Assembly (NCBI GenBank): GCA_027484985.1
Contig: JAIXRW010000034.1
Location: forward strand, 62,001-126,000
Direction of reading: 5' to 3'
Length of the DNA stretch: 64,000 bases
Origin: Rhodobacter sp.
Lineage (GTDB): Bacteria; Pseudomonadota; Alphaproteobacteria; Rhodobacterales; Rhodobacteraceae
Below are positions 1-64,000 of this stretch, one piece after another (within the stretch, counting starts at the first letter, position 1; each line of letters starts with the position of its first letter). A model generated the notes under the pieces. That model did no database searches, had not been told where the DNA came from, and was given only the letters and a program-made list of their open reading frames with translations. The position numbers were made by a program, and so were the translations under genes.

Positions 1-932
1 GCTTTCTGGCGGGGGATGCGTCGGACCGCAGTTATGACCGGCTGGTGCGCGGGGCAGGCAGCGCCGTGCTGATGGATGCGCCGCCGGGCAAGGGCGACGA
101 TCCGGCGGTGTTCGCCGCCGTGGCAGCGCATCTGGCGGGGTTGGGGCTGTCGCCCCCGCGGGTGCTGGCGGCGGATTACGAGAACGGGTTTCTGCTGCTG
201 GAGGACCTGGGCGACGGGCTGTTTGCGCGGTTGCTGGAGCGCGAGCCGGAACGGGAGGCTGCGCTTTACGCGGCGGCGGTTGATGTGCTGGTGGCGGTGC
301 AGGCGGCACCTGCGATGGCGGGACTGCCCGACCTTTCGGCAGGCGATTGGGCGCGGGCGGCGGAGTTTGCGTTCGGCTGGTGGCGCTATGGCGTGACCGG
401 CGAGGATGGGGGCGATCTGTCGGTGCTAGCGCGGCTGATCGGGGCCTATGCGGACGGGCCGCGGGTGATGGTCTTGCGCGATTATCACGCGGAAAACCTG
501 CTGTGGTTGCCGGAACGGGCGGGGGTGGCGCGGGTCGGGTTGCTCGATTTCCAATTGGCGCAGATGGGGCAGCCGGCCTATGACCTTGTATCCTTGTTGC
601 AGGATGCGCGGCGGGATGTTTCGCCGGAAACCGAGGCGGCGATGGTGGCGCGGTTTCAGGCAGCCACGGGGGCGGACGGGTTCGAACTGGCTTATGCGAT
701 CTGGGGCGCACAGCGGGCGTTGCGGATTTTAGGCGTATTCGCGCGGCTGTGCCTGAAGGCGGGCAAGGCGGGGTATTTGGGGTTGATGCCGCGCGTCTGG
801 GGGCAGTTGCAGCGCAATCTGGCGCATCCGGCGCTGGCGGAACTGGCGGCGGTTTGCGCGGCGCTGCCTGTGCCGGACGCGGAAAACATCGGGAAGGTCA
901 GGGCGAAATGCGGCACGATGGCTTTGCGGTGA
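1..932 (+). CDS. amgK: N-acetylmuramate/N-acetylglucosamine kinase AmgK (5' end outside window)
   Basis: Cytoplasmic sugar kinase of the aminoglycoside-phosphotransferase fold. With MurU it returns cell-wall MurNAc to UDP-MurNAc, bypassing de novo synthesis, which is the route targeted by fosfomycin. The reading frame is open from base 3 and begins FLAGDASDRSYDRL, the usual AmgK N-terminal block, so only the first few residues are missing; a GTG at 45 is internal. The catalytic-loop signature reads RDYHAENLLW and the metal-binding aspartate lies in GLLDFQLAQMG. The next gene, murU, overlaps the 3' end, and this pairing is the main reason for choosing AmgK over a generic phosphotransferase. 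Confidence 0.85.
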   Translation, partial: FLAGDASDRSYDRLVRGAGSAVLMDAPPGKGDDPAVFAAVAAHLAGLGLSPPRVLAADYENGFLLLEDLGDGLFARLLEREPEREAALYAAAVDVLVAVQAAPAMAGLPDLSAGDWARAAEFAFGWWRYGVTGEDGGDLSVLARLIGAYADGPRVMVLRDYHAENLLWLPERAGVARVGLLDFQLAQMGQPAYDLVSLLQDARRDVSPETEAAMVARFQAATGADGFELAYAIWGAQRALRILGVFARLCLKAGKAGYLGLMPRVWGQLQRNLAHPALAELAAVCAALPVPDAENIGKVRAKCGTMALR

Positions 933-1588
933 TGCTGTTCGCGGCGGGGTTCGGCACGCGGATGGGGCAGCTTACCGCCGACCGGCCGAAACCGATGATC
1001 GAGGTGGCGGGAAAGCCGCTGATCGACCATGCGCTGGCGGTGGCGGAAGGCGCGAAGCGGATCGTCGCCAATGTGCACTATAGGCCCGAGACGCTGGTTT
1101 CGCACTTGCATGCGCGGGGGGTGGCGGTCAGCCGCGAGGACCCGATTCTGGAAACGGGGGGCGGGCTGCGGGCGGCGCTGGCGTTGCTGGGGGATGACCC
1201 CGTGATGACGCTGAATACCGATGCGGTCTGGACGGGGGAGAACCCGCTTTCTCAACTGGCGGCTGTGTGGGATGCTGGGCGGATGGACGGGTTGCTGCTG
1301 CTGTTGCCGGACGCGGCGGTGGGGAAAGGTGCGGGGGATTTCGTGATGGATGCGACAGGGCGGCTGACCCGTGCCAGGGGGGGGCGGGGGCAGGTCTATC
1401 TGGGGGCGCAGATTTTGCGGACCGAGGGGCTTTCGGCCATAACAGAGACGGTTTTTTCATTGAACCTGCTGTGGGACAAGATGATTGCCGAGGGGCGGCT
1501 TTACGGTGTGGTGCATCGCGGCGGGTGGTGTGATGTGGGCCATCCGGCAGGCATTGCCGAGGCCGAAGCGATGTTGGCGCGGGCATGA
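908..1588 (+). CDS. murU: N-acetylmuramate alpha-1-phosphate uridylyltransferase MurU
   Basis: Nucleotidyltransferase that joins UTP and MurNAc-1-phosphate to UDP-MurNAc, the step after AmgK. 226 aa from ATG 908, which has AGGGCGA just upstream. An ATG at 932, overlapping the amgK stop by one base, is the alternative and would remove eight residues. The nucleotide-binding signature AAGFGTRMG is near the N-terminus, followed by PKPMIEVAGKPLIDH with the conserved lysine, and NTDAVW with the metal-binding aspartate. It overlaps amgK by 25 bases and addB by 4 (ATGA), consistent with one transcript. Other sugar-1-phosphate nucleotidyltransferases look similar; the neighbour decides the call. Confidence 0.85.
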   Translation: MRHDGFAVMLFAAGFGTRMGQLTADRPKPMIEVAGKPLIDHALAVAEGAKRIVANVHYRPETLVSHLHARGVAVSREDPILETGGGLRAALALLGDDPVMTLNTDAVWTGENPLSQLAAVWDAGRMDGLLLLLPDAAVGKGAGDFVMDATGRLTRARGGRGQVYLGAQILRTEGLSAITETVFSLNLLWDKMIAEGRLYGVVHRGGWCDVGHPAGIAEAEAMLARA

Positions 1589-4479
1589 AGGGGATTTACG
1601 CGCTGGCGCCGGGGGTGGATTTTCCGGCGGCTTTGGTGGCGGGGCTGCGCGACCGGTTGGCGGGGCAACCGCCCGAGGCGATGGCGGGGGTAACGCTGTA
1701 TCTGAACACCGCCCGCATGCGGCGGCGGGTGCAGGAATTGCTGGTGGCGGCGGGGGCGGGATATCTGCCGCGCCTGCGGCTGGTGACGGATATCGGGCAG
1801 GATATGCTGCTGGCGGGGGTGCCGCCTGCGGTTTCGGCGCTGCGGCGGCGGCTGGAACTGACGCAACTGGTGGCGCGGCTGCTGGAGGGGCAGCCCGATC
1901 TGGCACCACGGGCGGCGCTGTATGATCTGGCGGATTCACTCGCCACGCTGATGGACGAGATGCAGGGCGAGGGCGTGACGCCCGCGCAGGTGGCAGCGGT
2001 GGATGTTTCGGAACATTCGGCGCATTGGGCGCGGACCAAGGCGTTTCTGGGCATTGTCGCGCCGTTCTTTCAGGGAGCGGCGCCCGACGCGCAGGCGCGG
2101 TTGCGGATGCTGGTGGAGCGGCTGGCCGAGGTGTGGCAGGCAAACCCGCCGCAGGGGCCGGTAATCGTGGCGGGGTCAACCGGATCGCGCGGGACGACGG
2201 CGCGGCTGATGCAGGCGGTGGCGAGATTGCCGCAGGGGGTGCTTGTGCTGCCCGGTTACGATTTCGACATGCCTGCCGGCGTGTGGGAAGCGATGGGCGA
2301 TGCCATGACCGCCGAGGACCACCCGCAGTTCCGCTATCGGCGGCTGATGGATGTGCTGGATTTCGGCCCAAACGATGTGGCGGTTTGGCATGAAATGCCA
2401 GTGCCGGATGCGGGGCGGAACAAGCTGTTGTCATTGTCGCTGCGGCCTGCGCCGGTGACGGACCAATGGCTGACCGAAGGCGCGGGTCTGCCCGATCTGA
2501 TGATGGCCACGCGGGATATGGTGCTGGTCGAGGCGCAGACGCCGCGGGGCGAGGCGCTGGCGATTGCGCTGGCAATGCGCGAGGCGGTGGAAAACGGAGT
2601 GAGGGTGGCGCTGATCTCGCCCGACCGGATGCTGACGCGGCAGGTGACGGCGGCGCTGGACCGCTGGGGGATTTTGCCCGACGATTCGGCGGGGCGTCCG
2701 CTGGCGCTTTCGCCGCCGGGGCGCTTCTTGCGGCAGGTGGCCGGGCTGATGGGGGGGAAGCTGACCTCGGACGGGCTGCTGGCGCTGCTGAAGCATCCGC
2801 TGGCGCTGCCTGCGGGGGAACGGGGGCCGCATCTGCTGCTGACGCGGGCGCTGGAACTGCAATTGCGGCGGAAGGGGCCTGCCTTTCCCGACGGGTGTTT
2901 CCTGCGGGCATGGGCGGCGGCGCAAAAGGATGAAGGCGCTGTCGCGTGGGGGGCGGCGCTGGGCGCGGCGCTGGAGGCGTTGGCGGGGGCGGGCGAGGCG
3001 GCCTTGGCCGGGCATGTGGCGCTGCATCTGCGGGTGGCCGAGGCGCTGGGTGGCACCGGATTGTGGGACAAGGAAGCGGGCATCGCCGCGCGGGCGGTGA
3101 TGGACGAGTTGGCGGCCGAGGCGGATGCGGGTGGCGTGCTGGGTGTGGCCGATTACCGCGACCTGTTCGAGGCGGTGGTGGCCAAGGGCGAGGTGCGCGA
3201 GAGCGTGACACCCCATCCCGGTACGATGATCTGGGGCACGCTGGAGGCGCGGGTTCAGGGGGCCGAGATGGTTATTCTGGGCGGGTTGAACGATGGCGTC
3301 TGGCCCAAGCTGCCGGAACCCGACCCGTGGCTGAACCGCAAGATGCGTAAGGATGCGGGGTTGCTGCTGCCCGAACGGCAAATTGGGCTTTCGGCGCATG
3401 ATTACCAGCAGGCGGTTGCAGCCCCCCGTGTGATGCTGACGCGGGCCACGCGGAATGCCGAGGCCGAAACCGTGCCGTCACGCTGGCTGAACCGGCTGAC
3501 CAACCTGATGGAAGGTTTGCCGCAGAAGAACGGCAAGGCGGCGCTTGAGGCGATGCGGGCGCGGGGGCGGGTCTGGGTGAAGCGGGCCGTGGCGTTGGAG
3601 CAGCCTGCGGCGGTGGTGGCGCCTGCACGGCGGCCTTCGCCCCGGCCGCCCGCCGAGGTGCGGCCAAAAGAGCTGGCGGTGACGCGGATCGGGCTGCTGA
3701 TCCGCGATCCTTATGCGATTTATGCGCAATATGTGCTGCGGCTGCGGGCGCTTGACCCGCTGCGCCCCGAGGCGGATGCGGCGCTGCGGGGGCAGGTGTT
3801 GCACAAGATTCTGGAAGGCTTTGCCGAGGGCAGGGTCGAGGGCGAGGACCGCGTATCGGCAAAGGCGCGGCTGCTGGATGTGGCGCGGGCCGTGCTGGCG
3901 GCGAACACGCCATGGCCAGCGGCGCGGGCGCTGTGGCTGGCGCGGCTGGAGCGGGCGGCGGATTATTTCCTGAGCTTTGACGCGACATTCGGGGGGGTTC
4001 CGGCCAAGCTGGAGAAAGAGGGGCGGGTGCCGCTGACGGGGCTGCCGTTTACGGTGAAGGGCACGCCTGACCGGATCGACATTTTGCCGGACGGGCGGTT
4101 GCACATCATCGATTACAAGACAGGAACGCCGCCGACCAAGGAACAGCAAAAGCTGTTCGACAAGCAGTTGTTGCTGGCCGCCGCGATGGCAGAGCGCGAC
4201 GGGTTCAAGGGGCTGGAAGGGCGCGAGGTGGCGCGGATCACCTATGTCGGGCTGGGCACGAACCCGAAGCTTGAGGCGACCGATATCACGCCTGCGGTGA
4301 CGGGCGAGGTGTGGGAGGGGCTGCACAAGCTGATCGGGCATTATCTGGACCACGCGACCGGATTCACCGCACGCCGTGCCGTCTATAAGGAGCGGTTCGA
4401 AGGCGATTACGACCACCTGTCGCGCTATGGCGAATGGGAGACGAGCGACGAAGCGTCAGGCGAGGATGTGGGCAAATGA
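1585..4479 (+). CDS. addB: Double-strand break repair protein AddB
   Basis: 964-aa subunit of the AddAB helicase-nuclease, which resects double-strand breaks for RecA-dependent repair and is the functional counterpart of RecBCD. The start ATG overlaps the murU stop in ATGA. The N-terminal two thirds is the inactive-helicase-like scaffold: around residue 196 the sequence GSTGSRGTT sits where a Walker A might be but lacks its lysine. The C-terminus carries the PD-(D/E)XK nuclease, with the Asp-Tyr-Lys triplet at about residues 843-845 (IIDYKTGTPP) and an upstream GTPDRIDIL block. Length and position directly before addA fit the alphaproteobacterial AddB family. Confidence 0.93.
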   Translation: MKGIYALAPGVDFPAALVAGLRDRLAGQPPEAMAGVTLYLNTARMRRRVQELLVAAGAGYLPRLRLVTDIGQDMLLAGVPPAVSALRRRLELTQLVARLLEGQPDLAPRAALYDLADSLATLMDEMQGEGVTPAQVAAVDVSEHSAHWARTKAFLGIVAPFFQGAAPDAQARLRMLVERLAEVWQANPPQGPVIVAGSTGSRGTTARLMQAVARLPQGVLVLPGYDFDMPAGVWEAMGDAMTAEDHPQFRYRRLMDVLDFGPNDVAVWHEMPVPDAGRNKLLSLSLRPAPVTDQWLTEGAGLPDLMMATRDMVLVEAQTPRGEALAIALAMREAVENGVRVALISPDRMLTRQVTAALDRWGILPDDSAGRPLALSPPGRFLRQVAGLMGGKLTSDGLLALLKHPLALPAGERGPHLLLTRALELQLRRKGPAFPDGCFLRAWAAAQKDEGAVAWGAALGAALEALAGAGEAALAGHVALHLRVAEALGGTGLWDKEAGIAARAVMDELAAEADAGGVLGVADYRDLFEAVVAKGEVRESVTPHPGTMIWGTLEARVQGAEMVILGGLNDGVWPKLPEPDPWLNRKMRKDAGLLLPERQIGLSAHDYQQAVAAPRVMLTRATRNAEAETVPSRWLNRLTNLMEGLPQKNGKAALEAMRARGRVWVKRAVALEQPAAVVAPARRPSPRPPAEVRPKELAVTRIGLLIRDPYAIYAQYVLRLRALDPLRPEADAALRGQVLHKILEGFAEGRVEGEDRVSAKARLLDVARAVLAANTPWPAARALWLARLERAADYFLSFDATFGGVPAKLEKEGRVPLTGLPFTVKGTPDRIDILPDGRLHIIDYKTGTPPTKEQQKLFDKQLLLAAAMAERDGFKGLEGREVARITYVGLGTNPKLEATDITPAVTGEVWEGLHKLIGHYLDHATGFTARRAVYKERFEGDYDHLSRYGEWETSDEASGEDVGK

Positions 4480-7400
4480 CGGTGGTTTCGGCATCGGAAC
4501 GGCAGGTGCAGGCATCGCAACCCGAAGCCTCGACCTGGCTTTCGGCCAATGCGGGGTCGGGCAAGACGCGGGTGTTGACCGACCGCGTGGCGCGGCTGCT
4601 GCTGAAAGGGGTCGAGCCGCAGCATATTCTGTGCCTGACCTATACCAAGGCGGCCGCGACCGAGATGCAGAACCGCCTGTTCCGGCGGCTGGGCGCGTGG
4701 GCGATGCTGCCGGCGGCGGAATTGCGCCAGTCGCTGGCCGAACTGGGCGAGGCGGGGCGACTGGATGACAGCGTGCTGGCCGATGCGCGGCGGCTGTTCG
4801 CGCGGGCGATCGAAACGCCGGGGGGGCTGCGGATCCAGACGATCCATTCCTTCTGCGCCACGCTGTTGCGGCGGTTTCCGCTGGAAGCGGGGGTATCGCC
4901 ACAGTTTTCGGAACTGGACGACCGCACGGCGCGGATGCTGCGCGACGAGGTGGTGGAAGGGCTGGCGGAAGAGGGCGATCCGGTCATTGCCGAAGTGGCG
5001 CGGGAATGGACGGGCGAGGAATTCGGCGCGCTGGTGGGGCAGATCGTGGGGAACCGCGACCTTTTCGGCACGGTGCTGACCGAGGCCGAGGCGCGGCTGA
5101 TCTTTGGCGTGAAGCAGGGACAGACGGTTGAGACGCTGCTGGCGGATGTGTTTCTGGGCGACGAGGCGGCATGGATGCCGCAGGTGATTGCCGCGATGCG
5201 GGCGGGATCGGTTACGGATGCAAGGGGGGCGGCCAAGCTGGCGGCGCTGGATTTTGCTGCGCCGACGCCAGGGCTGCTGGTCGATTGCGAAGACCTGTTC
5301 CTATACGGGGCAAAGGCGAAGCAGCCGTTCGGGGCGAAGATCGACGACTTTCCGACCAAGCCCACGCGGGCAGCGCTGGGCGCGGTGCAGGACAAGCTGA
5401 ACCAGTTGATGGCGCGGGTCGAGGCGGCGCGCGGGGTGCGTTGTTCGCTGCGGGCGATGGAGCGGGCGCTGGTGTTGCACCGTTTCGCTGCCGCCTTTTT
5501 GCCGCGCTACGAGGCGCGCAAGGCGGCGCGGGGCTGGCTCGACTTCGACGACCTGATCGACCGCGCGCGGCGGTTGCTGACCGACCCCGGCGTTGCGGCA
5601 TGGGTGCTGTTCCGGCTGGACGGGGGGATTGACCATATCCTTGTGGACGAAGCGCAGGATACCAGCCCCGAACAATGGCGGGTGATCGAAAGCCTTGCCG
5701 CCGAGTTTACCGCCGGAGCCTCGGCCCGTGACGGGGCGCGGACGTTGTTCGTGGTGGGGGACAAGAAACAGTCGATCTATTCATTCCAGGGCGCGGATGT
5801 GGCGGCCTTTGACGAAAAGCAGGGGGCGTTCGAGGGGCGGTTCAGGGCGGTGGGGCGGATGTTCCAGACGCTGCAACTGGAACATTCTTTCCGGTCCTCG
5901 CCCGCCATTCTGCGGGTGGTGGATGATGTGTTCGGCAGCCGCTTCCCCGAGGCGCTGGGCGGGGCGGTGCAGCACATCGCGTTCCGCGACCGGATGCCGG
6001 GGCGGGTGGATTTGTGGCCATTGGTCGAACCTGCGGCCAAGAAACCCGAGGATGACTGGAAGAACCCCGTTGACCTGATTACCGAGGAGCACCATTTCGC
6101 GCGGCTGGCGGAAGATATTGCCAGCGAGATCAAGGCGATGATCGACGGCGGGGTGTGTATTCCGCAAGGCGACAAACCCGACAGGCCCGTGCATGCGGGG
6201 GATTTCCTGATCCTTGTGCAGCGGCGGTCGGAGCTGTTTGCCGAGATCATCCGCGCCTGCAAGGCAAAGGGCTTGCCGATTGCGGGGGCGGACCGGCTGA
6301 AGCTGGGGGCGGAACTGGCGGTGAAGGACATCACGGCGCTGTTGTCGTTTCTGGCGACGCCTGAGGATGATTTGTCACTTGCGGCGGTGCTGCGGTCACC
6401 CCTTGGCGGGTGGAGCGAGGGGGCGCTTTACGGGCTGGCGCAGCCGCGGAAAGGCTATCTGTGGCAGGCATTGCGCGAGCGGGCGGCAGAATTTGCCGAA
6501 ACGCATGACATGCTGGGCGATCTGTTGGGGCAGGCCGATTTTCTGCGGCCCTTCGACCTGATCGAGCGGGCGCTGACGCGGCATGACGGGCGGCGGAGGC
6601 TGCTGGCGCGGCTGGGGGCCGAGGCCGAGGACGGGATCGACGAATTGCTGTCGCAGGCGCTGGCCTATGAACAGACCGATGTGCCCAGTCTGACGGGGTT
6701 CCTGACATGGCTTTCGACCGACGAGGTCGAAGTGAAGCGCCAGATGGACAGCGAGGGGCAGCGCATCCGCGTGATGACGGTGCACGGGGCGAAAGGGCTG
6801 GAAGCGCCCATCGTCATTCTGCCCGATACCTGCGACCGCACGCCCCGCGACCGCGACGAGATTTACGAGGTCGAGGGGCGGCCGGTCTGGAAGGTGGCGG
6901 CAGATGAAAGCCCCGCACCGCTGGCACTGGCCCGGGCCGGGAAGAAGACGCGCGAGCAGGAAGAAAACCTGCGGCTGCTGTATGTGGCGCTGACGCGGGC
7001 GCGGGTGTGGCTGATCGTCTGCGGCGCGGGCGAGGCCAAAGGTGACGGCGCATGGTGGAAACTGGTCGAACAGGGCATGGCGCAGGGGGCGGAAAAGCTG
7101 CACGGCGGGCGGTTGCGGCACAGTTTCGGCGCTTGGCCCGACCCTGTGCGCGTTGCGCCGGTGGCCGAGGCTGTGACCGAATTGCCCGATTGGGCGCGGC
7201 GGGTGGCGGCGCCTGCGGTGCGGGCGGAAAAGCTGCTGTCGCCGTCAGACCTTGGCGGGGCCAAGGCAATTGCGGGGGACGGGCTGGACGAAGATGCGGC
7301 CAAGGCGCGGGGCACGGCACTGCATCTGTTGCTGGAACATCTGCCGGGGGCGGCTGACCCCTTGGCCGTGGCGGCGGCACTGGTGCCCGATGCGGCGCTG

Positions 7401-7811
7401 CGGGGCGAATTGCTGGCCGAAGCGCAGGGGGTGATGGCGGCGCATGGCGCGCTGTTTGCCGAGCCCGCGCTGACCGAGGTGGGGGTGACGGCGGAATTGC
7501 CGATGGGGCGGATGCTGGGCACGATAGACCGGCTGGTTTTGCGCGGCGACCATGTGCTGGCTATCGATTACAAATCGAACCGCGTGGTGCCCGAGCGGGC
7601 CGAGGATGTGCCCGAGGGGATTTTGCGGCAGATGGCGGCCTATGCCCATGCGCTGGAGGCGATCCATCCGGGCAAGCGGGTGGAGGTGGCGGTGTTGTGG
7701 ACACGGACCGCGCAGTTGATGCCGCTGGGGCGCGAGATGCTGCGGGAGGCGCTGGCGCGTTCCACTATGGTTGGAGCGGGCCACCTTGACGTTCCGGCGG
7801 CGCATCCTTAG
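4476..7811 (+). CDS. addA: Double-strand break repair helicase-nuclease AddA
   Basis: 1111-aa UvrD/Rep-type helicase with a C-terminal RecB-like nuclease; the motor subunit of AddAB. The ATG at 4476 overlaps the addB stop (ATGA) and places the Walker A (ANAGSGKT) at residues 24-31; in-frame codons further upstream would add an implausible 14-residue leader. The Walker B-like DEAQD begins at about residue 391, helicase motif [10 protein letters not shown] is near 770, and the nuclease Asp-Tyr-Lys is at about 1031-1033 (AIDYKSNR). It is the last gene of the overlapping amgK-murU-addB-addA string. Confidence 0.95.
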
Positions 7812-7845
7812 CTTTGACAGCCGACAATCCCTTTGGAGAATGATG

Positions 7846-8172
7846 ATGGGCAACGCTACCGTCGCCGTGACCGATGCCACCTTTGACGCCGAAGTCCGCC
7901 AGTCGGACGTGCCGGTTGTGGTGGATTTCTGGGCCGAATGGTGCGGGCCGTGCCGCCAGATTGGCCCTTCGCTGGAAGAACTGGCCGTGGAATATGCGGG
8001 CAAGGTCAAGATCGTGAAGGTGAATGTGGACGAGAACCCCGATAGCCCGGCGCAACTGGGCGTGCGCGGGATTCCGGCGCTGTTCCTGTTCAAGAACGGT
8101 CAGGTCGTTTCGAACAAGGTGGGCGCTGCCCCCAAGGCCGCGCTGGCGACCTGGATCCAGTCGGCGATCTGA
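7846..8172 (+). CDS. trxA: Thioredoxin
   Basis: 108-aa cytoplasmic thiol-disulfide reductant with the classical WCGPC active site (cysteines 33 and 36) and the cis-proline block RGIPALFLF. Three ATGs occur in a row (7840, 7843, 7846). The GGAG at 7835-7838 lies seven bases before the third, so 7846 is chosen. It follows addA after 34 bases, an arrangement common in this family of bacteria, and may share its transcript. The single-domain length matches TrxA rather than a membrane-linked or tandem thioredoxin. Confidence 0.93.
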
Positions 8173-8198
8173 TGCTTGCCCTTTCGGGCGTGATTTCG

Positions 8199-8220
8199 GG
8201 GCGGTCCTGACGGGCCGCCC
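8199..8220 (+). terminator. Possible weak terminator hairpin after trxA
   Basis: GGGCGG (8199-8204) pairs with CCGCCC (8215-8220), with a ten-base loop and only three T residues after it. A smaller GCCC/GGGC hairpin precedes it at about 8178-8189. It lies between trxA and hslV and may separate the two transcripts. The short T tract makes this uncertain. Confidence 0.3.
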
Positions 8221-8241
8221 TTTGGATTTCGGGGGTGTGGG

Positions 8242-8799
8242 ATGGCGGAAGACAGGTTTCCCGGCTGGCACGGCACGACGATTTTGGCCGTGCGGCGCGG
8301 GGGCGAGGTTGTGGTGGCGGGCGACGGGCAGGTGAGCCTGGGGCAGACCGTGATCAAGGGCACGGCGCGCAAGGTGCGGCGGCTGTCGCCCGGCGGGCGC
8401 GATGTGGTGGCGGGATTTGCCGGATCGACGGCGGATGCGTTCACGCTGCTGGAGCGGCTGGAGAAGAAGCTTGAGGCCGCACCGGGGCAATTGGCGCGGG
8501 CTTGCGTTGACCTTGCCAAGGATTGGCGGATGGACAAGTATTTGCGTAACCTTGAAGCCATGCTGATCGTCACGGACGGGCGGGATTTGTATGTTCTGAC
8601 CGGCGCGGGCGATGTGCTGGAACCCGAGCATGATGTGGCGGCAATCGGATCGGGCGGGAATTTCGCGCTGGCCGCGGCGCGGGGGCTGATGCTGACCGAC
8701 ATGACGGCCGAGGATGTGGCGCGCAAGGCGATGGCGATTGCGGCGGATATTTGCGTTTACACGAATGGCAACCTGACGGTCGAGACGATCCGCGGGTGA
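8242..8799 (+). CDS. hslV: ATP-dependent protease proteolytic subunit HslV (ClpQ)
   Basis: 185-aa threonine peptidase that forms the double-hexamer core of the HslVU protease. The mature N-terminal nucleophile should be Thr12 (in HGTTILAVR), so an 11-residue propeptide must be removed; the E. coli enzyme needs only Met removal. The DGQVSLG and [10 protein letters not shown] blocks are typical of the family. hslU follows after 126 bases that hold an array of hairpins, and the two are expected to be co-transcribed. Confidence 0.95.
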
Positions 8800-8802
8800 A
8801 CG

Positions 8803-8907
8803 GATTTTTCTGCGAAAAATCTGGAAGATGAGTTTTCTGCGAAAACTCGGCTTTGCGGTGATCCTTCGCAGAAGGAGCGGATAACAGGGATTTTCACAGA
8901 AAATCCC
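8803..8907. repeat. Array of four small hairpins between hslV and hslU
   Basis: Four consecutive inverted repeats: 8803-8821 (GATTTTT, loop CTGCG, AAAAATC), 8830-8848 (GAGTTTT, loop CTGCG, AAAACTC), 8862-8876 (TCCTTC, loop GCA, GAAGGA) and 8887-8907 (GGGATTTTC, loop ACA, GAAAATCCC). The first two share the loop CTGCG and the third has its complement CGCAG. All four fall in the 126-base spacer, in front of the hslU ribosome-binding site. They could be RNA processing or stability elements, a related family of intergenic repeats, or an attenuator for hslU. No function is established here. Confidence 0.6.
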
Positions 8908-8925
8908 GTTTCGAGGACGAAGAGC

Positions 8926-10224
8926 ATGACAAACCTGACCCCGCGCGAGATTGTGTCCGAACTTGACCGCTTTATCATCGGGCAGCGCGATGCCAAGCGG
9001 GCGGTGGCGGTGGCGTTGCGGAACCGCTGGCGGCGCAAGTTGCTGGGCGATGATCTGCGGGACGAGGTTTACCCCAAGAACATTCTGATGATCGGGCCGA
9101 CCGGCGTGGGCAAGACCGAGATCAGCCGCAGGCTGGCCAAGCTGGCGCGGGCGCCTTTCCTGAAGGTCGAGGCGACGAAGTTTACCGAAGTGGGCTATGT
9201 GGGCCGCGATGTGGACAGCATCATCCGCGATCTGGTGGATGCGGCCATGGTCGAGACGCGGGCGCGGATGCGCGAGGATGTAAAGGCCAAAGCGCGGGCC
9301 GCCGCCGAGGAGCGGGTGGTCGAGGCGCTGGCGGGCAAGGAGGCGCGGGAACAGACGCGCGAGATGTTCCGCCAGAAGCTGCGCAAAGGCGAACTGGACA
9401 ATACGGTGATCGAGCTTGAGGTGCAGGATGCCACGCCGCCAATGGGCATGTTGCCGGGCGGGAATGGCATGGAATTGCAGATGCAAGGCTTGCAAGACCT
9501 GTTCAAGGCCTTTGGCGGGCGCACGGCCCGCAAGAAGATGACGGTGGCCGACAGTTACGATGTTCTGATCGGGCAAGAGGCCGACAAGCTGCTGGATGAC
9601 GAGGCGGTGAAGGCTGCGGCGTTGGAGGCGGTGCAGGAAAACGGGATCGTCTTTCTGGACGAGATCGACAAGATCTGTGCGCGGGCCGATGCGCGGGGGG
9701 CCGATGTCAGCCGCGAGGGGGTGCAGCGCGACCTGCTGCCCTTGATCGAGGGGACCACGGTTTCGACGAAATACGGGCCGGTCAAGACGGACCATATCCT
9801 GTTCATCGCATCGGGCGCGTTCCATATTGCCAAGCCTTCGGACCTGTTGCCGGAATTGCAGGGGCGTTTGCCGATCCGGGTCGAACTGGGGCCGCTGACG
9901 GAAGAGGATTTCGTGCGCATCCTGACCGAGACGGAAAATGCGCTGACGCGGCAGTATTCGGCCATGCTGGCGACCGAGGGTGTGACGGTAGTCTTTACGC
10001 CTGACGGGATTGCCGCGATTGCCCGCATTGGCGCCGAGGTGAACCGCAGTGTCGAGAATATCGGGGCGCGGCGGCTTTACACCGTGATCGAGCGGGTGTT
10101 CGAAGAGCTTTCTTTCAGCGCGCCGGACCGTTCGGGGGAAACCGTTACGGTAGATGCGGCGTTTGTCGAGGCGAATGTGGGGGCGCTGTCACGATCTGCC
10201 GACCTGTCGCGCTATGTTCTGTAA
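8926..10224 (+). CDS. hslU: ATP-dependent protease ATPase subunit HslU (ClpY)
   Basis: 432-aa AAA+ unfoldase that feeds substrates to HslV. Walker A GPTGVGKT is at residues 57-64 and Walker B IVFLDEID ends near residue 247; the intermediate I domain lies between them. The C-terminal tail LSRYVL is the segment known to insert into HslV and activate it. A GAGGACGAAGAG ribosome-binding stretch precedes ATG 8926. The 3' end overlaps the next gene by 11 bases. Confidence 0.96.
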
Positions 10225-11341
10225 GGCGGCATCGGGGGGCGGTTTGCGCGCGGTTATCCTTGGCCTGATCATGGTCGTGGCGGCCTGCACCCCGCGGGGA
10301 ACGATGTATATCGTGCCGCCCGAAACGGCGGCGGGCGAGACGACCAAGGTTTTCGTCGGCACAACACGGTCGCTGGGGCCGGATGGGCTGTATGGCAGCG
10401 GGCGGTCCGAGATGACGCAGTTCGCGCGCTATGATGTGGTGGTGCCGCCGGCGCGGACGCTGGGGGCGATTACCTATCCGACACGGAAAAAGCTGGACCC
10501 GCAGACCGATTTCCTGACCACGGCGCAGGTGCAATACCCCGCCGAGCCCGCCTTTCGCCGCGATCTGGCGGCGGCGTTGCGCCAGAACGGGCGCGAGGCG
10601 GTGATCTATGTTCACGGGTTCAACAATACCTTTACCGAAGGGTTGTACCGGATCGCGCAACTGCACCACGACCTGAAGCTGTCGGGGGTGGCGTTGCATT
10701 ATTCGTGGTCATCGGCGGCGGAACCGCTGGGCTATGTCTATGATCGCGACAGCATGATGTTCGCGCGGGGCGGGCTGGAACAGATGGTGCGCGAGACGGT
10801 GGCGGCAGGGGCCACCAAGGTGACGCTGGTTGCCCATTCGATGGGGTCGGCGCTGACGATGGAAGCCCTGCGGAGCATCGCCATCCGGGACGGGAGGGTG
10901 ATGCCACAGGTGACGGGGGTGGTGCTGATTTCGCCCGATATCGATGTGGATGTGTTCCGGATGCAGGCGCACGAGATCGGGAAACTGCCACAACCTTTTC
11001 TGATCTTTGGTTCGGGCAAGGACCGTGTGCTGCGGCTTTCGGGGTGGATCACGGGGCAAAGCGGGCGGCTGGGATCGCTGGAAGGGGTAGAGCGGCTGGC
11101 CGATTTGCAGGTGACTTATATCGACGTTGCCGCCTTTTCGACCGGCGGGGGGCATTTCGTGGCCGGAACCTCGCCCGCGCTGATCACGCTGATGGGCAGT
11201 ATCGCGCAGGTGGAAGATGCGTTCGGGGGCGATGCGTCGGGGCGGACGGGGCTGTTGCCGGGGGTGGTGCTGACAGTGCGGAACGCGACGCGGGTAATCC
11301 TGCGGCCAGTGGGCCAGTTGACGCGGCAAAGGCTGGAATAG
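10214..11341 (+). CDS. Alpha/beta hydrolase lipoprotein (DUF900-type esterase)
   Basis: 375-aa predicted lipoprotein: a hydrophobic stretch ends in VVAAC, giving lipidation at Cys25 from ATG 10214. A TTG at 10244 after GGGGGG is an alternative start that would give a shorter signal peptide. The hydrolase core shows [11 protein letters not shown] (oxyanion region), the nucleophile elbow VAHSMGSAL with Ser209, and a candidate catalytic His314 in TGGGHFV. This is the DUF900 family of esterase-like proteins; the substrate is unknown. It overlaps hslU by 11 bases, so it may be expressed with the protease, although the signal places it in the envelope. Confidence 0.75.
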
Positions 11342-11343
11342 CG

Positions 11344-11373
11344 GGGATGGCCCGGCAGGTGCCGGACCATCCC
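11344..11373. terminator. Hairpin between convergent genes
   Basis: GGGATGG pairs with CCATCCC and, after one mismatch, CCGGCA pairs with TGCCGG, making a long near-perfect inverted repeat in the 41-base gap between the convergent hydrolase and chemoreceptor genes. There is no T tract, so it may act on both transcripts as a barrier rather than as a canonical intrinsic terminator. Confidence 0.5.
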
Positions 11374-11382
11374 GAAGGCGTA

Positions 11383-13116
11383 TCAGAACCCTGCGAAACC
11401 GCGGGCGGGCCTTTCGATGGCCGGGGCGGGTGCCTTGGTCTGGCTGCGGATCATATCCTGGATCTGGGCCATGAGGTTGGCGGGGATGTTCTGAAGCGCG
11501 ACCTGACCGGGGCGGTTCGGCGCGGCCAGCTTGAAGCGGCTGAGCGCCTCGCGCACGGCTTCGGTCGAGGCGCGCATTTCGTTGGCCGAAGAGGCGAGTT
11601 GATCTGCCTGGCTTGAGGTGGACATGGCGGCCTTGGCCACTTCGCCGATGGCGGTGGTGATCTGGGCCACGCCGCGCGACTGTTCGGCGCTGGACGAGGC
11701 GATAGAGGCAACCAGCACTTCGGAGCGTTTCACATCATCCGCGATGCTGACAAAGGCGGCCTGCGCCTCGCCCGCGATCTTGACGCCGGATTGCACGCGG
11801 CCCGAGGCATCTTCGATCAGGTCCGAGGTTTCCTTGGCGGCCTTGGCCGAGCGTCCGGCAAGGTTGCGGACCTCTTGCGCCACGACGGCGAAGCCGCGGC
11901 CGTGCTGGCCTGCGCGTGCGGCCTCGACCGCGGCGTTCAGGGCCAGAAGGTTGGTCTGGAAGGCGATTTCGTCGATCACCTTGATGATCTTGGCGATATC
12001 CTGGCTTGAGGCGCGGATGCCTTCCATGGCGCTTACCATGTCACCGATCTTTTCGCGGCCCACATCGGCCACGCGCGACGAGGACATGATCAGTTCCTTG
12101 GCGCTTTCGGCGGCGGCGGCGTTGGCCTTGACCTGCGCGTCGGTTTCTTCGGCAGAGGCCGAGACTTCGTCAACCGAGGTCGAGGTGATCTGCGAGCTGG
12201 AGGCCAGCGACTGGCTGCTGTCGGTGATCTGGCTGACGCTGGTGGCGACCTGTTCGATCTGGGTCGAGATGGTGTGGAAGGATTCGTTCAGGCTGCTGTA
12301 GGCCTGTCCGAAGGCGGCGATGATTTCGCGGAATTCGCCGGTGAATTGATCGGGATCGACCTTGCGGTCAAGCTGGCCGTCAACGATGGCGTTGGACAGG
12401 TCGCGGATTTCACCGACCACGCGGCGGAAGCTGTCACGGATGGCGTCCATCGCTTCGTTGATGAAGGCGCGGTCGCCGGTGTAACGCTCCATTTCATAGC
12501 TGAAGTCGCCGGCGGCATAGGCGCTGGCGCAGGCCATGATCTTTTTCTTGGTGTTGATGTGGTTCTGGACCATTTCGTTCACGCGGCGGCCAAGATCGGC
12601 CAGTTCATCGCGATATTTCGACGGTTCGATATAGACCGAGATGCGGCCTTCGGCATGGGCGTTGGCCATGTCGCTGATTTCGTTGATGATGCCTTCGATC
12701 TGGCGTTTGCCTTCGATCGCGGCGGTCATATCCTTCCATTCCACCCAGACGGAATGAAGGCTGCCATCGGGGTTGTTCTTGGGCGTGGCGCGGAAGGCGA
12801 GATCCTTGCCGCCGATGGTGAATTTGCCGTCATGCGGTTTGGACAGACCGTCCATCATGCGGCGCTGATACATCGGGTTCTTGTGGAACACGTCGATCGG
12901 CTTGCCCACAACTTCGCGAGCGCGGAAATGCGGCAGGTCGCGTTTGATATCGGCTTCCATCGATTCAAACATGGCGTAGGCGGCTTCGTTCACGAAGCGG
13001 ATCACGAGATCGCCGTCGGCCAGCATGATCGGGCTGGAAAGGATTTGCACTGCCGCTTCGGGCGTGACGTCACCGAAAATGTCGGCGGCGTTCGTGGTCG
13101 TCGCATGTGAAGTCAT
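11383..13116 (-). CDS. Soluble methyl-accepting chemotaxis protein with PAS domain
   Basis: 577-aa chemoreceptor with no membrane segment, hence cytoplasmic. The N-terminal part (about 14-135) is a PAS sensor domain, followed by HAMP-like repeats rich in DLGRRVNEM and DQFTGEFREI type helices. The long coiled-coil signalling domain has its conserved hairpin tip near residues 385-425 (EIAFQTNLLALNAAVEAARA). ATG 13116 has GGAG eleven bases upstream; in-frame codons further upstream lack such a site. No che genes are nearby, so it must join a chemotaxis or related signalling array encoded elsewhere. The PAS ligand (redox, heme, flavin or a small molecule) cannot be read from the sequence. Confidence 0.88.
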   Translation of the reverse strand: MTSHATTTNAADIFGDVTPEAAVQILSSPIMLADGDLVIRFVNEAAYAMFESMEADIKRDLPHFRAREVVGKPIDVFHKNPMYQRRMMDGLSKPHDGKFTIGGKDLAFRATPKNNPDGSLHSVWVEWKDMTAAIEGKRQIEGIINEISDMANAHAEGRISVYIEPSKYRDELADLGRRVNEMVQNHINTKKKIMACASAYAAGDFSYEMERYTGDRAFINEAMDAIRDSFRRVVGEIRDLSNAIVDGQLDRKVDPDQFTGEFREIIAAFGQAYSSLNESFHTISTQIEQVATSVSQITDSSQSLASSSQITSTSVDEVSASAEETDAQVKANAAAAESAKELIMSSSRVADVGREKIGDMVSAMEGIRASSQDIAKIIKVIDEIAFQTNLLALNAAVEAARAGQHGRGFAVVAQEVRNLAGRSAKAAKETSDLIEDASGRVQSGVKIAGEAQAAFVSIADDVKRSEVLVASIASSSAEQSRGVAQITTAIGEVAKAAMSTSSQADQLASSANEMRASTEAVREALSRFKLAAPNRPGQVALQNIPANLMAQIQDMIRSQTKAPAPAIERPARGFAGF

Positions 13117-13287
13117 GTCTCTACTCCGGTAAACCCCAACTGCGAGGAGAACGGAGCAACGGGTCAGGTGTTTAAGAAGATTCTGCGGAGAGTCGGATTT
13201 ATTTGAGGAATGGTGAAAATCGCGGGTGTCGGGCTTGACTTGGCCGGGGATGGGCATAGCTTGCCATTCCAATTTTCGGGTGCCTTG

Positions 13288-13884
13288 TCAGCGGCGGCGC
13301 AGATAGACGTAAAAGGCGCCCGATCCGCCATGTTTGAGATGGGCTTCGGCCACTTGCAGCACGGCAGGGCCGAGGGGCGACATGCGAAGCCATTGTGGCA
13401 CCTGATGGCGCAGAGCGCCCATGCGTTGCGGGATGGGGCCGGTATCTTCGCGGCGCTTGCCCTTGCCGGTGATGACAAGGACCAGCCGCAGGCCCGCGCT
13501 TTGCGCGTTCAGGATGAAGCGGATCAGTTCGGGATGGGCTTCGGCAAGGGTCATGCCGTGCAGGTCTATCCGCGCCTCGGGGGCGAGCTTGCCGCGAGTC
13601 ATCTTGCCAAAGGCCTTGGCGTCCATTTGCAGCGGCGCCTGGGCGAGGCTGTCGGACAGGCTGGGGGCAATGTCGTGGCTGGCGCGGGGTTTGGCCTTTT
13701 CGCCCAAGCGGAAGGGGGCAAAAATGGGGGTATGGGGTTTGGCCGGTTCGGCGGGCAGGCTGGGTGCAAGGGCCGGTGTTTCAAGGCGGCGTTGCAGGCT
13801 TTGCACATGAAGCGGGCGGGCCGTTCGGGCCACGGTTTGCCAGATTTCTTCTTCCTCGGGGCGCAGGCTGCGGCGGCGGGCCAT
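13288..13884 (-). CDS. Smr (small MutS-related) domain protein
   Basis: 198 aa, with a proline-rich N-terminal half and a C-terminal Smr domain. The hallmark IDLHGMTLAEA (the LDLHG motif) is near residue 105 and ITGKGKR near 141. Smr domains are DNA or RNA endonucleases in known members, some acting in ribosome rescue and others in mismatch repair or recombination. This stand-alone form has no assigned role. It lies two bases after mltA on the same strand and probably shares its transcript. The 171-base gap to the downstream chemoreceptor gene holds no feature I could identify. Confidence 0.85.
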   Translation of the reverse strand: MARRRSLRPEEEEIWQTVARTARPLHVQSLQRRLETPALAPSLPAEPAKPHTPIFAPFRLGEKAKPRASHDIAPSLSDSLAQAPLQMDAKAFGKMTRGKLAPEARIDLHGMTLAEAHPELIRFILNAQSAGLRLVLVITGKGKRREDTGPIPQRMGALRHQVPQWLRMSPLGPAVLQVAEAHLKHGGSGAFYVYLRRR

Positions 13885-13886
13885 GG

Positions 13887-14897
13887 TCAGAGCCCGTCAA
13901 GCGCCGCAAAGGCGCGGTCGATGGGCAACAGCACGACCATACGGCCGGGGTCTTTGACCGTGCCCGCGGCATCGCCCGCGGCGGGGCCGGTGCCGAAGAA
14001 GATGTCGGCGCGTTGCGGGCCCTTGATCGCGCCGCCGGTATCTTGGGCGACCATCAGGCTGCGGATGGGGGAATTGCCCTGCTTTTCGATCCAGACCGGC
14101 GCGCCGAGTGGGGTGAAGGCGGGGTCGATGGCGATGCTGCGAAAGGCGGTGATCGGGCGGGTCATCGCGCCGATGGGGCCAAGACTGGGCGCGAGGTCGA
14201 TTTCACGGAAAAAGACGTAGGACGGGTTGATCGACAAAAGATCGGTCGCGCCGGCGCGGACGTAAGCCGCGATTTCCTGCGCCGAGACCTGATCGATGGT
14301 GTGGGTGCCACGGCGGACCATTTCCTGCCCGACCGAGCGGTATTCGTGCCCGTTGCGACCGGCATAGCCCACGCGCATCACGCGGCCATCGGGCATCTTG
14401 ATGCGGCCCGAGCCCTGCACCTGAAGGAAATAGACATCAACCGGATCGTCAAGCCACGCGAGTTCGAGACCGCGCCCGCGCAGGGCACCGCCATCAATTT
14501 CGCCACGGCTGAGAAAGACCTGACCATCGCGCAATTCGGGGGGGCGGCGGTAGATCGGATAGGCAAAGCGCGGGGTGCGGACGGGCGAACCGGCAAATTC
14601 GGGTTCGTAATAGGCGGTGAACAGCGCGGGGGGTTCCCCGATCACCATGGGGCGGAAGAACAGTTCGAAGAATTGCCGCGCCGTGGCATCGCTGGCGGTG
14701 GCATCGGCGGCAAGGGCGCAAAGGGGGCGCCAGTCGGCGCCATCGATCAGGTCGCAGGTTTCAAGAAACGTGGTCAGCGCAGCCCTGTGATCATCGGATT
14801 GCCAACCGGGAAGATCGGAAAATGCCAGCATCTCGGCCCGCGCGGGCGCGGCGGTCATGGCGACCGCGAGGGCAAGGGATGCAAGGGCGGCACGCAT
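13887..14897 (-). CDS. mltA: Membrane-bound lytic murein transglycosylase A
   Basis: 336-aa murein hydrolase that cleaves between MurNAc and GlcNAc, leaving 1,6-anhydro ends for cell-wall turnover and recycling; this connects functionally with AmgK/MurU at the start of the window. The first 21 residues form a signal peptide ending AAPARA, with no lipobox, so this homologue looks periplasmic. The C-terminal 3D domain carries AQDTGGAIKG and RADIFFGTG with its conserved aspartates. ATG 14897 overlaps the stop of the Tim44-like gene (TGATG); a GTG one codon earlier is possible. Confidence 0.92.
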   Translation of the reverse strand: MRAALASLALAVAMTAAPARAEMLAFSDLPGWQSDDHRAALTTFLETCDLIDGADWRPLCALAADATASDATARQFFELFFRPMVIGEPPALFTAYYEPEFAGSPVRTPRFAYPIYRRPPELRDGQVFLSRGEIDGGALRGRGLELAWLDDPVDVYFLQVQGSGRIKMPDGRVMRVGYAGRNGHEYRSVGQEMVRRGTHTIDQVSAQEIAAYVRAGATDLLSINPSYVFFREIDLAPSLGPIGAMTRPITAFRSIAIDPAFTPLGAPVWIEKQGNSPIRSLMVAQDTGGAIKGPQRADIFFGTGPAAGDAAGTVKDPGRMVVLLPIDRAFAALDGL

Positions 14898-15553
14898 CAC
14901 TCTCCGGTGGCGACGAGTTGCCAGTTGGGATCGCTTGATCCCATCTTGCGGGCAAAGGTCCAGACATCGCGCTGGCGCTTTATTTCGTTCGGTTTGCCTT
15001 CGACAATCTCGCCGGCGGTGTTTTTGACGACGCTGTTCACCTCGCCCACGAAACGCACCGAAACCTCGGCCTCGCGCGTGGCGGGGTTGAAGGTGGCGTC
15101 ATGCAGGGCGAGTTCGCGCAGGCCGACGAATTTGCTTTCGACGGTCAGGCCCTGTTCGCGGCGGGTTTCGATGGCTTCGGCAAAGCTGTGTTCGACATCG
15201 GCGCCGATAAAGGGGCGGATGCTGTCAAGATCGCCTTTGTCGAAGGCCATCAGGATCATTTCATAGGCGCCGCGCGCACCAGACAGGAAGGTGCCGACGG
15301 TGAACGAGGGTTCGGCGCCCTTCATCGCGGCAAGGGCCTGTGCGGCGGGCGATCCTTCGGGAACGTGGTCGATGATGTCACGATCGGGGCCACCCTCGAT
15401 CACCGCGAAATCGCGGCGGGGGCGCACGGTGCTGTCAACCGGAACGGGCGGTTTTTCAAACCCTTCACGGCTGCCCAGCACGGCGCGGAGCTTGATGATC
15501 AGGAAAACGGCGATCCCGGCCAGAACGAGAAGCTGGATCAGGGAGGAATTCAT
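14897..15553 (-). CDS. Tim44/TimA-like membrane-anchored protein
   Basis: 218 aa with one N-terminal membrane segment (about residues 4-23) followed by a soluble Tim44-type domain (about 80-218). The bacterial members are relatives of the mitochondrial import protein Tim44. In alphaproteobacteria they are described as inner-membrane adaptor proteins of uncertain function. The start at 15553 is preceded by GAGG with good spacing. It leads a minus-strand unit with mltA and smr and is divergent from fxsA. Confidence 0.82.
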   Translation of the reverse strand: MNSSLIQLLVLAGIAVFLIIKLRAVLGSREGFEKPPVPVDSTVRPRRDFAVIEGGPDRDIIDHVPEGSPAAQALAAMKGAEPSFTVGTFLSGARGAYEMILMAFDKGDLDSIRPFIGADVEHSFAEAIETRREQGLTVESKFVGLRELALHDATFNPATREAEVSVRFVGEVNSVVKNTAGEIVEGKPNEIKRQRDVWTFARKMGSSDPNWQLVATGE

Positions 15554-15689
15554 TGGAACCTCGAACATGCGATGCCACGTGATGCGGCAGGGCGGGGGTT
15601 GGTAACTTGCCAAGTCCGCCCTTATGTAGGGGCTGGTCCTGCCTGTGTCCATGGCGGGGCGGCCTGAATTGCCCGTGAGGAGCCAAGCG

Positions 15690-16172
15690 ATGCCCGTTTT
15701 TGCCATTCTGCTGGTGTGGTCCCTGCTGGAGATTGCGCTTTTCGTCACGGTTGGCGGGGCGCTGGGGCTGGGGCTGACGCTGCTGGTGGTGCTGGGCACC
15801 GGGGCACTGGGGATTGCGATGCTGCGGGGCGAAGGGATGCGGGCGGTGCGCCACCTGCGAAGCGAGCTGGCATCGCGGCAGAACCCGTTGCAGGCAGCGG
15901 GGTCGGATGTGCTGTGGGTGGTGGCGGCGTTGCTGCTGATCTTACCGGGGTTTCTGACCGATGTGCTGGGGTTGTTGCTGATGCTGCCATGGGTGCGGGT
16001 GGCGGTTGCGGGTTACGCCGCGCGGCGGGTGGCAGGTGCGGTGCGGCGGGCGGCGGGCAAGCATGCGGCAGGGCGCGCGCCACACCGTCCGCCGGTGGAT
16101 GTGATCGACGGCGAGTTCATCGAGGTGCCGCCGCAGGACCAGCGCCCGCCTTCGGGCTGGACGCGGCATTGA
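15690..16172 (+). CDS. fxsA: FxsA family membrane protein
   Basis: 160-aa inner-membrane protein with hydrophobic helices in the first 115 residues and a charged C-terminal tail (about 115-160). The family is named for the E. coli protein whose overexpression relieves phage T7 exclusion by the F plasmid; its normal role is unknown. ATG 15690 has GAGGAGCC just upstream. It is divergent from the Tim44-like gene across 136 bases, where I could not pick out a convincing promoter. Confidence 0.85.
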   Translation: MPVFAILLVWSLLEIALFVTVGGALGLGLTLLVVLGTGALGIAMLRGEGMRAVRHLRSELASRQNPLQAAGSDVLWVVAALLLILPGFLTDVLGLLLMLPWVRVAVAGYAARRVAGAVRRAAGKHAAGRAPHRPPVDVIDGEFIEVPPQDQRPPSGWTRH

Positions 16173-16232
16173 GAAGGCGGGGCTGACCTGATAGGAAGCC
16201 GCCGAACGGTTCTGTCGAAAGGGAGCGAAGCG

Positions 16233-16724
16233 ATGGCCGAAGAAACGACGGGCGCACCGGCGCCGGATCAGGCCGAAGCGCCGCAGATCAAGATGCAGGT
16301 TCTGGCGCAGTTCGTGCGGGACATGTCTTTCGAGAACATGGTCGCCCGCAAGGGCATTACCAGCGGCGATGTGCAGCCCGATATTCAGGTGGGCGTCAGC
16401 CTTGATGCGCGCAAGCGGCCGGTGGATCACCAGTATGATGTCATCTCGAAATACAAGGTGACGTCGAAGAACAAGACGAATGGCGAGGCGCTGTTCATTC
16501 TGGAAGTGGAATATGGCGGGATTTTCCACGTGGAAGGCGTGCCCGAGGACCAGTTGCACCCTTTCCTGTTGATCGAATGCCCGCGGCTGCTGTTTCCGTT
16601 CGTGCGGCGCATCATTTCGGATGTGACGCGGGACGGGGGCTTTCCGCCGCTGAACATCGACACCGTGGATTTTCTGGCGCTGTACCGGCAAGAGATTCAG
16701 CGGCGGGCGCAGATGGCGAACTGA
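16233..16724 (+). CDS. secB: Protein-export chaperone SecB
   Basis: 163-aa tetrameric chaperone that holds precursors unfolded and delivers them to SecA. The core reads QVLAQFVRDMSFEN followed by the beta-strand-rich middle and CPRLLFPFVRRIISD, both typical. The AAAGGGAGCGAAG ribosome-binding region precedes ATG 16233. secB lies near dnaQ and maf, as it often does in alphaproteobacteria, and is followed by a strong terminator. Confidence 0.96.
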   Translation: MAEETTGAPAPDQAEAPQIKMQVLAQFVRDMSFENMVARKGITSGDVQPDIQVGVSLDARKRPVDHQYDVISKYKVTSKNKTNGEALFILEVEYGGIFHVEGVPEDQLHPFLLIECPRLLFPFVRRIISDVTRDGGFPPLNIDTVDFLALYRQEIQRRAQMAN

Positions 16725-16750
16725 GCCACGGTGCGATGCGGGACGGGGGC

Positions 16751-16774
16751 GGGGCGGGTTTTCCCGCCCCTTTT
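16751..16774 (+). terminator. Rho-independent terminator of secB
   Basis: GGGGCGGG (16751-16758), loop TTTT, CCCGCCCC (16763-16770), then TTTT. It lies 26 bases after the secB stop. Its last base is also the end of the dnaQ stop codon on the other strand, so the two convergent genes share this short spacer. Confidence 0.85.
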
Positions 16775-17475
16775 CACATGCGTTTGAACCAGATGGCGGC
16801 GGGGCCCAGTTTTTCGACAAAGGCGGAATGGGCGGCGGATTCGGCGGCGGTCAGGCGCGGGGCGAGCGGTTCAGGGCGGGGGCGGGGCCGCCATTCGCCT
16901 GCATGGTCGGCCATGCCCCCGCCCGCGGCGGTGCTGCCGGTGGTGGATAGGGCAAAGTCGGGTTGGCGGCCGCCGACGAGTTCAAGATAAACCTCGGCCA
17001 GGATTTCGGAATCGAGCAGGGCGCCGTGCTTTTCACGGGCGGAATTGTCAACGCCGAAGCGGCGGCACAGCGCGTCGAGCGAGGCGGGGGCGCCGGGGAA
17101 GCGGGTTTTGGCGATGGCCAGTGTATCGGTGGCGCGCGCATAGGGCAGCGGTGGCAGGCCCGCCCATTGCAGTTCGGCGTTGAGGAATTTCATATCGAAG
17201 GCGGCGTTGTGGATGACCAGTTGCGCGTCACCGATGAAGTCCAGAAAGGCGGCGGCGATATCCTTGAACACGGGTTTGTCGCGCAGGAAATCATCGCCCA
17301 GACCATGCACCTCGAATGCGGCGGTGGGCATGGCGCGCTGGGGGTTGATGTATTGGTGATAGGTGCGGCCGGTGGGCAGGTGGTTGAACAGTTCCACCGC
17401 GCCGATTTCGACGATGCGGTCGCCCGAGGCGGGTTCAAAGCCGGTGGTTTCGGTATCGAGAACGATTTCACGCAT
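16774..17475 (-). CDS. dnaQ: DNA polymerase III epsilon subunit (3'-5' proofreading exonuclease)
   Basis: 233-aa proofreading subunit. The DEDDh exonuclease residues are visible: DTETTG at residues 7-12, HNAAFDMKFL in the middle, and HGALLDSEILAEVYL with the catalytic His and last Asp. The C-terminal region after about residue 190 should bind the polymerase alpha subunit. It is the last gene of the maf-aroE-coaE-dnaQ operon and overlaps coaE by 8 bases. Confidence 0.94.
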   Translation of the reverse strand: MREIVLDTETTGFEPASGDRIVEIGAVELFNHLPTGRTYHQYINPQRAMPTAAFEVHGLGDDFLRDKPVFKDIAAAFLDFIGDAQLVIHNAAFDMKFLNAELQWAGLPPLPYARATDTLAIAKTRFPGAPASLDALCRRFGVDNSAREKHGALLDSEILAEVYLELVGGRQPDFALSTTGSTAAGGGMADHAGEWRPRPRPEPLAPRLTAAESAAHSAFVEKLGPAAIWFKRM

Positions 17476-18058
17476 GACGGGCCTGACGGATGTGATCGAT
17501 CAGCGCATGCACGAAGGCGCGCGTGCTGTCGAGGTTGAGCGTTTCGACGATATGGGTGGCGCGGCGGCGCTTTTCGGCATCGGGCATCTGGCGCGACAGG
17601 ATCAGATCGAATTGCGCGGGGGTCATGCCGGGGCGGGCAAGGACACGGGCGCGTTGCAGCGCAGGGGGCGCGGTGACGAGAAGGGTGGCGTCACAATCGG
17701 CTTCGGAGCCCTTTTCGAACAGAAGGGGGATGTCCAGCACGACCAGATCTGCGGTGGCGGCGGCCAGAAAGGCGGCGCGGTCGGCAGAGACGAGCGGGTG
17801 AACGATGTGTTCGATGCGGGCAAGGGCGGAGGGATCGGCCGCGATCCAGGATTTGAGGGCCGTGCGGTCAATGCCGTCGGAGACGAGGGCGGCCGGATGC
17901 AGGGCCGCGAGCGGTGCCACTGCGGCCCCGCCCGGTGCGTAGAGGCGATGGACGGCGGCGTCGGCATCCCAGACGGGGATGCCTGCTTCGCGGAACAGCC
18001 GGGCGGTGGTGGATTTGCCCATGCCGATCGAGCCGGTGAGGCCGAGCCGGAAGGTCAT
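17468..18058 (-). CDS. coaE: Dephospho-CoA kinase
   Basis: 196-aa enzyme for the last step of coenzyme A synthesis. The P-loop GSIGMGKST is at residues 9-17, and DADAAVHRLY and the DIPLLFEKG block are family signatures. It overlaps aroE by four bases (ATGA) and dnaQ by eight, a coupled order repeated widely in alphaproteobacteria next to the origin. Confidence 0.95.
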   Translation of the reverse strand: MTFRLGLTGSIGMGKSTTARLFREAGIPVWDADAAVHRLYAPGGAAVAPLAALHPAALVSDGIDRTALKSWIAADPSALARIEHIVHPLVSADRAAFLAAATADLVVLDIPLLFEKGSEADCDATLLVTAPPALQRARVLARPGMTPAQFDLILSRQMPDAEKRRRATHIVETLNLDSTRAFVHALIDHIRQARHA

Positions 18059-18894
18059 GCCGACAGGACAGCCGCGCGGGTGGCATCGTCCACCTCGGGG
18101 CGGTGGCCGAACCAGCGTTCGAAGCCGGGGGCGGCCTGATGCAGCAGCATGCCCAGACCATCGACCACGGTTGCGCCACGGGTTTCAGCCTCGATCAGGA
18201 ACTGGGTCTTGAGCGGGGTATAGACCAGATCGGTCACAAGCGTGCCGCGGGCGAGGCTGTCGAGCGGAAGGACGAGATCGGGTTTGCCGGTCATACCGAG
18301 GGCGGTTGTGTTCACCACGGTGGCGGCGCCGTCGATCATGGCTTCGGCCTGAACCCAATCATAGACGCGGAGCTTGGCGCCGAAATCGCTTCGAAGGGCA
18401 TCGGCACGGGCGCGGGTGCGGTTGGCAAGGCGGATTTCGGGCACGCCCACCTCGATCAGCGCGGCGATGACGGCGCGGCTGGCCCCGCCTGCGCCGAACA
18501 CGGCGGCAGGGCCGGAAGCGGGCTGCCATTGTGGCGCGTGCTGGCGGATATTGGCGATGAAACCGGAACCGTCGGTATTATCGGCCTGAACCTTGCCGTC
18601 CTTGCGGAACACGAGGGTGTTGGCGGCGCCGATCAGGGCGGCGCGGTCGGAGACGACATCGGCCAGATGGAGGACCGATTCCTTGTGCGGGATGGTCACG
18701 TTGCAGCCGACAAAGCCCATGCGCGGCAACATGCGCAGGGCTTCGGCAAGGTCGGCCTGTGCGATGTCGAGCGGGATGTAATGGCCCTTGATGCCGTAGC
18801 GTTTTAGCCAATAGCCATGCAGCGCCGGCGAGCGGCTATGGGCGATGGGCGAGCCGATGACACCGGCGAGGGGGATGCGGGGATGGTCGGTCAT
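18055..18894 (-). CDS. aroE: Shikimate dehydrogenase
   Basis: 279-aa NADPH-dependent enzyme that reduces 3-dehydroshikimate in aromatic amino acid synthesis. The substrate-binding SPIAHSRSP block is at the N-terminus. Catalytic Lys71 lies in NVTIPHK and Asp108 in NTDGSGF; the nucleotide-binding GAGGASRA follows. The start overlaps the maf stop by four bases. Confidence 0.94.
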
Positions 18895-19493
18895 GCCGCG
18901 ATGAAACCCCGTGTCGAGAGATAGTTCAAGAGCGGCAGCAGCGGCAGGCCGAGGACCGAGAAATAGTCGCCCTCGATGGTGGTGAAGAGGCGGGCGCCTT
19001 CTTCCTCGAGCTTGTAGGCGCCGACGCTGTGGCGGATGCTTTCCCAGTTCCGCGCCACATAATCGGACAGATAGGCATCGGAGACGGGGCGCATGGTCAG
19101 GCGCACCTCGGCCACGTGGCGCCAGACGGGTTCGGCACGGTCATAAAGCACGGCGGCGGACAGCAGGCGGTGGGTCTGGCCGCGCAGGGTTTGCAGCTGG
19201 GCCAGCGCGTCGGCCGGGGTTTCGGGTTTTGACCAGCTTTCGCGGCGGTATTCGAGGATCTGGTCACAGCCGAGGACGAGGTCCTGGGGGTTTTTTTCCG
19301 CGATCTTGCGGGCTTTCATTTCGGCCAGCGTGTCGGCGATGTCGCGGGGGTGGGCCGCTTCGGCGGTAAGTGCGCGGCGGATGCTTTCTTCGTCGATGCG
19401 GGGAGCGAGCGTCGTGACGGCAAGACCCGCATTGCGCAGCAGCGTGGCGCGAATTTCGGAAGCAGAGGCGAGGAGGATCGGGCGGTCTGGCAT
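18891..19493 (-). CDS. maf: Maf family nucleoside triphosphate pyrophosphatase
   Basis: 200-aa house-cleaning pyrophosphatase of the Maf/YceF group, which hydrolyses modified or non-canonical NTPs. The substrate-binding start LLASASEIR and the catalytic aspartate in LGCDQIL are present. The specificity subgroup (7-methyl-GTP versus dTTP/UTP type) is not certain. ATG 19493 matches the family N-terminus; an in-frame open extension of about 63 codons upstream runs into the putative origin and looks non-coding. It is the first gene of the operon leading leftward from the origin gap. Confidence 0.9.
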
Positions 19494-19942
19494 GATGCGG
19501 CGGCTTTGGCTGGGGGCGGCTTTGGCTGGGGGCGGCTGTGTGGATAGTCTGGCTTTGTTCTTGCAGGCGGAAGAGCGGGAAACAAGCGCGGCGGGGGCGG
19601 CCGGGGCGGAAATGGCCGCGCTGGCGGCGGGCGGGGCGGGGTTGTCCACCTGTTGACGGGAAAAACGCAAGGGTGGGGACAATGCCGGAAGGTTCTGGTT
19701 GGGGATAAACGGAATGTGAATGAAAAGACGGAATGAGGTTATTTTTTATACATGTGAATCAATAGGATAGCGTTTATTGTTTTTGACCGGTGATTTGGAT
19801 TAGCCGTTTTTCCACAGGGTTCAGGCTGTGGATGAAAGGGTGGAGGAATGTGGCGATCCCGTTGTCCACATGGCCTACATCTACTATCAAGTAAGAATCT
19901 TCTTTCTTTTAGAAGAAGAAGCAGAAGGGGGCCTGACGGCGC
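19494..19942. other. Putative chromosomal replication origin (oriC)
   Basis: 449-base gene-free gap between divergent maf and hemJ. DnaA-box-like 9-mers (each 7 or 8 of 9 to TTATCCACA): 19539-19547 minus CTATCCACA, 19642-19650 plus TTGTCCACC, 19700-19708 minus TTATCCCCA, 19808-19816 plus TTTTCCACA, 19827-19835 minus TCATCCACA, 19862-19870 plus TTGTCCACA. An AT-rich stretch at about 19738-19787 is the likely unwinding element. GANTC (CcrM) sites lie at 19756-19760 and 19895-19899. A small hairpin TCTTCT/AGAAGA sits at 19898-19916. Neighbouring rho, mnmE-mnmG, parAB and parS sites fit an alphaproteobacterial origin. Confidence 0.82.
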
Positions 19943-20395
19943 ATGGTGGGTGATTTTCTGGCCGACTGGTACCTGTGGACCAAGGCGCTGCATGTGGTTT
20001 CGGTGATGTCGTGGATGGCGGGGCTGTTCTATCTGCCACGTCTGTTTGTGTATCATGTCGAGGCGGTGGAAGCGGGCAGCCCGACGGATGCGATGTTCCA
20101 GACCATGGAGCGGCGGTTGCTGCGGGCGATCATGAACCCTGCGATGGTGGCGACGTGGATTTTCGGGCTGGCGCTGGTGTTCACGCCCGGAATCGTGAGT
20201 TGGGATCAGGTCTGGCCCTGGACCAAGGCGGGGGCTGTGCTGGGGATGACGTGGTTCCATCACTGGTTGGGGTTGCGGCGCAAGGCTTTCATGACTGGCA
20301 GGAACGACCTGACGGGGCGGCAGTACCGGATGATGAACGAGGTGCCGACCTTGTTGATGCTAGTGATCGTGTTCTCGGTGATTGTGAAGTTCTGA
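19943..20395 (+). CDS. hemJ: Protoporphyrinogen oxidase HemJ
   Basis: 150-aa inner-membrane protein of the HemJ (UPF0093) family, which oxidises protoporphyrinogen IX to protoporphyrin IX before ferrochelatase. Four hydrophobic segments are visible. The conserved His17 lies in KALHVVSVMSWMAGLFYLP and a conserved lysine in PWTKAGAVLG. It is the first gene right of the putative origin, and rho follows after 123 bases. hemW and hemH, also in heme metabolism, lie elsewhere in the window. Confidence 0.92.
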   Translation: MVGDFLADWYLWTKALHVVSVMSWMAGLFYLPRLFVYHVEAVEAGSPTDAMFQTMERRLLRAIMNPAMVATWIFGLALVFTPGIVSWDQVWPWTKAGAVLGMTWFHHWLGLRRKAFMTGRNDLTGRQYRMMNEVPTLLMLVIVFSVIVKF

Positions 20396-20402
20396 CGCGG
20401 CG

Positions 20403-20429
20403 TTGACTTTCGCAGGCATGGCGCGTAAT
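20403..20429 (+). promoter_or_regulatory. Candidate rho promoter in hemJ-rho spacer
   Basis: TTGACT at 20403-20408 is a good -35 element; CGTAAT at 20424-20429 is a possible -10, but with only 15 bases between them. A -35 of this quality with a loose -10 is common in this group. The remaining 90 bases would be an untranslated leader of the kind that autoregulates rho in other bacteria. No ribosome-binding site stands out before ATG 20519. Confidence 0.35.
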
Positions 20430-20518
20430 GGCGAGGTTGCAGGGCCGTCCGGCCCGAGGCATTTCCCGTTCCCATCCTGCTTGCCTGTCCCGTTTCGGGC
20501 GGCCAATGGACATTTCCC

Positions 20519-21796
20519 ATGACTGAGACGATCGAACGTTTGAACCTTTCGGACCTGAAGGCCAAGACGCCTGCGGACCTGCTGGCCATGGCCGAGGAAT
20601 GGGAGATCGAGAACGCGCCTTCCATGCGGAAGGGCGAGATGATGTTCCAGATTTTGAAGGAACATGCCGAGGAAGGCTTTGAGATCGGAGGGGATGGCGT
20701 TCTGGAGGTGTTGCAGGACGGGTTCGGGTTTCTGCGGTCGCCGGAAGCCAACTATCTGCCGGGGCCGGATGATATTTACGTCAGCCCCGAGATGATACGG
20801 CAGTTCAGCCTGCGGACCGGCGACACCATCGAAGGGGTCATTCAGGCCCCGCGTGAGACGGAACGGTATTTCAGTCTGGTCAAGGCGACCAAGATCAATT
20901 TTGATGACCCCGAACGGGCGCGCCACAAGGTGCATTTCGATAACCTGACGCCGCTTTACCCTGACGAGCGGTTGAAGATGGAAATCGAGGACCCGACCAT
21001 TCGGGACCGTTCGGCGCGGATCATCGACCTTGTCTGCCCGATCGGGAAAGGGCAGCGCGCGTTGATCGTGGCGCCGCCGCGGACGGGTAAGACGGTTCTG
21101 TTGCAGAACATCGCCCATTCGGTGGCGACCAATCACCCCGAATGCTATCTGATCGTGCTGCTGATCGACGAACGGCCCGAGGAAGTGACCGATATGCAGC
21201 GTTCGGTTCGGGGCGAGGTGGTGTCATCAACCTTCGACGAACCGGCGACGCGGCATGTGGCCGTGGCCGAGATGGTGATCGAGAAGGCCAAGCGGTTGGT
21301 CGAGCACAAGCGGGATGTGGTGATCTTGCTTGATTCTATCACGCGTCTGGGGCGGGCGTTCAACACGGTGGTGCCATCGTCAGGGAAGGTGCTGACGGGT
21401 GGTGTGGATGCCAATGCGTTGCAGCGGCCGAAGCGGTTCTTCGGGGCGGCGCGGAATATCGAAGAAGGCGGGTCGTTGACGATTATTGCGACGGCGCTGA
21501 TCGATACGGGCAGCCGGATGGACGAAGTGATCTTTGAAGAATTCAAGGGCACCGGCAACAGCGAGATCGTGTTGGACCGTAAGGTGGCCGATAAGCGGGT
21601 GTTCCCGGCCATCGACATTCTGAAATCGGGCACGCGGAAGGAAGATTTGCTGGTCGATAAGGTCGATTTGCAAAAAACCTATGTGCTGCGGCGTATCCTG
21701 AACCCGATGGGCACAACGGATGCGATTGAATTCCTGTTGGGCAAGCTGAAGCAGACCAAGACCAATGGCGAATTCTTCGAATCGATGAATAGCTGA
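20519..21796 (+). CDS. rho: Transcription termination factor Rho
   Basis: 425-aa hexameric RNA helicase for factor-dependent termination. The N-terminal domain (about 1-50) precedes the cold-shock-like RNA-binding domain, with [20 protein letters not shown] at about residues 68-87. Walker A APPRTGKT is at residues 185-192 and the LIDERPEEV region follows. It lies between hemJ and mnmE near the origin, a conserved alphaproteobacterial placement. Confidence 0.96.
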
Positions 21797-21819
21797 GCAA
21801 AGACAAAGGGTTAGGCTAA

Positions 21820-23097
21820 GTGGACACGATCTTTGCCCTTGCCAGCGCCCGTGGCAAGGCGGGCGTGGCCGTGATTCGGGTTTCCGGGCCTGATGCCTTT
21901 GGCGCGGTTGCCGCATTGTGCGACCGGCCCCTGCCGCCGCCACGGCAGGCGGGGCTGCGGCGGTTGGTGCAGGATGGGCAGGTTCTGGACGAGGCGCTGG
22001 TGCTGCTGTTCGAAGCTGGGGTCAGCTTTACCGGCGAAGCCGTGGCCGAGTTGCAGGTGCATGGATCCGCGGCGGTGGTTCAGGCGGTGTTGCGGGCGCT
22101 GGCGGGGCGGTACGGATTGCGGCTGGCAGAGGCTGGTGAGTTCACACGCAGGGCGCTGGAAAACGGGCGGTTGGACCTGGCGCAGGTTGAGGGGCTGGCC
22201 GATCTGATCGAGGCGGAAACCGAAGCGCAGCGGCGGCAGGCGATGCGGGTTCTTTCGGGTGCCATCGGGCAGCGGGCCGAGGATTGGCGGAAAAAGCTGG
22301 TGCGCGCTGCGGCTTTGCTGGAAGCGACGATTGATTTCGCGGATGAAGATGTGCCGGTTGACGTGACGCCCGAGGTGGGCGCGCTGGTCGAAGCGGTGAG
22401 GGCCGATCTGGCGCGAGAGCTGGACGGCGCGAGAGCGGCCGAGCGGGTGCGGGATGGGTTCGAGGTGGCTATTGTCGGTGCGCCGAACGCCGGGAAATCG
22501 ACGCTTTTGAATGCCTTGGCGGGGAGGGATGCCGCTATCACGTCGGATATCGCGGGCACGACGCGGGATGTGATCGAGGTGCGGATGGAGATCGGCGGGC
22601 AAGCGGTGACGCTGCTGGATACGGCGGGGTTGCGCGATGCCGAGGATGCGGTGGAGCGGATCGGGGTTGAGCGCGGGATTGCGCGTGCGGTCGCGGCGGA
22701 TTTGCGGGTGTTTCTGGTGGGAGACGACCCCGTTGCCGGGCTTGAACCGGTGGCCGGTGACATCACAGTTCGTGCCAAGGGTGATTTGCATGGCGATGGT
22801 GTTTCGGGCCTGACGGGGCAGGGCATACCTGAGCTGATCGACGCTATCGGGATGCGGCTTGAAGGGCTGACGGCGGGCGCTGGTATCGTGACCCGCGAGC
22901 GGCATCGGCAGTTCATGGGCCGTGCGATCGGGGCTTTGGATTCGGCGCGGGTTGAGTTAGAACGCGGCGCTGTGCGGACCGAGATTGTGGCTGATGAGCT
23001 TCGCTCGGCCAGTCGCGCGCTAGAGGGGCTGGTTGGCCGGGTGGATGTGGAAAATCTGCTGGACGAGATTTTCGCCAGCTTTTGCATCGGAAAGTAA
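21820..23097 (+). CDS. mnmE: tRNA modification GTPase MnmE
   Basis: 425-aa GTPase that works with MnmG to install (carboxymethyl)aminomethyl groups on wobble U34 of tRNAs. It begins at GTG 21820 ([14 protein letters not shown] is the usual N-terminus). The G1 loop GAPNAGKST is near residues 220-228, DTAGLRD is switch II, and the extreme C-terminus is FCIGK, the one-carbon-binding cysteine motif. mnmG starts two bases after the stop. Confidence 0.95.
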
Positions 23098-23099
23098 GG

Positions 23100-24977
23100 A
23101 TGTTTCACGTGAAACACTTCGATGTCATTGTGATCGGCGGCGGCCATGCCGGGGCGGAAGCAGCCGCGGCTTCGGCGCGGATGGGGGCGCGGACGGCTTT
23201 GGTGACGTTGCGAACGGCGGGTATCGGCGTGATGTCGTGCAATCCGGCGATTGGCGGGCTGGGCAAGGGGCATCTGGTTCGCGAGATTGACGCGATGGAT
23301 GGAATCATGGGCCGCGCTGCAGATGCTGCGGGTATCCAGTTTCGTTTGTTGAACCGCCGAAAGGGCCCTGCCGTTCAGGGGCCGAGGGCGCAAGCGGACC
23401 GCAAGCTTTACCGGCAGGCGGTGCAAGGGTTGCTGGCGGCTTTGCCCGGGGTGACGGTGATCGAGGGGGAAGTGGTCGATCTGGTGCAAGAGGCGGGCCG
23501 CGCTGCGGGTGTGATCTTGCAAGACGGATCGGCCATCCGCGCCGCCGCCGTTGTGCTGACGGCAGGCACCTTTCTGAACGGTGTAATTCATATTGGCGAT
23601 GAACGGCGGCCCGGTGGCCGGATTGGTGATGCGCCGTCGCGTAAACTGGCCGAGCGGCTGGATGCGCTGTCACTGGGGCGCGGGCGACTGAAGACGGGTA
23701 CCCCGCCGCGGCTGGATGGTCGGACGATTGATTGGTCTGTGCTGGAATCGCAGCCCGGGGATGACGAGCCAACGGTGTTTTCTTTCCTGAACCATGGGCC
23801 GCTTGTGCGGCAGATCAGTTGCGGCATTACCCATACCAATGAACATACGCATGATCTGGTGCGCAATAATCTGTCGCGATCGGCCATGTATGGCGGCCAT
23901 ATCGAGGGGGTGGGGCCCCGTTATTGCCCCTCGATTGAAGACAAGGTTGTGCGCTTTGCCGACAAGACATCGCATCAGGTGTTTCTTGAGCCCGAGGGGC
24001 TGGATGACGATACGGTTTATCCCAATGGGATTTCCACCTCGTTGCCTGCCGATGTGCAGGAGGCCTATGTCAGATCGATTCGCGGCCTTGAGGCGGTAAC
24101 CATTCTGCAACCGGGTTATGCCATCGAGTATGACTTTTTTGATCCGCGTGGCTTGCGGGCGACGTTGGAGTTGCGCGACCTGCCGGCGCTGTTTTTTGCG
24201 GGCCAGATTAACGGCACGACCGGTTATGAGGAAGCTGCCGCGCAGGGTTTGGTGGCGGGGCTGAATGCGGCCGCGTTGGCCTTGGGGCGCGATCAGGTCC
24301 AGTTCAGCAGGACTGACAGTTATATTGGCGTCATGGTGGATGACCTGATTTCGCGCGGCGTGACAGAGCCGTATCGCATGTTCACCTCGCGGGCCGAATT
24401 TCGGCTGGCTTTGCGGGCAGACAATGCAGACCAGCGCCTGACGCCACGCGCGATGGCATTGGGGATCGTGGGCCCGGCGCGGAAGGCGGCGTTTGAACAT
24501 AGGGTCGGGAATCTGAAACGGGCACGTCAATCGCTTGAAAGCAAATGGTTTTCAGCGCGAGATCTGGCGGAAACCACCCTTCGGGTCAGCCAGGATGGCG
24601 CAAAGCGGAATGGATATGAATTGCTGTCCTTCGGGGAAGAGGCCCTGTCGGTCGTCGAGGGATTGTTCCCGGATTTCGCGGCGATGCCTGCCGAAATTCG
24701 CCGTCAAACCGCAGCTGACGCCCTGTATGCGCAGTATCTGCACCGGCAAGATCAGGACGCAGCCCTGCTGCGGCGTGAAGAACAGGCGAGAATACCGGAA
24801 GGATTTGATTTCGACGCGCTGTCCGGCCTGTCAAACGAATTGAAAATGAAGCTGAAGCGGAACGTGCCGGAGAATCTGGCGCAGGCTGCGCGAATTGAGG
24901 GCATGACCCCTGCTGCGCTGACCTTGATCCTTGCGCATCTGCGCAAAGCGTCGCGGGCGGCGGTTCCTGCCAAATGA
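23100..24977 (+). CDS. mnmG: tRNA uridine-5-carboxymethylaminomethyl modification enzyme MnmG
   Basis: 625-aa FAD-dependent partner of MnmE (GidA). The dinucleotide-binding GGGHAG is at residues 13-18, and the two family signatures [11 protein letters not shown] and [16 protein letters not shown] are intact. The start ATG 23100 overlaps the first two bases of a perfect parS palindrome, so the N-terminus MFHVKH is dictated by the centromere site. It overlaps rsmG by four bases (ATGA). Confidence 0.96.
23101..23116. other. parS: parS centromere site 1
   Basis: TGTTTCACGTGAAACA, a perfect 16-base match to the canonical bacterial parS palindrome bound by ParB. It begins at the second base of the mnmG start codon and encodes residues 1-6 of MnmG. 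It is about 3.2 kb from the putative origin and 3.3 kb before parB. Confidence 0.95.
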
Positions 24978-25582
24978 CCGAGCTTTTGGCTGGATTGAGT
25001 GTTTCACGTGAAACACATGATCGGCTGCGGGTGCTGGATGCCTTGCTGGTCAAGTGGAACCCTGCGATCAATCTGGTGTCTCGAACAACGGTTGGTGCGG
25101 CTTGGCAGCGTCATATCCTCGATTCAGTGCAATTGTTTCGCCGCGATCCGTTTGGGCATTGGGCTGACCTTGGCAGTGGCGGCGGTTTCCCAGGTCTGGT
25201 GATTGCGGTGGTGGCGCAGGAAAAACGCCCGGAGGCGCGTATCACTCTGGTCGAATCAGACCAACGCAAATGCGCGTTTCTGCGTGAAGCAGCGCGACAG
25301 ATCGGTGTTACGGTTCATGTCGAACAGCAGCGCATCGAAACTTTGGCACCACTGGACGCAGATATTCTGTCTGCGCGAGCACTGGCACCGTTGGACCGCC
25401 TGCTTGGATATGCACATCGGCACTTGGCGCAGGGGGGTGTGGGTGTCTTTCCCAAAGGGGCTGGGTGGAGGGTTGAATTGGACGCAGCGCGAAAGACTTG
25501 GATTTTCGACGTCGAGACTGTTACCAGCATGACCGACCCCGAAGCGGTGGTTCTAACGGTGAAAGGTCTTCGGCATGTCTGA
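24974..25582 (+). CDS. rsmG: 16S rRNA (guanine-N7)-methyltransferase RsmG
   Basis: 202-aa SAM-dependent enzyme (GidB) that methylates the universally conserved G527 of 16S rRNA. Loss in other bacteria gives low-level streptomycin resistance. The SAM-binding motif reads [12 protein letters not shown] and NLVSRTT precedes it. The second parS site encodes SVSRETH near residues 9-15. It overlaps mnmG by four and parA by eight bases. Confidence 0.94.
25000..25015. other. parS: parS centromere site 2
   Basis: A second perfect TGTTTCACGTGAAACA, inside the 5' end of rsmG and 1.9 kb from site 1. Two ideal sites inside the operon that encodes ParA and ParB mark this as the chromosomal centromere region. 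Both sites are read in coding frame. Confidence 0.95.
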
Positions 25583-26396
25583 TCCGATACGCGGCAGAAC
25601 GCCCCGCATCATTGCCATCGCAAACCAGAAGGGCGGCGTCGGCAAGACCACGACGGCAATCAATCTGGCGGCTGGTCTGGCCGAGCTGGGAGGCCGTGTT
25701 CTGTTGGTTGACCTCGACCCGCAAGGTAACGCCTCGACCGGACTTGGTGTTGCCAACGAGGCGCGGAACCTTACGACCTATGATCTTCTGATCGATGACG
25801 CGCCGCTCGAATCGGTGATTCAGGGCAGCCGTATCCCCGGATTGTGGATATGCCCAGCAAATGCCGATCTGGCCTCGGCCGATATGGAGCTGTTCAGCAA
25901 TGAAAAGCGCAGTTTCCTGTTGTTTGACGCCCTGCGCCAGCCCGCGATGGATGCGTTCGGCTTTGATTTCATTCTGATCGACTGCCCCCCGTCGCTGTCA
26001 TTGCTGACGGTCAATGCGATGGTTGCTTGTCATTCGGTGCTAGTGCCGCTTCAGTCGGAATTTTTCGCACTGGAAGGGTTGTCGCAACTGATGCTGACGA
26101 TCCGCGAAGTGCGGCAAACCGCGAACCCGGCCCTTCGGATCGAAGGCGTGGTTCTGACCATGTATGACGGTCGAAACCGGCTGAGCCAGCAGGTCGAAAC
26201 CGACGCGCGCCAAACGCTGGGCGATCTGGTGTTCGAAACCATCATTCCGCGCAATGTGCGGGTTTCGGAAGCACCTTCCTTTTCGCTTCCTGTGCTGAAT
26301 TATGATTCGGCCTCCAAGGGAAGCGAGGCCTATCGCGCCCTGGCGGCAGAACTGGCCGCGCGCCACCCGATTGCCCGACATGAGGAGACCGCCTGA
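25575..26396 (+). CDS. parA: Chromosome partitioning ATPase ParA
   Basis: 273-aa Walker-type ATPase whose DNA-bound dimers pull ParB-parS complexes to opposite cell poles. The deviant Walker A KGGVGKTT lies at residues 19-26, with the signature Lys19 and the P-loop Lys24. DLDPQGNAST and FDFILIDCPPSL are the switch regions. ATG 25575 lies inside the end of rsmG; the stop overlaps the parB start by one base. Confidence 0.96.
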   Translation: MSDPIRGRTPRIIAIANQKGGVGKTTTAINLAAGLAELGGRVLLVDLDPQGNASTGLGVANEARNLTTYDLLIDDAPLESVIQGSRIPGLWICPANADLASADMELFSNEKRSFLLFDALRQPAMDAFGFDFILIDCPPSLSLLTVNAMVACHSVLVPLQSEFFALEGLSQLMLTIREVRQTANPALRIEGVVLTMYDGRNRLSQQVETDARQTLGDLVFETIIPRNVRVSEAPSFSLPVLNYDSASKGSEAYRALAAELAARHPIARHEETA

Positions 26397-27307
26397 TGGA
26401 AAAGAAAACCGATCGTCGCGGTTTGGGGCGGGGCCTTTCGGCCCTGATGGCCGATGTAAACCTGACGACCGAACCGCAAGGGGCCGACAAGCCACGGCGG
26501 CCCGATCTGATGGTGCCGGTCGAAAAGCTGGTGCCGAACCCCAACCAGCCGCGGCGTGACTTTCAACCTGATGCGCTGCAAGAACTGGCCGATTCGATCC
26601 GTTCGCGCGGGGTGATCCAGCCCCTGATCGTACGGGCCATCGCCGGCAGTGACCGATACGAAATTGTCGCGGGCGAGCGGCGCTGGCGGGCGGCGCAGTT
26701 GGCGCAGCAGCACGAACTTCCGGTGATTCTGCGCGAATTCACCGATTCGGAAGTGATCGAAGTCGCCATCATCGAAAACATCCAGCGCGCCGATCTGAAC
26801 GCAGTGGAAGAAGCGCTGGCCTACAAGCAGTTGATGGAACGCTTCGGTCATACACAAGAAAAGGTGGCCGAGGCGCTTTCGAAAAGCCGCAGCCACATTG
26901 CCAACTTGTTGCGCCTGCTGACCCTGCCCGAAGATGTGCAGGCCATGGTGCGCGATGGTCGGTTGACCGCTGGCCATGCGCGCGCGCTGATCACCTCGCC
27001 CCGCGCATCGGAATTGGCGCGGCAGGTGGTCGAGCGGAGCCTTTCGGTGCGCGAAACCGAAGCGCTTGCCAAGCATCCCGAACAGAAGGGGGCGGGAAAA
27101 TCCTCAGGGCCGCGACCGAAATCGGCAAAAGATGCGGATACAAGGGCGCTCGAGGCTGATCTTTCCGCAAATCTGAATATGCGGGTGGTGATCGAACATG
27201 GGGCAATGGGCGACGGTGGCACGCTGACGGTGCATTACCGCAGCCTTGATGATCTTGATATGCTGTGTTCCGCCCTGTCCGTCGCGCGGCGCGATCTGGC
27301 GATCTAG
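26396..27307 (+). CDS. parB: Chromosome partitioning protein ParB
   Basis: 303-aa CTP-dependent DNA clamp that loads at parS and spreads. The N-terminal ParA-activating segment RGLGRGLSALM is at about residues 8-18. The CTP/DNA box GERRWR is at 93-98, and a helix-turn-helix (TQEKVAEALSKSRSHIANLL) recognises parS. The C-terminal dimerisation domain is complete. The TAG stop forms a shared CTAG with the stop of the convergent hemW. Confidence 0.96.
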   Translation: MEKKTDRRGLGRGLSALMADVNLTTEPQGADKPRRPDLMVPVEKLVPNPNQPRRDFQPDALQELADSIRSRGVIQPLIVRAIAGSDRYEIVAGERRWRAAQLAQQHELPVILREFTDSEVIEVAIIENIQRADLNAVEEALAYKQLMERFGHTQEKVAEALSKSRSHIANLLRLLTLPEDVQAMVRDGRLTAGHARALITSPRASELARQVVERSLSVRETEALAKHPEQKGAGKSSGPRPKSAKDADTRALEADLSANLNMRVVIEHGAMGDGGTLTVHYRSLDDLDMLCSALSVARRDLAI

Positions 27308-28458
27308 GCGGCGAGCGCGCGCAGGATACCGTTGAGCACGGGTCTGCCGTTCAGGGTGGTTCTGATGCGGTTTCCGCTGGTTTCCACCAAGCCGAGATCA
27401 ACTATCTGAGCCAGTTTCGTGGCATCAAGGTCTTGGCCGCCAAGTGATTTGTACCTGTTGACATCAAGACCTTCGGCAAGCCGCAGGGACATCAGCAAGT
27501 ATTCCGTGGCCTGATCGGCGCTGCTGATCGGTTCGCGGGCAAGTTCACCCGCTTTTCCGGCCTCGACCCGTTTCAACCAGTCGCCTGGGGCGCGGGGTGC
27601 TTCGGTTGCCCAGCGCGTGGTGCCCAGTGTCAGGCGCCCATGCGCGCCAGGGCCGATGCCGATATAGTCGCCCATGCGCCAATAGATCAGGTTATGGCGG
27701 CTTTCCGAACCGGCCGCCGCGTGGTTTGAAACCTCGTAGGCGGGCATGCCATGGGCGGCGCAAATCTCTTGTGTCAGCAGATACATATCCGCCTGGGTAT
27801 CGTCATCGGGCAGGCCACGCAGGCCACCACGGGCGAAACGGTCGCCAAAGGCGGTGCCGTCTTCGATGGTCAGTTGATACATCGACAGGTGGTCCACCGC
27901 CATGGACAGCGCCTCGTGCAGTTCGGCGCGCCAGTCTGACAGGGTTTGGTCCTGCCGGGCATAGATCAGGTCAAAACTGACACGATCAAATGAATGTCTT
28001 GCGATATCAAAGGCTTGTCTTGCCTCAGCCACTGAATGCAAACGCCCCAGACGCCGAAGATCTGCATCGTTCAGCGCCTGAACCCCCATGGAAACGCGGT
28101 TCACCCCTGCACTGCGATAGGCGTGGAAGCGTCCCGCCTCGACCGAGCCGGGATTGGCCTCGAGCGTGATTTCGGGGTCATTCACCATTGGCCATGTCTT
28201 GCGGATGGCGGCGATGATGTCGGCGACAATGTCGGGGTCCATCAGGGATGGCGTGCCACCGCCGAAGAACACCGTCTGCAAGACACGGCCGCCGGTTTCG
28301 GCGCCAAGGCGGGCGATCTCGCCTAGATAGGCATCGCGCCAGCGGGTCTGGTCGATGGTGGCGGCGACATGGCTGTTGAAGTCGCAATAGGGGCATTTCG
28401 ACTGGCAGAACGGCCAGTGGAGGTAGAGCCCGAAGCCGGCTTCCTGCCAGTTTTCCAT
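27304..28458 (-). CDS. hemW: HemW, radical SAM heme chaperone
   Basis: 384-aa radical SAM protein. The 4Fe-4S motif CX3CX2C occupies Cys18, Cys22 and Cys25 (CQSKCPYC), with the HemW-typical N-terminus LYLHWPF. Family members bind heme and donate it to respiratory proteins; earlier annotation called them oxygen-independent coproporphyrinogen oxidases. It is the last gene of the rph-rdgB-rid-hemW unit, three bases after the Rid gene. Confidence 0.9.
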   Translation of the reverse strand: MENWQEAGFGLYLHWPFCQSKCPYCDFNSHVAATIDQTRWRDAYLGEIARLGAETGGRVLQTVFFGGGTPSLMDPDIVADIIAAIRKTWPMVNDPEITLEANPGSVEAGRFHAYRSAGVNRVSMGVQALNDADLRRLGRLHSVAEARQAFDIARHSFDRVSFDLIYARQDQTLSDWRAELHEALSMAVDHLSMYQLTIEDGTAFGDRFARGGLRGLPDDDTQADMYLLTQEICAAHGMPAYEVSNHAAAGSESRHNLIYWRMGDYIGIGPGAHGRLTLGTTRWATEAPRAPGDWLKRVEAGKAGELAREPISSADQATEYLLMSLRLAEGLDVNRYKSLGGQDLDATKLAQIVDLGLVETSGNRIRTTLNGRPVLNGILRALAA

Positions 28459-28461
28459 GCG

Positions 28462-28836
28462 TTATCCCTTGAAGGCCGTAACCTCGATTTCAATTTTCAT
28501 CTCGGGGCGAATCAGTCCGGCGATGACCATCGTCGCTGCGGGACGAATCTCGCCCAGCGCGTTGCCAAGAACCGGTGTCAGCGCGTCCACATATGCGGCA
28601 TCGGTGACGGTATATTGCACGCGCACGATATCTTGCATCGTAAAGCCGCCTTGTTCCAGAACCGAAGCGATGGTTGCAAAGCAGTTCCGCGCCTGATCGG
28701 CGATGCCATCGGGCATTGTCATGGTGGTATAGTCATATCCTGTGACGCCGGACACAAAGCACCAGCCGCCTTTGACCACGGCACGGCTATAGCCCATGGC
28801 CGCCTCGAAGGGCGACCCGGTGGAAATGCGTTTCAC
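28462..28836 (-). CDS. RidA/YjgF family protein
   Basis: 124-aa member of the Rid superfamily, which hydrolyses reactive enamine/imine intermediates such as 2-aminoacrylate in characterised members. Start chosen at GTG 28836, which overlaps the rdgB stop as GTGA and gives the family-like KRISTGSPFE. A GTG three codons earlier would add LHV encoded by the parS-like site. IVRVQYTVTDA and the terminal EIEVTAF are typical strands. The usual catalytic arginine of true RidA lies in the C-terminal part, and its equivalent (IRPEMK) is only suggestive, so the subgroup is open. Confidence 0.82.
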   Translation of the reverse strand: MKRISTGSPFEAAMGYSRAVVKGGWCFVSGVTGYDYTTMTMPDGIADQARNCFATIASVLEQGGFTMQDIVRVQYTVTDAAYVDALTPVLGNALGEIRPAATMVIAGLIRPEMKIEIEVTAFKG

Positions 28837-28844
28837 GTGAAGCA
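28829..28844. other. Degenerate parS-like site at the rdgB/rid junction
   Basis: CGTTTCACGTGAAGCA matches the canonical parS at 14 of 16 positions, with mismatches at positions 1 and 14 but the whole TTTCACGTGAA core intact. It covers the last codons and stop of rdgB and the start region of the Rid gene. It lies about 8.9 kb from the putative origin and 3.8 kb from parS site 2, close enough for ParB spreading. Whether ParB binds it is unknown. Confidence 0.6.
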
Positions 28845-29441
28845 CCCTTTGACCAGTTTGCGAAAGGCGTCGGCGCGGTGGCTGATTTCGTTCTTCTTCC
28901 AGCGGTCCATCTCGCCGCAGGTCAGGGTGTAGCCGTCGGGCTGGAAGATCGGGTCATAGCCGTGGCCCTGATCGCCACGCATGGGCCAGACAACCTGACC
29001 GTGCATGATCCCCTCGAACACCTCGTCATGGCCATCGGGCCATGCCAGCACCAGCGTACAGCGGAATTGCGCGGTGCGGGGGTAGGGGGCGCTGGCCTGT
29101 TCCAGCGCGGTCCAGGTGCGGGTCATGGCAAGGGTGAAATCGCGCCCCTGCGGGGTTTCGGCCCAGTCGGCGGTATAGACGCCGGGCGCGCCGCCCAGCG
29201 CATCGACGGATATGCCGGAATCATCGGCCAGGGCGGGCAGGCCGGTGGCCTGTGCCGCTGCATGGGCCTTGATGCGGGCATTGCCGACAAAGGTGCTTTC
29301 GGTTTCGGCCGGTTCGGGCAAGCCCATTTCACCGACCGAGGTGACATGCACCGAAAACGGCTCTAACAAGGCGGAAATCTCTTCCAGCTTGCCCTTGTTA
29401 TGGGTGGCGACGATCAGCCGGTTTTCGGTGAATTTCCGCAT
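28833..29441 (-). CDS. rdgB: XTP/dITP diphosphatase (RdgB/Ham1 family)
   Basis: 202-aa pyrophosphatase that removes non-canonical purine nucleotides (XTP, ITP, dITP). The N-terminal ATHNKGKLEEI is the nucleotide-binding start and ADDSGISVDAL carries the metal-binding aspartates. GYDPIFQPDGY is the C-terminal signature. It starts directly after the rph stop and ends in a parS-like site. Confidence 0.95.
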   Translation of the reverse strand: MRKFTENRLIVATHNKGKLEEISALLEPFSVHVTSVGEMGLPEPAETESTFVGNARIKAHAAAQATGLPALADDSGISVDALGGAPGVYTADWAETPQGRDFTLAMTRTWTALEQASAPYPRTAQFRCTLVLAWPDGHDEVFEGIMHGQVVWPMRGDQGHGYDPIFQPDGYTLTCGEMDRWKKNEISHRADAFRKLVKGCFT

Positions 29442-30158
29442 TCACATCCCCAAGGCCGTTTTCTGGGCGGCAACCAGCGCTGCGCAACCGGCTTCGGCAT
29501 GGTCAAGCAATTCGCCCATTTCATCGCGCGAGAAGGTGGCACCCTCGGCCGACATCTGCACTTCGATCAGGCGGCCGCGGCCGGTCAGGATAAAGTTTCC
29601 ATCGGTGCCGGCGGTGGAGTCTTCGGCATAGTCGAGGTCAAGCACGGCTTGGCCCGCATAGATGCCGCAGGACACGGCGGCGACATGGTCGATGATCGGA
29701 TCGCTTACGATGGCGCCCGATTTCAGCAATTTGTCCACGGCCAGTTTCAGGGCGACCCATCCGCCGGTGATCGAGGCGCAGCGGGTGCCGCCATCGGCCT
29801 GAATCACATCGCAATCGATCACGATCTGGCGCTCGCCAAGGGCCGAACGGTCCACGCCCGCCCGCAGGGCGCGGCCGATCAGGCGCTGGATTTCCTGCGT
29901 GCGGCCGGATTGTTTGCCTGCCGCCGCTTCACGCCGCGTGCGGCTGTTGGTGGCGCGCGGCAGCATGCCATATTCTGCCGTCACCCAGCCAAGGCCGGTG
30001 TTCTTGAGGAACGGGGGCGCCTTATCCTCGATCGTGGCCGAGCAGAGGACATGGGTTTCGCCCATCTTGATCAGGCACGACCCCTCGGCGTGTTTCATCA
30101 CGCCGGGTTCGATGCTGACGGTACGCAGTTCGTTCAGTTTCCGGCCAGAGGGGCGCAT
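29442..30158 (-). CDS. rph: Ribonuclease PH
   Basis: 238-aa phosphorolytic exoribonuclease that trims tRNA 3' ends. [12 protein letters not shown] is the conserved N-terminus; [12 protein letters not shown] and [16 protein letters not shown] hold the phosphate-binding and hexamer residues. It is the first gene of the rph-rdgB-rid-hemW unit and is divergent from hrcA. A pairing of rph with rdgB is common across proteobacteria. Confidence 0.95.
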
Positions 30159-30184
30159 GGGTTGATCCTTCCATCATTCGGGGC

Positions 30185-30214
30185 CAGATACGCAGTCGGA
30201 CCCTTGCAGCGCAA
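30185..30214 (-). promoter_or_regulatory. Candidate promoter of the rph unit
   Basis: Read on the minus strand, TTGCGC (30209-30214) and TATCTG (30185-30190) are separated by 18 bases, 27 bases upstream of the rph ATG. The hexamers match the sigma-70 consensus only partly, so this is a position-based suggestion. Confidence 0.3.
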
Positions 30215-30240
30215 GACTGTTCCAACGGGGTGCGTGGCGA

Positions 30241-30268
30241 TTGACGGGGGGCGGGCGCAGGTTAAAAT
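30241..30268 (+). promoter_or_regulatory. Sigma-70 type promoter of hrcA-grpE
   Basis: TTGACG (30241-30246) and TAAAAT (30263-30268), each 5 of 6 to consensus, are separated by 16 bases. A transcript from here would start near 30275, about 19 bases before the hrcA ATG. No CIRCE inverted repeat (TTAGCACTC with GAGTGCTAA) was found nearby, so HrcA does not appear to repress its own promoter through the usual operator. Confidence 0.6.
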
Positions 30269-30293
30269 CAGCCTTCGCGTGGAGGCGTGGACG

Positions 30294-31355
30294 ATGACGG
30301 ACGGTTCGAAAATTCTGTCGGACATGAACGACCGCTCGCGCGAGGTGTTCCGGCGGGTGGTCGAGGGGTATCTGGCATCCGGCGATCCGGTCGGGTCGCG
30401 GACGCTGACGCGCAGCATGACAGAAAAACTATCGGCTGCCACGATCCGCAATGTCATGCAGGATCTGGAATATCTGGGTCTGCTGGACAGTCCCCATGTT
30501 TCGGCGGGGCGGATTCCGACGCAGTTGGGCCTGCGCATGTTCGTTGACAGCCTGCTCGAGATGGGCAGTCTGGCCGATGAGGACCGCGAATTGATTGATG
30601 CGACCACGGGGTCGAACGATCAGGATGTGACATCGCTGCTCGATCAGGTGGGCGCGGCCCTGTCGGGGATCACGCGGGGGGCCAGTCTGGTGCTGGCGCC
30701 CAAGGTCGAGGCGCCGATCCGGCATATCGAATTCGTGTCGCTGTCGCCCGAGCGGGCGCTGGTGGTGCTGGTGCTGGCCAACGGGCGGGTTGAAAACCGC
30801 ATCTTTACCCCGCCGCCCGGCCAGACGCCCAGTTCCATGCGAGAGGCGGCGAATTTCCTGAACGCGCTGGCCGAGGGCAAGACCCTGACCGAACTGCGCC
30901 GCACGATGACGATGGACATTGCCAAACGGCGGCAAGAGATCGATTCGCTGGCGCATGATCTGGTGCAATCGGGCTTGGCCGTGTGGGAAAATCCCGGCGA
31001 AACTTCGGAACGGCTGATCGTGCGGGGGCGGGCGAACCTGCTTGAGGGCGATGATACCGATATCGAGCGGATCCGCGTGCTGTTTGACGACCTTGAACGC
31101 AAGCGCGATATCGCCGAATTCCTTGACCTGGCGGAAACCGGCGAGGGGGTTCGCATTTTTATCGGGTCAGAGAACAAACTCTTCTCACTTTCGGGTTCAA
31201 GTCTGGTGGTTTCTCCCTATATGAACGCGGATCGGAAAATCATCGGCGCGGTGGGCGTGATCGGTCCGACCCGGCTGAATTATGGCCGGATCGTCCCGAT
31301 TGTGGATTACACCGCGCAACTGGTCGGGCGGTTGGTGTCTGACCGGGGCAAGTGA
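30294..31355 (+). CDS. hrcA: Heat-inducible transcription repressor HrcA
   Basis: 353-aa repressor that binds CIRCE operators upstream of groESL or dnaK operons and is kept active by GroEL. The N-terminal winged helix is seen in SREVFRRVVEGYLASGDPVG and the recognition region SAATIRNVMQDLE, followed by the GAF-like core. ATG 30294 follows GGAGG; in-frame codons upstream run antisense through rph and are not used. It pairs with grpE, the usual alphaproteobacterial order. Confidence 0.94.
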   Translation: MTDGSKILSDMNDRSREVFRRVVEGYLASGDPVGSRTLTRSMTEKLSAATIRNVMQDLEYLGLLDSPHVSAGRIPTQLGLRMFVDSLLEMGSLADEDRELIDATTGSNDQDVTSLLDQVGAALSGITRGASLVLAPKVEAPIRHIEFVSLSPERALVVLVLANGRVENRIFTPPPGQTPSSMREAANFLNALAEGKTLTELRRTMTMDIAKRRQEIDSLAHDLVQSGLAVWENPGETSERLIVRGRANLLEGDDTDIERIRVLFDDLERKRDIAEFLDLAETGEGVRIFIGSENKLFSLSGSSLVVSPYMNADRKIIGAVGVIGPTRLNYGRIVPIVDYTAQLVGRLVSDRGK

Positions 31356-31369
31356 AGAAGGCGTTGGAT

Positions 31370-31906
31370 ATGGCAGACGACAAGACGGTTACGGATGAGG
31401 TCGCAGTAGAGGACGGGCTGGCCGAGTTCGCGGAAGCGGACGAGCTGGACGCCCTGCGCGCCGAGCGCGACGAGCTGCGCGACCGTTTCATGCGGGCTTT
31501 GGCCGAGGCCGAGAATACCCGCAAGCGCGGCGAGCGCGACCGGCGCGAGGCCGAGCAATATGGCGGATCGAAGCTCGCGCGTGATCTTTTGCCGGTTTAC
31601 GACAACCTGAACCGCGCGCTTCAGGCCGCGACCGATGAACAAAAGGCGGCAGCGGCGGCCCTGTTCGACGGTGTGCAGCTGACGCTGCGTGAACTGACCA
31701 GCGTGATGACGAAACACGGTGTGAAGCCGATCAGCCCCGCCGTGGGCGACATGTTCGATCCGCAAAACCACGAAGCGATGTTCGAGGCACCGCTGCCCGG
31801 CACCAAGGCGGGCCAGATCATTCAGGTGATGACCGAAGGCTTCATGCTGCATGACCGCCTGCTGCGCCCCGCGCAGGTGGGGGTTTCGTCGAATACGGCG
31901 GGTTGA
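31370..31906 (+). CDS. grpE: Nucleotide exchange factor GrpE
   Basis: 178-aa dimeric exchange factor for DnaK, with an acidic N-terminus, a long charged coiled coil (about 25-75) and a C-terminal beta domain ending in MLHDRLLRPAQVGVS, the family signature. ATG 31370 is preceded by AAGAAGG; a GTG at 31352 overlapping the hrcA stop would add six residues. dnaK is not in the window. Confidence 0.94.
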   Translation: MADDKTVTDEVAVEDGLAEFAEADELDALRAERDELRDRFMRALAEAENTRKRGERDRREAEQYGGSKLARDLLPVYDNLNRALQAATDEQKAAAAALFDGVQLTLRELTSVMTKHGVKPISPAVGDMFDPQNHEAMFEAPLPGTKAGQIIQVMTEGFMLHDRLLRPAQVGVSSNTAG

Positions 31907-31917
31907 CCGGCCAAAGG

Positions 31918-31966
31918 CCGGGGGCTTCGCGCCCCCGGACCCCCGCGGAGTATTTTCGCAAGGATG
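31918..31966 (+). terminator. Terminator-like hairpin plus conserved tail (possible family-specific repeat)
   Basis: CCGGGGGC (31918-31925), loop TTCGC, GCCCCCGG (31931-31938), followed not by a T run but by ACCCCCGCGGAGTATTTT and CGCAAGGATGAAGA. From memory, near-identical hairpin-plus-GGAGTATTT-plus-AAGATGAA tails recur between genes in Rhodobacteraceae genomes, so this may be a dispersed element used as a terminator. It separates convergent grpE and mutS. Confidence 0.55.
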
Positions 31967-31970
31967 AAGA

Positions 31971-34607
31971 TCAGGACAGTTTTTCCCGAAGCTCGTAGAT
32001 CAGGCGCAGGGCTTCCATCGGGGTGAGCTCATCGGGATGGATGGATTTGAGCCGGTCTTCGACCGGTGAGGATTTGGCGACAGGTCTGGGTGGGGCGGCG
32101 GGGGCTGCGCTGAAGAGCGGCAGGTCGTCGATCAGCGCCTTGGGCCGCGCGCCGCCCTGGCGTTCGCCGCTTTCGAGTGCTTGGAGCACCACCTTGGCGC
32201 GGTCGATCACCGATTGCGGCAGGCCGGCAAGACGGGCGACCTGAACCCCATAGCTGCGGTCGGCGGCGCCCTTTTTCACCTCGTGCAGGAAGATGACATC
32301 GCCGTCCCATTCCTTGACGGTGACTGTGGCGTTTTCGACGCCGTCAAGCTTGGCCGCGAGGGCGGTCATTTCATGGTAATGGGTGGCAAAGAGGGCGCGG
32401 CAGCGGTTCGCCTCGTGCAGGTGTTCCAGCGTGGCCCATGCGATGGAAAGGCCGTCATATGTGGCCGTGCCGCGGCCGATTTCATCAAGGATCACAAGGG
32501 CGCAGTCATCGGCCTGATTGAGGATGGCGGCGGTTTCCACCATTTCGACCATGAAGGTGGACCGGCCACGAGCAAGGTCATCGGCTGCGCCGACGCGGCT
32601 GAACAACTGGCTGACAAGGCCGATGCGGGCGGATGTGGCCGGAACGTAGCTGCCTGCCTGTGCCAGCAGCGCGATCAGGGCGTTCTGGCGCAGGAAGGTG
32701 GATTTGCCCGCCATGTTGGGGCCGGTCAGCAGCCAGATGGCAGGGGTTTCGCCTGTTGTCAGGGCGCAGTCATTGGCGACGAAGGGGGCGCCGCCCTGTT
32801 TGCGCAGTGCCCTTTCCACCACGGGGTGACGGCCGCCGATGACGCTGAAGGCGCGGCTTTCGTCGATATCCGGTTCGACCCAAGATTCCTCGGCCGCGAG
32901 GTCGGCGAAGGCGGCGGTCAGGTCAACCTCGGCCAGCGCGCGGGCGGCGGCGCCGATGGGGCCTGCATAATCGAGCACGGCCTGGCGCAGGGTTTCGAAA
33001 TGGCGCTTTTCGATTTCAAGCGCGTGGTTGCCCGCGTTCAGGATGCGGGTTTCCATTTCCGAAAGCTCGACCGTGGTAAAGCGCACCTGTCCGGCGGTGG
33101 TTTGCCGGTGGATGAACTTTTCTGACAAGGGCGCCGACAGCATGCGTTCGGCATGGGTCGAGGTGGTTTCGATGAAATAGCCCAGCACGTTGTTGTGCTT
33201 GATCTTCAGGCTGGAAATGCCGGTTTCGGTGATGAAATCGGCCTGCATGGCGGCGATGACGCCGCGGCCTTCGTCACGCAGGCGGCGGGCGGCGTCGAGA
33301 TCGGGGTCATAGCCGGTGGCGATGAAACCGCCATCGCGGACAAGAAGGGGCGGTTCGGCGACAAGGGCCTGATCGAGCAGGTCAGCCAGCGGGTCGTGGC
33401 CTGTCAGTGCGGTGGCGGCATCGGCCAACAGGGGCGGGGTGCCGGTCAGGCGGGCGGCGATCTGGCCTGCCTGTGCCAGCCCTGCGCGGATGGCGGTCAG
33501 GTCGCGGGGGCCGCCCCGATCAAGCGCGAGGCGGGACAGGGCGCGGTCGATATCGGGCACGCGGCGCAGGTCGGTGCGCAGGTCGGCGCGGAGGCGGGGG
33601 TTTTCCGTCAGGTAGCGCACCGCTGCAAGGCGGGCGTGGATAGTGGCAAGGTCGCGCGACGGGGCCGAGATGCGGCGTTCCAGCAGGCGTGCGCCGGAGG
33701 CGGTGACGGTGCGGTCGATGGCGGAAAGGAGCGAGCCTTCGCGCCCGCCGGACAGGGCCGAGGTGAGTTCGAGGTTGCGGCGGGTGGCGGCGTCAATCTG
33801 CATCGTGCCGCCCGCACTTTCCTTGACCGGCGGGCGCAGGAGGGGGAGTTTGCCGCGTTGCGTCAGGTCGAGGTAATCGACGAGGGCGCCCATGGCCGAA
33901 ACTTCGGCGCGGTCGAAATGGCCGAAAGCTTCGAGCGAGGAGACCGAGAACAGGGCGCAAAGCCGCTTTTCGGCGGATGTACTATCGAACGACCCGCGTG
34001 ACAGCGGGGTCAGGGCGGCGCCGGTTTCGTCGGACAGGGCGCGCCAGTCGGATTCGCGTGCTTCGCTGACCAGCAGTTCGCGGGGGGACAGGCGGGCGAG
34101 TTCGGGGGCGAGCCGTGCGGGCGGGCAGGGCATGACGCGGAATTCGCCGGTGGAAATGTCGGCCCATGCAAGGGCGGCTTCGTCCCGCACCTCGGAATAG
34201 GCGGCGAGGAAGTTGTGGCGGCGGGCTTCCAGAAGGGCGTCTTCGGTCAGGGTGCCGGGGGTGACGAGGCGGACCACATCGCGTTTCACGACGGCCTTGT
34301 AGCCGCGTTTCTTGGCTTCGGCCGGGTCTTCCAGCTGTTCGGCGATGGCGACGCGAAAGCCCTTGCGGATGAGTTGCAGCAGATAGCCTTCGGCCGAATG
34401 GACGGGAACGCCGCACATTGCGATGGGTTCGCCAAGGTGGAAGCCGCGTTTTGTCAGCGCGATGTCGAGCGCCTCGGCCGCTGCGACGGCATCGTCGAAG
34501 AACATCTCGTAGAAATCGCCCATGCGGTAGAACAGCAGCGCGCCGGGGTTTTGCGCCTTTATCTCGAGATATTGCGCCATCATCGGCGTGACGGTGTCGT
34601 CGGTCAT
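31971..34607 (-). CDS. mutS: DNA mismatch repair protein MutS
   Basis: 878-aa mismatch sensor. The mismatch-wedge Phe-X-Glu is in GDFYEMF at the N-terminus. The C-terminal ABC-type ATPase has Walker A GPNMAGKST, Walker B LVILDEIGRGT, and the TYDGLSIAWATLE signature. ATG 34607 gives the family N-terminus (QYLEIKAQNP); the longer upstream open frame overlaps the divergent promoter region. The 109-base gap to the next gene shows no clear promoter elements. Confidence 0.96.
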   Translation of the reverse strand: MTDDTVTPMMAQYLEIKAQNPGALLFYRMGDFYEMFFDDAVAAAEALDIALTKRGFHLGEPIAMCGVPVHSAEGYLLQLIRKGFRVAIAEQLEDPAEAKKRGYKAVVKRDVVRLVTPGTLTEDALLEARRHNFLAAYSEVRDEAALAWADISTGEFRVMPCPPARLAPELARLSPRELLVSEARESDWRALSDETGAALTPLSRGSFDSTSAEKRLCALFSVSSLEAFGHFDRAEVSAMGALVDYLDLTQRGKLPLLRPPVKESAGGTMQIDAATRRNLELTSALSGGREGSLLSAIDRTVTASGARLLERRISAPSRDLATIHARLAAVRYLTENPRLRADLRTDLRRVPDIDRALSRLALDRGGPRDLTAIRAGLAQAGQIAARLTGTPPLLADAATALTGHDPLADLLDQALVAEPPLLVRDGGFIATGYDPDLDAARRLRDEGRGVIAAMQADFITETGISSLKIKHNNVLGYFIETTSTHAERMLSAPLSEKFIHRQTTAGQVRFTTVELSEMETRILNAGNHALEIEKRHFETLRQAVLDYAGPIGAAARALAEVDLTAAFADLAAEESWVEPDIDESRAFSVIGGRHPVVERALRKQGGAPFVANDCALTTGETPAIWLLTGPNMAGKSTFLRQNALIALLAQAGSYVPATSARIGLVSQLFSRVGAADDLARGRSTFMVEMVETAAILNQADDCALVILDEIGRGTATYDGLSIAWATLEHLHEANRCRALFATHYHEMTALAAKLDGVENATVTVKEWDGDVIFLHEVKKGAADRSYGVQVARLAGLPQSVIDRAKVVLQALESGERQGGARPKALIDDLPLFSAAPAAPPRPVAKSSPVEDRLKSIHPDELTPMEALRLIYELREKLS

Positions 34608-34716
34608 TTGCCCCCCGTGGTTGGGCCCGAGACTACAAAAGCGGTTGCGCTGCGGAAAGGGCCATTGCGAAGGCGGCGGGCTTGGATAGGTTTGCGGGAA
34701 ACCGAAGGGGGGCATC

Positions 34717-35619
34717 ATGGCCGAGCACGTTTCAACCCATGCCGCAGAGGAAGATGCGCGCAACGAGCGTATCCTGATTTACGTCAACGGGCGGATTGTG
34801 CCGAAGGCCGAGGCGGTGGTTTCGGTCTATGATTCCGGGTTCATGCTGGGCGACGGCGTGTGGGAGGGCATTCGCCTGTACGACGGCAAATGGGCCTTTA
34901 TCGACGAGCATATGGACCGCCTGTTCGAGGCGGCGAAGGCGATTGATCTGGATATCGGGATGACCAAGGATCAGGTCATTTCCGCCGTGTTAGAGACGCA
35001 AAAGGCCAATGGCATGGTGACGGATGCCCATGCGCGGCTGATGGTGACGCGGGGGGTCAAGACGCGCCCGTTCCAGAACCCGCGCCTGTCGCAGCAGGGG
35101 CCGACCGTGGCGATCATCATGGAACATTCGAAGCCCAAGATCCCGCGCCCGATCACGCTGGCCACGGTGCCGCATCTGCGCGGGTTGCCGATGACGCAGG
35201 ACCCGAAGCTGAACAGCCATTCCAAGCTGAACTGTATTCTGGCCTGTATCGCCGCGCAGAAGGCGGGGGCGGACGAGGCGTTGATGCTGGATGTGCATGG
35301 GTTCGTGAACACGACCAATGCCTGCAATTTCTTTATCGTGCGCAAGGGCGAGGTTTGGACCAGCACGGGCGATTACTGCATGAACGGGATCACGCGGGGC
35401 AAGGTCATTCAGGTTTGCCGCGAGGCCGGGATACCGGTTTATGAAAGAAACTTCAGCCTTGTCGATACTTACGGGGCGGATGAGGCGTTTCTGACGGGGA
35501 CGTTCGGGGCGCAGACGCCGGTTGGGGTGATCGACGGGCGGGTGATCGGGACGGGGCAGATGGGGCCGATGACCGAGCGGTTGCGGGCGCTGTACAAGGC
35601 GAAGGTGGTCGCGGCATGA
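34717..35619 (+). CDS. Class IV aminotransferase (branched-chain / D-amino acid type)
   Basis: 300-aa PLP enzyme of fold type IV. The catalytic lysine is Lys170 in NSHSKLNCILA. VYDSGFMLGDGVWEGIRLY at the N-terminus and EALMLDVHGFVNTTNACNFF in the middle are class signatures. Class IV covers branched-chain aminotransferases, D-amino acid transaminases and aminodeoxychorismate lyase, and I cannot fix the substrate. It overlaps the next gene by four bases, so its function is probably tied to the sulfotransferase-like protein. Confidence 0.8.
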   Translation: MAEHVSTHAAEEDARNERILIYVNGRIVPKAEAVVSVYDSGFMLGDGVWEGIRLYDGKWAFIDEHMDRLFEAAKAIDLDIGMTKDQVISAVLETQKANGMVTDAHARLMVTRGVKTRPFQNPRLSQQGPTVAIIMEHSKPKIPRPITLATVPHLRGLPMTQDPKLNSHSKLNCILACIAAQKAGADEALMLDVHGFVNTTNACNFFIVRKGEVWTSTGDYCMNGITRGKVIQVCREAGIPVYERNFSLVDTYGADEAFLTGTFGAQTPVGVIDGRVIGTGQMGPMTERLRALYKAKVVAA

Positions 35620-36332
35620 GGATTGCGATGTGGTCGGGGCCGCGGAACCTTTCCACCGCGATGATGTATGCCTTTGCCGCGCGGGGCGATTGCGCGGTGT
35701 GGGACGAGCCGTTTTATGCGGCCTATCTGGCCAAGACGGGGATCGATCATCCCATGCGGGAGGAGGTGATCGCGGCAGGCGAGCCGGATGCGGCGCGGGT
35801 GGCGGCGGCCTGTCTGGGGCCGGTGCCGGGCGGGAAAAGCCTTTGGTATCAGAAGCATATGACGCTGCATATGATCCCCGGATTTGACCGCGCGTTCATG
35901 AAAGATCTTACCAATGTGTTTCTGATCCGCCATCCGGCGCGGGTGGTGGCGAGTTATTCGAAGAAGCGGGAAGCGCCGACCTTGGCCGATATCGGCTTTG
36001 TGCAGCAGGCGGAATTATTCGATCAGGTGGCGGGTTTCACGGGGGCCGCGCCGCTGGTGGTGGACAGTGCGGATATCCGCGAAAACCCGCGTGCGGTGTT
36101 GGGGCGGCTGTGTGCGGCGTTGGAAATTCCCTTTGTGGACAGCATGTTGCGGTGGGAGGCGGGGCCGAAACCCTATGACGGGGTTTGGGCGCCGCATTGG
36201 TATAATGCGGTCCATGCCTCGACCGGGATTGATGAACCCGAGGGGGAATTGCCATCGCTGGCGGCGGAATATGCGCCCTTGGTCGAGCAGGCCTTGCCCT
36301 ATTACCAGCGGTTGGCAGCGCACCGGATTTGA
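35616..36332 (+). CDS. Sulfotransferase-like P-loop protein
   Basis: 238 aa. The N-terminal MWSGPRNLSTAMMYAFAAR resembles the 5'-phosphosulfate-binding loop of sulfotransferases, and FLIRHPARVVASY resembles their 3'-phosphate-binding motif. The substrate is unknown. It is translationally coupled (ATGA) to the class IV aminotransferase. From memory, plant branched-chain-aminotransferase-like proteins carry a comparable region fused to the aminotransferase, which would support a joint role, but I could not check this here. Confidence 0.7.
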   Translation: MRIAMWSGPRNLSTAMMYAFAARGDCAVWDEPFYAAYLAKTGIDHPMREEVIAAGEPDAARVAAACLGPVPGGKSLWYQKHMTLHMIPGFDRAFMKDLTNVFLIRHPARVVASYSKKREAPTLADIGFVQQAELFDQVAGFTGAAPLVVDSADIRENPRAVLGRLCAALEIPFVDSMLRWEAGPKPYDGVWAPHWYNAVHASTGIDEPEGELPSLAAEYAPLVEQALPYYQRLAAHRI

Positions 36333-36409
36333 CGGGGTTTGCCTTGCCGTGGCGGTTGGCGGGATGCACAGTCAATGCACAGCTTATGCAGACGTTTCGG
36401 GAGGAGCCG

Positions 36410-37603
36410 ATGCCGACATCATCCAAGGCCGCTGAACGGGTGGCGCGGGTTTATCTGCGGACCGAGGATTGCCGCGTGGACGATCTGGCGGCGATCTGCG
36501 CCGAACAGGTGGTGCTGGCCGATTACCCCTTTGCCGCCGATGTGCAGAAGAACGTGCTGATCTATGATTGCGACGCCTTGCGCGGGGTGATCGGGGACGG
36601 GGCGGAACGGCGGGCGCTGATGGCGGAATGGGCCGATGCGCTGTTGAACGGGCCGGGCGTGGTGGTGCTGAAACGGGCCGAGACGGATTTGGCGATGCTG
36701 GATGCGGCCACGGCGCTGTTCTTTCGCCTGATCGAAGAGCAGAACAGCGTGGGCACGGGCGGGGGCGACCATTTCGCCAAGCCGGGGGCGAATGACCGGC
36801 TGTGGAATTCCTTGGAAAAGCACTGTCTGGCCGACCCAGCCAATTTTGCGCGGTATTACGGGAACGAGTTCCTGTCGCTGATATCCGAGGCGTGGCTTGG
36901 GCCGCATTACCAGATGACGGCGCAGTTGAACGTGGTGAACCCCGGTGGAGCGGCGCAAAGCCCGCATCGGGATTATCATCTGGGGTTCCAGTCGGCTGCG
37001 GATATCGAACGTTATCCGCGCCATGTGCAGCTGATGTCGCCCGTGCTGACGCTTCAGGGCGCGATTGCCCATGTGGATGCAACGGTGGAAACGGGGCCGA
37101 CGCAACTGCTGCCGTTCAGCCAGCGGTATGAGGCGGGCTATCTGGCGATGGGGCGGGCGGATGTGCGCGACTATTTCACGGCACATCATGTGCAACTGCC
37201 ATTGGAAAAGGGGGATATGCTGTTCTTTTCGCCCGCGCTGCTGCATGCGGCGGGAACGAACAAATCGGCCGATGTGCGACGGATGGTGAACCTGTTTCAG
37301 GTGTCGTCGGCGTACGGGCGGGCGATGGAGACGGTGGACCGCGCCCGCATGGTCAAGGCGCTGTATCCGGTGCTGCGGGCGGGGCGGAAGGACGGGTCTT
37401 TGACCGATGCACAGATCGCCTGCGCGCTGGCAAGTGCGGCAGAGGGATATAGTTTCCCCACGAACCTTGACCGCGACCCGCCGCTGGGCGGGATGGCCCC
37501 CAAGACGCAGGCGCAGTTGGTGAAGGAGGCATTGGCGGGGGATTGGGAGCCTGCGGCGCTGGCGCAGGCGCTGGACGGGCAGGCGGAGAAGAAGCTGAGT
37601 TGA
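36410..37603 (+). CDS. Phytanoyl-CoA dioxygenase (PhyH) family oxygenase
   Basis: 397-aa predicted Fe(II)/2-oxoglutarate oxygenase. The metal triad fits His186 and Asp188 in SPHRDYHLGF and His279 in LLHAAGTN, with the 2-oxoglutarate-binding arginine likely Arg290 in DVRR. The conserved lipid/small-molecule oxygenase core spans about 70-330. ATG 36410 follows GAGGAGCC. It lies 77 bases after the sulfotransferase-like gene on the same strand and may form a three-gene unit with it. Substrate unknown. Confidence 0.78.
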   Translation: MPTSSKAAERVARVYLRTEDCRVDDLAAICAEQVVLADYPFAADVQKNVLIYDCDALRGVIGDGAERRALMAEWADALLNGPGVVVLKRAETDLAMLDAATALFFRLIEEQNSVGTGGGDHFAKPGANDRLWNSLEKHCLADPANFARYYGNEFLSLISEAWLGPHYQMTAQLNVVNPGGAAQSPHRDYHLGFQSAADIERYPRHVQLMSPVLTLQGAIAHVDATVETGPTQLLPFSQRYEAGYLAMGRADVRDYFTAHHVQLPLEKGDMLFFSPALLHAAGTNKSADVRRMVNLFQVSSAYGRAMETVDRARMVKALYPVLRAGRKDGSLTDAQIACALASAAEGYSFPTNLDRDPPLGGMAPKTQAQLVKEALAGDWEPAALAQALDGQAEKKLS

Positions 37604-37624
37604 TGGGTGCCGGATCGGCGCGCC

Positions 37625-37924
37625 CTAGAAGCCCCAGAGGAGGGTGTTGAGCGCGTCCATCACCTTTTGCCCTTCGTCAGCCGACAGGCGATGGGCGGGC
37701 AAGCGGTTTTGCAAAAGACGGGCATCAATGGTCAGGGGCATATGGCTGAGGATGCGCCATGGCGCGCCATCGATCTTGATCTCGACGGTCAGTTTGCTGA
37801 GCGCGGGAAACAGGTGCGCGGGCCGGATCGGCACGACGACGATGGTGTTGATTGACAGAAGATGATCGGCCTGCACGACCGCATAGTAGGAGCGGTCGAT
37901 TTCAAAGACATCGAACCTAGGCAT
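37625..37924 (-). CDS. CcdB family toxin
   Basis: 99-aa CcdB-like protein. In the F plasmid system CcdB poisons DNA gyrase, and its last three residues (Trp-Gly-Ile) are critical; this protein ends LLWGF, keeping Trp-Gly and a hydrophobic final residue. MPRFDVFEI at the N-terminus and LTVEIKIDG and MPLTIDARLL are typical strands. It overlaps the antitoxin gene by eight bases. Gyrase as target is inferred from the family. Confidence 0.83.
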   Translation of the reverse strand: MPRFDVFEIDRSYYAVVQADHLLSINTIVVVPIRPAHLFPALSKLTVEIKIDGAPWRILSHMPLTIDARLLQNRLPAHRLSADEGQKVMDALNTLLWGF

Positions 37925-38174
37925 CCTGCCCCGGATAATTCAGGGCGAGGTGCGCGCCGGGAACACCGCTGAGTTCGATCGCATGCGCCTCGGCTGACAG
38001 GGCGGGGGCGTTTTCACGAAACCACGCGGCGGCGCGTTCGTCGGGGCTGCCTGTGGCCATGTCGTCGGCAATAAGGCGCTTGATGTAGTCGGTGACGTTG
38101 GTGCCTTTGGCTTCAGCCCAAGCGGCCAATTCGCGCTTTTCCTGCGGATTCATCCGTATGGTCAGGTTCGACAT
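37917..38174 (-). CDS. Ribbon-helix-helix antitoxin partner of CcdB-like toxin
   Basis: 85 aa, with an N-terminal strand and two helices (LTIRMNPQEKRELAAWAEAK, then NVTDYIKRLI) typical of ribbon-helix-helix DNA-binding antitoxins. The C-terminal half (about 45-85) should wrap the toxin. The start at ATG 38174 is preferred over upstream codons, which lie in the operator. It sits upstream of and overlaps the toxin, the normal antitoxin-first order, behind a perfect palindrome. Confidence 0.8.
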   Translation of the reverse strand: MSNLTIRMNPQEKRELAAWAEAKGTNVTDYIKRLIADDMATGSPDERAAAWFRENAPALSAEAHAIELSGVPGAHLALNYPGQDA

Positions 38175-38190
38175 GATTGCCCCCACGCCA

Positions 38191-38229
38191 GCGCACTGAC
38201 AGAGTAGCAACTGTGTCAGTGCGCGGCAA
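38191..38229 (-). promoter_or_regulatory. Palindromic operator and promoter of the toxin-antitoxin pair
   Basis: GCGCACTGACA (38191-38201) is repeated exactly in inverted form as TGTCAGTGCGC (38214-38224) with a 12-base spacer. On the minus strand TTGCCG (38224-38229) and TACTCT (38201-38206) are 17 bases apart, so the palindrome covers the whole promoter spacer and -10. This is the arrangement expected for repression by the antitoxin or toxin-antitoxin complex. The operator is certain as a repeat; the promoter hexamers are moderate. Confidence 0.65.
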
Positions 38230-38232
38230 GGT

Positions 38233-38258
38233 GGGACGCGCCAGCCGTTGCGCGCCCC
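38233..38258 (-). terminator. Possible hairpin downstream of argG
   Basis: GGGACGCG (38233-38240) pairs with CGCGCCCC (38251-38258) apart from one G-T wobble, with a ten-base loop. It lies just after the argG stop and before the toxin-antitoxin promoter, so it could stop argG transcription. No T run follows on the minus strand. Confidence 0.35.
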
Positions 38259-38265
38259 TTTAGCG

Positions 38266-39495
38266 TTACTTCTTTGCCACCCGTGCGTTGCGCGTGGCGA
38301 TGAGTTTCAGGCGCAGGGCGTTGAGTTTGATGAAGCCTGCGGCGTCTTTCTGGTCGTAGGCGCCGGCGTCTTCCTCAAACGTGACGTGCTTTTCGGAATA
38401 GAGCGAGTGGTCGGACCAGCGGGCCACGGTGCGGGCGCTGCCTTTGTAGAGTTTCACGCGGACGGTGCCCGTGACGTGCTCTTGCGATTTGTCGATCAGG
38501 GCTTGCAGCATTTCACGCTCGGGGCTGAACCAGAAGCCGTTGTAGATCAGTTCCGCATAGCGCGGCATGATACTGTCTTTCAGGTGGCCTGCGCCTGCAT
38601 CAAGCGTGATCTGTTCGATGCCGCGGTGGGCTTCCAAAAGGATCGTGCCGCCGGGGGTTTCGTAAAGGCCGCGGGATTTCATGCCGACGAAGCGGTTTTC
38701 CACGAGGTCCAACAGGCCGACGCCGTGTTTGCCGCCGATTTCGTTCAGGCGGGTCAGAATGGTGGCGGGCGAGAGTTTTTCGCCGTTGATCGCCACGGCA
38801 TCGCCGCGTTCAAAGGTGATTTCCACATATTCGGGCGTGTCGGGGGCTTTTTCGACCGGGGTGACACGCTGGTAAACGAATTCGGGCGCTTCCTCGGCCG
38901 GGTTTTCGAGAACCTTGCCTTCGGACGAGGTGTGCAGAAGGTTGGCATCGACCGAGAAGGGGGCCTCGCCGCGTTTGTCTTTGGCGATCGGGATCTGGTT
39001 GGTTTCGGCAAATTCCAGCAGTTTGGTGCGGCTGGTCAGATCCCATTCGCGCCACGGGGCGATGACGCGGATCGACGGGTCGAGCGCGTAGGCGGAAAGT
39101 TCGAAGCGGACCTGATCGTTGCCCTTGCCGGTGGCGCCATGGGCCACGGCATCGGCGCCGGTTTCATGGGCGATGCGGACAAGGTGCTGCGAGATCAGCG
39201 GGCGGGCGATGGAGGTGCCCAGAAGGTAGAGCCCTTCGTAAAGCGCGTTGGCGCGGAACATCGGAAAGACGAAATCGCGCACGAATTCTTCGCGCACATC
39301 AACGATGTGGATGTTTTCGGGCTTGATGCCCAGAAGGATAGCCTTTTGACGCGCGGGTTCAAGCTCTTCGCCCTGGCCGAGATCGGCGGTGAAGGTGACA
39401 ACCTCGCACCCGTATTCGGTTTGCAGCCATTTCAGGATGATCGAGGTATCGAGGCCGCCGGAATAGGCGAGAACGACTTTCTTGGGCTTGGACAT
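38266..39495 (-). CDS. argG: Argininosuccinate synthase
   Basis: 409-aa enzyme joining citrulline and aspartate with ATP in arginine synthesis. The N-terminal ATP pyrophosphatase loop AYSGGLDTS begins at about residue 9; [13 protein letters not shown] and APWREWDL are substrate-binding signatures. ATG 39495 gives the family N-terminus [10 protein letters not shown]. It is monocistronic here, between the toxin-antitoxin pair and a 304-base gap. Confidence 0.96.
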
Positions 39496-39529
39496 GGCCG
39501 CCTCATGCGCGTGGGAAATCTTGGCGGGC

Positions 39530-39558
39530 GGTGTATCGGGTCTTGTCCGCTGGGGCAA
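39530..39558 (-). promoter_or_regulatory. Candidate argG promoter
   Basis: On the minus strand TTGCCC (39553-39558) and TACACC (39530-39535) are 17 bases apart, 35 bases upstream of the argG ATG. Spacing is ideal but each hexamer is a partial match. It lies in the 304-base argG-ilvA gap (39496-39799), which otherwise holds only a possible 36-codon gene. Confidence 0.35.
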
Positions 39559-39584
39559 GGGCGGGGGCCAAACGGGCCGGTCTG

Positions 39585-39695
39585 TCAGGCCACCCAGCCC
39601 GCGTGAAGGGCCGCGATTTGGAAGGATGGCGACAGCGGATTGAGCAGAAGGGTGGACAAGGCGAGAAACGCCCCCAGTTTCAATGGGTGGAACAT
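39585..39695 (-). CDS. Possible 36-residue membrane small protein
   Basis: A 36-codon open frame begins at ATG 39695 with AAGGAG six bases upstream, an excellent ribosome-binding site. The product starts [18 protein letters not shown] and has one hydrophobic segment (about 7-20). It lies upstream of argG on the same strand in the argG-ilvA gap. I do not recognise it. It could be a small membrane protein, a leader peptide, or chance; the strong ribosome-binding site is the only positive evidence. Confidence 0.4.
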
Positions 39696-39799
39696 GCCGG
39701 ACTCCTTGCGTAGCTTGGTTTGGTATCGGACGGGTCTGGGGCCGCTTGGAGGCGGAATCTGGATCAAATCATGGCAATTGCGACGGGGATGCGGGATTG

Positions 39800-41047
39800 A
39801 TGGCGAATTTTGCCGAAAGGGCGCGCAAGGCGACCCATGCGCTGCGCGACCTGTTTCCCGAAACGCCGTTGCAGCGGAACGAACATCTTTCGCAACGCTA
39901 TGAGGCGAACATCTTCCTGAAGCGCGAGGATCTGAGCCCGGTCAGAAGCTATAAGCTGCGCGGTGCCTTTACGGCGATGACGGCGGTGCTGGCCGAGCGG
40001 GCCGATGTGCGGGTGTTCGTTTGTGCCAGTGCGGGCAACCATGCCCAAGGCGTGGCCTTTGCCTGCCGGCATTTCGGAGTGTCGGGCGTGATCTTCATGC
40101 CGGTGACGACGCCACAGCAAAAGATCGACAAGACGCGGGCCTTTGGCGGCGATGCGGTCGAGATCGTGCTGACGGGGGATTATTTCGACCAGACGCTGGC
40201 GGCATCACAGGCCTATTGCACCGAGAAGGGCGCGCATTTCCTTTCGCCCTTTGACGATGAGGATGTGATTCTGGGGCAGGCCTCGGTTGCGGTCGAGATG
40301 CTGGAGCAGTTGGGGCAGGTGCCGGATATGGTGGTGCTGCCGGTTGGGGGCGGGGGGCTTTCGTCGGGGGTGACGGCCTATCTGCGCGCGGTGGCGCCGG
40401 GGGTGGATTACCGTTTCGTGGAACCGCTGGGCGGGGCAAGCCTGATGGCGGCGATCCGCGCGGGGCGGCCGGACAAGCTGGCGCGGGTGAACAGTTTTGT
40501 TGATGGCGCGGCTGTGGCGCGGCTTGGCGACCGCACCTTTGCGCGGCTGGACTGGGTGGATGCGGCACAGGTGCTGCTGGCGCCCGAGGACCGAATTTGC
40601 GTGACGATGCTGGAAATGCTGAATGTCGAGGGGATTGTGCTGGAACCGGCGGGGGCGCTGTCGGTCGATGTGCTGCCCGAACTGGCCACCGAGATACGCG
40701 GCAAGACGGTGGTTTGCGTGACCAGCGGCGGGAATTTCGATTTTGAACGCCTGCCCGAGGTGAAGGAACGCGCGCAGCGTTATTCGGGGGTGAAGAAATA
40801 CTTTATCCTGCGGATGCCGCAGCGACCCGGGGCGTTGCGCGAATTTCTGGCCATGCTGGGGCCGGAGGATGACATCGCGCGGTTCGAATATCTGAAGAAA
40901 TCGGCGCGCAATTTCGGGTCTGTTCTGATCGGGATTGAGGCGAAGCGGCCCGAGGCGTTCAAGGCGCTGTTTGCCAAGCTGGACGAGGCGGCCTTTGTTT
41001 ACCGCGACATTACGAATGACGAGATCTTGGCGGAATTCCTGATCTAG
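39800..41047 (+). CDS. ilvA: Threonine ammonia-lyase (threonine dehydratase)
   Basis: 415-aa PLP enzyme making 2-oxobutyrate from threonine for isoleucine synthesis. The PLP lysine is in SYKLRGAF, and the phosphate-binding glycine loop is PVGGGGLSSG. The C-terminal part (about 330-415) carries a single ACT-like regulatory domain beginning FILRMPQRPGALREF. This is shorter than the 514-aa E. coli IlvA with two such domains, so feedback control may differ. Its TAG stop shares CTAG with the convergent Hpt gene. Confidence 0.88.
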   Translation: MANFAERARKATHALRDLFPETPLQRNEHLSQRYEANIFLKREDLSPVRSYKLRGAFTAMTAVLAERADVRVFVCASAGNHAQGVAFACRHFGVSGVIFMPVTTPQQKIDKTRAFGGDAVEIVLTGDYFDQTLAASQAYCTEKGAHFLSPFDDEDVILGQASVAVEMLEQLGQVPDMVVLPVGGGGLSSGVTAYLRAVAPGVDYRFVEPLGGASLMAAIRAGRPDKLARVNSFVDGAAVARLGDRTFARLDWVDAAQVLLAPEDRICVTMLEMLNVEGIVLEPAGALSVDVLPELATEIRGKTVVCVTSGGNFDFERLPEVKERAQRYSGVKKYFILRMPQRPGALREFLAMLGPEDDIARFEYLKKSARNFGSVLIGIEAKRPEAFKALFAKLDEAAFVYRDITNDEILAEFLI

Positions 41048-41319
41048 CCGGTTTCGGCCAGCAGGTCGGCCTTGCTGGTCCGGTAAAGCCCGACGATATG
41101 CGCCGCATCTTCGCCGCTGTCGCAGGCGGCGGCGAGGGTGGAAAAACCCAAATTCAGTGCCGCGCCCTTGAGGAAATGCAAATCTTCGGGCGTGAAGCCC
41201 GATTGCGAGCGGGCAATGACCGCATCGCTTTCTTCCAGAAAGATGGCGACGACTTCGGCAAAGCTTTCGTCACCGATTTCGGCGCGCAATTCCTGCACGC
41301 GCGACCAGCTGATCAACAT
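41044..41319 (-). CDS. Hpt (histidine phosphotransfer) domain protein
   Basis: 91-aa stand-alone phosphotransfer protein: helical throughout, with the phospho-acceptor His48 in the consensus HFLKGAA (HxxKG, Lys51-Gly52). Such proteins shuttle phosphate between hybrid kinases and receivers. ATG 41319 is chosen over codons eight residues upstream on family length. It is divergent from a receiver-phosphatase gene 134 bases away, an obvious candidate partner, yet that receiver lacks its aspartate. Confidence 0.82.
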   Translation of the reverse strand: MLISWSRVQELRAEIGDESFAEVVAIFLEESDAVIARSQSGFTPEDLHFLKGAALNLGFSTLAAACDSGEDAAHIVGLYRTSKADLLAETG

Positions 41320-41452
41320 TGTTGCACCCACGCAAAGACCCACGGGCCAAGGGTGGAGGGTTACGGTTAAGGCAGGGTTAGGGGCGGGGCGGAAGCTGCG
41401 TAGAATTGCAGCGATTCACCGGGCGTTAAGGGCTGTGCGTCAGGCTGCGCCG

Positions 41453-42685
41453 ATGGACAGGGCATTGCGGATACTGGTTGCCGATGAAAGCCGGGCGCAG
41501 CGGATGATGCTGGCGCTGCAACTGTCGCGCTGGGGGTATCGGGTGATCGAGGCGGCAACCGGCCCCGATGCGCTGGCTGCTTCGGGCGAGGCGGATATCA
41601 TCCTGTCGGGCTGGGTGCTGCCGGGGATGAGCGGGCCCGAATTCTGCCGCGCCTTTCGGGCGCAGTCGCGCGACAGATACGGGTATTTCGTGCTGCTCAC
41701 CTCGCGTTCGGGGCGCGAGGATGTGACGGACGGGCTGGATTGCGGGGCGGATGACTTTCTGACCAAGCCGATCAGCGCCGCCGAATTGCGCGCGCGGCTG
41801 CGGGCGGGCGAGCGGATTCTGGGCATGCAGGACGAGCTTTTGGCCAAGAACCGCGTGCTGCGGCGGCTGTATGACGCGGTGGACCGTGATCTGGCCGAGG
41901 CGCGGCGCTTGCAGGAATCACTGGTGGCCGAGCGCGAGTTCCGGTTGAGCACGGCCGAAGTTTCGCTGCTGATGCGGCCTTCGGGGCATGTGGGGGGCGA
42001 TCTGGTCGGCTGTCTGCCGCTGGGGCCCGATCTGGTGGCGCTGTATGCGATCGATGTTTCAGGGCATGGCGTGGCGGCAGCGATGATGACGGCGCGGCTG
42101 GCGGCGATGCTGTCGCCCCATGCGCCCGAGCGGAATGTGGCGCTGCGGGCGGGGCAGCCGGTGCCACCCGGGCGGGTGGTGGCGGCGCTGAACCGGATGA
42201 TGGTCGAGGAGATGCAGGTGGAACAGTATTTCACCATGGTTTTCGCGCATCTGACGCTTTCGACAGGGGCGGTGCGGCTGGTGCAGGCGGGGCATCCGCA
42301 TCCGCTGTTGCTGCGCGGGGGCGGCGGGTTGGCGCGGATCGGGCAGGGGGGGTTTCCAGTCGGGCTGGTCGGGGCGGCGGATTACCGCGAGGTTTCGCTG
42401 CGGCTGAAACCGGGGGACAGGTTGGTGATTCCGTCGGATGGGGCAACCGAATGCCCCGGCCCTTCGGGCGATCTGGGCGAGGCGGGGCTGGGCCGCCTGT
42501 TACGGCGCAGGGCGGGGCTGGGCGGGGCCGCGCTGGTGGCGGCCCTGATGGACGACCTGACCGATTACGCAGGAACGGCGGACCTGCCCGATGATGTTTC
42601 GGCGGTGATCGTGGATTACCGTGGTTCGGGCAGGCCGAGCACGCCTGCGAGCATCGCCTTGTCGCCCGCATTGCCAAGCAGGTGA
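41453..42685 (+). CDS. Receiver-PP2C fusion (RsbU-type phosphatase) lacking the phospho-acceptor Asp
   Basis: 410 aa: a receiver domain (about 5-125), a short coiled coil, then a PP2C-like serine phosphatase (about 170-395; GGDLVGCLPLGPDLV and DVSGHGVAAAMMTARLAAML carry the metal-binding aspartates). The receiver has the acidic pair Asp11-Glu12 and a TKP lysine, but the usual acceptor Asp is Gly53 (LSGWVLPG instead of LSDWxxPG). It may therefore be regulated without phosphorylation. ATG 41453 starts DRALRILVADES. The target is probably an anti-anti-sigma type protein elsewhere. Its 3' end overlaps the convergent Nudix gene by 70 bases. Confidence 0.85.
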   Translation: MDRALRILVADESRAQRMMLALQLSRWGYRVIEAATGPDALAASGEADIILSGWVLPGMSGPEFCRAFRAQSRDRYGYFVLLTSRSGREDVTDGLDCGADDFLTKPISAAELRARLRAGERILGMQDELLAKNRVLRRLYDAVDRDLAEARRLQESLVAEREFRLSTAEVSLLMRPSGHVGGDLVGCLPLGPDLVALYAIDVSGHGVAAAMMTARLAAMLSPHAPERNVALRAGQPVPPGRVVAALNRMMVEEMQVEQYFTMVFAHLTLSTGAVRLVQAGHPHPLLLRGGGGLARIGQGGFPVGLVGAADYREVSLRLKPGDRLVIPSDGATECPGPSGDLGEAGLGRLLRRRAGLGGAALVAALMDDLTDYAGTADLPDDVSAVIVDYRGSGRPSTPASIALSPALPSR

Positions 42686-43068
42686 AGGGCATCTGCGGCG
42701 GGGGCCCAGACGGCGGTATGGCCCGCCTCGGACGGGGGGCCGTGGCGCAGGACGGGGCGGGCAAGGTAGATGGTGCACAGCTTTTCGGCCCAAAGGTCAT
42801 ATTCGGGCATATAGGTGAAGCGGCGGAAGGCGCCGAGGCGCTGGGCGATGTCGATCTTCCAGCCGGTTTCTTCGAACACCTCGCGGTGGAGGGCGGTGAC
42901 GGGGTGTTCGCCCTTGTCGATGCCGCCGCCGGGCAGCTGGAATTCGGGCACGGGTTCGGCCTGATGGGTGAGCAGGATGTCGGCGCCGTTCAACAGAATG
43001 GCATAAACGCCGGGCCTGCGCTTGTAGCGTTGACCTTTTCGCACAGTCTCACCATATCGACGGATCAT
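42616..43068 (-). CDS. Nudix hydrolase
   Basis: 150-aa Nudix enzyme with a full box: GGGIDKGEHPVTALHREVFE then ETGW, matching the GX5EX7REUXEEXGU pattern. The substrate is not deducible. ATG 43068 follows GGGATGGGAATT; ATG 43077 is a possible start three codons earlier. The last 70 bases overlap the 3' end of the phosphatase gene on the other strand, so transcription through one reads antisense to the other. Confidence 0.82.
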   Translation of the reverse strand: MIRRYGETVRKGQRYKRRPGVYAILLNGADILLTHQAEPVPEFQLPGGGIDKGEHPVTALHREVFEETGWKIDIAQRLGAFRRFTYMPEYDLWAEKLCTIYLARPVLRHGPPSEAGHTAVWAPAADALHLLGNAGDKAMLAGVLGLPEPR

Positions 43069-43145
43069 AATTCCCATCCCTTGGTCCGAAGGTTGCCGTG
43101 GCCATATTGCCGCGCTATTCCGTTCGGGCACAATCAGGAAACCCG

Positions 43146-44147
43146 ATGACACTTGGTACTCAACTCGCCTGGGACGATACCGTCCTGCCGTTCCAGCTTG
43201 ACCGGTCCGATATTCGCGGACGGGTGGCGCGTCTGGATGGGGTGCTGGAGCAGGTGCTGCGCCAGCATGACTATCCGCCGGTGATCGAGGCGCTGGTGGC
43301 GGAAGCGGCGCTGCTGACGGCGCTGATGGGGCAGGCGATCAAGCTGCGCTGGAAGCTGTCGTTGCAGGTGCGGGGCAAGGGGCCGGCGCGGTTGATCGCG
43401 ACCGATTACTACGGGCCGACCGAGGACGGTCAGCCCGCGCGCATCCGCGCCTATGCCAGCTATGATACCGAGCGGCTGGAACTGGATGCAGAACCGTTCA
43501 GCCAGATCGGCGAGGGGTATCTGGCCGTGCTGCTGGATCAGGGCGAGGGGAATGTGCCCTATTCGGGGATCACGCCGATTGCGGGGGTTTCGCTGTCGCA
43601 ATGCGCCGAGACCTATTTCGCGCAGTCTGAACAGTTGCCGACCCGCTTTGCCGTGACCTTCGGGAAAAGCCAGATGGCGGGGGGCGCGTCGCATTGGCGG
43701 GCCGGTGGCGTGATGTTGCAGCATATGCCGAAGGCTTCGGCGTCAGTCGCGGCAGTGGAAGGGTCGGGCGAGGGCGGGTTGTTGCAGCATACCGACATTC
43801 TGGCGGGGGACGAGGCCGAGAACTGGACGCGGGCGAATGCGCTACTGGATACGGTCGAGGAGATGGAGCTGATCGGGCCCACGGTGCAGCCGACGGAACT
43901 GCTGGTGCGGCTGTTCCACGAGGAAGAGCCGCGCGTGTTCGAGGCGCAGCCGGTGCGGTTTGGCTGCACCTGTTCCGAAGCGAAGGTGCGGAATTCGCTG
44001 TCGATCTATTCGGCCAAGGATATCCGCCACATGACCACGCCCGAGGGGATCGTGACGGCCGATTGCCAGTTCTGCGGGGCGCATTACGAGCTGGACCCGC
44101 TGACCGTGGGGTTTGAGGCGGTAAAGAAGCCGGACGATGCCGAGTGA
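43146..44147 (+). CDS. hslO: Redox-regulated chaperone Hsp33
   Basis: 333-aa holdase activated by oxidation. The C-terminal zinc site has both pairs: CTC in FGCTCSEAK and CQFC in TADCQFCGAHYEL, the CXC...CXXC arrangement. Oxidation of these cysteines releases zinc and unfolds the linker. It overlaps the following Nudix gene by 11 bases and is expressed with it and probably with cca. Confidence 0.93.
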   Translation: MTLGTQLAWDDTVLPFQLDRSDIRGRVARLDGVLEQVLRQHDYPPVIEALVAEAALLTALMGQAIKLRWKLSLQVRGKGPARLIATDYYGPTEDGQPARIRAYASYDTERLELDAEPFSQIGEGYLAVLLDQGEGNVPYSGITPIAGVSLSQCAETYFAQSEQLPTRFAVTFGKSQMAGGASHWRAGGVMLQHMPKASASVAAVEGSGEGGLLQHTDILAGDEAENWTRANALLDTVEEMELIGPTVQPTELLVRLFHEEEPRVFEAQPVRFGCTCSEAKVRNSLSIYSAKDIRHMTTPEGIVTADCQFCGAHYELDPLTVGFEAVKKPDDAE

Positions 44148-44733
44148 AGAGGAACGACTGCGCGCGGCCCTGACGCGCCCTGCGCGGCCTTCTTCCGATT
44201 TCGACCTGAACCCTGCCATTGTTCTGCCTGCGGGGCGCGTGTTGCGCCCCGCTGCCGTTCTGCTGGCCGTGTGGCTGCGGCCGGACGGGGCGCGGCTGGT
44301 GCTGACCAAGCGGGCATCGCATTTGCAGCACCATCCGGGGCAGATCGCCCTGCCGGGCGGCAAGGTGGATGCGGGCGATGACGGGCCGGTGGGCGCCGCG
44401 CTGCGCGAGGCGCGGGAAGAGATCGGGTTGCCATCGGCGCAGGTCGAGGTGCTGGGAGAGTTGCCCGCGCATGAGACGGTGACGGGGTTTTCGGTGACGC
44501 CCGTGCTGGCGCTGTTGCGGGGCGATTTTGTGGCGGTGCCCGAGGCGGGCGAGGTGGACGAGGCGTTTGCCGTGCCCTTTGCCCATGTGATGGATGTGTC
44601 GCGCTACCGGATCGAGCGGCGGCTTTGGCGGGGCGAGTGGCGGCGATATTATGCCGTGCCGTGGGGGCCTTATTACATCTGGGGGGCCACGGCGCGGATC
44701 TTGCGCGGTTTGGCCGACAGGGTGGGGGGATGA
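44137..44733 (+). CDS. CoA pyrophosphatase (Nudix, NudL-like)
   Basis: 198-aa Nudix hydrolase of the CoA diphosphatase group: LTKRASHLQHHPGQIALPGG is the UPF0035-type motif in front of the Nudix box, which ends ALREAREEIGL. The first Glu of the box is Asp here, which is not unusual in this subgroup. The likely reaction is cleavage of CoA to 4'-phosphopantetheine and ADP derivatives. It overlaps hslO by 11 bases and cca by four. Confidence 0.85.
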   Translation: MPSEEERLRAALTRPARPSSDFDLNPAIVLPAGRVLRPAAVLLAVWLRPDGARLVLTKRASHLQHHPGQIALPGGKVDAGDDGPVGAALREAREEIGLPSAQVEVLGELPAHETVTGFSVTPVLALLRGDFVAVPEAGEVDEAFAVPFAHVMDVSRYRIERRLWRGEWRRYYAVPWGPYYIWGATARILRGLADRVGG

Positions 44734-45863
44734 AGGTTCAGGGCCCATGGCTAGACGACCCCGACGCGCAGGCGGTGTGTGCCGTGCTGGAGCGGGCGGG
44801 GTATCGGGCGCTGTTCGTAGGGGGCTGCGTGCGGAACGTGCTGCTGGGCGTGGCGGTTTCGGATTACGATATTGCGACGGATGCCTTGCCCGAAACAGTG
44901 ACGAACCTTGCGGAAAAGGCGGGTTTGCGGGTGGTTCCGACCGGCATTGACCATGGAACGGTGACGGTGATTTCGGGCGGAAAGCCGCATGAGGTGACGA
45001 CCTTTCGCCGTGATGTGGAAACCGACGGGCGGCGGGCGGTGGTAGCCTTTACCACCGATGTGGCCGAAGATGCGATGCGGCGCGATTTTACCATGAACGC
45101 GCTTTACGCCACGGCGGCGGGCGCGCTGATCGACCCGTTGGGTGGGTTGGCAGACCTGCAAGCGCGGCAGGTGCGGTTCGTGGGTGAGGCGGAGGACCGT
45201 ATCCGCGAGGATTATCTGCGCATTCTGCGGTTCTTCCGCTTTCATGCCTGGTATGGCGATGTGGCGGGTGGGATCGACCCTGAGGGTTTGGCGGCCTGTG
45301 CTGCGCTTTCGGCCGGAATAGAGACGCTTTCCAAGGAGCGGGTCGGGGCCGAGATGCGCAAGCTGCTGGCCGCACCTGACCCCGCGCCAAGTGTGGCGAG
45401 CATGGCGCGGGCGGGGGTTCTGGCGGCGGTTCTGCCGGGGGCCGATGATCGCGCGCTGGCGCCGCTGGTGCATCTGGAAGCGGGGCGAGGCCCGCGCTGG
45501 CAGGCGCGGTTGGCGGTGTTGGGTGGCGATTGGGCGGGCTTGCGCCTGTCACGTGCCGAGGCGCGGGATCTGGCGGCGCTGCGTGATGCGGCGGGGTCGG
45601 TAGAGGGGCCTGCCGTGTTGGGCTATCGTCTGGGTGCCGTGCTGGGGGCCGATGCCGTGCTGGTGCGGGCGGCGGTGATGGAGCAGCCCTTGCCTGATGG
45701 CTGGCAGGCCGAGGTGGCGCGGGGGGCTGCGGCGGTCTTTCCGGTGGCGGCTGCGGACCTGCCCGAACTGGCGGGGCCCGCGCTGGGCAAGCGGTTGAAA
45801 GAGCTGGAAGCGCGGTGGCTGGCCGCCGATTTACGCCCCGGTCGCGCAGAGTTGCTTGGCTGA
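44730..45863 (+). CDS. cca: CCA tRNA nucleotidyltransferase
   Basis: 377-aa enzyme adding or repairing the 3' CCA of tRNAs. The class II nucleotidyltransferase signature GGCVRNVLLG is followed by the catalytic DYDIATDALPE. The RNA-binding flexible loop MRRDFTMNALY and RIREDYLRILRFFRFHA are family hallmarks. It begins at ATG 44730 overlapping the Nudix stop (ATGA). It could be an A-adding enzyme only, but a single copy in the window suggests full CCA activity. Confidence 0.92.
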   Translation: MKVQGPWLDDPDAQAVCAVLERAGYRALFVGGCVRNVLLGVAVSDYDIATDALPETVTNLAEKAGLRVVPTGIDHGTVTVISGGKPHEVTTFRRDVETDGRRAVVAFTTDVAEDAMRRDFTMNALYATAAGALIDPLGGLADLQARQVRFVGEAEDRIREDYLRILRFFRFHAWYGDVAGGIDPEGLAACAALSAGIETLSKERVGAEMRKLLAAPDPAPSVASMARAGVLAAVLPGADDRALAPLVHLEAGRGPRWQARLAVLGGDWAGLRLSRAEARDLAALRDAAGSVEGPAVLGYRLGAVLGADAVLVRAAVMEQPLPDGWQAEVARGAAAVFPVAAADLPELAGPALGKRLKELEARWLAADLRPGRAELLG

Positions 45864-45922
45864 GGTTTTCCTTTGTCTTTCGGGGGCCTATACCAAGGGC
45901 GACAGTAAAAGAGGCTGCGCCC

Positions 45923-47770
45923 ATGTTCGCTTTCTTTGAAAGCCTCGTTGACCCCTATCAACCCTATGCGCGGAACGACATGCCCGAGCGGCGTTTGTGG
46001 CCGTTCTTGCGGGAATATATCCGGCCGTTTCGCGGGGTGTTCGCCGTGACGGGGATGCTTTCGGTCACAAGCGCTTTTGCCGATGTGGCGTTGATCTGGT
46101 ATGTCGGGCGGCTTGTCGATCTGCTGAACCAGAACGGCCCTGCCGAATTCTGGGCGCTGTATGGCACGGAAATCACGCTGGTCGGCTTGGCGGTGCTGGT
46201 GCTGCGGCCCCTGCTGCTAGTGGCGCATGTGGCGCTGTTGCACAATACGATCATGCCGAATTTCGGCACGATGATGCGGTGGCGGGCCCATGCCCATGTG
46301 ATCCGCCAGCCGGTGGGGTGGTTCGAAAGCGATTTTGCAGGGCGGATCGCCAACCGGATCATGCAGACGCCGCCTGCGGCGAATGATGCGGTGTTCCAGA
46401 CCTTTGACGCGGTGAGCTTTGCATCGGTTACGGTGGTGGGCGCGGGGATCATGCTGGCTGATGCCGACCCGTGGCTGCTGTTGCCGCTGGTGGTGTGGTT
46501 CGTGCTGTACGGCTTTCTGGTGCGTTGGACGGTGCGGCGGGCGGGGCCTGCATCGAAGGCATCGTCGGATGCGCGCAGTGCGATTACGGGGCGGGTGGTG
46601 GATGCCTATACCAACATCCATTCGGTCAAGCTGTTCGCCCAAGGCGAGCGGGAACTGGATTACGCCTATGAGGTGATTGAGGCGGCGCGGGAAGCGTTCA
46701 AGGCCGAGCAGCGGATCACGACGAAGATGGACCTTGCGCTGACCGTGCTGAACGGGGTGCTGATTGTCACCATTACGGGGTTGGCGGTGTGGCTGTGGTA
46801 TCACGGGCAAGCCACGGTGGGCACGGTGGCGGCGGCATCGGCGCTGGTGCTGCGGCTGAACAACATGACCTATTGGATCATGTGGGCGTTTTCGTCGCTG
46901 GTGCAATCGCTTGGCGTTGTGCAGGAGGGGATGGAGACGATCACCCAGCCCATCGGGTTGGTGGACCGTGACGGGGCTGCCGATCTGGTGATGGGCAAGG
47001 GGCTGATCGAGGTGCAGGGCGTCAGCCACCATTACGGGCGCGGGTCGGGGGGGTTGGACAACCTGTCGCTGGTGGTGCGGCCGGGGGAAAAGATCGGGCT
47101 GGTCGGGCGGTCAGGCGCGGGGAAATCGACGCTGGTGCGGCTGATGCTGCGGTTTTACGACTGCGAAGGCGGGCGGATTTTGATCGACGGGCAGGATATT
47201 GCGGGGGTGCGACAAGATAGTGTGCGCCGCGTGATCGGGATGGTGCAGCAGGACAGCAGCCTGATGCACCGGTCGGTGCGGGACAATATCAAATACGGGC
47301 GGTCCGATGCCACGGATGACGAGATGATCGCTGCCGCGCGGCAGGCGGAAGCGCATGATTTCATTCTGACGCTGGAAGACCCGCAGGGGCGGCGCGGCTA
47401 TGACGCGCATGTGGGCGAGCGGGGGGTGAAGCTGTCGGGCGGTCAGCGGCAGCGGGTGGCGCTGGCGCGGGTGATTTTGAAGGATGCGCCGATCCTGATT
47501 TTGGACGAGGCGACTAGTGCGCTGGACAGCGAGGCAGAGGCGGCCATTCAGGATGCGCTTTCGGGGGTGATGCGGGGCAAGACGGTGATCGCCATTGCGC
47601 ACCGGCTTTCGACCATTGCGGCCATGGACCGGATCGTGGTGCTGGAGGGCGGGCATATCGCGGAAGACGGCAGCCATGCGGAACTGCTGCAACGCGGGGG
47701 GCTTTACGCCCGTTTCTGGGCGCGCCAGTCGGGCGGGTTCATCGGATCGGAAGAGGAGGCCGCCGAATGA
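45923..47770 (+). CDS. ABC exporter, half-transporter 1
   Basis: 615-aa fused membrane/ATPase half-transporter. The membrane domain (six helices expected, about 30-330) precedes an ATPase with Walker A GRSGAGKST, signature LSGGQRQR, Walker B ILILDEATSALDSE and H-loop IAHRLSTI. It is coupled to a second half-transporter by an ATGA overlap, so the two likely form a heterodimer. Substrate unknown; lipid or multidrug export is typical. ATG 45923 has GAGG eight bases upstream. Confidence 0.88.
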   Translation: MFAFFESLVDPYQPYARNDMPERRLWPFLREYIRPFRGVFAVTGMLSVTSAFADVALIWYVGRLVDLLNQNGPAEFWALYGTEITLVGLAVLVLRPLLLVAHVALLHNTIMPNFGTMMRWRAHAHVIRQPVGWFESDFAGRIANRIMQTPPAANDAVFQTFDAVSFASVTVVGAGIMLADADPWLLLPLVVWFVLYGFLVRWTVRRAGPASKASSDARSAITGRVVDAYTNIHSVKLFAQGERELDYAYEVIEAAREAFKAEQRITTKMDLALTVLNGVLIVTITGLAVWLWYHGQATVGTVAAASALVLRLNNMTYWIMWAFSSLVQSLGVVQEGMETITQPIGLVDRDGAADLVMGKGLIEVQGVSHHYGRGSGGLDNLSLVVRPGEKIGLVGRSGAGKSTLVRLMLRFYDCEGGRILIDGQDIAGVRQDSVRRVIGMVQQDSSLMHRSVRDNIKYGRSDATDDEMIAAARQAEAHDFILTLEDPQGRRGYDAHVGERGVKLSGGQRQRVALARVILKDAPILILDEATSALDSEAEAAIQDALSGVMRGKTVIAIAHRLSTIAAMDRIVVLEGGHIAEDGSHAELLQRGGLYARFWARQSGGFIGSEEEAAE

Positions 47771-49617
47771 GCGCGCTTGCACGGCTTGGCGATTGGATCG
47801 ATGCGTTCCGCCCAGCGGACGGGAACCCGCCCCAGACACTGGGCGCGTTCATGAACTGGTGCCTGTCGGGGTCTTGGCCGATGCTGGTGCTGGCGGGGGT
47901 GATTTCGTCGCTGTCGGGGATCACCGAGGTGGTTTCGGCGCTGATCATGGGTTGGGTGATCGACGCGGCGATTGCATCGGGGCCGAGCGGGTTCTTTACC
48001 GACCATGTGGCCCTGATCGTGGGGTCGATCCTGTTCTACATGGTGTTGCGACCGCTGGCCTTTGGCGTGTCGTCGGCGTCGAACGCCATTGTGATCGGGC
48101 CGAACGTGATGCCGCTGGTGCTGAGCCGGTTGCACCGCTGGACGCTGGGCCAGGCGGTGACGTTCTTTGACAACGATTTTGCAGGGCGCATCGCGCAAAA
48201 GCAGATGCAGGCGGCGCGGGCGGTTACGGATGTGGCGACCGAAGTGATCAACACGGTTTGCTTCGCGCTGGCATCGGTGATCGGGTCGGTGGTGTTTCTG
48301 TTCGCGGTGGATTGGCGGATCGCGGCGGCGCTGGCGGTGTGGCTGGTGGGTTATGTGGCCCTGATCCGGTTTTTCATGCCGCGGGTGCGGATCAATTCGG
48401 CCAGCCGTGCCAGTGCGCGGGCGATGGTTTCGGGGCAGGTGGTCGATACGATCACCAATATCAAGACGGTGAAGCTGTTTGCCCATGCCGCGTTCGAGGA
48501 CCGTGTGGCGTTGAAGGCGATGGAGGTGTTCCGCGAGTCATCGGTCGAGTTCGGAGAGATTTCGACGTGGTTTCGGCTTTCGCTGATGGGGATTGCGGGG
48601 GTGTTGCCCGTGCTGCTGATCGGGGGCGCGGTGCTGTTGTGGCAACAGGGCTTGGCGACCGAGGGGGCGATTGCGGCGGCGGGTGCCATTGCGATGCGGA
48701 TCGCGCAGATGTCGGGCTGGGTGAGTTTCACGCTGATGTCGATTTATACATCGGTGGGCGAGGTCGAGGATGCGATGAAAACCCTGTCGGTGCCGCATAC
48801 GCTGGCCGATGCGCCCGATGCGGTGGATTTGCCGCGTGTGACGGGCGAGGTGCGGTTTGACCATGCATCTTTCGCCTATGGGCGGCGGCGGGGCGGTGTG
48901 AAGGATATCGACCTGACCATTCGGGCGGGGGAAAAGCTGGGGATCGTGGGGGCTTCGGGGGCGGGGAAATCCAGCCTCGTGTCGCTGGTGCTGCGGCTTT
49001 ACGACGTGGAAGAGGGCGCGGTGCTGATCGACGGGCGGGATGTGCGCGGGCTGACGCAGGAAAGTTTGCGGCGGCAGATCGGGATGGTCACGCAGGAGAC
49101 GGCGATGTTCAACCGTTCGGCCCGCGATAACATCGCCTATGGGCGGCCGGATGCGACGATGGATGAGATCATTGCGGCGGCGAAGCAGGCGGAAGCCCAT
49201 GATTTCATTCTGAACATGGTCGATCACACGGGGCGCAAGGGGTATGACGCGTTCCTTGGCGAGCGGGGGGTGAAGCTGTCGGGTGGGCAGCGGCAGCGGA
49301 TCGCGCTGGCGCGGGCGTTCCTGAAGGATGCGCCGATTTTGGTGCTGGACGAGGCGACGAGCGCGCTGGACAGCGAGGTGGAAGCGTCGATCCAAGAGGC
49401 GTTAGATCGCGTGATGGTGGGCAAGACGGTGTTGGCCATCGCGCACCGGCTTTCGACCATTGCGGCGATGGACCGGATCGTGGTGCTTGACGATGGGCGG
49501 ATTGTCGAGGAAGGCACGCATGACGGGCTGTTGGCCCGCAATGGCCTTTATGCCCGCTATTGGAACCGCCAGTCGGGCGGCTTCATCGGGGTCGATGACA
49601 AGGAAGCCGCCGAGTGA
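47767..49617 (+). CDS. ABC exporter, half-transporter 2
   Basis: 616-aa partner with the same layout: membrane domain about 35-340, then Walker A GASGAGKSS, signature LSGGQRQR, Walker B ILVLDEATSALDSE and H-loop IAHRLSTI. Unlike many heterodimeric exporters, both subunits keep the catalytic glutamate and canonical signature, so both ATP sites should hydrolyse. The stop overlaps the GTG start of the next gene. Confidence 0.88.
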   Translation: MSALARLGDWIDAFRPADGNPPQTLGAFMNWCLSGSWPMLVLAGVISSLSGITEVVSALIMGWVIDAAIASGPSGFFTDHVALIVGSILFYMVLRPLAFGVSSASNAIVIGPNVMPLVLSRLHRWTLGQAVTFFDNDFAGRIAQKQMQAARAVTDVATEVINTVCFALASVIGSVVFLFAVDWRIAAALAVWLVGYVALIRFFMPRVRINSASRASARAMVSGQVVDTITNIKTVKLFAHAAFEDRVALKAMEVFRESSVEFGEISTWFRLSLMGIAGVLPVLLIGGAVLLWQQGLATEGAIAAAGAIAMRIAQMSGWVSFTLMSIYTSVGEVEDAMKTLSVPHTLADAPDAVDLPRVTGEVRFDHASFAYGRRRGGVKDIDLTIRAGEKLGIVGASGAGKSSLVSLVLRLYDVEEGAVLIDGRDVRGLTQESLRRQIGMVTQETAMFNRSARDNIAYGRPDATMDEIIAAAKQAEAHDFILNMVDHTGRKGYDAFLGERGVKLSGGQRQRIALARAFLKDAPILVLDEATSALDSEVEASIQEALDRVMVGKTVLAIAHRLSTIAAMDRIVVLDDGRIVEEGTHDGLLARNGLYARYWNRQSGGFIGVDDKEAAE

Positions 49618-50822
49618 AACTGACAATCGAACGGATCGGGCATCTGGGCGACGGGGTCGCGCAGGGGCCGGAGGGTGCGATTTTTGTTCCCGGTGTGCTG
49701 CCCGGCGAAGAGGTCGAGGTGGACGGCGCGGTGGTGCGGATCGTCACGCCATCGGTTGACCGCAAGAAGCCGCCTTGTGTGCATGCCCGCACCTGTGGCG
49801 GGTGCCTGATGCAGCACGCTTCGGATGCGTTCGTGGAAACGTGGAAAACGGGGATCGTGCGGGGGGCGCTGGCGGCGCAGGGGTTGGACGCGGCGTTCCG
49901 GCCCACGGTGACATCGCCGGTACAAAGCCGCAGGCGGGCCACGCTGGCGGCGCGCAAGACCAAGGGCGGGGCGCTGATGGGCTTTCATGCGCGGGGGTCG
50001 GATGTGCTGATACCTGTGCCGAATTGCCAGTTGCTGCATCCCGATCTGATGGCGACCTTTCCGGCGCTGGAGGCGCTGGTCAAGATCGGCGGGTCGCGGT
50101 CAACCGAGGTGGACCTAACGGTGACGCGCAGTCTGGCGGGGCCGGATGTTTCGGTGCAGGGCGGCAAGGAACTGGACGCGCAGATGCGGCTGGAGTTGGC
50201 GCGGCTGGCCGAAAGCCACGGGATTGCACGGCTGACATGGGGGGGCGAGGTGATCGCCCTGCGGACAGCGCCCGTGCAGCGGTTCGGCAAGGCGCTGGTG
50301 GCACCGCCGCCGGGGGCGTTCTTGCAGGCGACGGCCGAGGGCGAGGCGGCGCTGCTGGCAGGGGTGGTCGATGCGGTGGGCGGGGCCAAGCGGGTGGTGG
50401 ACCTGTTCGCCGGAAGCGGAACTTTCGCGTTGCCCTTGGCCGAGCGGGCCGAGGTGCATGCGGTTGAAGGCGAGGCGGCGATGGTGGCCGCGCTGGAAAA
50501 GGGCTGGCGCAATGCGCAGGGGTTGAAGCGGGTGACGGCCGAGGCGCGTGACCTGTTCCGCCGCCCGCTTGAGGTGGACGAGTTGAACCGTTTCGACGCC
50601 GTGGTGATCGATCCGCCGCGCGCGGGGGCCGAGGCGCAGTTCGCGCGGCTGGCGGAAAGCAAGGTTCCCGTGATTGCCGCCGTTTCGTGCAATGCGGCGA
50701 CCTTTGCCCGCGATGCCAGGATGCTGGTTACAGCGGGCTGGCGGATCGACTGGGTGCAGGTAGTGGACCAGTTCCGCTGGTCTGCCCATGTGGAACTGGT
50801 GGCCCGTCTGTCGCGCGGCTGA
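49614..50822 (+). CDS. Class I RNA methyltransferase, TrmA/RlmD type
   Basis: 402-aa SAM-dependent RNA (uracil-5-)methyltransferase. An N-terminal TRAM-like domain precedes CVHARTCGGCLMQH, whose cysteines resemble the 4Fe-4S site of RlmD. The SAM motif is VVDLFAGSGTFALP and the catalytic Cys is in AVSCNAATF. RlmD (U1939 of 23S rRNA) is the nearest known activity, but target specificity is not certain. Translation starts at GTG 49614 (GTGA overlap with the ABC gene). Confidence 0.85.
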   Translation: MKLTIERIGHLGDGVAQGPEGAIFVPGVLPGEEVEVDGAVVRIVTPSVDRKKPPCVHARTCGGCLMQHASDAFVETWKTGIVRGALAAQGLDAAFRPTVTSPVQSRRRATLAARKTKGGALMGFHARGSDVLIPVPNCQLLHPDLMATFPALEALVKIGGSRSTEVDLTVTRSLAGPDVSVQGGKELDAQMRLELARLAESHGIARLTWGGEVIALRTAPVQRFGKALVAPPPGAFLQATAEGEAALLAGVVDAVGGAKRVVDLFAGSGTFALPLAERAEVHAVEGEAAMVAALEKGWRNAQGLKRVTAEARDLFRRPLEVDELNRFDAVVIDPPRAGAEAQFARLAESKVPVIAAVSCNAATFARDARMLVTAGWRIDWVQVVDQFRWSAHVELVARLSRG

Positions 50823-50919
50823 CGATTCCGTTAGAATGGTAAACAATCGTCTGCCTAGCCAGGGGCGGGAATTTTCGCTATGTCCGAAAAAAACATAATC
50901 GGGCAAGGCGGACAGGCAG

Positions 50920-51411
50920 ATGTGGTTGGGCAGGGCGGTTCTGGTCTTGGTTCTGGCTTTGGGCCTTGCGGCCTGCGGGGCCAAGCAGCGGGTCTATACG
51001 GGGCCGGAAGTGACCTCGATCCAGGTTCATAAATCGACGCGGAAGATGTATCTGCTGCATGGCAGCGAAATCCTGAAGCAATATGATGTTGCGCTGGGCG
51101 GCTCTCCGGTCGGGCAGAAGCAGTTTGAAGGCGATGGCAAGACGCCGGAAGGCGCCTATTACATCACGCACAAGAACCCGCGTTCGCAGTATCACCTGTC
51201 TTTGGGTATTTCCTATCCCAACAAGCGGCAGGTCGAATTTGCCAAGGCGCAGGGCAAGAAGCCCGGCGGCGACATCTTTATTCACGGCGGACCGCCGCGC
51301 CCGGTGAACAAGCGCGACTGGACGGCAGGCTGCATTGCCGTGACGGATGAAGAGATGGAAGAGATCTATCCGATGGTCAAACCGGGAACGGTGATTCACA
51401 TCCTGCCGTGA
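50920..51411 (+). CDS. L,D-transpeptidase lipoprotein (YkuD domain)
   Basis: 163-aa envelope protein with a lipobox (LAAC) giving Cys19. The YkuD domain has catalytic His122 (IFIHGG) and Cys138 (WTAGCIAV), spaced as in L,D-transpeptidases that make 3-3 peptidoglycan cross-links or attach lipoproteins. The 97-base upstream gap holds a TTTTCG/CGAAAA inverted repeat and a CATAAT that could be a -10. A second enzyme of this family lies 745 bases downstream. Confidence 0.86.
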   Translation: MWLGRAVLVLVLALGLAACGAKQRVYTGPEVTSIQVHKSTRKMYLLHGSEILKQYDVALGGSPVGQKQFEGDGKTPEGAYYITHKNPRSQYHLSLGISYPNKRQVEFAKAQGKKPGGDIFIHGGPPRPVNKRDWTAGCIAVTDEEMEEIYPMVKPGTVIHILP

Positions 51412-51454
51412 CGGTAAGGCGGCGGGGTTCAAAGGGGCGGCAAGGCCCCTTTGG

Positions 51455-51982
51455 TCAGACGCCGCGCAGACCGCCGGTGCAGAAGGTCCACCAGATCTTG
51501 CCATTGGGTTCCTGGAACCATGCGAAGCCGACCTCGGTTGCCTTGGGGTCAAGCAGGACGGCGCGCATGTCGGGCGTGCCCATCCATGTGGCAAGGGTTT
51601 CAAGCTCGGTCTCGTAGGTTTCCGAGATGAGTTCGCCCAGAAATTTGCCGGTATAGCCGACGCGGTTCGCGCGATCGAAGGGCGATGACCCGTCGGACCC
51701 GAAATGCCACGGGCGGTTCTGGACCGACATGTCGCGCGAATGGGTGGCGGCAGCGGCGTTCAGTTCGGCGTTGAAAGCAACCGGCGCAAGGCCACGCGAC
51801 GCGCGCAGGGTGTTGAGCGAATCAAGCAGACGGTAGGCCACGACGCCTTCGCCCTGTTCGTTCACGTTGTAGACCTGCGGCAAGGGTTTTCCGTCAGACC
51901 CAAGCTGCACCTTTGGCGCGCCCATGCCGCAACCGGCTAAAAGCGCCGTCATACCGGTCAACAAAACTGTGCGTCTGTCCAT
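51455..51982 (-). CDS. CAP-domain (SCP-like) lipoprotein
   Basis: 175-aa predicted lipoprotein (lipobox LLAGC, Cys18) with a CAP/SCP domain: LNTLRASRGLAPVAFNAELN, then THSRDM, and GELISETYETE with the paired His/Glu of the family. Bacterial CAP proteins have no single known function. ATG 51982 has GGATGGG upstream; an ATG three codons earlier is possible. The twin arginine at residues 3-4 suggests Tat export. It is convergent with one L,D-transpeptidase and divergent from another. Confidence 0.8.
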   Translation of the reverse strand: MDRRTVLLTGMTALLAGCGMGAPKVQLGSDGKPLPQVYNVNEQGEGVVAYRLLDSLNTLRASRGLAPVAFNAELNAAAATHSRDMSVQNRPWHFGSDGSSPFDRANRVGYTGKFLGELISETYETELETLATWMGTPDMRAVLLDPKATEVGFAWFQEPNGKIWWTFCTGGLRGV

Positions 51983-52155
51983 GGTGCCCATCCGGCTGTG
52001 GTTCTGCTCTGGGCACCGCTCATAGCGAAAGGGGGGGAACAGTTCAAACCCAACTCTGCGTGACCCGAAGGCCGCCGGTTGACACGTCTTTGATTTGCGG
52101 CGCGGGGGCGAAGGCGGTAAGACTGGCCAAAATCCAGAAACAACGAGGCTGGCAG

Positions 52156-52755
52156 ATGAGCGATGCGCGCGAAAGACTGAACCGTCGTCTGTTCGTCGGG
52201 GGGGCCGCGGTTGCGCTGGGCGCGGCGGCCATGCCCGCGATGGCGATGGACAACACGACCGAAATGGAAACCGGCGCCTCGGCCACGGTGCGGCACAATG
52301 CGTCGAGTTTCCGCATGCTGGATTGGCAGGATTACTTTGCCAATACGCGCAAGGGGGCGATCCTTGTCGATATCACGTCGCGGGCGCTGCATTTCTGGTC
52401 GGAAGACCAGTCGATCTATAAGCTTTATCCCACCTCGGTGCCGCTGTCGGATGATCTGACCCGAAAGGGCAAGACCGAGGTGATCCAGAAGGTGGAAAAC
52501 CCGACATGGCGGCCGACGCCTTCGATGAAGGCGCGCCATCCGGAATGGCCCGATGTGGTGGAAGGCGGTGCGCCGGACAATCCGCTGGGTGTGCGGGCGC
52601 TTTACCTGTCATGGCCGGCTTACCGCATCCATGGCACGCATGACACGCGCAAGATCGGCCGCAGGTCGAGCAATGGATGTGTCGGGCTGTACAATGAGCA
52701 CATTCTGGAATTGTACGCGCTGGCGCAAGTTGGCACGCAGGTGTTGCTAATTTGA
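52156..52755 (+). CDS. L,D-transpeptidase, Tat-type signal (YkuD domain)
   Basis: 199 aa. The signal reads LNRRLFVGGAAVALGAAAMP, with twin arginines followed by a hydrophobic stretch and AMA cleavage near residue 35, so Tat export is likely. The YkuD residues are His159 (YRIHGTHD) and Cys175 (SSNGCVGL), the consensus HX14-17[S/T/N]XGC type. The substrate is peptidoglycan tetrapeptide by family. ATG 52156 is 11 bases after GAGG. Confidence 0.86.
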   Translation: MSDARERLNRRLFVGGAAVALGAAAMPAMAMDNTTEMETGASATVRHNASSFRMLDWQDYFANTRKGAILVDITSRALHFWSEDQSIYKLYPTSVPLSDDLTRKGKTEVIQKVENPTWRPTPSMKARHPEWPDVVEGGAPDNPLGVRALYLSWPAYRIHGTHDTRKIGRRSSNGCVGLYNEHILELYALAQVGTQVLLI

Positions 52756-52902
52756 CGACAAGGCCCCGAACAGCGGTTGGTATGCTTGCTGCAAGTTGCA
52801 ATCCATGCCTTTAGCTGTTTAAGAGGTATCACGAGGAATAATCTTGGGTGCATGCCGTCGCCTCTGCAACATCCGGCGGTGTGCAAAATCTGGAGGTCTA
52901 TT

Positions 52903-53088
52903 ATGAAGAAACTCGCGCTCGTCGCTGCTCTCTCGCTGGCTGCTACCTCGGCTTTCGCTGGCGGCATGGCCGAACCCACCATGGAACCGGCTCCGGTTGC
53001 AACCGAAACCGCCGCTTCGTCGTCGGCCGGTGGCATCGTTGTTCCGCTGCTGCTCCTGCTGGTTGTCGCGGCTGCTGCTTCGAACTGA
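52903..53088 (+). CDS. 61-residue secreted/membrane small protein, function unknown
   Basis: A TGGAGGT ribosome-binding site precedes ATG 52903. The product has a signal peptide (about residues 1-20, ending SAFAGG), an acidic/alanine-proline linker with EP repeats (AEPTMEPAPVATETAASSSA), and a C-terminal hydrophobic segment of leucines, valines and alanines. I recall similar short proteins recurring in Rhodobacteraceae without a known role. It has its own terminator, so it is transcribed separately from the L,D-transpeptidase and from hemH. Confidence 0.75.
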   Translation: MKKLALVAALSLAATSAFAGGMAEPTMEPAPVATETAASSSAGGIVVPLLLLLVVAAAASN

Positions 53089-53104
53089 TCATTTGATCGA
53101 TTCA

Positions 53105-53140
53105 GGAAAGGGTCGGCGGGTTTTCCCGTCGGCCCTTTTT
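53105..53140 (+). terminator. Rho-independent terminator of the small secreted protein gene
   Basis: GGGTCGGCGGG (53110-53120), loop TTTT, CCCGTCGGCCC (53125-53135), with two G-T wobbles, then five T residues; upstream AAA extends the stem with the T run. Strong intrinsic terminator 21 bases after the stop. Confidence 0.88.
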
Positions 53141-53154
53141 CTTTGCCTGACCGA

Positions 53155-53188
53155 CAAAAAAGGGCGCCGTGGCGCCCGTTTTCGTTTT
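53155..53188. terminator. Bidirectional terminator, likely serving hemH
   Basis: GGGCGCC (53162-53168) and GGCGCCC (53171-53177) form a perfect stem. A-run 53156-53161 gives a U tract on the minus strand, where hemH ends 17 bases away, and GTTTTCGTTTT follows on the plus strand. It can work in either direction. Confidence 0.8.
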
Positions 53189-53204
53189 ATCGGGGGGTGT
53201 GGGC

Positions 53205-54299
53205 CTAGCGCAGCCAGCCTGACAGGTTTTCGGTGATGACGGCGCACAGGGCGGTGATGTGGGCATCATCATCGTTCAGGCAGGGGATATAGGTGAAGGA
53301 TTCGCCGCCCGCATGTTCGAACGCCTCGCGGATTTCGCCGTTGATTTCTTCCAGCGTCTCGATGCAGTCGGCGGAAAAGGCGGGGGCAATGACGGCGATG
53401 CGTTTCTTGCCCTGTTTCGCCAGTTCCGCGACATGTTCGACGGTATAGGGTTTCAGCCATTCCTCGGGGCCGAACACCGATTGGAAGGTGGTGTCGATCG
53501 CGCCTTTTTCCCAGCCGAGCCGTTCGCGCAGAAGGCGCGAAGTTTTCTGGCACTGGCAGTGGTAGGGATCACCCTCCATCAGATACCGCTGCGGCATGCC
53601 GTGATAGGACGCGACAAGGACATCAGGTTTTTCGGGAAGGGCTGCATAGGCGGTTTCGACCGATTTGGCCAAAGCCTCGATATAAAGCGGGTGGTCGAAA
53701 TATTCGGCCACGGTGCGAACAGCGGGCTGGCGCTTTTCCTTCATCAGGGCGCGGAAGAACTGGTCATTCGCGGTGCCCGAGGTGGCGCCGGCGTAATGGG
53801 GGTAAAGCGGAAAGAACAGGATCTTTTCGCAGCCCGCATCAACCATGGCGCGCACCTTTGATTCGGTGGACGGATTGCCGTAGCGCATGCAGAAATCAAC
53901 CATCACGCCATCGCCATGGGTGGATTGCAGGGCTTCGGCGATCTTGCGGGTCTGGTCTTTCGTGATCGTCAGCAGGGGACTTTCGTTCTTTTCGTGGTTC
54001 CAGATCAGTTTGTAATTGGCGCCTGAGGAAAACGGGCGTTTCGACAGGATCACGAGTTGCAGCAGGGGCTGCCAGATCCAGGCCGAATAATCGACCACGC
54101 GCTTGTCGGACAGAAATTCGTTCAGATAGCGGCGCATCGACCAGTAATCGTAATTGTCGGGCGTGCCGAGATTGGCGACGAGGACGCCGATTTTGGCCTG
54201 ACGCACGGGCGGGTGGCTGGCGAGCGCATGGGCAAGCCTGCCGGTTCCGGGGGTGACAAGGCCCTGGGCGCTTGTGGTCCGGTTCTGTGCATCAAGCAT
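53205..54299 (-). CDS. hemH: Ferrochelatase
   Basis: 364-aa enzyme that inserts Fe2+ into protoporphyrin IX, the last step of heme synthesis, after HemJ. LVANLGTPDNYDYW is the N-terminal signature and YHGMPQRYLMEGDPY carries the conserved catalytic histidine. CIETLEEINGEIRE is the C-terminal block. AAGGA eight bases before ATG 54299 supports the start. It is on its own, ended by a strong terminator. Confidence 0.94.
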   Translation of the reverse strand: MLDAQNRTTSAQGLVTPGTGRLAHALASHPPVRQAKIGVLVANLGTPDNYDYWSMRRYLNEFLSDKRVVDYSAWIWQPLLQLVILSKRPFSSGANYKLIWNHEKNESPLLTITKDQTRKIAEALQSTHGDGVMVDFCMRYGNPSTESKVRAMVDAGCEKILFFPLYPHYAGATSGTANDQFFRALMKEKRQPAVRTVAEYFDHPLYIEALAKSVETAYAALPEKPDVLVASYHGMPQRYLMEGDPYHCQCQKTSRLLRERLGWEKGAIDTTFQSVFGPEEWLKPYTVEHVAELAKQGKKRIAVIAPAFSADCIETLEEINGEIREAFEHAGGESFTYIPCLNDDDAHITALCAVITENLSGWLR

Positions 54300-54346
54300 A
54301 GCTGCGTCCTTTGAAGGAAAATGGCCAACGTGCGGGACATATAGGC

Positions 54347-55174
54347 TTATCGGGCGGGGTCAACCTTTAGGGGACCATCGCGCAGGGGAAGTTCCGCCGT
54401 GTTCAGCGCATCGGCCAGTCTTTGGGCAGCCGAACCGGGGCGGAGGGGTTTTTGCTGGCTGTCGTCGGGGGCCCAGCCGGTGAGGCAGATGATCTCGAAC
54501 GTGGCGCGGATGCGGCCATCGGGCAGGGCGTGGTGCTGGTGGTAAAGTTCGGCCGCGCGGCCGATGACGGCGCGGCGGGTGGGGCGCCGCAAGCGGGCGG
54601 CAAGGGCGTTGGCTTCGCCCATGGCGCGCAGGTCTTGCATGAGGGCCAGCGCATCGGGGTAGATCACGGTTTTGGTGAAGCTGTCGGCCACGGGCAGGGA
54701 AAAGCCCGCGCGTTGCAGAAGGCCGCCAAGATCGCGGATTTCGCCCATGGGCAGGACGCGGGGCGACAGGCCGCCGGTGGTTTCGGATTCGGCCTGTGCA
54801 AGGCAGGCGCGGAGTTCGTGCAGGGTTTGCCCGCCAAAGAGGAAGCCGAGGAACAGGCCATCGGGGCGCAGGGCGCGGCGGCATTGCACAAGCTGGCCCA
54901 CCGGATCATTTGCCCAGTGCAGCGCGAGGGCGTGGATGATGAGGTCATGCGATGCGGTTTGCAGGGAAAGGGTTTCATCGTCGGGCAGGGTGGGATGGTC
55001 GGGCCAGACCTGCGGGAAGGGCGTGATGATGGCGGGGGCCGTAAAGGATTTGTTAACCTCGGCCAGTCTTTCCTGAACCTCGGCCACCACTTCCTCGTGC
55101 AGGAAGAAGGCCGTCGCACGGCGGCGGTTTCGGGTAAGGGCGGTGCGATCGGTCAGGACGGGCGGGTTCTGCAT
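54347..55174 (-). CDS. SAM-methyltransferase-like protein of the NDUFAF5/BioC type with degenerate SAM motif
   Basis: 275 aa. The C-terminal half of a class I methyltransferase is clear: HDLIIHALALHWANDPVGQL, then RRALRPDGLFLGFLFGGQTL, as in NDUFAF5 (complex I assembly) and BioC. But the usual glycine-rich SAM motif I expected near residues 45-55 is absent (the stretch reads NKSFTAPAIITPFPQVW). It may not bind SAM normally. ATG 55174 is chosen; ATG 55186 is an alternative with no better ribosome-binding site. It is divergent from comF by 23 bases. Confidence 0.75.
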   Translation of the reverse strand: MQNPPVLTDRTALTRNRRRATAFFLHEEVVAEVQERLAEVNKSFTAPAIITPFPQVWPDHPTLPDDETLSLQTASHDLIIHALALHWANDPVGQLVQCRRALRPDGLFLGFLFGGQTLHELRACLAQAESETTGGLSPRVLPMGEIRDLGGLLQRAGFSLPVADSFTKTVIYPDALALMQDLRAMGEANALAARLRRPTRRAVIGRAAELYHQHHALPDGRIRATFEIICLTGWAPDDSQQKPLRPGSAAQRLADALNTAELPLRDGPLKVDPAR

Positions 55175-55197
55175 GGGCGGGACCATAGGGGGCGCGA

Positions 55198-55917
55198 ATG
55201 GGAATGCAAGCGGCGCTGCGGCTGGTTTACCCCCCGCAATGCGTGGCCTGCGGCGCGGCGGTGGCGACCGAGTTCGGACTGTGCGGGGCGTGCTGGCGGG
55301 ATACGGGGTTCATCACCGGAACGGTCTGCGACCTGTGCGGTTTGCCGCTGCCGGGGGATGGCGGCGGGGTAGCGCATTGCGACGATTGCATCGCCCTTGC
55401 CCGCCCGTGGGAGCGGGGGCGGGCGGTGTTTTTGTACCGTGACAAGGGGCGCGAGATGGTGCTGGGGTTGAAACATGCCGACCGGACCGATCTGGCGCGG
55501 CCTGCGGGCGATTGGCTGTTTCGCGCAGCGGGGCCGATCTTGCAGGCGGGGATGGTGGTGGCCCCCGTGCCGCTGCATTGGTGGCGGCTGTTCACGCGGC
55601 GCTATAACCAGTCGGCGCTGGTGGCGGCGCGGTTGGCGCGGCTGGCGGGATTGGCGCATTGTCCTGACCTGTTGAAGCGTATCCGCCCCACCGGCTCGCA
55701 AGAGGGGCGCAACCGCGAGGGGCGGTTCGGCAACCTTTCGGGGGCGATACGGGTTCATCCGAAACGGGTGGACAGGGTGAAGGGCGCGCATGTGCTGCTG
55801 GTGGATGATGTGATGACAAGCGGGGCCACGCTGGCCGCCTGTGCCGAGGCCTGCCTTGCAGCGGGTGCAGGGCGGGTTTCCGTTGCGGTCTTGGCGCGCG
55901 TTGCGAAGGATGCCTAA
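55198..55917 (+). CDS. ComF family phosphoribosyltransferase-like protein
   Basis: 239 aa. An N-terminal zinc-binding region has CXXC pairs at Cys15/18 and Cys29/32 and a further CDLC and HCDDC. The C-terminal half has the PRPP-binding motif VLLVDDVMTSGAT near residues 200-212. ComF (GntX) proteins are needed for DNA uptake in naturally competent bacteria; in others the role is unclear. grxC follows after 38 bases. Confidence 0.88.
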   Translation: MGMQAALRLVYPPQCVACGAAVATEFGLCGACWRDTGFITGTVCDLCGLPLPGDGGGVAHCDDCIALARPWERGRAVFLYRDKGREMVLGLKHADRTDLARPAGDWLFRAAGPILQAGMVVAPVPLHWWRLFTRRYNQSALVAARLARLAGLAHCPDLLKRIRPTGSQEGRNREGRFGNLSGAIRVHPKRVDRVKGAHVLLVDDVMTSGATLAACAEACLAAGAGRVSVAVLARVAKDA

Positions 55918-55955
55918 ATCCTTATAGTTCGCCGCAACTGCAAAGGATGCCGATC

Positions 55956-56213
55956 ATGAAAGCCGTGGAAATATACACCACCCCGCTGTGCGGATACTGC
56001 CATGCGGCCAAGCGCCTGCTGACCAAGAAAGGCGTCGGTTTCCGCGAGATCGATGTGAGCGCCGATGCCGGATTGCGCGCCAAGATGATGGAGCGGGCGG
56101 GCGGGCGGCGGACGGTGCCACAGATCTTTATCGGCGGGGCGCATGTTGGGGGATGCGACGACCTGCACGCGCTGGAAGCGGACGGCAAGCTTGACCCGAT
56201 GTTGGCCGGCTGA
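55956..56213 (+). CDS. grxC: Glutaredoxin 3
   Basis: 85-aa monothiol-partner dithiol glutaredoxin, active site Cys12-Gly-Tyr-Cys15 (in TPLCGYCHAAK), where Gly replaces the usual Pro. The glutathione-binding TVPQIFIGG and GGCDDL motifs are present. ATG 55956 has AAAGGA eight bases upstream; an ATG at 55947 is too close to it. The stop shares its last base with the start of the amidase gene. Confidence 0.92.
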   Translation: MKAVEIYTTPLCGYCHAAKRLLTKKGVGFREIDVSADAGLRAKMMERAGGRRTVPQIFIGGAHVGGCDDLHALEADGKLDPMLAG

Positions 56214-57037
56214 TGCGGGCGGGATTGGTGCAGCTGACCGTGGGGGATGACCCTGCGGAGAACCTACCCGACACGGTGGCGCGGGTGCGGGCTGCCGTGG
56301 CGGGGGGTGCGGGGTTCGTGCTGACGCCGGAATGCACCAATGCGCTGTCATCGAACCGCGCGCGGCAGCGGGACTTGTTCCGGCATGAAGGCGATGACCC
56401 CACGCTGGCCGCGCTGCGGGATGAGGCGACGCGGGCGGGCGTTTGGCTGCTGGTGGGATCGCTGGGATTGCTGACCGAGGATGCCGATGGGCGGTTTGCG
56501 AACCGGTCGTTTCTGGTGGGGCCGGATGGGAGAATCGTCGCGCGATACGACAAGATCCACATGTTCGACGTGAATGTGTCGGAGACGGAAGTGTATCGGG
56601 AATCGTCTGGCTACAGGCCGGGGTCGCGGGCGGTGTTGGCGGAAACTCCGTTTGGCCGCGTGGGGATGACGGTGTGCTATGACGTGCGCTTTCCGCATCT
56701 GTACCGGCATCTGGCGCAGGCGGGGGCCGAGATCATCACGGTGCCTGCCGCGTTCAACCACATCACGGGTGCGGCGCATTGGGAGGTGTTGCTGCGCGCG
56801 CGGGCGATCGAGACGGGGTGTTGGGTGCTGGCCCCAGCGCAGACGGGGTTTCACCCCGAACGCGATGGCAAGGGGCGGCGCACGCATGGCCATTCGCTGG
56901 TGGTGGCGCCGTGGGGCGAGGTGGTTTCGGATGCGGGGGTGGAACCCGGCGTGACCTTTGCCGAGATCGATCTGGGCCAGGTCGCGGCGGCGCGGGGGCG
57001 GGTGCCTTCGCTGGGCCATGACAGGGCGTTTGAATGA
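56213..57037 (+). CDS. Carbon-nitrogen hydrolase (nitrilase superfamily amidase)
   Basis: 274-aa amidase with the Glu-Lys-Cys triad: Glu40 (TPECTN), Lys114 (RYDKIHMFD) and Cys155 (TVCYDVRFP). The KIHMFDV and YDVRFPHLYR blocks match the NIT1 branch, in which mammalian and bacterial members hydrolyse deaminated glutathione. That activity would suit its place next to glutaredoxin but is inferred. It is coupled to grxC by one base and to a MarR gene by four. Confidence 0.85.
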   Translation: MRAGLVQLTVGDDPAENLPDTVARVRAAVAGGAGFVLTPECTNALSSNRARQRDLFRHEGDDPTLAALRDEATRAGVWLLVGSLGLLTEDADGRFANRSFLVGPDGRIVARYDKIHMFDVNVSETEVYRESSGYRPGSRAVLAETPFGRVGMTVCYDVRFPHLYRHLAQAGAEIITVPAAFNHITGAAHWEVLLRARAIETGCWVLAPAQTGFHPERDGKGRRTHGHSLVVAPWGEVVSDAGVEPGVTFAEIDLGQVAAARGRVPSLGHDRAFE

Positions 57038-57477
57038 GCGAGCGGAACGAGGATATAGCGGTCGCGCTGTTCGGCGAGCTGTTCATGGCCGACCAGTTGG
57101 CGCGCAACCGCGTATCGAAGGCGCTGCCCAAGGGGATGGAGCTGTCGCATTTCGGGGTGCTGAACCATCTGGCGCGGGTGGGGGATGAGCGGACGCCTGC
57201 CCAACTGGCCAAGGCGTTCCATGTGACGCGGGGGGCGATGACGAACACGCTGACGCGGCTGGAATGGGCGGGGCATATCCATATCCGCCCCGATTGGGAC
57301 GATGCGCGGCGCAAGCTGGTGGCGATCAGCCCTTCGGGACGGGCCGCGCGGGATGCGGCGGTGCAGGCGGTTGCGCCCTTGATTGCCGAGGTGGTGCAGG
57401 CGCTGGGGGCCGACCGCGTGCGAGCAGTGTTGCCCGTGCTGCGAGAGATGCGCACGCGGCTGGAAGAGGACGGATGA
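57034..57477 (+). CDS. MarR family transcriptional regulator
   Basis: 147-aa winged-helix repressor. The DNA-binding core reads LSHFGVLNHLARVG, then RTPAQLAKAFHVTRGAMTN and the wing (HIRPDWDDARRKLVAISP). Long N- and C-terminal helices give the dimer. It is translationally coupled to the amidase upstream and to yihY downstream, so it probably regulates this unit. The ligand is unknown. Confidence 0.88.
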   Translation: MSERNEDIAVALFGELFMADQLARNRVSKALPKGMELSHFGVLNHLARVGDERTPAQLAKAFHVTRGAMTNTLTRLEWAGHIHIRPDWDDARRKLVAISPSGRAARDAAVQAVAPLIAEVVQALGADRVRAVLPVLREMRTRLEEDG

Positions 57478-58307
57478 CCATACGCTGGGGCATTTTGGGC
57501 GAGCTTTGGACGCTGAGCGACGAGCGGGAGCTTGACCTGATTGCTGCGGGGATTGCGTTTTACGGGTTTCTGGCGCTGTTCCCTTCGGCTGCTGCCGTGA
57601 TCGCCATCTGGAGTTTCTTTGCCGATGCGGCGGTGATCCGTGAAGAGTTGGTATTGGCCAAGGCCTATCTGCCCGCCGATGCGTGGAGCCTGATTGCCAA
57701 TCAGGTGGAATCACTGCTGAGCCTGAACAGTGACAATCTGGGGATTGCGACGGTGCTGTCGCTGCTGCTGGCGCTGTGGACGGCGCGGGCGGGGGTGGCG
57801 GCGCTAATGCGGGGGCTGAACGCCATTCACGGATTGCCGAACCGCGCGGGGCATTGGCATCAGTTGCGGGCGCTGGTCTTGACGCTGGTGATGATCGGGC
57901 TGGTGATCTGTGCGATGTTTGCCGCCGTGGTGGGGCCGCTTTTGCTGGCGCTGGTGCCGCTGGGGCGGTTTGCCGCGCTGGCGCTGGAGGTGCTGAACCT
58001 TGGGCTGAGCCTGCTGTTGGTGGTGCTGGGGGTGGCGCTGATCTACCGGCTTGGGCTGAACAGGAACATCCACCATCCGCTGTTCACGCGGGGGATATTG
58101 GTGGCCGTGGTGATATGGGTCGCGGCGTCGCGGGGGTTCGTGGTCTATCTGGCGAATTTCGATACGTATAACCGGATTTACGGGTCGATCGGGGCGGTGG
58201 TGGCGCTGCTGATGTGGCTGTATTTCAGCGGCTACGCCATTTTGCTGGGCGCTGCGGTCGATGCGGCGCGGACCGAGCGGCAAAGGCTGTTGGCGCAGGG
58301 TCAGTAA
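57474..58307 (+). CDS. YihY/BrkB family inner-membrane protein
   Basis: 277-aa membrane protein of the YihY/UPF0761 family, with several hydrophobic segments between about residues 22 and 262. ELDLIAAGIAFYGFLALFPS and FDTYNRIYGSIGAVVALLMWLY are conserved blocks. Once annotated as ribonuclease BN in error; no activity is known. ATG 57474 overlaps the MarR stop (ATGA); the 3' end overlaps the convergent tamB by seven bases. Confidence 0.88.
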   Translation: MTIRWGILGELWTLSDERELDLIAAGIAFYGFLALFPSAAAVIAIWSFFADAAVIREELVLAKAYLPADAWSLIANQVESLLSLNSDNLGIATVLSLLLALWTARAGVAALMRGLNAIHGLPNRAGHWHQLRALVLTLVMIGLVICAMFAAVVGPLLLALVPLGRFAALALEVLNLGLSLLLVVLGVALIYRLGLNRNIHHPLFTRGILVAVVIWVAASRGFVVYLANFDTYNRIYGSIGAVVALLMWLYFSGYAILLGAAVDAARTERQRLLAQGQ

Positions 58308-61300
58308 TCGCGTTCGAAAAAGATGCCGATGCCGGCTTGGCCGCTGCCGCCCGCGCTGCCGCGCAGGGTGAGGCTGGGCGAGACATCGAGATTGAGATTG
58401 ATCTGGCTTTGGCCGTTCTGGGCAACCGCAACCTCGGTATAAAGGTTTTTGGCGAGGTATTTGCCGACCGTCAGGCTGGTTGCGCCGGTGGCATCGGTCT
58501 GGACATCGAAATCATCAAGCCCGAAGCCCTGCCGCAGGCGGCCGATCAGGCCAAGCCCTTCGCGGCCCGCAAGGGTGGCCACGGCGTTGGCCAGTTGCGC
58601 GGCCTGCACGGGCGACAGGTTTTCCAGCCCGCGCCCGAACAGAAGACGGGCCAACACTTCCTCTTCCGGCAGTTCGGGCGAGGAGGTGAAGCTGACGTCG
58701 GGGCCGGTTGCGGGGCCGTCGATGCGGACGGTGGTGGTGATGCCATCGCTTTCGGTCGCGGCTGCGACGGCAAGGGTGGGGATGAAATCGCCGGTCAGAA
58801 GAAGCGAGGCTTCGGTCAGGACAAGACGGCGGCCCAGAATATCGAGCCTGCCGCGGATCAGGGTAAAGGTGCCTGCGGGCTGGATATTGGCGGTGGTGCC
58901 GCGCAGGACGAGTTGCCCGCCAAGTTCGGCATCAAGACCGCGGCCGCGGATGAAGATTTGCGACGGGGCGGCAATGGCGAGATCGAGGCGCAGGGGACGG
59001 GTGGAGGTGGCGGTGCCGGTGCCGCCGGTCAGGCCCGCGCGGGCGCGGGTGGCGCGCACATCGGCGGGTTCGTTCAGATGTGACAGCGCGGTGAGGTCGG
59101 TATTGCCGCCAAAGCCGGTCGAGGGAATGCGGAGTTCGGTCTGGCCAAGGGCAAGCTGGCCCGAGATGAGCGCGCCGCCGGTCAGCGGGCCGGTCAGGGC
59201 AAGGGTGCCGTCCACCACGGTTTGATAGAGCCGTGGGTCGCGCAGGATGGCGCGGGACAGCGTGATGGCAAGATCGGCGTCGAAGGGGGCTGCCAGCGCG
59301 ATGCCGCCGTTGGCCGTGACCGTGCCGCCGCTGGTGAGGCGGGTGTTGGCCGCGATGCGGGCGCGGCCCGAGCCAAGGGTGGCATCGAGCGAAAGCGCAT
59401 CAAGGCCGAAGGCAAGGCGCGGATCGGACAGGCGCCCGCCCGACAGCGACACGCGCCCGCCAAGCGAGGACAGCGCCAGGGGGCCGTTGAGCGAAAGGTC
59501 AAAGCGGACCGGGCCGGACAGAACGCGCCCGGACAGGAAGGGGGTCAGCAATCCGGCCTGCGCGCCGCCTGTGATGGCAAGATCGGCGCGGGCGGCATCG
59601 CGGGCCATGGTGCCTGAAACGGTGGCGCTGATCTGGCCGGGGCCGGTGGCGCGCAGGTCAAGGTGGTAGTCGCCGCCGCTTTCGCTGGCGGTGCCTTCGA
59701 TGCGGGCGGTGCCGGGGAAATCGGGGAGGAAAAGCCCGAGGTTGGCAAGTTGTGCGGTTAGCGAAACATCGCGCCGTGTTGCGGTGGCGGTGCCTGTGGC
59801 CTTGGCCGTGAGTTGCGGGTTGGACAGGGTGGCGGTTTCAACGGTGAAGCGGCCATTGGACAGGCCGAGCGCAAGGTCGAGCGCGGTGGTTCCGGCAAAA
59901 AGGCGGTCGGCCTGGGGCTGGCCGGTGCGAAGGCCCTGGCCTGTTGCCGACAGGGTGATGCGCCCGTCATCAGGGCGTCCGGCAAAGGTGGCGCGGCCTG
60001 ACAGGCTGCCGCCGAAAGCGGGGTCGAGGGATGACAGGTCGGACAGCGACAGATCGGCATCAAGCGACATGGCGTCTGATGTGGCGGTGCCCTTGGCCGA
60101 AAGCGACAGGGTGCTGGCGGTGACTGTCAGGGCGCGGATGGTGGTGCCGGTGGTGTCACGGCGCAGGGAAAGGGCGATGCGCGAGGTGCCGTCAAGCAGG
60201 CGGTCGGCCTGCGGTTGGGCAAGGGCAAGGTTCTGGCCTGTCAGGGTGGTATCAAGGTCGAAGTCGCCGCCAAGAAGCGTTCCCTCGCCCCGGATGGCGA
60301 TGGTGGCGGCGCCGGAAAGCGGGCGGGCGGCAAGGGCCGAGAAGCGGGTGATGCTGTCGGCGCGAAGGTTGGCCGTGCCGCTGAGGCGCAGGCCTTGCGC
60401 GGGGTCGGACAGCAGGCCGCTGGCCGACAGGGCGTAATCGGCCCCGTTCAGCGTGAGCGCGCGAAGCTCCAGCCCCTTGCCGCCGGTGGTGGCATGCAGG
60501 TCGGCGCGGCCGGTGACAGCGGGGCCCAAGGCTGCGGCGAGCGCCGGATCGGCCGGGCGCAGCCCTTGGGCGGCAAAGCGGAAGGCGGCGTCGAAGGCGG
60601 CGGGCGCGGCGGATGTGGCGGCGGTCAGGGTGCCGTTGCCATCGAGGATGAGCAGATCGGCGGCAAAATCGGCGCGGTCCAGCCCGTTGACGGCGATGCG
60701 CCCGCGCCATCCGGTGCCGAGGGCGGCGTTGAAGCCGACCGAAAGATCGGCGCTTGCAAGGCGGGTGTCTTGTTGGCCCGGAATCGGCAGCAGGACGGGG
60801 CTGCCATCGGGCAGGCCGATGCGCCCCTGAAGGCTGAGACGGCGGGGCAGGGCATCGGGGCCGACCTCGGCCTTGCCGGACAGGTGCAGGGCCTGTGCCG
60901 CAAGATCGAAACCTTGCAGCAGGAAACCCCCGTCGGGCTGGCCCTGACCCGTGGCAGAAAGACGGATTTCGGGGCCGAAGAAGGCGGCATATTGTGGCAG
61001 GACAAGCGGGGCGAGGTCGCCCGACAGATCGGCGCGGAAGGCGCGGTTGCCGGTGGGCGTGGCGTTGAGGGTGACGCGGCCCGACAGCCGGTCAACCCCC
61101 CTGGTGGCAAGGGCGATATCGGCGGCGAAGGCATCGAGCGGGCCTGCGCCTTGGAGCGACAGCGTGGCATCGGGTGCCCCCGGAAGGCCCAGTTTGCGGA
61201 CGACGAGACCGCCCGCCGATTCTGCCGCCGTAAGGTTCAGCGACAGTTCCTGCGTGGCATTGGCATAATCGGCGCGCAGGGCAAGGCGCCCTGACGGGCC

Positions 61301-61837
61301 GTTATCGGTGCGTTCCAGGGTGATTTCGGCATGGCCTGCGCCGCCCGCGAGCGACAGCGAGGATTGCAGCCGCGCCTCGACCGGTTCACCCAGAACGGCG
61401 GGGCCGAGCGTGATGTGATCGGCGGCAAGGCGGCCGATGGTGACGGAAACGGGCAGGTCGGGCAGCGAGAAGCCCTGCGCCTCTGGCGATGGTGTGGCGG
61501 GTTGGGGGGCGGGCAGGCGGGTAAGCGTGATGTCGCGCGCCGAGAGTTCGGACACGTCGAGCACACCGGCGAGAAGGGCAGAGCGGCTCCAATCCAGCGT
61601 GATGCCGGAGAGGGTGAGCCAGATGCCCTGATCATCGGCAATGGTGAGGCGGTCGATGGTGGCGCGTGACGAGAGTGCGCCGGAAAAGCCGTCAATCGTG
61701 ACCTGACGCCCGGCGCCGGAAAGGTTTTCTTCCAGCAGGGTGGCAAGATAGCCCTTGTCCGCCGCGGCGTCCTGCGCGGGGGCGGGGGCGGGCAGAAGGG
61801 CCACAAGGGCGGCAAGGCAAAGCTGTTTGAGGCGCAT
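58301..61837 (-). CDS. tamB: Translocation and assembly module protein TamB
   Basis: 1178-aa AsmA-like protein with a signal or anchor segment at residues 1-22 (LCLAALVALLPAPAPA), a very long beta-helical repeat region rich in alternating polar and hydrophobic residues, and the conserved C-terminal TamB domain ending GIGIFFERDY. With TamA it is thought to carry phospholipids or help insert outer-membrane proteins. It starts one base into the tamA stop (TGATG). Confidence 0.9.
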   Translation of the reverse strand: MRLKQLCLAALVALLPAPAPAQDAAADKGYLATLLEENLSGAGRQVTIDGFSGALSSRATIDRLTIADDQGIWLTLSGITLDWSRSALLAGVLDVSELSARDITLTRLPAPQPATPSPEAQGFSLPDLPVSVTIGRLAADHITLGPAVLGEPVEARLQSSLSLAGGAGHAEITLERTDNGPSGRLALRADYANATQELSLNLTAAESAGGLVVRKLGLPGAPDATLSLQGAGPLDAFAADIALATRGVDRLSGRVTLNATPTGNRAFRADLSGDLAPLVLPQYAAFFGPEIRLSATGQGQPDGGFLLQGFDLAAQALHLSGKAEVGPDALPRRLSLQGRIGLPDGSPVLLPIPGQQDTRLASADLSVGFNAALGTGWRGRIAVNGLDRADFAADLLILDGNGTLTAATSAAPAAFDAAFRFAAQGLRPADPALAAALGPAVTGRADLHATTGGKGLELRALTLNGADYALSASGLLSDPAQGLRLSGTANLRADSITRFSALAARPLSGAATIAIRGEGTLLGGDFDLDTTLTGQNLALAQPQADRLLDGTSRIALSLRRDTTGTTIRALTVTASTLSLSAKGTATSDAMSLDADLSLSDLSSLDPAFGGSLSGRATFAGRPDDGRITLSATGQGLRTGQPQADRLFAGTTALDLALGLSNGRFTVETATLSNPQLTAKATGTATATRRDVSLTAQLANLGLFLPDFPGTARIEGTASESGGDYHLDLRATGPGQISATVSGTMARDAARADLAITGGAQAGLLTPFLSGRVLSGPVRFDLSLNGPLALSSLGGRVSLSGGRLSDPRLAFGLDALSLDATLGSGRARIAANTRLTSGGTVTANGGIALAAPFDADLAITLSRAILRDPRLYQTVVDGTLALTGPLTGGALISGQLALGQTELRIPSTGFGGNTDLTALSHLNEPADVRATRARAGLTGGTGTATSTRPLRLDLAIAAPSQIFIRGRGLDAELGGQLVLRGTTANIQPAGTFTLIRGRLDILGRRLVLTEASLLLTGDFIPTLAVAAATESDGITTTVRIDGPATGPDVSFTSSPELPEEEVLARLLFGRGLENLSPVQAAQLANAVATLAGREGLGLIGRLRQGFGLDDFDVQTDATGATSLTVGKYLAKNLYTEVAVAQNGQSQINLNLDVSPSLTLRGSAGGSGQAGIGIFFERDY

Positions 61838-63657
61838 CAGAAGGCCTGCCCCAGACCGACATAGATTTGCACGCCATCGGCCGATGTGCCGCTGGTGGGG
61901 GCCGCTACATCAAGGCGGACAGGGCCGAAGCCGGTATCATAGCGCAGGCCCAGCCCGGCGCCGGAATGGGCGTGGGAGTCGGTTCCGAAGAACGATCCGG
62001 CGCCGATCTGGCCGATGTCGTAAAAGCCGACGAGGCCAAGCTTGGCGGTCAGGCGCAAGCGCGCTTCGAGTTGCGAGCCGAGATAGTGGTTGCCGCCGAT
62101 ACGGGCCGAACTGCCGTTGATGCGGAGCAGGTTGACGCCAAGCGATTGATAGGGCTGGCCCCGCACCGAACCGCCACCGCCGGAATAGAACAGATCGTCG
62201 CGCGGGGTTTGGAGAAGATCGGCCCCGAAGATGACCCCGCCCTGAAAGCGGGCGGCAAAGACAAGGCGGCCCGATCCGAGCCCGCGATAGGCGCGGGCAT
62301 CCCATGACAGGCGCAGGCCGCTGTCAGTGGTGCCAAGCCCGAGGAAGGGTTTGGCTTCGGCCACCAGATAGGTGCCGCGCGTGGGGTTCGCGCTGTCATC
62401 GCGGCGGTCCCATGTGGTGCCAAGCGGCAGCGAGACGTTGCGAAATTCAAAATCGGACACGCCATCGCGGCCCTTGGCATAGTCATAGAACAGGCCGCCG
62501 GACAGGGTGAGGCGCTGCGAAACCGTATGTGTGGCGGTCAGGCCGAACGACAGGGTATCGGCGGTATAGTCGGCCTCGTCCTTGCGGGCGATTTCGGCGG
62601 CGAGGCCAAGGGTGGTATCGGGGGAAAAGGTGGCGGGGCGGTCAAGGGTGACGCCAAGGCTGTAATCGGTTCCGCTGGATTGCGCGCCGAGATTGGCAAC
62701 CTCGGCCGATACCCGAAGCCGTTCGGCCCCGCCAAGCAGGTTGCGGTGCAGCCAGTAGCCCGACAGGGTGACGCCGTCGAAACTGGCCACCTCGGCGCCA
62801 AGGCTGTAGCGGCGGGGTTTTTCTTCGACCACGGTTGCGGTGACGGCAAGCAGGTTGGGCGCGGTGATCGTTTCGGATTCCTGCAATGTCACGGACCGGA
62901 ACACGCCGCTGCGGCGCAGGCGGGTGGCGGCAAGATCAAGGGTTTCGGGCGAGAAGGTTTCGCCCGTGGGCAGGCCTGCGATGGCGCGGATGCGGTCGGG
63001 GCGCATGCGGTCCTGGCCCTTTATCACAAGCGGGCCGAAGCGGAGTTCGGGGCCGGGGGCAAGGGTGATATCGGCGGCAAGCCGGGCTGTGCGGTGGTCG
63101 GCGGTGATGTCTTGCGTGGCGATGCTGGCCTTGGCGTGGCCGACGGCGCGCCAGCCGTCGATGCCTGCGGTGGCGGCATCGCGCAGGGTGCCGCTGCGGG
63201 CGGGTTGGCCGGTGGCGAAGCCTGCGGGAAGGGCGGTGCCGGGGGCCAGCGGGGCAAGAGCGAGGCGCGAGAAGCGAAAGACCGGGCCGGCATCGATCGT
63301 GACGGAAATGGTGCCGATGCGGGGCGGGGCGTCGAGCGGGGCGATGGCGGCGGCTTCTTGCCCGTCGATCAGGATGTGGATGGTGGCGGAATAATGCCCT
63401 GCGGCATAGAGCGTGCCCAGAAGCTGGGCGTAATCGGCCTGTGCGGCGGCGAAGAGATCTTGCGGATCGGTCTTACCGTCGCGCTGGGCGGTGGTTAGAA
63501 GCGACGCGTTGCGAAGCGCGGTTTGCAGCGCGGGTTCGGCGTTTTTTACAGTGAAATCAAGCTTGTCAAATGCGGGCGCCGGTGTCGTTGCCAGCAGCGT
63601 GCCGATCAGGGCGGGCCCGATCAGACGGCGCAGCGCGGCAATGGGGGCGTGGGGCAA
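61837..63657 (-). CDS. tamA: Autotransporter assembly outer-membrane protein TamA
   Basis: 606-aa Omp85-family protein: a signal peptide (about 1-29), then three POTRA domains (about 30-300) and a 16-strand barrel closing with a terminal Phe (IYVGLGQAF). It begins at a TTG codon, 63657, with GAGG five bases before it; no in-frame ATG serves as well. It is co-transcribed with tamB. Confidence 0.88.
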   Translation of the reverse strand: MPHAPIAALRRLIGPALIGTLLATTPAPAFDKLDFTVKNAEPALQTALRNASLLTTAQRDGKTDPQDLFAAAQADYAQLLGTLYAAGHYSATIHILIDGQEAAAIAPLDAPPRIGTISVTIDAGPVFRFSRLALAPLAPGTALPAGFATGQPARSGTLRDAATAGIDGWRAVGHAKASIATQDITADHRTARLAADITLAPGPELRFGPLVIKGQDRMRPDRIRAIAGLPTGETFSPETLDLAATRLRRSGVFRSVTLQESETITAPNLLAVTATVVEEKPRRYSLGAEVASFDGVTLSGYWLHRNLLGGAERLRVSAEVANLGAQSSGTDYSLGVTLDRPATFSPDTTLGLAAEIARKDEADYTADTLSFGLTATHTVSQRLTLSGGLFYDYAKGRDGVSDFEFRNVSLPLGTTWDRRDDSANPTRGTYLVAEAKPFLGLGTTDSGLRLSWDARAYRGLGSGRLVFAARFQGGVIFGADLLQTPRDDLFYSGGGGSVRGQPYQSLGVNLLRINGSSARIGGNHYLGSQLEARLRLTAKLGLVGFYDIGQIGAGSFFGTDSHAHSGAGLGLRYDTGFGPVRLDVAAPTSGTSADGVQIYVGLGQAF

Positions 63658-63747
63658 GGCAACCTCGGGGGCAGGGCGGGTTCAGTATCGCAAGGGGATG
63701 AACCCTGCACAATGCCTTCGCGTTCCCGTTGCGCGGGTTCTTGCGGG

Positions 63748-64000
63748 TTATTGGGCGGCGATGTCGCGGGCGGGTTGCAGCAGGCCTTCGGAGACGAAGG
63801 ACAGGGCAAGGGCCGCCGCGCCATGGGCCCAGAGCAGATCGCCCCAGGCGTGGATTTCGATGGCCGGTTTGGGGCGGCCGGTCTGGATGGCGAGGTTTTC
63901 CATCTCGGCCAGTGTTTCCTGCGCGTAAAGGTAGTCATAGCGCATACGTTCGCCCGACAGGATGATGAGCGCGGGATCGAACAGGTTGATGACGTTGGAC
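63748..64000 (-). CDS. ROK family protein, C-terminal part (5' end outside window)
   Basis: Open frame continuing past the window edge. The 84 visible codons end in a TAA stop. NVINLFDPALIILSG is the terminal ROK (NagC/XylR-type) signature, followed by helical residues ending QPARDIAAQ. Sugar repressors and sugar kinases share this fold, and the N-terminal helix-turn-helix that would separate them is not in the window. It is 90 bases from tamA on the same strand. Confidence 0.7.
   Translation of the reverse strand, partial: SNVINLFDPALIILSGERMRYDYLYAQETLAEMENLAIQTGRPKPAIEIHAWGDLLWAHGAAALALSFVSEGLLQPARDIAAQ

Follow-up and report, generated by a model that had tools for sequence, protein, structure and literature searches.

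A conserved DnaA-box cluster between maf and hemJ is a likely chromosomal origin in a Rhodobacter genome in which GC skew keeps its sign

Introduction

Does the chromosome of a Rhodobacter start replication in the intergenic region between maf and hemJ, even though the GC skew does not change sign there? GC skew is a standard computer test for bacterial origins. The window that we analysed is a stretch of 64 kb (C17:62001-126000) of a 72-contig draft genome (G000), and an initial annotation had proposed the maf-hemJ gap in it as the chromosomal oriC. We find that the gap is likely, rather than proven, to be an alphaproteobacterial chromosomal oriC: beside parABS, at the place expected for an origin, lie clustered DnaA boxes whose positions and strands recur among relatives, together with an AT-rich core and an IHF-like site, and this part of the proposal stands, while the skew minimum that should accompany it lies elsewhere.

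In the portions of the literature used here, Cori of Caulobacter crescentus lies between hemE and COG1806/CC0001, and origins of related alphaproteobacteria have been described in silico (PMC1914354). The origin region of Rhodobacter sphaeroides WS8N was set by the skew minimum, DoriC, and OriFinder (PMC6315104), and Ori-Finder origins of 101 Rhodobacteraceae chromosomes were assigned with nearness to the GC disparity minimum as the first criterion (PMC6699656). Among the open-licence papers listed by our literature searches, we recognised no marker-frequency or footprint study of the maf-hemJ locus in Rhodobacteraceae by title or the start of the abstract.

Results

The maf-hemJ gap lies between divergent operons and close to parABS

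The gap had been described as flanked by divergent operons with rho, mnmEG, and parAB/parS nearby, and this arrangement was borne out by Pfam matches for all genes and by two parS-like palindromes:

16774-17475: dnaQ-like exonuclease gene, after coaE
17468-18058: coaE, after aroE
18055-18894: aroE, after maf
18891-19493, minus strand: maf
19494-19942, no strand: maf-hemJ intergenic region (449 bp), candidate chromosomal oriC
19943-20395, plus strand: hemJ (UPF0093)
20519-21796, plus strand: rho
21820-23097, plus strand: mnmE
23082-24977, plus strand: mnmG
23101-23116, no strand: parS-like palindrome TGTTTCACGTGAAACA, one mismatch from the consensus
24974-25582, plus strand: rsmG
25000-25015, no strand: parS-like palindrome TGTTTCACGTGAAACA, one mismatch from the consensus
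25575-26396, plus strand: parA
26396-27307, plus strand: parB

A search of the whole genome allowing up to two mismatches returned these two parS-like sites and one weaker site on another contig. In the window, parABS lies within 7.4 kb of the gap, a proximity by which an oriC is recognised. The gap had also been called the longest gene-free stretch of the window. Our crude gene caller lists longer gaps (933-1584, 44148-44624, 52756-53204, and 15800-16232) and shortens the maf-hemJ gap to 260 bp; because the 933-1584 gap overlaps an ORF with Pfam matches, this list is unreliable as evidence either way. An Rfam search of 18000-21000 gave no match at E ≤1.

The gap contains a DnaA-box cluster around an AT-rich core

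Within the gap, we identified the following elements:

19539-19547, minus strand: DnaA box CTATCCACA, at most one mismatch
19642-19650, plus strand: degenerate DnaA box TTGTCCACC, two mismatches, in a well conserved block of an 11-sequence alignment
19700-19708, minus strand: DnaA box TTATCCCCA, at most one mismatch
19701-19810, no strand: AT-rich core, candidate duplex-unwinding element, containing the 100 bp with the window's highest AT content, from 19711 on
19714-19727, plus strand: direct repeat ATGTGAATGAAAAG, second copy at 19752-19765
19757-19769, plus strand: IHF-like site AATCAATAGGATA, inside the AT-rich core, one mismatch to the consensus
19808-19816, plus strand: DnaA box TTTTCCACA, left arm of the inverted repeat 19804-19817 / 19826-19839
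19827-19835, minus strand: DnaA box TCATCCACA, right arm of the same inverted repeat
19862-19870, plus strand: DnaA box TTGTCCACA, at most one mismatch

Five sites in the gap match the DnaA box TTATCCACA within one mismatch, out of nine in the whole 64-kb window; a perfect TTATCCACA does not occur in the window's gap. With five additional sites at two mismatches (19642+, 19674-, 19715-, 19753-, and 19794-), the gap contains ten boxes within two mismatches. In 2000 dinucleotide shuffles of the gap, the mean numbers were 0.08 at one mismatch and 0.99 at two, and none of the shuffles attained the observed five or ten. The gap, therefore, holds an intergenic DnaA-box cluster of the kind expected of an oriC, and the earlier observation of DnaA-box-like sequences on both strands is confirmed. 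Likewise, the AT-rich element noted near 19738-19787 was recovered: among 6390 overlapping 100-bp windows, the one starting at 19711 has the highest AT content (66%), and the 13 highest all start within 19651-19831, inside the gap. By composition alone, this corresponds to the AT-rich unwinding region of an oriC. The two GANTC sites reported for the gap are present at 19756 and 19895, a number unremarkable alone with 0.48 expected. TTAA, which we take to be the half-site of the CtrA motif, is absent from the gap; judged by this motif, the gap boxes differ from a Caulobacter-type Cori in having no CtrA sites among them.

The cluster is conserved in position and strand

For the analysis of conservation, we took the best 80 of 389 loci from a HemJ scan of Rhodobacteraceae and related genome records. 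DnaA boxes were counted in the 450 bp upstream of hemJ in 80 sequences, comprising 79 of these loci and the window (L075 was too short and left out). At least two boxes are present in 74 of the 80 sequences and at least three in 52, with a single sequence having none; of 3091 background 450-bp windows from the same loci, 0.1% (3) have two boxes and none has three. Individual boxes recur on the same strand, within 20 bp and with at most one mismatch, in 53 of 79 loci for box 19539 (-), 44 for box 19862 (+), 35 for box 19808 (+), 22 for box 19827 (-), and 20 for box 19700 (-), and box 19862 recurs in 73 of 79 if two mismatches are allowed. The box blocks are likewise conserved in the 11-sequence alignment, which was built from hand-picked sequences.

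We also ranked 120 intergenic regions from stretches of four genomes by their DnaA boxes. The maf-hemJ gaps of the window's genome and of strain QY30 (CP023454.1) rank at the top, and the gap of G022, a chromosome of the same genus, and an element upstream of uvrC in G022 (see below) are the next two. The gap of G012, another such chromosome, is not among the top 18 regions listed; here, the crude caller had extended hemJ into the gap. Exact TTATCCACA boxes number 7 in G000, 8 in G012, 8 in G022, and 13 in G028, a third chromosome of the genus, and one lies in the maf-hemJ gap only in G012.

GC skew keeps its sign across the gap

The cumulative GC-skew minimum expected at the gap was not found there: throughout the contig, and across the gap in most relatives, the sign stays the same, and the minima sampled in G012, G022, and G028 lie elsewhere. 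GC skew is positive in all 5-kb bins of the 141.5-kb contig, i.e. there is no sign change over 81 kb to the left or 60 kb to the right of the gap. Based on the crude gene calls, the skew at four-fold sites (plus strand) is +0.42 for plus genes and +0.43 for minus genes to the left of the gap, and +0.36 and +0.39, respectively, to the right. Because plus and minus genes have the same skew, it does not stem from gene direction. Measured per frame, maf, aroE, coaE, and dnaQ each have a four-fold-site skew of +0.43 to +0.51 and hemJ of +0.65. A change of skew sign, which is a usual correlate of an origin and not its definition, is thus absent at the gap.

Among 81 loci including the window, 13 had too few genes of both strands on both sides and were set aside. 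The remaining 68 comprise 44 that are positive on both sides, seven negative on both sides, four changing from plus to minus, five with weak skew, and eight with the origin-like change from minus to plus. If only the operons adjacent to the gap are considered (n=77), a comparison in which coding bias pushes toward the origin-like pattern, 58 are positive on both sides, 17 are origin-like, one is negative on both sides, and one is unclassed.

We sampled skew along the three chromosomes of the same genus. The minimum of G012 is at ~3,481 kb and its gap at 3,604 kb (~120 kb apart); that of G022 is at ~4,140 kb and its gap at 335 kb (~420 kb apart), and at ~465-487 kb the skew of G022 goes from minus to plus once more, as a local change. 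In G028, sampled minima fall between 2.22 and 2.40 Mb and also between 3.07 and 3.30 Mb, with the gap at 2.698 Mb. QY30, with its gap near 50 kb, has a weak skew that changes at approximately 140-160 kb; in G006, the change lies ~11 kb from the gap on the maf side, and patches of both signs lie further left. At the flips of G012 (3.48-3.50 Mb) and G022 (4.14-4.16 Mb), DnaA boxes are single and scattered or lacking, and a single reciprocal best hit above 45% identity, at 54% and probably a paralogue, connects the gene contexts of the two flips.

A 31-kb inversion, one end of which lies next to dnaQ at ~3 kb from the gap, distinguishes G012 (C1:3570089-3601576) from the window's genome (C17:46635-78724). 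A local inversion was ruled out as the cause of the same-sign skew, since this inversion leaves maf joined to the gap and cannot explain the sign of maf. In PMC9836097, as far as the part used here goes, Rhodobacterales show a reduced expected skew on the lagging strand, attributed there to inversions. Frequent inversions near the origin may disturb the skew in this manner, which would leave the wrong sign of maf beside the gap unaccounted for.

A polar octamer contradicts the skew in one relative

GGGCAGGG is the most polar 8-mer in the sampled arms of QY30 (63 versus 8) and fits the KOPS motif; GGNAGGG was used for KOPS in PMC6315104. As control for the octamer, we counted all other permutations of its bases.

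In G022, 160 kb sampled from 4.16 Mb via the record start to the gap have positive skew, and the octamer occurs 7 times forward and 37 times in reverse (controls 521/175, p=4e-15). Because its polarity opposes the skew between 4.16 Mb and the gap, the sampled stretch belongs to the left arm. The skew minimum of G022 is ruled out as the origin or arm boundary by this opposite polarity. Beyond the gap, the counts are 3/7 (controls 99/62) at 335-372 kb and 11/9 (controls 67/313) at 372-465 kb, and the arm boundary of G022 lies at the gap or up to ~150 kb past it on the maf side. Skew is misleading at least in G022; the refutation of the origin by skew is therefore weakened, and the origin role is still unproven.

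The other genomes give a mixed picture. In G028, the octamer changes side between 2.62 and 2.76 Mb, bracketing the gap at 2.698 Mb; here the control is imperfect, and in five of six groups of stretches the octamer is less extreme than, or opposite to, the controls. On the window's contig, the counts are 13/13 to the left of the gap (controls 503/63, p=2.6e-6) and 11/1 to the right; the left side is fully reversed only at 62-82 kb from the gap (0/7), and nearer than 62 kb the counts are 13/6. In QY30, all 17 occurrences between -37 and 82.7 kb are in reverse and the next nine forward, placing the switch ~33 kb to the maf side, and six of these nine cluster at 84.6-89.5 kb, in addAB. In G012, the octamer and the skew change together near 3.47-3.48 Mb, on the maf side and ~125 kb away from the gap. 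Pooled over the 10-kb flanks of the 81 loci, the counts of 93/21 on the left and 72/13 on the right do not differ, with the caveat that sites in conserved genes may share descent and are not independent.

A second conserved element lies upstream of uvrC

Outside the window, ~45 kb to the left of its start, the intergenic region between an SDR gene and uvrC (C17:16903-17214) contains an element of ~230 bp, ~64 kb from the maf-hemJ gap in the window's genome. It is AT-rich in the middle, includes a short palindrome and a conserved TTATCCACA box, and mostly has one strong box. The element is present in nine of nine genomes (L187-L195), with the box perfect in eight. In 20 further genera (L257-L276), picked from 60 genomes with a uvrC match, a box with at most one mismatch lies upstream of uvrC in 19 and is perfect in 16. 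In all four genomes searched for exact boxes (G000, G012, G022, and G028), a perfect box is found upstream of uvrC. The distance between uvrC and hemJ, with contigs taken as circular, is 174-958 kb in the seven other genera that have both on one contig (three of ten genomes were dropped because they lacked a HemJ match or had the genes on different contigs), and in the same seven genera, dnaA and hemJ are separated by 67-122 kb in six cases and by 633 kb in one. The element perhaps serves DnaA control of uvrC.

Discussion

In our model, DnaA bound to boxes in both orientations would flank the AT-rich core, and the IHF-like site would assist DnaA at the core; the core would then melt, and two forks would set out. 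The new origins would be segregated by ParB bound to the two parS sites, which lie 3-5 kb downstream. The boxes, their spacing, the AT-rich core, the conservation, the parS-like sites, and parAB are observed features of the locus, and from them we infer DnaA binding, melting, and initiation at the gap. Because neither skew nor the KOPS-like octamer reverses consistently at the gap, divergence of forks from it stays a proposal.

Three other explanations of the data were considered. The gap might be an ordinary divergent promoter region in which AT-richness and boxes are incidental, which fits with the divergent flanking genes and with a purine-rich stretch upstream of hemJ; we regard this as very improbable because the number and conservation of the boxes are far above background, and a scan for sigma-70-like promoters, which is weak evidence, found none. 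We give as little credence to the idea that the true origin is the conserved element between the SDR gene and uvrC. Apart from the wide retention of the element and its box, this idea draws on the local minus-to-plus skew change of G022, which ends at ~487 kb, just left of the element at 488.5 kb, and on the KOPS-like sites of the window's contig, which turn from 0/7 to predominantly forward in the interval that surrounds the element (-75 to -61 kb). Against this, there is no skew flip at the element in the window's genome or in G028, uvrC of QY30 is at 3.136 Mb and, thus, deep in an arm (1.88-3.27 Mb) in which the sampled KOPS-like sites are 3 forward and 39 reverse, uvrC is far from hemJ in the seven other genera, and one strong box is mostly all that the element offers.

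A doubtful, yet not far-fetched, explanation is that the gap contains a retained DnaA-binding cluster, be it an old origin, a DnaA-titration site, or a DnaA-controlled divergent promoter, that does not initiate replication in this clade, and that forks diverge elsewhere, usually on the maf side, and cross the gap from maf to hemJ. In the window and most relatives, the four-fold-site skew reaches both edges of the gap with the same sign, which argues for this explanation, as do the switch of the KOPS-like octamer in QY30, 33 kb away toward maf, and the lack of any change in it at the gap within 10 kb over the 81 loci. Put for the clade as a whole, it is conceivable, if on balance unlikely, that in much of the Rhodobacter clade forks have long run through the maf-hemJ cluster, either because of a shift of the effective origin, in most cases toward maf, or because one fork is rarely productive, and that selection maintains the old cluster for DnaA binding. 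The skew flips of G012 and G022, however, have only single scattered boxes or none and no common gene context, and the octamer in G022 contradicts the skew minimum of that chromosome. Moreover, differing origins within one genus would be unparsimonious while the cluster is kept in 74 of 80 sequences. We, therefore, favor the maf-hemJ gap as the oriC.

The gap resembles Cori and the in silico alphaproteobacterial origins, as described in the portion of PMC1914354 used here, in being an intergenic region of a few hundred bp that combines several DnaA boxes with an AT-rich stretch and an IHF-like site, and differs from Cori in its flanks, which are maf and hemJ rather than hemE and COG1806. It is similar to the OriC1 region of R. 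sphaeroides WS8N in the gidA-gidB-parA-parB order and the two parS candidates at gidA (PMC6315104, in the part consulted). In that source, the skew minimum of WS8N is at 2,439,004 and gidA at 2,420,988-2,419,195; with the spacing of the window, the equivalent gap would be near 2,424 kb and the published minimum ~14-15 kb to its maf side, whereas the window's contig has no sign change over 81 kb to the left and 60 kb to the right. Compared with the origins in PMC6699656, as far as its criteria are given in the portion used, the gap fits those of DnaA boxes, nearness to parAB, and a local GC minimum, and is unlike them in not being near the GC disparity minimum.

If the gap is the oriC, strand bias in base composition does not mark the origin in this clade. 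At maf-hemJ, the conserved DnaA-box cluster leaves no mark on a strong strand bias that does not depend on gene direction, and in one relative (G022) the skew contradicts a KOPS-like motif over ~400 kb, of which 160 kb were sampled. With the gap as the oriC, errors of some 10 to 420 kb may affect skew-based origin predictions and replichore studies in this group. Zones of near-zero skew lie at or beside the flips in G012 (C1:3481000-3500000), G022 (C1:4140000-4160000), and G006 (C1:280000-287000 and 293500-298000); the zones, some of which contain transporter-like genes, are perhaps recent insertions.
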